From positions 1 through 29,334 of the forward strand of contig JBFLYA010000023.1 in the NCBI GenBank assembly GCA_040757115.1: a stretch of 29,334 bases of DNA, read 5' to 3'. This document shows positions 1 to 29,334 of the stretch, piece by piece. A program made the translations under genes and the position numbers. Source of the stretch: a bacterium (lineage in GTDB: Bacteria > UBA9089 > CG2-30-40-21 > SBAY01). Position 1 is the first letter of the stretch, and the number at the start of each line of letters is the position of its first letter. The notes under the pieces are model-generated. The model was given only the letters and a program-made list of their open reading frames with translations, did no database searches and was not told where the DNA came from.

Positions 1-82
1 TGCATTGTAATTTTGATATTTGCATTTTGATATTTACATTAAAGTTCTTCTTGCTATCGCTCTCCCCAAAAGAGGAACCTAT

Positions 83-203
83 TTATGAAAAAGCAATAAG
101 GTTCGCACTACATTTATCGAATGTCACGGGTTAATTCGTGTCCTTATGTGGTTAATTCCCCTAATTCTCTGTGAACTCTGTGCCTCTGTGGCTGAACGCT
201 TAC
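83..203. repeat. Truncated end of a GTAACCGTTCAG-type MITE
   Basis: The right half of the 242-bp element at 6100-6341 (read in reverse) is recognisable here: a TTCGCACTACATTTAT segment, then a GTTAATTCGTGTCC segment, then an end reading GGCTGAACGCTTAC. A second element-like end, TGAACAGTTAC, follows at about 217-227. No left end is present in the window. A frame open through this end encodes MWLIPLILCELCASVAERL, which is a repeat artefact and not a gene. The first 80 bases are AT-rich and repetitive (TTTTGATATTTGCA words), and I see no gene in them. Confidence 0.7.
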
Positions 204-269
204 GAGTAATGCACCTTGAACAGTTACGAATTTTGAATTTTGGTCATTTTCACAAGGAACAAATTAAGG

Positions 270-1791
<1,522 letters not shown>

Positions 1792-1815
1792 ATTATCCTT
1801 ATTCCTGCTCCTATT

Positions 1816-2454
1816 CTAAATTGGAAAGAGTTCGCGGGCATCTTTTAGCAAATCAACTCGCTTTCTCTCAAAACCTGATGGTTGTTTTGAAGGGAGTTGG
1901 GCTAACATATCTGTCAATTTAGCCAGAGGCAAACCAATAACATTTGTATAGCACCCGTTTATCTTCTCAATAAATTGAGCCCCACGACCTTGAATACACA
2001 ATCCGCCTGCTTTATCTAAAGGCTCTTTGGTAATTACATACCCGGCAATCTGTGGTTCAGAGAGTTTTTTCATTGTTACCTCAGTTGTTACGCTTTCAAC
2101 TAAGGTATTTTTGGTAAAGGTATCAATAAGGGCTATGCCAGTTATAACCCTATGAGTCGTGCCTGATAATTCGCCTAACATCTTTTTTGCTTCTTCATCA
2201 TTTCTTGGTTTACCAAATATTTTATCGCCTAAAGCCACAACTGTGTCTGCACCAAGGACTATTCCGGCTTTAAACTTTTTAGCTACATTTTCAGCCTTGG
2301 CTAAAGCTAATTTACAGACCCAGGCCTCAATGGCCATACCTTCGTCCCTGACCTCAGATATCTCTGGCGGGATTACTGTTACCTCAATCCCAATCTGTTC
2401 TAATAGTTTTTTCCGTTGAGGTGAAGAAGAGGCTAAAATTAAGTGATGATACAT
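1816..2454 (-). CDS. maf: Maf-family nucleotide pyrophosphatase
   Basis: Maf proteins hydrolyse nucleoside triphosphates, often dTTP/UTP or modified nucleotides, to monophosphate and pyrophosphate. The protein begins MYHHLILASSSPQRKKLLEQIG, carrying the signature ASSSPxR phosphate-binding loop at about residues 8-14. It continues with GADTVVALGDKIFGKPRN, SGTTHRVITGIAL and DKAGGLCIQGRGA, ending the core at GCYTNVIGLPL. The 212-residue length is usual, with an extra charged C-terminal tail. I chose the ATG at 2454, not the one six codons upstream at 2472, because GAGAGGGAG ideally precedes 2454 and the upstream ATG lies inside that Shine-Dalgarno region. The Q in place of the YG often seen at IQG is minor. 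Substrate class is inferred from KAGG/IQG only. Confidence 0.93.
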   Translation of the reverse strand: MYHHLILASSSPQRKKLLEQIGIEVTVIPPEISEVRDEGMAIEAWVCKLALAKAENVAKKFKAGIVLGADTVVALGDKIFGKPRNDEEAKKMLGELSGTTHRVITGIALIDTFTKNTLVESVTTEVTMKKLSEPQIAGYVITKEPLDKAGGLCIQGRGAQFIEKINGCYTNVIGLPLAKLTDMLAQLPSKQPSGFERKRVDLLKDARELFPI

Positions 2455-2519
2455 ATTACAACTCCCTCTCATTGTAGATGGTTAGCGTCTGTCTTCAAGG
2501 ATTCTTGTCCTATTATTTG

Positions 2520-2621
2520 GTGGTGTCTGAAAATAACTCTAATAGTGAAATCTATGCAGATTTGGTGTCCAAAAGGGATTTCCTCCAAAGAGCAAAATGC
2601 AAAAAGCAAATATAAAAATTA
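2520..2621. repeat. 102-bp dispersed repeat, copy 1, in a 530-bp non-coding stretch
   Basis: Identical over about 102 bp to 20546-20647 (starting GTGGTGTCTGAAAATAACTC). Its last part (2583-2645) also recurs at 4213-4275. The rest of 2455-2986 holds AT-rich TTTGATATTT words and, at 2934-2956, a segment TGTCCAGTAAAACTTGTGG that reappears with one mismatch at 16871-16893. I see no gene in this stretch. Confidence 0.8.
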
Positions 2622-2986
2622 CATATCAAAATGTAAAATTATCTCTTTCCTTTCAGCGTTAAAATACTTGAAGCAAAGATATTACCAAATTCCTCCAACT
2701 CTTTGAGAAACCCTGTTACTTCCTCTTTGAAATTTGATTTGTAATTTTGCATTTTGATATTTAATATTTGATATTTGATATTTATTTGTTGTCTCCCTCA
2801 AATCCTATTTTGCAGAACCCTATACACTATTTTAACCTTTATGCTAGATTAAGACACCACCCACTTTTACAGGACGGATAGATTTGTGATTTGGAATTTT
2901 GCAATTTACTCCGTTCTCCACCATAACCATATTTGTCCAGTAAAACTTGTGGGACAAACTTGCTGATACCTGACCGCACAACGCCT

Positions 2987-3889
2987 TCAATAATCTGTTA
3001 ATTGATAATTATCCTCTTCCTCCCATTCTCTTATCTTTTTCTTGACCTGATGTCGCTTTATCATATAAACCACAAGACATAAAACAGGAAATATAAGCCA
3101 GAGTAAATAACTACTCGTAACAACAGAAACCCAGTTAAATCTTTTCTTCAAAGACGCATACCAGTTAGTTTCTAACTTCCCAAAATCCATCCCGAATGAT
3201 TTGTTAAAGGCTGAATTAAATTCAGTGCCATAACTTAATTCTTTTATTAACTTAATAACCTTTTCTTTACCATACCGATTTATCATAAACAAAACAATAT
3301 CAAAACTTTGTGCATAAGCTAATTGTGTTTGGAAGTCATCCCGGGGAAAGGTATAAGTGAGACTTGAAAAAGGGAGTAATTTGTCAGTCAGATATGCCTG
3401 ACCGAGGTACATATTATTTACTAATTGCCATTCTTTCGCCTCATACATAGCCAGCCCTTCATTTAACCATCGTGGTAAATAGCCTTTTTTGAACACCGCA
3501 CCTAAGACAATATGAGTAAGTTCATGCCTGATTGTTTTTTCAAGGGTAATATTTAGATTACTTTTAGGTGATTGAATGACAATAATGTTATCTTTACCAA
3601 CACAGGCTTGTCCCACAATTTGTTTTTGGACACCTTTATTGGCTAACTCAAACTCTTTTCGAGAAGGAAAAATAAAGATAAAAGTCCGTTGGTCCACAGT
3701 AAATCCAATATCGGCAGTAATTGTTTGATAAGATTCTTCGGCGATTTGAATAGTTCTAAGTGCTACCTTTTTATCAGATTGCGTGAAATGTATCATAAAA
3801 TGTTGACTTTGTAGAGATTGCCATTGTTGTGAGCAAAGAGAGAAAGGGAAAAAGAGAAAACATACGATGATAATAATTTTATTTACCAT
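2987..3889 (-). CDS. Membrane-anchored MA-family (gluzincin) zinc metallopeptidase
   Basis: A 300-residue exported peptidase. Residues 1-19 form a signal peptide (positive start, then IIIIVCFLFFPF). The zinc motif HELTH is at 122-126 and the third ligand lies in WLNEGLA, with E144, the gluzincin arrangement of the peptidase MA-like superfamily. A hydrophobic segment near residues 257-277 (YLLWLIFPVLCLVVYMI) followed by KRHQVKKK would anchor the C-terminus in the inner membrane, leaving the catalytic domain outside the cytoplasm. The start codon overlaps the end of the upstream 54-residue ORF by 7 nt (within AAAATGGTAA), so the two are translationally coupled. The substrate is unknown; proteins of this type are usually annotated as peptidase MA-like hypothetical proteins. 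Confidence 0.85.
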   Translation of the reverse strand: MVNKIIIIVCFLFFPFSLCSQQWQSLQSQHFMIHFTQSDKKVALRTIQIAEESYQTITADIGFTVDQRTFIFIFPSRKEFELANKGVQKQIVGQACVGKDNIIVIQSPKSNLNITLEKTIRHELTHIVLGAVFKKGYLPRWLNEGLAMYEAKEWQLVNNMYLGQAYLTDKLLPFSSLTYTFPRDDFQTQLAYAQSFDIVLFMINRYGKEKVIKLIKELSYGTEFNSAFNKSFGMDFGKLETNWYASLKKRFNWVSVVTSSYLLWLIFPVLCLVVYMIKRHQVKKKIREWEEEDNYQLTDY

Positions 3890-4047
3890 TTTAATCTTAT
3901 CTCAATTATTCCGTTTTTTACCCCTTTAAGTGATGAAACCATAGCCAGAAGGGTATTATACATAAAATCAGCCACAAAATGACCAAGTGGTATTTTTTTA
4001 CCATTTATTTTTATTTCTATTTTTGGCTCATTAACTTTATTTTCCAT
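3883..4047 (-). CDS. Small conserved-looking protein coupled to the MA peptidase
   Basis: A 54-residue ORF beginning MENKVNEPKIEIKINGKK and ending EIRLKW. I do not recognise a family. It has no signal peptide or clear membrane helix; the beginning and end look like beta strands, with a mildly hydrophobic middle (FVADFMYNTLLAMVSSL). Two adjacent ATGs follow a Shine-Dalgarno AGGAG. The second (4047) has the better spacing of 4 nt, the first only 1 nt. The Shine-Dalgarno is part of the repeated TATTTTCAGGAG motif that also precedes motA and argJ. The 7-nt overlap with the peptidase start suggests joint translation and a role linked to that enzyme. The longer reading from 4086 runs through a repeat and is unlikely. 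Confidence 0.6.
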   Translation of the reverse strand: MENKVNEPKIEIKINGKKIPLGHFVADFMYNTLLAMVSSLKGVKNGIIEIRLKW

Positions 4048-4212
4048 CATTCTCCTGAAAATAGTTTTTTCACGCAAAGGACGCAAAGGTAATTTTTTCC
4101 CTTATTTCCCTTTGGGTTCTTTGCGTGCTTGGCGTGAAACTTCCTTTTCCCTGAAAATAGGGGTTCGGGGATTCTTTTATTCCCGAATCCCTTTATTTTC
4201 ATCCTCCTTCTT

Positions 4213-4275
4213 CTCCAAAGAGCAAAATGCAAAAAGCAAATATAAAAATTACATATCAAAATGTAAAATTATCTC
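4213..4275. repeat. 63-bp dispersed repeat, copy 2
   Basis: Matches 2583-2645 (from CTCCAAAGAGCAAAATGC to AAAATTATCTC) and is cut off exactly at 4275, where the next element's GTAACTATTCAG terminus begins. In copy 1 the sequence continues past this point, so the break marks an insertion or recombination junction. Confidence 0.75.
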
Positions 4276-4502
4276 GTAACTATTCAGCCACAGATGGACA
4301 CGGATGAAACACTGAAAATTCGTAATCCGTGTCCGTTTTCCGTGTCCGTAATTAGGCTGATGGCTGATGGCTGAAAATTCAGGTATAGTGCCTCGTGTCT
4401 CCTCTCCTTCTCCGTTTCTCCCTTTCTTCGTTTCCCCGTTTCCCCTCTGCCCTCTGCTATTTATCCGTGCTAATCCGTGTTAATTAGTGGCTGAATAGTT
4501 AC
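4276..4502. repeat. MITE with GTAACTATTCAGCCAC inverted termini
   Basis: A 227-bp element with perfect 16-bp inverted ends, GTAACTATTCAGCCAC and GTGGCTGAATAGTTAC, and internal complementary ATCCGTGTCC/ACACGGAT words. The same ends bound 16521-17005. The right end lies 2 bp from the stop codon of the Memo-AMMECR1 gene. The flanks ATTATCTC and AGTTATTC are similar but not identical, so there is no clean target duplication. Together with the repeat before it this fills 4048-4504; no gene is seen. Confidence 0.85.
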
Positions 4503-4504
4503 AG

Positions 4505-5986
4505 TTATTCTTCATGAAAGATTAAGCCTGTAAAGATATAGATTTCTGTCTCTTTTTCTTTCCAGGCGTTTGGCGGGAGGCCCGCTTTATAACAGGTATG
4601 GGTAAGGAATTGTTCACGATTCCAACCTTGCTCGGTGGCTACCTGAGGAAGAAGTAAGCCTGAATTATACCCTTTGACCATATAAAGTCCATGTTTGCCT
4701 ATTTCAATTTGCTCAATATCATTTATTCGTGTTAATTCTGAGAGAACCGTAATTTCAATCTTTATCTGGTCTAATTCATCTTTGGTTACAGGTGAAAATC
4801 TTGGGTCTTCTGTTGCGGCGGCAATAGCCATTTTACTCACAGCTTGAGCTACTGGGGCAATAGCCTTGATGTAACCAATACAACCACGCAATTGCTTATT
4901 TTTGGTAAGGGTAACAAATGCACCCGCCGGCTCTTGAAGCTCGGGATAATCATCTACCTCTACTGGTGGAATGTGCCTGTTTTTAATATAATCTTCTATC
5001 GTCCTTCTGGCAATTTTAAGCAATACCCCTTGTTCTTCCTTATCTAACATCATAGCTTTTTCCTCCTTTTGTGCAAAGATAACTGCTCCATAGCCAACTA
5101 CTTTTGATTTATCACCAATTATTGGCACATCACCCGAATTAGCATAATTTAAAACAGTTGCCTGGTGGATTCCAAGTTCTTTGGTGACCAACATTAATGT
5201 CAAAACCGCCCCAACTCCACAAAGCAAGGTGCTACATTTCTCATGGGGTTCATTGAGCCAGGCAACTAATTCATTAATATTCATCTCTTTGATTAAAGAG
5301 AGGGTTTTTTTATCTACCTTGTTGGCTATTTCATAAGGTGGATAATGAGTCATATCGGATGAGGCAATGAATAAAATATTTTTGCCTTTACTATTTAAAA
5401 TAAGACTTCTGGCTAAAACTTGAGCGTCATTTGGATTACTCATAAGTATTGGAACAATTTTAAATTCTTTCAATACCCGTTGAAGAAAAGGGATTTCAAC
5501 TTCTAACGAATGCTCTTTCTCATGGACTTGAGGTAAAGATTTAATTTTTGGGTCTGACTTGATTAATGCAGAGGTCAGCTCAGTGTCTATCTTTACCAAT
5601 CCAAATGGTGTCTGATAAGCATCAGATGTATCAACGGCAATACCATCAAAATGGGCAAAATGGCTCATTCCTATTATCACTACGGTATCAAATGAAAGTC
5701 CTTCGAGTTGTTTAAAACAATGAGCCGCGACCTCTCCTGAATAATCATACCCGGCGTGAGGCACCATTAAACCAATTATTCTACCCTCAATCTTTTCTTT
5801 TTGGACATTATTTAAGAAGCCGTTGATTTGATTTTTTAACTCTGTTGGGTCAGCGGGATAAAAACCACCAGCCACTGCTGGCTGACGAATATTTTGAGGA
5901 ATGTCTTTGCTCGGAGTTTGTGTTTGTGAACATCCCTGAACAGGTAATAATAGGCTTAAACTGATAATAAGTAATTTGTGCCACAT
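4505..5986 (-). CDS. Memo-AMMECR1 fusion lipoprotein (AmmeMemoRadiSam proteins B and A)
   Basis: A 493-residue fusion. Residues 1-19 form a lipoprotein signal ending VQGC, with C19 the lipidation site. Residues about 35-305 are a Memo-like domain (AmmeMemoRadiSam system protein B): MVPHAGYDYSG with H77, GMSHFAHFDG with H109/H112, SSDMTHYP with H214 and LCGVGAV with C256 resemble the metal-site residues of Memo. Residues about 318-493 are an AMMECR1 domain (protein A) carrying the hallmark LRGCIG at 366-371. The third partner of this conserved triad, a radical SAM enzyme, is not in the window. The start at 5986 is chosen because it gives an intact lipoprotein signal; the open frame back to 6157 is translated MITE sequence. 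The Shine-Dalgarno is weak (GGATATATTAAA). The biochemical role of the family is poorly defined. Confidence 0.9.
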   Translation of the reverse strand: MWHKLLIISLSLLLPVQGCSQTQTPSKDIPQNIRQPAVAGGFYPADPTELKNQINGFLNNVQKEKIEGRIIGLMVPHAGYDYSGEVAAHCFKQLEGLSFDTVVIIGMSHFAHFDGIAVDTSDAYQTPFGLVKIDTELTSALIKSDPKIKSLPQVHEKEHSLEVEIPFLQRVLKEFKIVPILMSNPNDAQVLARSLILNSKGKNILFIASSDMTHYPPYEIANKVDKKTLSLIKEMNINELVAWLNEPHEKCSTLLCGVGAVLTLMLVTKELGIHQATVLNYANSGDVPIIGDKSKVVGYGAVIFAQKEEKAMMLDKEEQGVLLKIARRTIEDYIKNRHIPPVEVDDYPELQEPAGAFVTLTKNKQLRGCIGYIKAIAPVAQAVSKMAIAAATEDPRFSPVTKDELDQIKIEITVLSELTRINDIEQIEIGKHGLYMVKGYNSGLLLPQVATEQGWNREQFLTHTCYKAGLPPNAWKEKETEIYIFTGLIFHEE

Positions 5987-5998
5987 TTTAATATATCC

Positions 5999-6099
5999 AT
6001 AGGAAGTAGAGAGTAGAAAGTAGAGAGTAGAGAGAAAATCTTTCCTCCACCTATGTTTCCCTATTTTCATTCTTCTCGGTTCATGTCCGTTCTCCTGAA
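5999..6099. repeat. Partial leader-type repeat module upstream of the Memo-AMMECR1 gene
   Basis: GGAAGTAGAGAGTAGAAAGTAGAG..., a CTATTTTCATTC stretch and TCATGTCCGTTCTCCTGAA match, in shortened form, the modules at 7166-7735 and 9084-9224. It ends in CTCCTGAA, which is duplicated on the other side of the MITE at 6100-6341, so the MITE jumped into this module. Confidence 0.7.
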
Positions 6100-6341
6100 G
6101 TAACCGTTCAGCCACAGAGGCACAGAGTTCACAGAGAATTAGAGAAATTAGCCACAAATGGACACGAATTAACCTGTGACATTCGATAAATGTAGTGCGA
6201 ACCTTTAGGTTCGCTTTCCTGCTTGCCAGAAGCGAGGCTAAAGCCTCGCACTACAAATCTTTTTATTATTCGTGTTCATTCGTGGTTATATATTCCCTCT
6301 GTGTTCTCTGTGACTCTGTGGCTATATCCCTGAACGGTTAC
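6100..6341. mobile_element. IS66-type MITE with 8-bp target duplication CTCCTGAA
   Basis: A 242-bp element with inverted ends GTAACCGTTCAG...CTGAACGGTTAC, flanked on both sides by CTCCTGAA (6092-6099 and 6342-6349), a perfect 8-bp target duplication. Inside are long complementary arms (CCACAGAGGCACAGAG against CTCTGTGACTCTGTGG) and a near-palindrome GCGAGGCTAAAGCCTCGC at the centre. GTAA ends and 8-bp duplications are typical of IS66-family elements; no transposase is encoded. Truncated or split relatives are at 83-203 and 20648-22069. The duplicated target is the Shine-Dalgarno-bearing tip of the leader-type repeat. Confidence 0.9.
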
Positions 6342-6362
6342 CTCCTGAAAATATCCGCAAGA

Positions 6363-7154
6363 TTATTTTCCTTCAGCCTCAGCTTTGAGTGGCCACTCTT
6401 CTTTATTAAAGAATGCCTTTAATTTTTCCTCAACGATTCTGGGGTTATCACCGGCTTGAATAGATAAAACACCTGTAACAATCAGGTCTTTTACAAAAAC
6501 CTCATTTTCATTTAATCTTTTTAATTTCATAGCAATAGGAATAAGAACCAGGTTAGCCAGAGCAACACCATAGAAAGAGGCAATAAACGCAATTGCCAGC
6601 GAGTGAACCGTGGTCATAATGTCTCCACCCCCCATTTTCCCCAGGGCACCGGTTAGCCCCATAATCGCGCCTAAAATTCCCATAGTTGGGGCAATACCTC
6701 CGGCAGACATAAAAATATCCTCGCCTAATTTATGTCTATGTTTCATATGGGTTAAATCTATATCAAGGATTTCCTCAATCAATTCGGGGTCTACGCCATC
6801 CACCACTAACTGAATGCCTTTTTGAAAATATGGGTCTTTAATATTTTCGATATCTGCTTCTAAAGCTAATAATCCTTCGCGTCGAGCCTTCTGAGCAAAA
6901 GCAATCATTGTTTCAATAATCTCTTTTGGTTCTTCTTCCTTATTAAAAAACATAATTTTTAGGAAGGTTGGCGTCTTCATTAATTCCTTCATCGTGAACA
7001 TCGCCCCGGTCGCCAGCACTGAGCCTGAACCAATGATGACCGCACCAGGGATGTTCAAATATCCCTGACCAACTATTCCTATCTCTTCAAGTAACACACA
7101 ACCAACACAAGCGGCAATACCACCTATGATTCCAAAGACACTAACTATATCCAT
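6363..7154 (-). CDS. motA: Flagellar motor stator protein MotA
   Basis: A 263-residue MotA/ExbB-superfamily inner-membrane protein that forms the ion-conducting flagellar stator with MotB. Hydrophobic segments lie near residues 3-22, 33-53, about 150-172 and 183-206. The cytoplasmic loop has the conserved RREGLLALE motif that contacts the rotor protein FliG, and the third helix has the family's proline in GGIAPTMGILGAIMGLTGAL. The start follows AGGAG 8-9 nt upstream. A consensus promoter lies about 650 bp upstream (7810-7838) with a repeat array in between. The usual partner motB does not follow: only a MITE and the Memo-AMMECR1 gene lie downstream. It could serve another MotA-type motor, but length and motifs favour flagellar MotA. 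Confidence 0.92.
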   Translation of the reverse strand: MDIVSVFGIIGGIAACVGCVLLEEIGIVGQGYLNIPGAVIIGSGSVLATGAMFTMKELMKTPTFLKIMFFNKEEEPKEIIETMIAFAQKARREGLLALEADIENIKDPYFQKGIQLVVDGVDPELIEEILDIDLTHMKHRHKLGEDIFMSAGGIAPTMGILGAIMGLTGALGKMGGGDIMTTVHSLAIAFIASFYGVALANLVLIPIAMKLKRLNENEVFVKDLIVTGVLSIQAGDNPRIVEEKLKAFFNKEEWPLKAEAEGK

Positions 7155-7165
7155 TTTTGTCTTCT

Positions 7166-7735
7166 CCTGAAAATAAGGAAGTAGAAAGTAGAGAGTAGAA
7201 AGTAGAAAGTAAAGAAAACATCACTCCTCACGCCTATCTCCTTACCTCCCATCTTCTATCTCCTACCACTATTTTCATTCTCATTTGTGAACCAACGGTT
7301 CATGACCGTTTCCCCTGAAAATCGGGACTCGGGACTCGGGGTTCGGGAAGAAAGAAACTCTCAGCAATTCCCCCTTAATAAAGGGGGTTAGGGGGTTGTC
7401 CTTCTCCCATTTTCATTGCCCTTTGTGAGCCCTGGCTCATGTCCGTTTCCCCTGAAAATAAGGAAGTAGAAAGTAGAGAGTAGAAAGTAGAAAGTAAAGA
7501 AAACATCACTCCTCACGCCTATCTCCTTACCTCCCACCTTCTATCTCTTACCACTATTTTCATTCTCATTTGTGAACCAACGGTTCATGAGCGTTTCTCC
7601 TGAAAATCGGGACTCGGGACTCGGGGTTCGGGAAGAAAGAAACTCTCAGCAATTCCCCCTTAATAAAGGGGGTTAGGGGGTTGTCCTTCTCCCATTTTCA
7701 TTGCCCTTTGTGAGCCCTGGCTCATGTCCGTTTCC
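7166..7735. repeat. Tandem pair of 285-bp units (modules A-B-A-B) in the motA leader
   Basis: Two nearly identical 285-bp units, 7166-7450 and 7451-7735, differing at only a few bases. Each has a module A of about 148 bp (GGAAGTAGAAAGTAGAGAG...GGTTCATG) and a module B of about 137 bp (CGGGACTCGGGACTCGGGG...GGCTCATG), and each module starts at CCTGAAAAT. On the minus strand every module starts TTTCAGGRGAAACGG-CATGARC, resembling a Shine-Dalgarno followed by ATG and a short open frame of 15-20 codons. A further A module precedes argJ and a shortened one precedes the Memo-AMMECR1 gene. With the promoter below, this fills 7155-7864; no ordinary gene is seen. Confidence 0.9.
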
Positions 7736-7809
7736 CCTGAAAATAGTTTTTGCCACAAAGACTCAAAGGCACAAAGTATAAATTTTATGGTGACTCAATT
7801 ATTACATTT

Positions 7810-7838
7810 ATTATAATATATAATTTTATTGATGTCAA
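7810..7838 (-). promoter_or_regulatory. Consensus sigma70 promoter reading toward motA
   Basis: On the minus strand TTGACA (7838-7833), 17 bp, TATAAT (7815-7810). Both hexamers match consensus. It reads leftward from the argJ stop region toward motA through the 285-bp repeats, implying a leader of about 650 nt if it drives motA. Confidence 0.75.
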
Positions 7839-7864
7839 GAAAAAATTTGGCAAGATTATGAAAC

Positions 7865-9070
7865 TCAAGTAGTATAATGGGCATTAAGGCGGACATATTC
7901 CATAGATAAATCACTGCCTAAGACCATTATTTCCTGTCTGCCTTGTTTTAAGTCAATCGTAATTAAGATTTCTTTTTGAGATAAGATATTTTTAACTTTA
8001 TCTAAATTAAAAGCTATGCCCTGTCCATTTTTTGCAATTAATTCTCGGTCGAAATAGATATCAATTATGTTCGGATTTATTTTTATCCCGGAATACCCAC
8101 AGGCAGTTATAATTCTTCCCCAATTAGGGTCCTGACCATAAAAGGCACATCTAACGAGTTGTGATTTGGCAACACTCATTGCGACCTGTTTTGCCTCAAG
8201 AAATGATTTTGCTCCTTTAACATTAATTTTTAGAAGTTTAGTTACCCCTTCTCCTTCTTCTACCATCTTTTGGGCTAAATTTGAACATACATAATCTAAT
8301 GACTGTTGGAATTTGTTGAAATCATTCGTGTTAGAAGAAGTTATCACTTCATTTTTTGCAAGACCATTGGCTAAAAGAATAACCATATCATTTGGGCTTG
8401 TATCTCCATCAATGGTGATTAAGTTAAAGGATTTATTCACCGCCGTAGTTAATGCCTTTTTTAATAATCTTTTACTGATAGCGACATCTGTAGTGATAAA
8501 AACTAACATTGTGGCTAAATTTGGGCATATCATTCCGGCGCCCTTTGCCATAGCGCCTATTTTTGCCTTAATTCCACCAGTTAGTTCAAATTCCAGAGCA
8601 ATCTCTTTAGGTTTAGTATCCGTTGTTAGAATAGCCCATGCGGCATCTTCACTTTTTGGACCCAGGAATTTAATTAATTGTTTTATTCCCTTTTCAATCT
8701 TTTCCATTGGTAATGGTTTTCCAATGATACCTGTGGAGGCAACTAAAACCGTCTTTATCGGCACGCCAAGAGAAAGTGCAGTAATTTGTGCCATTTTTTT
8801 AGCATCTTTTAACCCTTGCTTGCCGGTACAGGCATTAGCATTTCCACTATTAATGATGATAGCGTGGATTTTTTTTGAGGTTTGTAGATGTTCTTTTGTT
8901 ACAATTAAAGGAGCAGCCTTAAGTTTATTCCTGGTAAATAGAGCTACAGCCGTAGCGGGTATCGGGGAATAGATAAGCGCTATATCTTTTTTCTCTGGTT
9001 TTATGCCGCAGTGCCCTCCGGCAGTTAAAATGCCATTTATAGATGTAATCCCACCATTTATCTCTTTCAT
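7865..9070 (-). CDS. argJ: Arginine biosynthesis bifunctional protein ArgJ
   Basis: ArgJ moves the acetyl group from N-acetylornithine to glutamate (and in bifunctional forms makes N-acetylglutamate from acetyl-CoA), closing the cyclic arginine pathway. The 401-residue length is normal. The self-cleavage site is clear: AKGAGMICPNLATML around residues 175-189, with T187 the expected new N-terminal nucleophile of the beta chain; ASTGIIG near 111-117 supplies the oxyanion hole. The GQDPNWGRII segment and the C-terminal AHYTT are also family features. AGGAG lies 11 nt before the ATG, within the same repeated TATTTTCAGGAG motif as motA. No other arg genes are nearby. Whether it is bifunctional cannot be told from sequence. 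Confidence 0.96.
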   Translation of the reverse strand: MKEINGGITSINGILTAGGHCGIKPEKKDIALIYSPIPATAVALFTRNKLKAAPLIVTKEHLQTSKKIHAIIINSGNANACTGKQGLKDAKKMAQITALSLGVPIKTVLVASTGIIGKPLPMEKIEKGIKQLIKFLGPKSEDAAWAILTTDTKPKEIALEFELTGGIKAKIGAMAKGAGMICPNLATMLVFITTDVAISKRLLKKALTTAVNKSFNLITIDGDTSPNDMVILLANGLAKNEVITSSNTNDFNKFQQSLDYVCSNLAQKMVEEGEGVTKLLKINVKGAKSFLEAKQVAMSVAKSQLVRCAFYGQDPNWGRIITACGYSGIKINPNIIDIYFDRELIAKNGQGIAFNLDKVKNILSQKEILITIDLKQGRQEIMVLGSDLSMEYVRLNAHYTT

Positions 9071-9083
9071 TTAAAACTCTTCT

Positions 9084-9224
9084 CCTGAAAATAAGGAAGT
9101 AGAAAGTAGAGAGTAGAAAGTAAAGAAAACATCACTCCTCACGCTTATCTCCCTATCTCCCACCTTCTATCTCCTACCACTATTTTCATCCTCATTTGTG
9201 AACCAACGGTTCATGAGCGTTTCT
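9084..9224. repeat. Single leader-type module A upstream of argJ
   Basis: About 140 bp closely matching module A at 7166-7313 (GGAAGTAGAAAGTAGAGAG...GAACCAACGGTTCATGAGC). Its CTCCTGAAAAT edge supplies the Shine-Dalgarno AGGAG of argJ. Confidence 0.85.
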
Positions 9225-9240
9225 CCTGATAACTGAAATG

Positions 9241-9474
9241 GTAACCGTTCAGATAGTAATTCACCGCAGAGGGACAGAGAAGACATGGAAATAAATCAGA
9301 TAACAGAAAAGATTAGGTAATACATAAAACATCAAAACCAAATTTGTTAATCAATCATGATATGTCGGTTCTTAAAAGCTTGCCCTGATGAAAATCAGGG
9401 ATGGAATAAAGTGTGTGGTAAATAGTTTTTTATTTTTTTCTCTGCGTCTCTGTGTCTCTGCGGTGAACGGTTAC
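9241..9474. mobile_element. IS66-type MITE with 8-bp target duplication CTGAAATG
   Basis: A 234-bp element with ends GTAACCGTTCA and TGAACGGTTAC, flanked by CTGAAATG at 9233-9240 and 9475-9482, an exact target duplication. Inside are CACCGCAGAGGGACAGAG and the complementary TCTCTGCGTCTCTGTG, and a small hairpin CCCTGATGAAAATCAGGG. It belongs to the same subfamily as 23348-23653. It separates argJ from tyrA; no gene is seen in 9071-9535. Confidence 0.9.
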
Positions 9475-9535
9475 CTGAAATGGAGTATTGGAGATAATTC
9501 TATCACTCCCTTACTCCAATTCTCCCTCACTCTAA

Positions 9536-10387
9536 CTAAATTTGCTCTCTAAAATTTTTGACTTCTTCAAATTCTTTTATTAATACTTCTGAATTAGTAT
9601 TTTTAATCAAATCTTCCCATTTCTCAAGGATTTTTTTAAAATTATCAATAGATTTTAAAAGTTCCTCTTGATTGGTCAGGCAAATATCTCGCCACATCAC
9701 CGGATGACTGGCGGCTATTCGGGTTGTATCTTTAAATCCAGAGGCTAATAGCGATATGATTTTTTTATCCTGCATTTTTATTAAATCAACTAAGGCTGTG
9801 GCGATGATATGAGGTAGATGACTTGAGTAAGCAATTAATTCATCGTGTAGTTCTGGGGACATTTCTACTACCTTTGCTCCAATACCTTCCCATAACAAGC
9901 GAACAGTTGATATTGCCTTACCATTAGTTTGAGGAATAGGAGTGATGACACAGGTTGCTCCTTCAAATAAGTCAGGTTTTGCGACCTCAATTCCAGACTC
10001 CTCTGAGCCGGCTAAAGGATGTGCACCAACAAAATGTATCTCACCAGAACTAAAGGACGGGGTAAGTTTTCTTACAATTTTTTGCTTGGTGCTCCCAACA
10101 TCCATAACAATAGTTCCCATCTTTAAATAAGGCACCATCTGGTTAGCGATGTCCATAATCGAATTAACCGGGACGGCTAAAATAACTAAATCTACCTTTT
10201 TTACCCCAAAGTAAATATCAGTTACAATTGAGTCAACGGCGCCTAATTTTAATGCCTGTTGTAATTTTTCTTCTCGGCGGCCAATACCAATTATATTTTG
10301 AACTAAATTAGCCTTTTTTAAAGCCAATCCTAATGAGCCGCCAATTAATCCGACGCCAATTATGGCTATTGATTTTATCCCTTCCAT
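9536..10387 (-). CDS. tyrA: Prephenate dehydrogenase
   Basis: Oxidatively decarboxylates prephenate to 4-hydroxyphenylpyruvate in tyrosine synthesis. The N-terminal Rossmann domain opens with IAIIGVGLIGGSLGLALKK (GxGxxG for NAD(P)). VILAVPV, VMDVGSTKQKIV and FVGAHPLAGSEESG, with the catalytic-region histidine in GAHP, follow, then ELHDELIAYSSHLPHIIATAL with the conserved SHLPH. Length (283 residues) suits a monofunctional enzyme without a chorismate mutase or ACT domain. I chose the ATG at 10387 because AGGGGATAGTGAG precedes it well; an in-frame ATG at 10414 overlaps the PIG-L stop by 4 nt (ATGA) and is a possible coupled start nine codons earlier. It is cotranscribed with the PIG-L gene. 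Arogenate use cannot be excluded. Confidence 0.94.
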   Translation of the reverse strand: MEGIKSIAIIGVGLIGGSLGLALKKANLVQNIIGIGRREEKLQQALKLGAVDSIVTDIYFGVKKVDLVILAVPVNSIMDIANQMVPYLKMGTIVMDVGSTKQKIVRKLTPSFSSGEIHFVGAHPLAGSEESGIEVAKPDLFEGATCVITPIPQTNGKAISTVRLLWEGIGAKVVEMSPELHDELIAYSSHLPHIIATALVDLIKMQDKKIISLLASGFKDTTRIAASHPVMWRDICLTNQEELLKSIDNFKKILEKWEDLIKNTNSEVLIKEFEEVKNFREQI

Positions 10388-10410
10388 CTCACTATCCCCT
10401 GTTCTTTCTC

Positions 10411-12120
10411 TCATAGAGCTTCAAACACCTCAATATTAAATAAACCTATGTTACTACCAATTGCCTCATCAACGGTAAATATTACCCAGGTAATATTGCG
10501 TGGTTTAAAAGTAAAGGCATTTCCCGTCCCATTATTTGATAAAGCACTTATGGGAATAGAACTACCATCACTAAAACTCATAGTTCCTTTTATTATCCTT
10601 TCACTATAGTCCTGTCTATCATATAAAATCACCCGATTTACCAAATGAGGTTCTTTCCAGATTAATTTAAGATATGGTCTTGAAACTGAACCCGTTGATA
10701 CCCATTTATCACGGTTGCCTTCATCCTTTGTTTGCCCATTGCGAACAATTCCTGATGAGACTGAAATACTTGCATATTGAGCAATGTTAGCTGGATAAAC
10801 CTCAAATTCTGCTAAACCACTATTCAACCCCTTGCAGGAGTCTATTACAAATTTGACCCATGAAATTCTTCTTGGTGGAAAAGTAATAACCGTTTCTGCA
10901 CTATTGTTTGGAAGTGCCCCAACCTTTATTTTTAATGTCTTATCGCTAAAAATAAGAGTCCCTCCAGTTATCCAGTCATCCAGATTCATTCTATCACGCA
11001 AAATTATTTTATCTATCAAATATGGCTTATCCCAATCTAACTTAATCCATGCACCCGTTCCTTCTGAATTACTTACCCATTCATGGAGATAGTTTTCAGG
11101 GTTGTAAAAAACATCAACCATTCCATCAACGGCTTTAGTCCCTAATTGGGTAGTAGAGGTATTTTCTGATGAAACAGTAACAGTAGATAGAAAAGCAATA
11201 TTTGAAAAATCACGCAGCCAAAAGATTTCATCAGATTTAACAAATGAATAATGATAGTCGTTGACTTTAGATGTATGACAATGAATTGCCTTATACTTTA
11301 AATTTACCGTTGGGTCATTAAGGGGAGTTTTAAGCATAGCAGGTGGAACAGATATATGATGAATATCAGACCATTTTCGAGGTGTCAGTATCCCAAGCGT
11401 AGTTGGACAGGTAAATGGGACAACTTGATGGACATCTAAATTTCTCGCAGGCCATTTGTCATCTCCACTCACTGAATGCACAATAGCCGCATAAACTTTT
11501 GGAGAATAGGAAGGCATTTGCCTTTTTATCGACACTATTGATTCCACAACAAATTGATGAACTCCCTGATGGTCACGATGTAAATCATGTAATCTTGTAG
11601 TATAGATAGTTTCTGGTAATTCTTCTTTTAATATTGATTTAATAGCTTTTTTAAGGTTCTTTTTGGTAAGTAATGCTGGTTCGCCAAACTTAGTTGTAAA
11701 GTAATCAGGATGGTCAGGTAATCCATAAGTATAATTCCAATTTTCTCTATGAGGTAAGTAAATTAGCGTATTTTCATTAGATTTATCAAATAAATCTCGT
11801 ATGGTAGCCGCTCTATATCCTAAAAAATAAATATCATTTGGATTTAACCCTAAAGTAGCCAGACCGTTAATTGATTCCTGTAAGGCAATACGACCTTGCT
11901 CTTTTGTATCAGGGTCACCATTGGTAACTATTACCACTTTAATACGGTCACCGTCGTTGACGGCACAATTTATAATACCAGCCGTCATTAAAACTTCATC
12001 ATCAGGATGAGGTGAAAATACGACAATGTTTTTGGAAAGACAGTTACCGGTAATTAAAAGAAACCAACATAGAAAAAAAGTTCTTATCTTTACCATTTTG
12101 TAATCAAAAGAAAGAAACAT
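10411..12120 (-). CDS. Secreted PIG-L (LmbE-type) deacetylase with two discoidin-like domains
   Basis: A 569-residue exported protein. A signal peptide lies within residues about 9-29 (MVKIRTFFLCWFLLITGNCLS). The PIG-L zinc deacetylase domain follows, with FSPHPDDEVLMTAG (the AHPDDE metal motif) and the later metal histidine in LHDLHRDHQGVHQF. Enzymes of this fold remove N-acetyl groups from GlcNAc-type substrates. The last 240 residues hold two similar beta-rich repeats (KAVDG...WIKLDWDKPYLIDKIILRDR and KWVSTG...LKLIWKEPHLVNRVILYDR), which look like F5/8-type discoidin carbohydrate-binding domains. Start 12120 is supported by GAGGAAG nine nt upstream and by a promoter at 12143-12171; 12096 is the alternative. 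The longer frame to 12207 crosses the promoter and MITE. Extracellular glycan processing is inferred. Confidence 0.88.
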   Translation of the reverse strand: MFLSFDYKMVKIRTFFLCWFLLITGNCLSKNIVVFSPHPDDEVLMTAGIINCAVNDGDRIKVVIVTNGDPDTKEQGRIALQESINGLATLGLNPNDIYFLGYRAATIRDLFDKSNENTLIYLPHRENWNYTYGLPDHPDYFTTKFGEPALLTKKNLKKAIKSILKEELPETIYTTRLHDLHRDHQGVHQFVVESIVSIKRQMPSYSPKVYAAIVHSVSGDDKWPARNLDVHQVVPFTCPTTLGILTPRKWSDIHHISVPPAMLKTPLNDPTVNLKYKAIHCHTSKVNDYHYSFVKSDEIFWLRDFSNIAFLSTVTVSSENTSTTQLGTKAVDGMVDVFYNPENYLHEWVSNSEGTGAWIKLDWDKPYLIDKIILRDRMNLDDWITGGTLIFSDKTLKIKVGALPNNSAETVITFPPRRISWVKFVIDSCKGLNSGLAEFEVYPANIAQYASISVSSGIVRNGQTKDEGNRDKWVSTGSVSRPYLKLIWKEPHLVNRVILYDRQDYSERIIKGTMSFSDGSSIPISALSNNGTGNAFTFKPRNITWVIFTVDEAIGSNIGLFNIEVFEAL

Positions 12121-12142
12121 AGATTTATCTTCCTCGGAACAT

Positions 12143-12171
12143 ATTTTAACACATAAAAAAACTTTTGGCAA
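12143..12171 (-). promoter_or_regulatory. Promoter of the PIG-L/tyrA unit
   Basis: On the minus strand TTGCCA (12171-12166), 17 bp, TAAAAT (12148-12143). The expected start of transcription leaves a leader of about 15-17 nt containing the Shine-Dalgarno GAGGAAG before ATG at 12120. Confidence 0.65.
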
Positions 12172-12183
12172 GAAAAATTTTTC

Positions 12184-12419
12184 GTAAGCGTTCAGGTGGT
12201 GTAACAAAAGGAGATGTGGAGATTAAGGAGATAGGGAGATATTATAAAAAAATTGAAATTAATAGAAACTAATAGAAATTTATGGAAATTTGTTGTTTTC
12301 CACAATCAATTTCTACCTATTTCTATAAATTTCAATCTATTTCTATTATCTTATCTCCATATCACTCTTATCTCCTTATCCCCTTTCTTACACTTTTGAT
12401 ATATAGCCTGAACGGTTAC
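12184..12419. mobile_element. 237-bp-family IS66-type MITE, copy 1
   Basis: A 236-bp element with ends GTAAGCGTTCAGG and CCTGAACGGTTAC. Nearly identical copies are at 25512-25748 (same orientation) and 16158-16394 (opposite). The interior folds on itself: ATAGAAATTTATGG...GTTGTTTTCCACAATC...CTATAAATTTCAATC. Flanks AATTTTTC and ATTTTTTT are only approximately alike. It sits between the divergent promoters of the PIG-L and ATPase genes; with those promoters it accounts for 12121-12462. Confidence 0.9.
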
Positions 12420-12428
12420 ATTTTTTTC

Positions 12429-12456
12429 TTGACAATTCCAAAAATATATGTAAAAT
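12429..12456 (+). promoter_or_regulatory. Promoter of the ATPase gene, probably giving a leaderless mRNA
   Basis: TTGACA (12429-12434), 16 bp, TAAAAT (12451-12456). Only 6 nt separate the -10 box from the ATG at 12463, so transcription should start at or next to the ATG. The promoter begins 10 bp beyond the MITE end. Confidence 0.65.
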
Positions 12457-12462
12457 GGAACT

Positions 12463-13599
12463 ATGTATTCCAGATTACTAAAACCGCCCGAAGATAAGAG
12501 TTTTTTTTTATTTGGTCCGCGTGGAACAGGAAAGACGACATGGGTCAAGTCAACCTTTGGCAATGCCCTTTATTTAGACCTACTGGAATCTGAATTATTT
12601 AATGACCTTATGGCTAATCCTAAAAGGCTTGAAAATTTTATCCCCAAAGATTTTAAAGACTGGATTATCGTAGATGAAGTCCAAAGGGTTCCTGAACTTC
12701 TAAATGAGATTCATCGACTGATTGAGAAATACAGGTATAAATTTATTTTGACAGGTTCAAGTGCGAGGAAATTGAGGAGAAAAGGACCAAATCTACTTGC
12801 TGGTAGAGCTTTACGATATTCTTTCCATCCCCTTACAGTCGCCGAACTCGGCAATGATTTTAATCTAAGCCATTCTTTAGTATATGGACAACTGCCTTGT
12901 GCTTATACGGAATCTGCTCCCCAAAAATATTTGGAAAGCTATGTTAAAACCTATTTGCAGGAAGAAATAGAACAGGAAGGATTAACCAGGAATTTAGGAG
13001 CATTTTATAGGTTTTTGGAATCTGCCAGTTTTTCACAAGCCTCTGTTTTAAATACCTCCTCAATAAGTCGTGATTGTGCGGTTGACCGTAAAGTAGTTGA
13101 AAATTATTTTACGATATTAGAAGATTTACTTATCGCCTATAAGGTGTTTGTTTTCACTAAAAGGGCAAAAAGGCGGCTTGTTTCTCATCCTAAATTTTAT
13201 TTTTTTGATGTTGGGGTCTATCGCACATTAAGGCCAAAAGGGCCTTTTGATATGCCAGAGGAAATTGAAGGACATGCGATGGAAACCTTACTGTTTCAAG
13301 AATTGAAGGCTATAAATGACTACCTTGATTTGGGCTATCAGATATTTTATTGGAGGACTTCCAACAATATTGAGGTAGATTTTGTCTTATATGGCGATAA
13401 GGGACTCAAGGCATTTGAAATAAAACGAACCAGAAAAATTACTCCCTCTTTGATTAGAGGACTAAAGGCATTTCTAAAAGATTATCCCCTCGCTAAAGCC
13501 TACTTTCTTTATGGTGGAGAACGCCGACTTTATGAAGGTGATATTGAAATCATTCCTATAGAAGAGGCAATGAAAAACCTTCCTTTGCTTCTTGGCTAA
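12463..13599 (+). CDS. AAA_14/DUF4143-family ATPase
   Basis: A 378-residue protein of the widespread bacterial and archaeal family pairing an N-terminal AAA ATPase (AAA_14) with a C-terminal DUF4143 domain. Walker A is GPRGTGKT at 18-25, Walker B is WIIVDEVQ at 67-74, and a sensor-like FILTGSSARKLRR follows. The C-terminal part has NIEVDFVLYGDKGLKAFEIKR, the E-V-D-F...E-x-K pattern of a PD-(D/E)xK-like nuclease fold typical of DUF4143. Cellular role is not established; these genes are usually solitary and horizontally mobile. It is the only clear plus-strand full-length gene in the window, bounded by a MITE on one side and convergent with the glycosyltransferase 15 bp downstream. There is no good Shine-Dalgarno, consistent with a leaderless mRNA. 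Confidence 0.9.
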   Translation: MYSRLLKPPEDKSFFLFGPRGTGKTTWVKSTFGNALYLDLLESELFNDLMANPKRLENFIPKDFKDWIIVDEVQRVPELLNEIHRLIEKYRYKFILTGSSARKLRRKGPNLLAGRALRYSFHPLTVAELGNDFNLSHSLVYGQLPCAYTESAPQKYLESYVKTYLQEEIEQEGLTRNLGAFYRFLESASFSQASVLNTSSISRDCAVDRKVVENYFTILEDLLIAYKVFVFTKRAKRRLVSHPKFYFFDVGVYRTLRPKGPFDMPEEIEGHAMETLLFQELKAINDYLDLGYQIFYWRTSNNIEVDFVLYGDKGLKAFEIKRTRKITPSLIRGLKAFLKDYPLAKAYFLYGGERRLYEGDIEIIPIEEAMKNLPLLLG

Positions 13600-13614
13600 T
13601 TATACAGGTTTTGG

Positions 13615-14961
13615 TTAATAAGTGTAAGAAAAGGATTCACAATAATATCTAATCAGTTCATCTAATCTCTTTACCTGTTTTTCCCTCGAGAAATTGCTGA
13701 TAAAATCATCATCAGGAGAAATCCTTACCTCATCTTTAATTATAGCATTTATGCTTTGTTCTATTAGCCTCGTATTATCACCGCAAAAAATGCCTAAACC
13801 AGTTTTTTGCAATATACCTCCTACATAAGAAGAAGGACTTATTCCCAGACAAAGAATAGGTTTTCTTAATGCCATATACTCAAATAATTTTGCGGTCAGA
13901 ACACCGTCGTTTTCTTTATCTCTTTCAATAAAAAGCAAAACATCCGCCTTCTTCTGCTCAGAGAGGGCATCTTTAGTAGAAAGAAACCCTTTATATTTTA
14001 TAATATCTTTTGTGTTAGGATATTTATCAAAAAACTTATCAAGAATAACCTTTGTCTCATAAGCACCATAAAATGATATCTCTACTTTATCTTTTAAATA
14101 GGTATAATTTTTATCTATGACCTCAAACAGTCTTTTGGGATTACTTCTCCTCTCATAAAGAGTCCCTGTATAAATAATAGTCTTCTTTGATTCAGGAAAA
14201 TCATCTACCCTTATCTCTCTTAACAATTCCTCATCATAACCATTTTCTATAACGAATATATCTTTTGTCTTTTGTGGATATTTTTCTTGTAGCCACTGCT
14301 TCAATATCTCCGAAACGACAATAATTACATCTGAATGATTAATACATTTTCGTTCTAAAAAACCTTCCGTAAGAGTAAATGGAAACAATCCAGAATGGAC
14401 AGGATTTTGTGTCCATAAATCACGGAAATCTTGAATCCAAAGAATATCCTTAAATCTTTTTTTTAAAGCCAAGCCCACCAAATTGCCTACAGGAGGAGGG
14501 GAGTTGGTGATAATAATCTTTATATCATGTTCTTGAATTAGCATTTTAGCCTTTTTATAAGCTTGAAAAAACCATAAATCAGAGAAAGTAGGCATCCGGG
14601 TAGTACCAAACAAAATACCTCTACTTGATAAATACCTATTAAGTATTCTTAATCCTTTATCCAGCAATAACTCAATTAATCGTTTTTTATGGGAACCACC
14701 AAATTCATTACTTATCGGTCCCTGCACCTTAAATATCCTTTTAATCAAACTTCTGGGATCAAAGTATCTCAATCTATATGACTGAAAAGCAGAGCAATCA
14801 ACCACAAAATTTTTCGTTCTTTCATCATCAGGAGTATCGGCAGTAAGGATACTAACTTTATGCCCAAGTCTTTTGAGATATTTAGCCCAGGTATATACCC
14901 GTCTACAACCCGTTGAATTCAAAGGTGGAAAGATGTAACTAATAATAAGAATATTTGCCAT
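13615..14961 (-). CDS. GT4-type glycosyltransferase
   Basis: A 448-residue GT-B-fold glycosyltransferase. The N-terminal domain begins ILIISYIFPPLNSTGCRRVYTWAKYLKRLGHKVSILT, the usual acceptor-side Rossmann start. The C-terminal donor domain has TIIYTGTLYERRSNP and then NDGVLTAKLFEYMALRKPILCLG, the position of the E-x7-E nucleotide-sugar motif in family GT4. No signal peptide or clear membrane helix; it probably acts on the cytoplasmic face on a surface polysaccharide or lipid-linked glycan. Its Shine-Dalgarno (AAGGAGC) lies inside the end of the upstream glycosyltransferase, 4 bp away, so the two are coupled. Sugar specificity cannot be read. Confidence 0.9.
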   Translation of the reverse strand: MANILIISYIFPPLNSTGCRRVYTWAKYLKRLGHKVSILTADTPDDERTKNFVVDCSAFQSYRLRYFDPRSLIKRIFKVQGPISNEFGGSHKKRLIELLLDKGLRILNRYLSSRGILFGTTRMPTFSDLWFFQAYKKAKMLIQEHDIKIIITNSPPPVGNLVGLALKKRFKDILWIQDFRDLWTQNPVHSGLFPFTLTEGFLERKCINHSDVIIVVSEILKQWLQEKYPQKTKDIFVIENGYDEELLREIRVDDFPESKKTIIYTGTLYERRSNPKRLFEVIDKNYTYLKDKVEISFYGAYETKVILDKFFDKYPNTKDIIKYKGFLSTKDALSEQKKADVLLFIERDKENDGVLTAKLFEYMALRKPILCLGISPSSYVGGILQKTGLGIFCGDNTRLIEQSINAIIKDEVRISPDDDFISNFSREKQVKRLDELIRYYCESFSYTY

Positions 14962-14965
14962 TTCT

Positions 14966-16102
14966 TTAGTTGCTCCTTTTTGTAAATAATTCTAAAAGTG
15001 TCTTAGCGGTCTTTTCCCAGGAAAATAACTGCACTCGTTCTAATCCCTTTTGGATAAGATTTTCTTTTAGGTTGATGTCAGTTAAACCTCTATATATTCC
15101 TTCACTTATTTCTTGAATATTTAACGGCTCTACAAAAATAGCCGCATCATTTAAAATCTCTTTAAAAATAGGAATATTAGAGACTAAAACAGGACATCCA
15201 CAAGCCATTGCCTCTAAGGGTGGAAAGCCAAATCCTTCATACAGAGAAGGAAAAATAAATAACTCAGCCCCATTATATAACTTAACCAAATCCTCTTGAG
15301 GAACATAATTTAAAAATTTAACTTCTGCAGGAGAAAATTTTAGTTTTTTATAAATTCTATAAATTGACGAATTTTGCCAACCTTTTCCTCCAGCAATAAG
15401 AAGGGGATAGTTTAGTTGTGGATAATTTCTTCTAAATAAGGCATAGGCTTTAAGTAAATTCTCAATATTTTTCCTTGGCTCTATAGTCGATACTGTCAAG
15501 AGATAATCTGTAGAGGTATGAAATTTGTCAGCAATATATTGTTTGGTCTGGGTTTTAGGAAGAGGACGAAATTCTTTTTGACAAATACCAGGATAAGCAT
15601 ATTTGATTTTATTTCGAAGTTTTGGAAATTTATCTTTTATTTCTAATGCCACAGATTCCGAAATGGTAATAATTTGATGTGCCTTTAAAAGAGAGGTTTT
15701 AAAAAACAAAGGAAAGATAATACGATTATCCCATTTTAGTGTTGATGGATAATAATAATAGGTTAAATCATAAACAGTTAATATTGTCTTGACACGAGAA
15801 GGAAGGTTTATAGGTAAAATAGATTCAGTTGCCCAGAAGATGTCAATAGCATCTTTTCTTAAGTCATTGTTGGCGTTAAACTGCATCCAGCAGGTAGCCA
15901 TAGTGTTTAACCTGCCCTTTTTTATTCGCAAATGCCAGGAGGAAGGAACCTCTTCAAAAGGAATTTGTAAGGAATTGGGTGCATATAAAAAATATTGATT
16001 CTCATCATCTATCTTATGTAACTGTTTAATGATATTGTATAAATAAACACTTGTTCCTGTAAATTTTCTGGCTAAAGGATATGCAGATATACCGATTTTC
16101 AT
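14966..16102 (-). CDS. GT4-type glycosyltransferase
   Basis: A 378-residue glycosyltransferase with the classic GT4 C-terminal signature FPSLYEGFGFPPLEAMACGCPVL (E-x7-E) near residues 285-310, preceded by LLTVSTIEPRKNIENLLKAY, the donor-domain start common in mannosyl- and rhamnosyltransferase-like members. The N-terminus MKIGISAYPLARKFTGTSVYLYNII is the glycine-rich acceptor loop. Start 16102 is preferred over 16123 because GGGGGGAGG lies 4 nt before it. First gene of a two-gene glycosyltransferase unit for a surface or secreted glycan. Upstream lie a solitary TIR-like GTAAGCGTTCAG and the MITE at 16158-16394. Sugar specificity is unknown. Confidence 0.92.
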   Translation of the reverse strand: MKIGISAYPLARKFTGTSVYLYNIIKQLHKIDDENQYFLYAPNSLQIPFEEVPSSWHLRIKKGRLNTMATCWMQFNANNDLRKDAIDIFWATESILPINLPSRVKTILTVYDLTYYYYPSTLKWDNRIIFPLFFKTSLLKAHQIITISESVALEIKDKFPKLRNKIKYAYPGICQKEFRPLPKTQTKQYIADKFHTSTDYLLTVSTIEPRKNIENLLKAYALFRRNYPQLNYPLLIAGGKGWQNSSIYRIYKKLKFSPAEVKFLNYVPQEDLVKLYNGAELFIFPSLYEGFGFPPLEAMACGCPVLVSNIPIFKEILNDAAIFVEPLNIQEISEGIYRGLTDINLKENLIQKGLERVQLFSWEKTAKTLLELFTKRSN

Positions 16103-16157
16103 TAGACCTCCCCCCATAAGCATCTTTTGTAAGCGTTCAGTTGATATAAGAAAAGGA

Positions 16158-16394
16158 GTAACCGTTCAGGCTATATATCAAAAGTGTAAGAAAGGGGATA
16201 AGGAGATAAGAGTGATATGGAGATAAGATAATAGAAATAGATTGAAATTTATAGAAATAGGTAGAAATTGATTGTGGAAAACAACAAATTTCCATAAATT
16301 TCTATTAGTTTCTATTAATTTCAATTTTTTTAATAATATCTCCCTATCTCCTTAATCTCCACATCTCCTTTTGTTACACCACCTGAACGCTTAC
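16158..16394. mobile_element. 237-bp-family IS66-type MITE, copy 2 (inverted), target duplication GAAAAGGA
   Basis: A 237-bp element, reverse complement of the copies at 12184 and 25512, flanked by GAAAAGGA at 16150-16157 and 16395-16402, an exact 8-bp target duplication. A lone terminus GTAAGCGTTCAG at 16129-16140 beside it suggests repeated insertions here. The rest of 16395-16520 is AG-rich low-complexity sequence without a gene. Confidence 0.92.
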
Positions 16395-16520
16395 GAAAAG
16401 GAGATGGGAAGATTACGAAAAGGAGATTAAGAGATTAGGGAAAAAGATTAATATAATTCCACTTTACTTAACTTCTCAATATCTCCATATATCTCTCTCT
16501 TTATCTCCTTATCCCCTTTT

Positions 16521-17005
16521 GTAACTATTCAGCCACAGATGGGCACGGATGAAACACTGAAAAATTCGTAATCCGTGTCCGTAATCAGGTTGAAGGCTGA
16601 AGGATTTTTCTCTTTCTGACTTTTGTTTTCTATCCTTCTTGATTCTCTGCCAGTGGAGGAAGATTCCACCCCCTTAATCCCCCGCCAGCGGGGGAGAATC
16701 CACCCCCTAACCCCCGCCCTTATCGTTACCCATAAGTTTTACTGGACAATGTTACATTCATTCACAATTCGCAATTCACCATTCACAATTCACAATTTCT
16801 TCCCTAAATCTTCTTAAAATGGTGAATGGTGAATTGTCAATTGTGAATTGTGAATTATTACTCTTCACGGTGTCCAGTAAAAATTGTGGGACATGCTAAG
16901 AACCCCCGCCAGCGGGGGACAACCCGCCTCTGCCCTCTGCCCTCTGCCCTCTGCCCTCTGTATTTATCCGTGTTTATCCGTATCAATCAGTGGCTGAATA
17001 GTTAC
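16521..17005. repeat. Composite 485-bp element with GTAACTATTCAGCCAC ends and a nested inverted repeat
   Basis: Same outer termini as 4276-4502, but twice as long. Inside are a near-perfect 24-bp inverted repeat (16763-16786 with 16822-16845), an outer nested pair AAGTTTTACTGGACA (from 16734) and TGTCCAGTAAAAATT (from 16871), GCCAGCGGGGG palindromes, and about five tandem copies of CCCTCTG near 16926-16960. The right end overlaps the last codons and stop of the Type IIG gene. No coding sequence other than that overlap is seen between 16103 and 16982. Confidence 0.8.
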
Positions 17006-20000
17006 CAATTATTTTTATCTCCTCCTCCCCTAAATTATACAACTTATAAATCAAACTGTCAATTTGGTCATCTATCCTTTCTATTTCCATGTCAATTTTA
17101 GTTAGATGGGGATTGGACACTTTTGCCCTGAATTCATTCATCATCAGATTAATCCTATCAAGGTTATATTCTACTGAATGAAGTTTGGCAGAGGTTTTAT
17201 AGACTAAAGTGATAAGGTTAGTTAAGATAATATCAACCACTATGCCATCTCCCCACTTTTTCTTTTTCCTTTTTTCCTTTAAGAATTTATTGATGGTATA
17301 GAAAATGAATAATCTCAAATTTTCGTCTTTAATGATTAATTCTAAAACAGGGGTATGGATTTTCGGTTCACTATCAACCTTAAATATAATTGACTCATTC
17401 TCTTCATAAATCTTTATGCCAGTAATTTGAGCTTCTGTTTGGGCAGAGATACCCGCTTTCTTCTCAATATATTTACTATACCCAGCCTTACTATAATAGG
17501 CATCTTTTAAAGATAGTGCTTCATAATCCGGATAATTGTTGATTAATTGGTCAAATCTCTTTAGCGTCAGATTTCTTTGCTTATGAAGATTAAGTATCTC
17601 ATCAACTAACTTAACCAACTCATCATACACCGCCTTTGAGTCCTGATTATCAAAGTCAATTTTATAGATAGGTATTTGTTCAATACTTTCGGGATAGACA
17701 TTTAGTTCATAACCAAGCATCAAATAGAAATAGAAGTTAATTAATTTTGAATTGATAAATCCTAATAGATACTTCAGGTCATAGTTTTTAGATGTTTGTA
17801 TTTCATCTTCTTTAATATAAATCTTATGTTTTCGTAATACACTCTGCTCAATGGCACATAATTTATGTTTTAGGACACAACAAGAAAGGGAATGGTCAGT
17901 ATAAAACCTTTCATTATCAAAACAAGCAATAAGCCCTTTCTTCCCTGTTACTTCACTTATGACTAATTTTTCATTTTCAAACAATTCCGGCAATGATGGG
18001 CGGTAGAGTTTTTCCTTATCATACAAAAACCATTTGCCTGCCGAATCTATCAAGTATCTGCTGACATTTTCTCCTTTAATCATTTTTTTACAATGTTTAT
18101 TGATTGGTTCATTTAAGTGAAATTTCTCTATGGGCACACCTCTTACGCCCCAGGAAACGGCGGCTATATCGCCAAGATAAAGGCTTTTGGCTTTAATCTT
18201 ATCAATAATGCCCAAAGTCTTTCCATTTAATTCCAATCTAAACATATTGTCAGGGGTATGTTCATAAACAGATTGTTTAACTTCAAGCACCCCATCAGTT
18301 ATTTCGTTCTCTATTTTAGGGTCTTTTTGAGGGAGAATAATCTGGATAGTATGGTCAGGCATCTTTCCTTTTTGACAAATGATAATGATATTTCGCACCA
18401 CTGCATCCTGGAATATACGATATTTTTTTAAATCAACAATGGTCAGGATTGAGGTATTTTCCAGTAAATATTTTCGCAAGTGCTGAGCATAATTTTGAGT
18501 TAAAAATGGATATGGAATGATAAAGCCCAATTTGCCACCTTCTTTAAGTAAATTTATTCCTCGTTCCATCATCCCAATGTAGATATCAAATCTTTTGACA
18601 GCGGTGGTATAATTTTTCATATAAAACATTCGCTCATCGGTTGGCAGGTTTTCTACATTGACATAAGGTGGATTGCCAATAACTATATCAAAACCTTCTA
18701 CCTCTGGGAATTCTATTTGCCAGTTAAATATCTTATTGGTCTGGTGATGTTCGAAGTATTTATTTAATGGCTCATTTAGTTTTATATTTAATTCATCACT
18801 AATTTCCTTGATTGAATCAAGGATTTCTTTATTTTCTTGCCCATTTTTAAGTTTTGCCCGCAGGCTAATAAGTGATTGTATTTTATCTTCAGATACATCC
18901 GTAGGTTCTGCCGAAATAAGTGAATTACCGACTTTAATATTTTGATTAAGGAGATAAGGTAATTTTTGTTTTCCAGACATTTTCTCAAAAGCCTTTAAGA
19001 TTAAATTTATAGTTGCTATTTCTGCGGCAGCCGAATCGATGTCCACACCGTATAAATGCTCACAGAGAATCTTGCGAGGATAGTCTAATACCTTTTGAGG
19101 TAATTGTTGTAATTCAAAACCCAGACTACTTTGTCCATGTTTTTTAAAGTATTTCTCCATTGTTTCTACCTGGAGTTTCTCTATTCGCTCATTTTCCTCT
19201 TCATAAAACTTACTTAAGATATCAAAGGCACAAATCAGAAATGACCCGGAGCCACAGGCAGGGTCTAAAATTTTAAGGTCTTTTATTTCATCAATCGTCT
19301 TACCTTGTAAATATTTTCCTAATGTCTGGTGAACAATATAATGGACGATAAATGGTGGTGTATAATAAACCCCTGCAGACCGACGCACTTCTGACTTTAT
19401 CTCTGCCTTTATCTTACCATTTTCAAGGGTAAATCTATAACCTAAATAACTTTCATAAGTTGCTCCTAAAATATCAGAGGTAAATTTACGAAAGCTGATA
19501 CGACAAAGTTCACAGATTATATCGGCTAATGTTTGGTTTGAGATAAATACTTGCTCACAAAGATGTCCTGGGGCAAAGATAGAGGTATTATGATGTTTAT
19601 CCATCATCATTGATAAATCAATCAAGGCATCAAAAAGAGAGGTTTCTTTCGCATAGGCTCCCTTTTGCAAAAACTCATTTAACATTGATTCTAAAAGGCT
19701 ATGCTGAAGAAGGACCTCTTTGTCATCTGCACATTGAATAACTAAAAGCCGACTCAATATCCGCTGAACAACATCCATCAGTATTTCAAAGTCAAAACTT
19801 CCATCTGATTTTACCAGGGCAGGATTATTCTTATTGTGGTCATAAATATTTTGGGCTAATCTAAGTCTCCAGGAGTGTAGAAATTTTAAGAATGAATAAT
19901 CTATTTCTTCTCTATGTAATTGAGCCTCCCACCATTCCAAGGATTTTGTCTTAACCTTATCTTTAGATAAAAGTAATAATTCATCTAATCTCTCAAGGTA

Positions 20001-20471
20001 TTCAGAAGGTGAATCAAAGGAAAGGATTAATTGCTCTTTATCAACATTAAAAAGATAAAGTCGTTGGAAATTGGTCAGGATAGCCCAGGGAATTTTACAA
20101 GTCCGGGCATATCGAAAGGCTTGTTTTTCATCTGAGGTTCTATCGATATATTTTTCCTGGCGGTCTGATTTAGACAGGATTTTATCAAATCTTTTCGTTT
20201 CAATAAAAATAATCGGTTCTGTCTCCAGTTCTAACCCAATATCCACAAATCCTGCTTTATCAAACGGCGTTGTTGGTCGAATATATTTTTCTCGATTATA
20301 TCTATTATCCTGACCTAAAGTATTATAGACATTCCAGCCAAGTATTAAGAATAACTTATCAACATAATTTGCCCGGACATCTGCTTCAGAAATATCTTTA
20401 TTTCCCTGTGAGTAGTATTGTGAGTAATATTTAGAAATTAGCGCTTTCAGTTCTTTTTTTATCTCTTCCAT
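16983..20471 (-). CDS. Type IIG (Eco57I-like) restriction-modification enzyme
   Basis: A 1162-residue single-chain restriction endonuclease and adenine methyltransferase. Residues about 1-100 form a PD-(D/E)xK nuclease: GFVDIGLELETEPIIFIETKR with D77, E91 and K93. A helical linker follows. The gamma-class N6-adenine methyltransferase has SAM motif I DPACGSGSF at 403-411 and catalytic NPPY at 600-603. The remaining C-terminal half resembles TaqI/Eco57I target-recognition regions. One protein therefore cuts and methylates, and no partner subunit is needed or seen. The start at 20471 is supported by a promoter ending 10 nt upstream; the in-frame ATG at 20510 overlaps the -35 box. The last seven residues (GNYSATD) and the stop come from the terminus of the adjoining MITE, so the native C-terminus may have been replaced. 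Recognition sequence is unknown. Confidence 0.93.
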   Translation of the reverse strand: MEEIKKELKALISKYYSQYYSQGNKDISEADVRANYVDKLFLILGWNVYNTLGQDNRYNREKYIRPTTPFDKAGFVDIGLELETEPIIFIETKRFDKILSKSDRQEKYIDRTSDEKQAFRYARTCKIPWAILTNFQRLYLFNVDKEQLILSFDSPSEYLERLDELLLLSKDKVKTKSLEWWEAQLHREEIDYSFLKFLHSWRLRLAQNIYDHNKNNPALVKSDGSFDFEILMDVVQRILSRLLVIQCADDKEVLLQHSLLESMLNEFLQKGAYAKETSLFDALIDLSMMMDKHHNTSIFAPGHLCEQVFISNQTLADIICELCRISFRKFTSDILGATYESYLGYRFTLENGKIKAEIKSEVRRSAGVYYTPPFIVHYIVHQTLGKYLQGKTIDEIKDLKILDPACGSGSFLICAFDILSKFYEEENERIEKLQVETMEKYFKKHGQSSLGFELQQLPQKVLDYPRKILCEHLYGVDIDSAAAEIATINLILKAFEKMSGKQKLPYLLNQNIKVGNSLISAEPTDVSEDKIQSLISLRAKLKNGQENKEILDSIKEISDELNIKLNEPLNKYFEHHQTNKIFNWQIEFPEVEGFDIVIGNPPYVNVENLPTDERMFYMKNYTTAVKRFDIYIGMMERGINLLKEGGKLGFIIPYPFLTQNYAQHLRKYLLENTSILTIVDLKKYRIFQDAVVRNIIIICQKGKMPDHTIQIILPQKDPKIENEITDGVLEVKQSVYEHTPDNMFRLELNGKTLGIIDKIKAKSLYLGDIAAVSWGVRGVPIEKFHLNEPINKHCKKMIKGENVSRYLIDSAGKWFLYDKEKLYRPSLPELFENEKLVISEVTGKKGLIACFDNERFYTDHSLSCCVLKHKLCAIEQSVLRKHKIYIKEDEIQTSKNYDLKYLLGFINSKLINFYFYLMLGYELNVYPESIEQIPIYKIDFDNQDSKAVYDELVKLVDEILNLHKQRNLTLKRFDQLINNYPDYEALSLKDAYYSKAGYSKYIEKKAGISAQTEAQITGIKIYEENESIIFKVDSEPKIHTPVLELIIKDENLRLFIFYTINKFLKEKRKKKKWGDGIVVDIILTNLITLVYKTSAKLHSVEYNLDRINLMMNEFRAKVSNPHLTKIDMEIERIDDQIDSLIYKLYNLGEEEIKIIGNYSATD

Positions 20472-20481
20472 AGTAGGAAGT

Positions 20482-20510
20482 ATTATATCAAACAATCCCT
20501 TCAAATGCAA
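20482..20510 (-). promoter_or_regulatory. Promoter of the Type IIG gene, probably giving a leaderless mRNA
   Basis: On the minus strand TTGCAT (20510-20505), 17 bp, TATAAT (20487-20482), then 10 nt to the ATG at 20471. Predicted leader is 0-4 nt and there is no Shine-Dalgarno (ACTTCCTACT). Confidence 0.65.
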
Positions 20511-20545
20511 GCAAAAAATTGCGACCTGTGCGGTTAGAAAATTAA

Positions 20546-20647
20546 GTGGTGTCTGAAAATAACTCTAATAGTGAAATCTATGCAGATTTGGTGTCCAAAA
20601 GGGATTTCCTCCAAAGAGCAAAATGCAAAAAGCAAATATAAAAATTA
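20546..20647. repeat. 102-bp dispersed repeat, copy 2
   Basis: Identical to 2520-2621. It is cut off exactly where the MITE terminus GTAACCATTCAG begins at 20648, whereas copy 1 continues with ACATATCAAAATG, so the MITE probably inserted into this repeat. Confidence 0.85.
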
Positions 20648-20749
20648 GTAACCATTCAGGGATATAGCCACAGAGTCACAAAGAACACAGAGGGAATATA
20701 TAACCACGAATGAACACGAATAATAAAAAGATTTGTAGTGCGAGGCTTA
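20648..20749. mobile_element. Left half of a MITE split by an IS630-family element
   Basis: Starts GTAACCATTCAGGGATATAGCC and follows the reverse complement of 6341-6100 up to the central palindrome GCGAGGCTTA, where the IS begins. The other half resumes at 21929. Confidence 0.9.
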
Positions 20750-21928
20750 TGGTTTTTGCAAAAGTAAGTTCCACTTTTTTAACCTGGTTTTATAAGAACA
20801 GGTTTTAGTCCAAGAGAAGTGAATACTTGCTCTCTTTGATCTTTGACATCTTCAAGAAAGTCTTGAGCTCCTTGGATGACTTCTTGTATTTCGGTCCAAG
20901 GGTGATTATGGGTAACACAGCGGCGCATCCATCTCCATAATCGTTCCATAGGGTTTAACCATGGAGCATATGTCGGTAAGGGTAACAACTCGATACGGGA
21001 ATGTTTCTTTAGCCAATCTTCAACTGAGTTGCTAAAATGAACTCCCCAATTGTCCAAAACAATCGTAATTCGTTTAGCCCACCAATATGTTTGCTCGACT
21101 TGCTCTAAGAATGTAATGAAAGAAGTAGATGCTCCTGTGAGACTAATTAGGTAAAGGATTTTTCCATATACCGCGTTGACTGCTCCAAAAATACAGCGTG
21201 TACTCTCTGAGGTGCCCTTACCAACCTGAGGAGGTTTACTCCCTTTGGGAAAGTAACATTTGCTTAATGTAGGTCGACGTCCCAGGTGACATTCGTCCTC
21301 ATAAAGAAATACATTCTCATCAGAGCAAACTTGTGCTTTTTGACGACGTTCTTCTATCAATGCAACTTTGTTTAGATATTTAGGATCTGGGCTCCAACAT
21401 CGATGAACTGCGCATTTGAAACGGATTCCTGCGCGGCGAAGTGTCCTCCATACAGTAGCTTGAGAAACCTGAATGTTTTTTAGAATTATCTCTTTCAACA
21501 GAACTAATGTCCAGGTAGAGTGAGGTTCTCCATAAGCTCTTGGATTACTTCGGGCTGCTTGCACTAATTGTTGTGTTTGTTCTGGGTTTATTTTTTAATG
21601 CCGTCCCTGTCGAGGACGGCTATATAACCCTGAAATTCCCTCTTTCTCATAGCGACGTATCCAGTAGCGGACTTTTTTCTTAGACATCTGCAAAGCATCA
21701 GCAATGTTTGGTACAGAAACCTTCTTAGCTGATAACTGAATTATTCTAACGCGCCGCCAGAGACATGCAGAGGGAGGCCTTCGAGAGAGAAGAGTCAATT
21801 CTTCTTGCTCTTCTTCAGTTAATATTTTGACAAAGATCATTTTTTCCCTCCTTTGTCGATAGATTTTTCTCTACTATATTTATCGGCAAGAGAGGCAAAA
21901 AAGTGTAACTTATTTATGAAAAAATCAT
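20750..21928. mobile_element. IS630-family insertion sequence
   Basis: About 1179 bp with imperfect inverted ends of about 31 bp: TGGTTTTTGCAAAAGTAAG on the left and the complement of a TGATTTTTTCATAAATAAG end on the right. It is flanked by TA on both sides (20748-20749 and 21929-21930), the target duplicated by IS630/Tc1-mariner elements. It encodes one transposase frame broken by a stop codon and is inserted at the central palindrome of a MITE. Confidence 0.9.
20779..21840 (-). pseudogene. IS630-family transposase interrupted by one in-frame stop
   Basis: Reads as one 353-residue frame broken by TAA at 21595-21597. The first 81 residues (MIFVKILTEEEQEELTLLS..., 21840-21595) form the helix-turn-helix DNA-binding part, started by an excellent AAGGAGG. 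The same frame resumes directly after the stop (KINPEQTQQLVQAARSNPRAYG) and carries the complete DDE domain: LYEDECHLG, IVLDNWGVHFS and the NPMERLWRW motif with the final glutamate. Because both parts share one frame, a programmed frameshift is not needed to join them, although the stop sits at an A-rich tract. Either a recent nonsense mutation, readthrough, or two separate polypeptides (a GTG at 21564 could start the second). Confidence 0.85.
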
Positions 21929-22069
21929 TAGCCTCGCTTCTGGCAAGCCAAAAGGCGAACCTAAAGATTCGCACTACATTTATGGGATGTCAGAGGTTAA
22001 TTCGTGTGCATTTGTGGTTAATTTCCTTAATTCTCTGTGAACTCTGTGCCTCTGTGGCTGAACGGTTAC
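21929..22069. mobile_element. Right half of the split MITE
   Basis: Resumes TAGCCTCGCTTCTGGCAAGC after the IS and ends CTGAACGGTTAC at 22069. The combined halves match the 242-bp element at 6100-6341. Outer flanks AAAAATTA and CCAATTTC do not match, so no 8-bp duplication remains. The methyltransferase remnant starts directly at this end. Confidence 0.88.
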
Positions 22070-22569
22070 CCAATTTCTTTATTGGCATAAATGAACTTAA
22101 ATCTATCCTTAAGGATAAAACAAGTGTTTTTTCTGTTTCTCCTCAAGGTATTTCAAAGGTTTGTTTCTTTAAAGACCATTTTTATAAGTTAGTTCCAACT
22201 GAAGGCTATCCGACTATTGAGATTAATGGAATACGGATGCATCAAACTAAGAATATGACCCCTGACCAGGATACAAAACTAAAGATAGAACTCCTGCATA
22301 TATTTAAAAACGCAACGATATTAGACATTTGCACCGGGCCTGGCTATACAGCCATTGAGGCTTATAAAAAAGGTGCAGAGGTAACTACTATTGAAAAAGA
22401 TATCTGTGTTCTCGAAATAGATAAAATTAATCCATATTCTAAGGAATTATTTGAAGGAGGGATAAAAATTATTATTGCTGATGCCTTTAATGAGGTAAAA
22501 AGGTTTTCTGTCTCGTATTTTGATTTTATTGTTCATGACCCGCCAAGATTTGCTTTATCTCCAGGTTGA
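22070..22569 (+). pseudogene. Truncated SAM-dependent methyltransferase remnant (COG2521-like)
   Basis: About 165 residues of a class I methyltransferase similar to the predicted archaeal family COG2521. GYPTIEINGIRMHQTKNM is followed by the SAM-binding ATILDICTGPGYTAIEAYKKGAEVTTIEKD, then NPYSKELFEGGIKIIIADAF and FDFIVHDPPRFAL. Both ends are missing. The N-terminal side is cut by the MITE end at 22069, and the frame that continues upstream only translates MITE and IS sequence. The C-terminal side stops four codons after DPPRFA at an inverted repeat, where family members continue for another 50 or more residues. No promoter or Shine-Dalgarno is visible. I read it as a dead fragment. Family recognition is from memory of the motif pattern. 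Confidence 0.75.
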
Positions 22570-22624
22570 TAGTTGATAGTTTCATAGACTATCAACCATC
22601 AACCATCAACTATCAACTATCAAC
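22565..22624. repeat. 17-bp perfect inverted repeat between convergent genes
   Basis: GTTGATAGTTGATAGTT (22565-22581) pairs with AACTATCAACTATCAAC (22608-22624); the loop has two more ATCAACC words. No T-tract follows on either strand, so it is not a standard intrinsic terminator. It truncates the methyltransferase remnant. Confidence 0.8.
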
Positions 22625-22628
22625 AATA

Positions 22629-23306
22629 CTATGGGGATTTTGATAGAGAAATGAGTGGGCAATTGGGACAATCAGGTTTTGTCTTACATATCTCTTTTCC
22701 CAGTTGAACAATCAAGGCGTGGAATTCATTAAATACCTGCACATCATGAGGTAAGTTGAGCATAAATAGGTTTTGAATCTGGGAATATGAGGCTTTTTCA
22801 TTAATGAGATTATGTCGGGTTAAAATTCTTCTTGTATAGGCATCAACGACAAAAACAGGTTTATTCCCGGCATATAACAAGATAGAATCTGCGGTTTCTA
22901 ATCCAATCCCATTTACCGTTAAAAGTTCAGCCCGTAGTTCCCACATTTCTCCTTTAAACATCTGGTCTAAATTACCCAAATAGCGGGCAAACAGGAATTC
23001 AATAAACGCCTTTAGTCTTTTAGCCTTGAGTTGGTAATATCCCGCTGGTTTAATTAATGTGGATAGTTCGTCTTGAGGGATTTCTTTTAATTTTTCAGGT
23101 TCTAATAAGTTATGTTCTTTCAGGTTGTTAATTGCTTTTTCGACATTTGTCCAAGCAGTATTTTGGGTTAGAATAGCCCCAATGATTATCTCAAAAGGTG
23201 TGTCTCCAGGCCACCAGTGTCGTGGTCCAAAAGCCTTAAAAAGCCGCTCATAAATCCAATTAAGAACTTGCTCTTTTTGACTACCTTGTTTTTTATTAAT
23301 TGACAT
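22629..23306 (-). CDS. Endonuclease III-related DNA glycosylase (HhH-GPD, COG2231-like)
   Basis: A 225-residue base-excision-repair protein. PFEIIIGAILTQNTAWTNVEKAI (about 37-59) and the helix-hairpin-helix VNGIGLETADSILLYA (131-146) are followed by the catalytic aspartate in FVVDAYTRR (D155). The lysine used by bifunctional EndoIII in this hairpin is replaced by glutamate (E137), as in monofunctional relatives of the COG2231 type. The C-terminal iron-sulfur loop has only three of four cysteines (C207, C213, C216); the fourth position reads Ser (LISLS). Start 23306 is chosen for the GGGGGT 4-5 nt upstream; the frame to 23393 translates repeat sequence. Convergent with the methyltransferase remnant. 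Confidence 0.88.
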   Translation of the reverse strand: MSINKKQGSQKEQVLNWIYERLFKAFGPRHWWPGDTPFEIIIGAILTQNTAWTNVEKAINNLKEHNLLEPEKLKEIPQDELSTLIKPAGYYQLKAKRLKAFIEFLFARYLGNLDQMFKGEMWELRAELLTVNGIGLETADSILLYAGNKPVFVVDAYTRRILTRHNLINEKASYSQIQNLFMLNLPHDVQVFNEFHALIVQLGKEICKTKPDCPNCPLISLSKSP

Positions 23307-23347
23307 TTTTACCCCCTTTTTTTTACATACCCCCTTTTTGATAATTC

Positions 23348-23653
23348 GTAACCGTTGAGGTGGTAATTTACCGCAGAGACGCAGAGGACACACCCCTAAC
23401 CCCTCTCAAGAGGGGACAGAGAAGACATAGAAATAAATCAGATAACAGAAAAGAGAGTAGAAAGTAGAGAGTAGAAAAGCACAAGGTTTTCTGACTACTA
23501 ACTATTGACTACTGACTACTGATTTAATGTTGCTGGACTCAAGAGTTTGCTCTGATGAAAATCAGGGATGTTAAGCGTCTCGTCCATAGATTTTCCCCTC
23601 TTAAGAGGGGTTAAGGGTGTGTTTTTCTCTGCGTCTCTGCGGTGAACGGTTAC
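23348..23653. repeat. MITE-type element with internal insertions
   Basis: Ends GTAACCGTTGAGG and GTGAACGGTTAC, with ACCGCAGAGACGCAGAG and CTCTGCGTCTCTGCGG arms and the shared CTGATGAAAATCAGGGAT hairpin of 9241-9474. It also contains CCCTCTCAAGAGGGG-type words and GTAGAAAGTAGAGAG. Flanks GATAATTC and AGAAGTTC are not a clear duplication. It occupies most of 23307-23707; no gene is seen. Confidence 0.75.
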
Positions 23654-23707
23654 AGAAGTTCAAATAAGTAAGTAAAATTTAGTAGCAGATAGGTTATAAT
23701 TAAAAGG

Positions 23708-24907
23708 TTATGATTTTTTATTTTTTCTCGTCTGGATAAATGTCTCTATGAGGTTTGGGTCATGTTGATACCCGGCATTTTTAACTAATTCATCTATTGC
23801 CTGTTCTTCAGTCATTGCCTCACGATATGCCCTTTTAGAGGTCATTGCATCAAATGCATCCGCAACTGCAATTATCCTTGCCATTAATGGGATTTCCTCT
23901 CCCTGTAATCCATCAGGATAGCCTTTACCATCATATCTTTCATGATGGTGTTTAATTCCCGGAACAATCTTTACCATATCTTCTTTTGGAATAAGTAACC
24001 GTGCTTCTCTAACTGCGGCTAATGTTCTTTTCATATCTTCAGCTGGCTGAAGGATTTTAACTCCCTTTAGCGGATGTTCCTTCATTATTCTCCATTCGTC
24101 ATCATTTAACTTGCCAGGTTTATCTAAGATAGCTTCCGAGATACCAATTTTACCCACATCATGTAATCTGGCAGTTAATTCCAGAATATTTTTATCCTTT
24201 TCAGACATCTTTAATGCCCGAGCAATATCCAGTGAAAATTCAGTCACTCGTTGCGAATGACCTTCTGTATAGGTATCTTTCTCGTCAATAGCTGATGAGA
24301 GAGAACTTACTGTGGTGATAAACAAATCTTGAAGTTGACAAAAAAGACGGGCATTTTGAATAGTAGAGGAGACTAAAGTTCCTAAAGCAAAAAGAAGTTT
24401 GGCATCCGGGGTAAAAAAAGGTTCACCTGAAATCTTATCGCCTAAAACTATCACTCCAATTGGCTCATCCTTATATTTTAGTGGCACACATAAAAGATTA
24501 TTAATTCCTAAAATATGTTCATGAATATTTTTAGAAGATTGGATATTACTATGGATAATATATCTTCCCTCTCTTATTGCCTGGCCCGAAACACCTTCTT
24601 CAGCAATAAATTCAGTTTTAAACCTGTTTAATTTCTCTGGTGAAAAACCTATCTCGGCTCGGATCTTTAGTTTATAGTCTTCTTCATCAAATAACATTAA
24701 ATAGCCATATTTAGTTTCTAAAACATTCATCGCTTTAATCAGAATTTCTACAGGTAACCTATCGACATTGAGCATTGTTCCAAGACTATTGGTAACATCA
24801 TATAATAGAGATAATTCTTCATAAGCCGTGGATAATGCTTCGGTAACATTATCTAATTCCTTTTCTAATTCTTTAATTCTTGAAATGAGTTTTTCATCTT
24901 TAGTCAT
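23708..24907 (-). CDS. GAF and HD-GYP domain cyclic-di-GMP phosphodiesterase
   Basis: A 399-residue cytoplasmic signalling protein. Residues 5-35 look like a coiled coil, residues about 45-190 form a GAF sensor domain (YGYLMLFDEED..., AEEGVSGQAIREGR...VPLKYKDEPIGVIVLGD), and residues about 200-395 an HD-GYP domain. The metal and catalytic residues are present: EGHSQRVTEFS, ARLHDVGKIGI with H249-D250, EHPLKGVKIL, KHHHERYDGKGYPDGLQGEEIP with the GYP triplet, and VADAFDAMTSKRAY. It should degrade cyclic di-GMP in response to a ligand or redox cue. Start 24907 has GGAG 5 nt upstream; the ATG at 24931 has none. It lies 66 bp after the prepilin gene and is probably cotranscribed, suggesting a link to pili or surface behaviour. 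Confidence 0.93.
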   Translation of the reverse strand: MTKDEKLISRIKELEKELDNVTEALSTAYEELSLLYDVTNSLGTMLNVDRLPVEILIKAMNVLETKYGYLMLFDEEDYKLKIRAEIGFSPEKLNRFKTEFIAEEGVSGQAIREGRYIIHSNIQSSKNIHEHILGINNLLCVPLKYKDEPIGVIVLGDKISGEPFFTPDAKLLFALGTLVSSTIQNARLFCQLQDLFITTVSSLSSAIDEKDTYTEGHSQRVTEFSLDIARALKMSEKDKNILELTARLHDVGKIGISEAILDKPGKLNDDEWRIMKEHPLKGVKILQPAEDMKRTLAAVREARLLIPKEDMVKIVPGIKHHHERYDGKGYPDGLQGEEIPLMARIIAVADAFDAMTSKRAYREAMTEEQAIDELVKNAGYQHDPNLIETFIQTRKNKKS

Positions 24908-24973
24908 TTTCTCTCCATTTTTTTCTTTCATTAAGAATACAGAGATGAAATTAGGAGTTAGATTTTTGCACTC

Positions 24974-25492
24974 CTATTCCTTTTCCTCATGCCCATAATT
25001 TGAATAATATATCTTTTCCCGGCTATCTAAGTCATTACAATTAACTCTGATCTCGCCGGTAGTTGAACTGTATATCCAGCCGCCGATATTACTATCTGCT
25101 ATATCTTGAGCCGTCATCAGTTCTTTTTGTGTATCAATAACCTTAACATTGTTAGAATTGGGATTAGCACCACTGGGGGGATGAGACCTTAATCTCGCCT
25201 TTGGGATTTCTAGCATATAATTTGGGACAAAAGCAGGCACATCCTGCCCACCAATATTATGCGGAGTATTATCAAGGCTTTTTGGGAAAATTCCCGGATT
25301 GGTACTATAATAGTTATTAATTGCTACCCGTAGATTAGCCAGATGGTCCTTTGTTTTTGCCTCCCTTGACCGTGTCAGAACTTGAGGTATTCTTGCCACG
25401 ATAATTAAGAGTAAAATGGCTAAGATGAGCACTACTATCATCAACTCCACTAAAGTAAATCCCTTTTTATTTTTTAACATTTTTTTTAACAT
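24974..25492 (-). CDS. Type IV pilin-like / GspG-like prepilin
   Basis: A 172-residue precursor. MLKKMLKNKKG is the short charged leader; prepilin peptidase would cut after G11, leaving the mature N-terminus FTLVELMIVVLILAILLLII with the essential glutamate at mature position 5. The rest is a small globular domain with YYSTNPGIFPKSLDN and a late GGWIYSSTTGEIRVN strand region, as in type II secretion major pseudopilins and simple type IV pilins. A strong AGGAGGG precedes the start. Its probable promoter is at 25891-25919, separated by a MITE. No other pilus or secretion genes are in the window, so the machinery cannot be specified. Confidence 0.9.
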   Translation of the reverse strand: MLKKMLKNKKGFTLVELMIVVLILAILLLIIVARIPQVLTRSREAKTKDHLANLRVAINNYYSTNPGIFPKSLDNTPHNIGGQDVPAFVPNYMLEIPKARLRSHPPSGANPNSNNVKVIDTQKELMTAQDIADSNIGGWIYSSTTGEIRVNCNDLDSREKIYYSNYGHEEKE

Positions 25493-25511
25493 TTTTTTCC
25501 CTCCTTTATTT

Positions 25512-25748
25512 GTAAGCGTTCAGGTGGTGTAACAAAAGGAGATGTGGAGATTAAGGAGATAGGGAGATATTATTAAAAAAATTGAAATTAATAGAAACTA
25601 ATAGAAATTTATGGAAATTTGTTGTTTTCCACAATCAATTTCTACCTATTTCTATAAATTTCAATCTATTTCTATTATCTTATCTCCATATCTCCCTTAT
25701 CTCCTTATCCCCCTTCTTACACTTTTGATGCATAGCCTGAACGGTTAC
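25512..25748. mobile_element. 237-bp-family IS66-type MITE, copy 3, target duplication CTTTATTT
   Basis: A 237-bp element nearly identical to 12184-12419, flanked by CTTTATTT at 25504-25511 and 25749-25756, an exact 8-bp target duplication. It lies between the pilin promoter and the pilin Shine-Dalgarno. The neighbouring 25757-25890 is repeat-like (CCACAAAGACACGAAG / CTTTGTGCCTTCGGG) without a gene. Confidence 0.93.
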
Positions 25749-25890
25749 CTTTATTTTTTTGAATTTCAGTAACTATTTACCACAAAGACACGAAGAAAGG
25801 GATTCGGGAATAAAACAATCTCTTCCTTCCCTAACTCCAAACCCCGATTTTTCCTTTGTGCCTTCGGGCCCTGGTAACTGATTCATATTT

Positions 25891-25919
25891 AATATACCAT
25901 AATTTTGATAAAAAGTCAA
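25891..25919 (-). promoter_or_regulatory. Promoter reading toward the prepilin gene
   Basis: On the minus strand TTGACT (25919-25914), 17 bp, TATATT (25896-25891). The next intact gene downstream is the prepilin at 25492, giving a leader of about 390 nt, of which 245 bp are MITE plus duplicated target. Confidence 0.6.
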
Positions 25920-25979
25920 CATAAATTTACACAAATGATGAAAAATTTGTTTTATTTGTGCTATTCTATGGTATTTTTT

Positions 25980-26067
25980 TGGTGCCGGAAGCGGGATTTG
26001 AACCCGCACACCCATTCGGGCACATGGCCCTCAACCATGCGTGTCTACCATATTCCACCATCCCGGC
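25980..26067 (-). tRNA. tRNA-Leu (anticodon GAG)
   Basis: A complete class II tRNA. The acceptor GCCGGGA pairs with TTCCGGC (one G-U), and discriminator A and encoded CCA follow. The D stem is GTG/CAC, the anticodon stem CATGG/CCATG with loop TTGAGGG gives anticodon GAG, reading CUC/CUU leucine codons. The long variable arm CCC-GAAT-GGG and the T arm GCGGG-TTCAAAT-CCCGC are intact. It lies 61 bp downstream of the 131-residue ORF on the same strand and may share its promoter. Confidence 0.96.
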
Positions 26068-26128
26068 AATATCAGAGAGTAAACAATGGTCAGTAGTAAA
26101 CTGTTCACCGTTCAGTTTGGACTCTTCA

Positions 26129-26524
26129 TTAATAATAAATATATATCTCCAGATCAGGTCTTGTATTTCGATGGAGCTGACGGAAATCACGGTCAAAATT
26201 TATTTCACTCGTATAACTCAGGACAAGTCTTTTGTTTTTCCCGGTTCCCATTTTGTCTATTAATGAAGTAGGATATTTTAACACTGGCTGTTCTTCTAAA
26301 TCTACATCTTCATTAACTAACCGAAATCCCGGAATTAATCTACCCTTACTTTTTATATAGTCTTCTTTTACTTCCTTAACTAAATAAGTTCGTTCCTTTC
26401 GCTCAAAATAGACATTTGATTTGATTAATACTTTTTTATCCGTAAGTTCTTGTTGAAGAATCTGTAAATTATCCTTTCTTAACTTAGCCCATGGGTCTAT
26501 TTCTCTATCTTTTTGATAAATCAT
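26129..26524 (-). CDS. Uncharacterised 131-residue protein between sepS and tRNA-Leu
   Basis: I do not recognise a family. The protein (MIYQKDREIDPWAKLRKD...) is highly charged, has no signal peptide or membrane segment, and looks soluble and mixed alpha/beta, with a beta-like stretch VLIKSNVYFERKERTYLVKEV. Evidence that it is real: a full consensus promoter (26546-26573), a strong Shine-Dalgarno AAGGAAGG 6 nt before the ATG, and normal amino-acid composition. It starts 45 bp after the sepS stop and is followed by tRNA-Leu on the same strand, so a role related to tRNA or to SepRS is possible but only by position. It does not resemble what I know of the SepRS helper SepCysE, which is larger. 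Confidence 0.7.
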   Translation of the reverse strand: MIYQKDREIDPWAKLRKDNLQILQQELTDKKVLIKSNVYFERKERTYLVKEVKEDYIKSKGRLIPGFRLVNEDVDLEEQPVLKYPTSLIDKMGTGKNKRLVLSYTSEINFDRDFRQLHRNTRPDLEIYIYY

Positions 26525-26545
26525 AAATAACCTTCCTTAATAATT

Positions 26546-26573
26546 ATTATACCCAAAAATCTCATAATGTCAA
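26546..26573 (-). promoter_or_regulatory. Consensus promoter overlapping the sepS stop codon
   Basis: On the minus strand TTGACA (26573-26568), 16 bp, TATAAT (26551-26546). The TGA stop of sepS lies inside the -35 hexamer. It would drive the 131-residue ORF and possibly tRNA-Leu. Confidence 0.75.
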
Positions 26574-28138
26574 CAATTTTTTATTTGTGCTTTTAGTCCA
26601 AAAAACAATGGTCCACCTACCTCTATTTTTTTGTTATTAGCTGTAATATATCGATTTACAAAATCAGGGATAAAAAGGTTAATCTCACTGGGGCGTTTAG
26701 CCATTTTGTAGCGTTCATCAATGGTATTTTTACCTTCTTTAATTGCCTTTTCTAATTTAGCCACAAAGCCATTGACAATATTATTCAAATAGATTAAGTT
26801 AGTCTTAATTCCATCTACTCGAGCTAAATTAGCCAGATTGCTTAATTTCCCTTTTTGTAATTGGCTCGATAATCCTATGATATTGCCTTCATAGACATAT
26901 ATTTCATTAAAAGCGGCAAAAGAAAGCATTGGTTTTCCCACATCCCAATTATAGACCCAAACTTTTATCTGTTCATCTTGATATGCTAAAATTTCTACAG
27001 GTCCAATATCATCCTTATGCAAAGTTGCAGTTTCAATTAACGATTGAGCTAATTTTTCCCCCATAGCCGTTGTTGGAAATCCTTCTACGGTTAGTTCTTG
27101 AGTAATATCTTCATCAGTTAATTTTTGTTCTTCCCCATAGACTAAAGTTCGTATATCAGATACCTTTTGTTCAAGCATGGCTAATCTTTCTACCCCAAAA
27201 CCTAAGTTAAATACAGGGTATTTAATATCATAATTTGCCAATGCCACCGGGGAATAAAATCCAATATTAGCCACTTCAATCTGTTGAGTTCCTATTTGCG
27301 AATAGACCTCATATTCTGAACCTGGTGTGTAGTATTTACTCGTAACCTTCTTTTTAATAAATTCGGGTTTGCCAAACCCCAGTTCAAATAAGACCATTTT
27401 AGTAAATTCAATTCCATCTTCTGCGGTTATTTCATCATTCATAATTACGACTGAGGCAGATGTGCTTTCGTATAAATGATGCGGGTCAAGTCTTTGTTCC
27501 CGTCTAAATCGTGAACCAATGGAAAAAAGTTTCACCGGAATTTTAGTTTGATTTTTAGATAAATAATTAAACCATGCCGCGGTCATATGTGAGCGTAAGG
27601 TAAATTTAGTTGGAATTGGTTTTAACGCCTTAAATTCTGGAAAAACCCGGTCAATGATTAAAGTCGCTATTTCTTCTTTAATATCAAGATTTTTGACTAA
27701 TTCCTCAATCAAGTCATCACTTTCTATTGTTCCTTTTTTAAAGGCACGGAATACCTCTTCTATGTTTTTTTCTTTTTTAAAATCAGGTATAATCTTTTTT
27801 ATTTCCTCAATCTTACGATTACTAATGCCAATATCAGGTCTTGGTAAGCCTGCCAGGTAAAATATCCTATCTAAAATCACCGGTGCCTCTGGTCCATACT
27901 GACGATATACCTCGCCTTCCTCAATAATCGCTGGATTTATTATTTCATCTAATCCAAGTCGTAAGAATACCTCACGGAATTTTAGATTAAGTGAAATAAT
28001 CGGATGTTCTTTACCTCGAGTGGGTTGTTCCCAGAGCATTTTTCGTCCGCTTAAATTAACTAATTTTGCTGTTTCTAACCATGTTTGTTCAAAATCCTTT
28101 TTAGCCTTTTCCTTAATTTTTCTTATATTATATTCCAT
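26570..28138 (-). CDS. sepS: O-phosphoseryl-tRNA(Cys) synthetase (SepRS)
   Basis: A class II aminoacyl-tRNA synthetase that attaches O-phosphoserine to tRNA-Cys; SepCysS then converts it to Cys-tRNA. The 522 residues match the archaeal length (about 535). Similarity to methanogen SepRS as I remember it runs the whole length: KAKKDFEQTW, INPAIIEEGEVYRQYGPEA, DRIFYLAGLPRPDIGIS, FTLRSHMTAAWF, motif 2 FRREQ (211-215), STSAS (225-229), YSPVALANYDIKYPVFNLGFGVERL with motif 3 R318, and a C-terminal NEIYVYEGNIIG. The phosphate-contacting residues known from SepRS structures appear kept: H184 and T186, S227 and S229, and N311. This separates it from PheRS, its closest relative. No SepCysS, SepCysE or tRNA-Cys is in the window. 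The promoter ends 9 nt before the ATG and there is no Shine-Dalgarno, so the mRNA is probably leaderless. Confidence 0.95.
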   Translation of the reverse strand: MEYNIRKIKEKAKKDFEQTWLETAKLVNLSGRKMLWEQPTRGKEHPIISLNLKFREVFLRLGLDEIINPAIIEEGEVYRQYGPEAPVILDRIFYLAGLPRPDIGISNRKIEEIKKIIPDFKKEKNIEEVFRAFKKGTIESDDLIEELVKNLDIKEEIATLIIDRVFPEFKALKPIPTKFTLRSHMTAAWFNYLSKNQTKIPVKLFSIGSRFRREQRLDPHHLYESTSASVVIMNDEITAEDGIEFTKMVLFELGFGKPEFIKKKVTSKYYTPGSEYEVYSQIGTQQIEVANIGFYSPVALANYDIKYPVFNLGFGVERLAMLEQKVSDIRTLVYGEEQKLTDEDITQELTVEGFPTTAMGEKLAQSLIETATLHKDDIGPVEILAYQDEQIKVWVYNWDVGKPMLSFAAFNEIYVYEGNIIGLSSQLQKGKLSNLANLARVDGIKTNLIYLNNIVNGFVAKLEKAIKEGKNTIDERYKMAKRPSEINLFIPDFVNRYITANNKKIEVGGPLFFGLKAQIKNC

Positions 28139-28147
28139 TATGTTGTA

Positions 28148-28176
28148 ACTATACCATTTATTTATCTCTTTGTCAA
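28148..28176 (-). promoter_or_regulatory. sepS promoter, probably giving a leaderless mRNA
   Basis: On the minus strand TTGACA (28176-28171), 17 bp, TATAGT (28153-28148), then TACAACATA and the ATG. Expected leader 0-3 nt. Confidence 0.75.
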
Positions 28177-28327
28177 ATAGTTTTTTTCTTGTACAGTTCT
28201 GAAGAGTAAATTTTCATGATTTTTATTTTTAAGATACAATTTGGGGACAAGATGGTAGGGGACATTAGAAAGGACAGTTCTCTCCTGTGTCTCCTGATAT
28301 ATCAAAATATCGGAGTCAAAAAAAAGA

Positions 28328-28356
28328 TTGTCAATATGATAAAAATATGATATGAT
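28328..28356 (+). promoter_or_regulatory. Promoter-like sequence divergent from sepS
   Basis: TTGTCA (28328-28333), 17 bp, TATGAT (28351-28356). It would start RNA near 28363, just upstream of the small frame at 28383. Confidence 0.45.
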
Positions 28357-28382
28357 ATGGATTAAAGAGGGAAAAAGAGGGG

Positions 28383-28502
28383 TTGCTGGAACAAAATAAG
28401 GTAGCAGTTCTAAGAAGAATTCAGGCGGATTTGGTAAGGTTGAGACAGGTTTTTCAGGATATTATCTACCTCAATCAGTTGTCTGGTAAAGGCAAACAAT
28501 AA
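28383..28502 (+). CDS. Possible 39-residue small protein
   Basis: Starting at TTG, the frame reads LEQNKVAVLRRIQADLVRL and ends QLSGKGKQ, an amphipathic, coiled-coil-like peptide. AG-rich sequence (AGAGGGAAAAAGAGGGG) precedes it but the spacing is not ideal. A promoter lies 27 bp upstream. It could equally be a small RNA or chance; no family recognised. Confidence 0.25.
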   Translation: MLEQNKVAVLRRIQADLVRLRQVFQDIIYLNQLSGKGKQ

Positions 28503-29334
28503 TCCCCTGGTGAAGTTCTTAAAACTACCAAAAACCTTGACAATGTTTAAGTCCATTGCCTTTGCTCATTATAGCACTTATTAATCGAAATTTGACATAG
28601 ATATGGCTATGAAATTCCAAATCACAAATTCCAAATTCCAAATAAATTCAAATAACCAAAATTCAAAACATTACCCCCATAGTTTGTATTTAGGATTTGA
28701 AATTTGGTGTTTATTTGAGATTTGGTGCTTGGGATTTGGGATTTTTTTTACTTATCCACTCTGAGTAAAGTTTTGACTAATAACTGCTATACTTCTGCTG
28801 GAAGAGTTGAAAGAGTAGAAAGAGTTGGAAGTGTTGGATGAGTTGAAGGAGTTTCTTCACTTAGACTTACACTGTCACTTACACTGTCACTGACATAGGT
28901 AAGACTTAGGAAAAATTCAGGGAGTGAAGTTTTGAGGATGGTTTCCCAAAATGTCACTAATTTCCTGCATAAATAGAGTCTATAGTCTTGTGTCTGATGT
29001 CCAGTGTCTGAATCACAGTAAAAGATTAATAAACAACGAAACACCCGAAATGCACAAAAAAAAGGAAATTTCTGTCTCTGGTGAATAGATTTTAATTTTT
29101 TCTCTGCGTCTCTGTGTCTGTGCGGTGAACGGTTACCAAATAGGATACCGGTGCGAAATATTCCACAAGTAGTTTAATGCAAATATCAAAATGTCCAAAT
29201 CAAAAGGACAAAGCAAAATGCAAAAATACTTGTAAGGCAATAAAAAAAATCAAATATTAAATATTAAAAATCAAAAATAAGAATAAAAGAATTCCTTAAT
29301 TTTGATATTTGCTCTTTGATTTTTGATATGATAT
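28503..29334. repeat. Non-coding repeat-rich tail of the window
   Basis: I see no convincing gene. About 28612-28745 form an imperfect long inverted repeat (AAATTCCAAATCACAAATTCC against TTTGGTGCTTGGGATTTGG). About 28800-28855 carry imperfect tandem GAGTTGAAAGA-type 9-mers, then CACTGTCACTTA duplicates. A solitary MITE end (TCTCTGCGTCTCTGTG...GTGAACGGTTAC) covers about 29083-29136. The last 170 bases repeat CAAATATTAAATA and TTTGATATTTGC words seen at 1-60 and 2727-2790. Confidence 0.6.

Follow-up and report, generated by a model that had tools for sequence, protein, structure and literature searches.

The window, by which we mean the whole stretch of 29,334 nucleotides analyzed here, is contig C23 of a bacterial MAG (G000; 4.3 Mb in 462 contigs, 99.87% complete, 1.41% contaminated). 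It carries sepS, the gene for O-phosphoseryl-tRNA synthetase (SepRS), as a complete open reading frame (ORF) with an ATG start that encodes 522 amino acids (Table 1). The adjoining genes are bacterial, namely, those for SerRS, Maf, ArgJ, MotA/ExbB, prephenate dehydrogenase, and a pilin, and sepS has a strong bacterial promoter of its own; on both points the initial annotation was right. With only about 9 bases between the end of this promoter and the ATG, the leader would be very short. It is conserved in G005, a MAG of the same genus, and recurs as TTGACA-17-TATATT in G006, which belongs to a different genus and whose sepS gene is 78% identical to that of the window in DNA. The ORF directly downstream of sepS was considered as a pathway partner and rejected, because it is kept in G005 but was not seen beside sepS in the G006 locus. 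This ORF is itself preceded by a perfect sigma-70 promoter, located where sepS ends. The window also encodes an IS630 transposase split into two ORFs (261 and 81 amino acids; frameshifted or programmed), a 1175-amino-acid adenine-specific DNA methyltransferase that is related to BREX PglX and type II enzymes and missed the cut-offs of the BREX models, and a single protein in which Memo and AMMECR1 domains are fused.

Table 1. Features of the window, with positions counted from its first letter
Feature	Position	Strand	Basis or remark
sepS (SepRS, O-phosphoseryl-tRNA synthetase)	26570..28138	-	TIGR00470 and full-length match to 2du7/5x6c/2du3/2odr
Sigma-70 promoter of sepS, TTGACA-17-TATAGT	28148..28176	-	11/12 consensus, TG before -10
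H184-x-T186 codons (Sep-pocket motif)	27581..27589	-	Alignment to archaeal SepRS
S227-x-S229 codons (Sep-pocket motif)	27452..27460	-	Alignment to archaeal SepRS
N311-x-G313 codons (Asn-X-Gly motif)	27200..27208	-	Alignment to archaeal SepRS
Sigma-70 promoter preceding the 131-aa ORF	26546..26573	-	12/12 consensus
131-aa ORF directly downstream of sepS	26129..26524	-	No NCBIfam or Pfam match
IS630 transposase	20779..21840	-	
Adenine-specific DNA methyltransferase	16983..20510	-	
Memo-AMMECR1 fusion protein	4505..6157	-	
Dispersed repeat, roughly 240 bp	12180..12420, 16158..16398, 25509..25748		Three copies

The SepRS of the window comprises the canonical N-terminal extension, a class II catalytic core, and a C-terminal anticodon-binding domain. 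It scores 475.7 bits against the NCBIfam SepRS profile TIGR00470 (curated cut-off, 380.65 bits), with residues 4 to 520 on profile positions 4 to 533, and phmmer aligned it over its whole length with the SepRS structures solved for M. jannaschii (2du7/5x6c; E = 3e-114), A. fulgidus (2du3; E = 5e-105), and M. maripaludis. When aligned to 2du3, 2du7, and 2odr, H184/T186, S227/S229, and N311/G313 all match the archaeal enzymes; the initial annotation had named H-x-T, S-x-S, and N311 with the correct residue numbers. Loss of the Asn-X-Gly motif is a mark of SepRS-like proteins (PMC8762117). Leu423 occupies the position of A. fulgidus Ile444, so that a hydrophobic residue is kept. At the level of sequence, these comparisons confirm the ORF as a genuine, full-length SepRS of the archaeal type, as first proposed. 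We infer that its product is a functional bacterial SepRS, predicted to ligate O-phosphoserine to ordinary tRNA-Cys. Two SepRS-like proteins that we came across in Methanocellales MAGs (L043:8001-9551 and L044:769-2319) carry N-x-S for S-x-S and N-S-G for N-L-G and possibly have another amino acid specificity.

The genome of the window also encodes an intact CysRS (contig C306, 546 bits). Contamination was considered for contig C306 and rejected, as a 127-bp genome-specific repeat on this contig matches the window exactly and the CysRS gene has about 80% DNA identity to its counterparts in G006 and G007; by these marks, the CysRS of G000 is native. ARAGORN found 47 tRNAs, all with standard anticodons. 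Both tRNA-Cys genes among them have the GCA anticodon, U73, and A37, and hence a candidate SepRS substrate is available. As to the tRNA-Cys identity bases that had been proposed for comparison with archaea, GCA and U73 are present, and A37 takes the place of the archaeal-type G37. The suggestion that SepRS charges an unusual tRNA with phosphoserine found no support, since no dedicated or suppressor tRNA and no tRNA with an odd anticodon was found among the 47. The second tRNA-Cys gene (contig C60, L129:6338-6412) has an unusual T-loop, TGCAAAT, with G at position 55, and lies in a G+C-richer island of redox genes; tRNA-Cys genes of G010 and G011 have this T-loop as well, and genes of the island recur in G010.

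While the search for partners thus recovered CysRS and tRNA-Cys, it found no SepCysS above the cut-off in the G000 assembly. Two weak matches (37 and 26 bits) were rejected, as their sequences resemble PLP enzymes of the Orn/Lys/Arg-decarboxylase type and the class V aminotransferase type. In the sister genome G005, SepCysS (525 bits; contig C172:551-1723) is followed by HcyBio and has a repeat on either side (about 143-538 and 1953-2200); the latter repeat has dozens of copies in G000. The syntenic contig of G000 (C263) starts at the equivalent of G005 C172:2633, within HcyBio and 0.9 kb downstream of SepCysS. Because short-read assemblies tend to drop short pieces between repeats, we read the absence as an assembly gap: by comparison with this one sister genome, the SepCysS gene of G000 presumably lies in a repeat-flanked break, and a true loss was judged less likely once the synteny had been compared. 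The roughly 240-bp repeat of the window, which occurs in dozens of places genome-wide, interrupts the assembly, and genes like that for SepCysS can be hidden in this way. G005 itself is rated 100% complete, yet its CysRS is hidden by a contig break; contig C43 ends exactly at the start of the CysRS region, and a real absence of CysRS from G005 was therefore rejected.

We compared 19 genomes of the phylum, four of which (G001 to G004) form one family. SepRS occurs in 12 of the 19 genomes. SepCysS is encoded by 12 of the 15 genomes outside that family, 10 of them with matches over the TIGR cut-off; those of G011 and G017 fall short of it but exceed the threshold of another SepCysS model. All 15 have SepRS and/or SepCysS, and nine have both genes, while the family G001 to G004 has neither gene and encodes CysRS in all four genomes. 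SepRS is, as the initial annotation held, uncommon among bacteria according to published work (PMC5424206, PMC8762117), yet in this phylum the enzyme is the rule. CysRS exceeds its cut-off in 5 of the 15 genomes. No intact CysRS was seen in the other 10 (G005, owing to the contig end, and G008, G009, G010, and G013 to G018), including six that are at least 95% complete (G008, G009, G010, G015, G016, and G017). A looser second search for partial CysRS in G005, G008 to G010, and G013 to G017 gave only 24- to 26-bit matches inside long open frames. In G018 (84% complete), CysRS residues 6 to 47 and 468 to 501 lie in different frames within 250 bases (contig C185, L176:473-717), and about 420 codons between them are gone; this remnant would be the scar of a deletion, unless the contig is misassembled. 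None of the 15 genomes carrying SepRS and/or SepCysS, G000 included, yielded a cysteine synthase of the CysK/M type, which was found in three of the four genomes of family G001 to G004, a contrast of one clade with the rest that is not phylogenetically independent and has the weight of few events. Every tRNA-Cys found in the phylum has the GCA anticodon and A37.

Of the tree of archaeal and bacterial SepRS proposed in the initial annotation, the part built here holds the 12 sequences of the phylum and five archaeal ones. It separates the two sets with 100/100 support and, wherever a family is represented by two or more sequences, keeps these together, which is consistent with inheritance of SepRS within the phylum. 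The family of the window keeps the canonical N-terminal extension. In G009 (L065) and G011 (L067), SepRS has an N-terminal tRNA-Thr_ED domain, the editing domain of archaeal ThrRS (Pfam PF08915), and the enzyme of G010 (L068) has an equally long N-terminus, judged by its sequence. SepCysS adjoins HcyBio, NIL-ferredoxin, sulfide-dependent Thi4, LarE, or MnmA in several members of the phylum, and the SepRS and SepCysS genes are not adjacent in the relatives of the window.

The SepRS of the window shares its N-terminal extension, core, Sep-pocket motifs, and anticodon domain with the SepRS-SepCysS systems of methanogens and Archaeoglobi (M. jannaschii, A. fulgidus, and M. maripaludis), and the methanogen-type sulfide assimilation genes (HcyBio and NIL-ferredoxin) lie near SepCysS in its relatives. 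In contrast to the archaeal system, the host is a bacterium, its tRNA-Cys has A37 instead of the G37 of the archaeal m1G37 type, sepS stands under its own sigma-70 promoter and does not adjoin SepCysS, and the enzymes of the phylum form a separate group in the tree. Chloroflexi and "Ca. Parcubacteria" likewise have A37 in tRNA-Cys, and their SepRS co-occurs with methanogen-type homocysteine genes; Chloroflexi carrying SepRS have methanogen-type sulfur genes (PMC5424206). However, SepRS and SepCysS form an operon in these bacteria, whereas the two genes are apart in the relatives of the window, and their enzymes mostly have Asp at the position of A. fulgidus Ile444, where the window has Leu (PMC5424206). 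An N-terminal ThrRS editing domain on SepRS has been described in "Desantisbacteria-like" bacteria and in Nitrospirae HyVt-268 (PMC8762117). G009 and G011, and G010 by its sequence, have this architecture, and the phylum of the window is probably the "Desantisbacteria-like" group of that study.

We hypothesize that SepRS, presumably active, would ligate O-phosphoserine onto the ordinary tRNA-Cys of the cell and that SepCysS, presumably encoded in G000 as well, would swap the phosphate for sulfide-derived sulfur to give Cys-tRNA-Cys. A37 should be no obstacle, since SepRS and SepCysS from other bacterial phyla work on A37 tRNA-Cys in vitro (PMC5424206). The Cys-tRNA-Cys would feed translation, and because the genome has no cysteine synthase of the CysK/M type, free cysteine for metabolism would flow from deacylation and protein turnover. 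CysRS would recharge tRNA-Cys with free cysteine in the genome of the window. Since it can do so, SepRS may here mainly serve biosynthesis, and coding could do without it, should the cell be able to import cysteine. In the relatives without CysRS, the indirect route would be the sole route for coding cysteine. Hence, SepRS very probably starts a tRNA-dependent synthesis that is the cysteine source of the cell, CysK/M being the alternative that was looked for. The observations behind this reading are the identity and motifs of SepRS, the presence of CysRS, the absence of CysK/M, the ordinary tRNA-Cys, and SepCysS in relatives. The initial annotation had suggested an indirect supply of Cys-tRNA or of cysteine itself, and SepCysS in G005 and in 12 of the 15 genomes outside family G001 to G004, together with the gap at the locus in G000, where the gene is unseen, and the missing CysK/M, supports it.

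Archaeal contamination or a chimeric contig would fit a SepRS family that is best known from archaea and a MAG as fragmented as this one, yet we regard it as hardly conceivable. Bacterial genes surround sepS, the contig itself carries genome-specific repeats, and SepRS occurs in most genomes of the phylum, where the tree sets it apart from the archaeal enzymes. A chimeric contig is ruled out by the second MAG of the genus, G005, which has the SepRS region in identical gene order at 97% identity over 4.6 kb. Archaeal contamination is thus excluded, and with it one of the two findings that the initial annotation had held would overturn it. The other, a place in PheRS or another class II family, is answered by the profile scores: the best other class II match is PheS at 78.2 bits, under its own cut-off of 237.45 bits, and the protein falls outside PheRS alpha. 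The PheS match does reflect that SepRS is related to PheRS alpha, and SepRS-like proteins with changed pockets exist (PMC8762117), so that a SepRS-like enzyme of altered amino acid specificity or a diverged PheRS-type ligase might be envisaged. We consider this very improbable, as the protein scores above the SepRS cut-off and far below that for PheS and as its H-x-T, S-x-S, and N-x-G motifs are intact, unlike those of the altered SepRS-like proteins.

Another explanation is that SepRS stands alone, SepCysS having truly been lost and CysRS making Cys-tRNA, with SepRS either a relic or a maker of Sep-tRNA for another use, such as phosphoserine insertion or a tRNA-dependent tailoring enzyme. A MAG of 99.87% completeness with no SepCysS over the cut-off and with a native CysRS would be in line with this, but the SepCysS site falls in a repeat-flanked contig break, and a similar break hides CysRS in G005 despite its completeness rating. 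In addition, neither sepS nor its promoter is damaged and their conservation stands at 97%, Cys codons would be misread if there were no SepCysS to convert Sep-tRNA-Cys, and the genome is without a cysteine synthase. We therefore hold a lone SepRS to be improbable and prefer tRNA-dependent cysteine synthesis.

Bacterial SepRS has been known since 2017 and, since 2022, in a probably identical group. The fresh part seems to be the near phylum-wide presence, with no cysteine synthase and with CysRS apparently lost from several lineages. In the open papers searched, we found no statement of near phylum-wide SepRS with loss of CysK and CysRS, and none that any bacteria lack CysRS. In nearly all known bacteria, CysRS charges tRNA-Cys directly. 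On balance, we favor the view that the phylum, except for one family, depends on tRNA-dependent cysteine and that several of its lineages lost CysRS and would read every Cys codon via Sep-tRNA-Cys. The family of the window would then be an intermediate that keeps CysRS and G018 would bear the scar of the loss. If this is true, the swap from direct to indirect coding of cysteine can be traced stage by stage within bacteria. The mixture of lineages with and without CysRS would make it testable how a bacterium swaps its amino acid coding route and whether cysteine synthase is lost along with this swap in anaerobes living amid plentiful sulfide.
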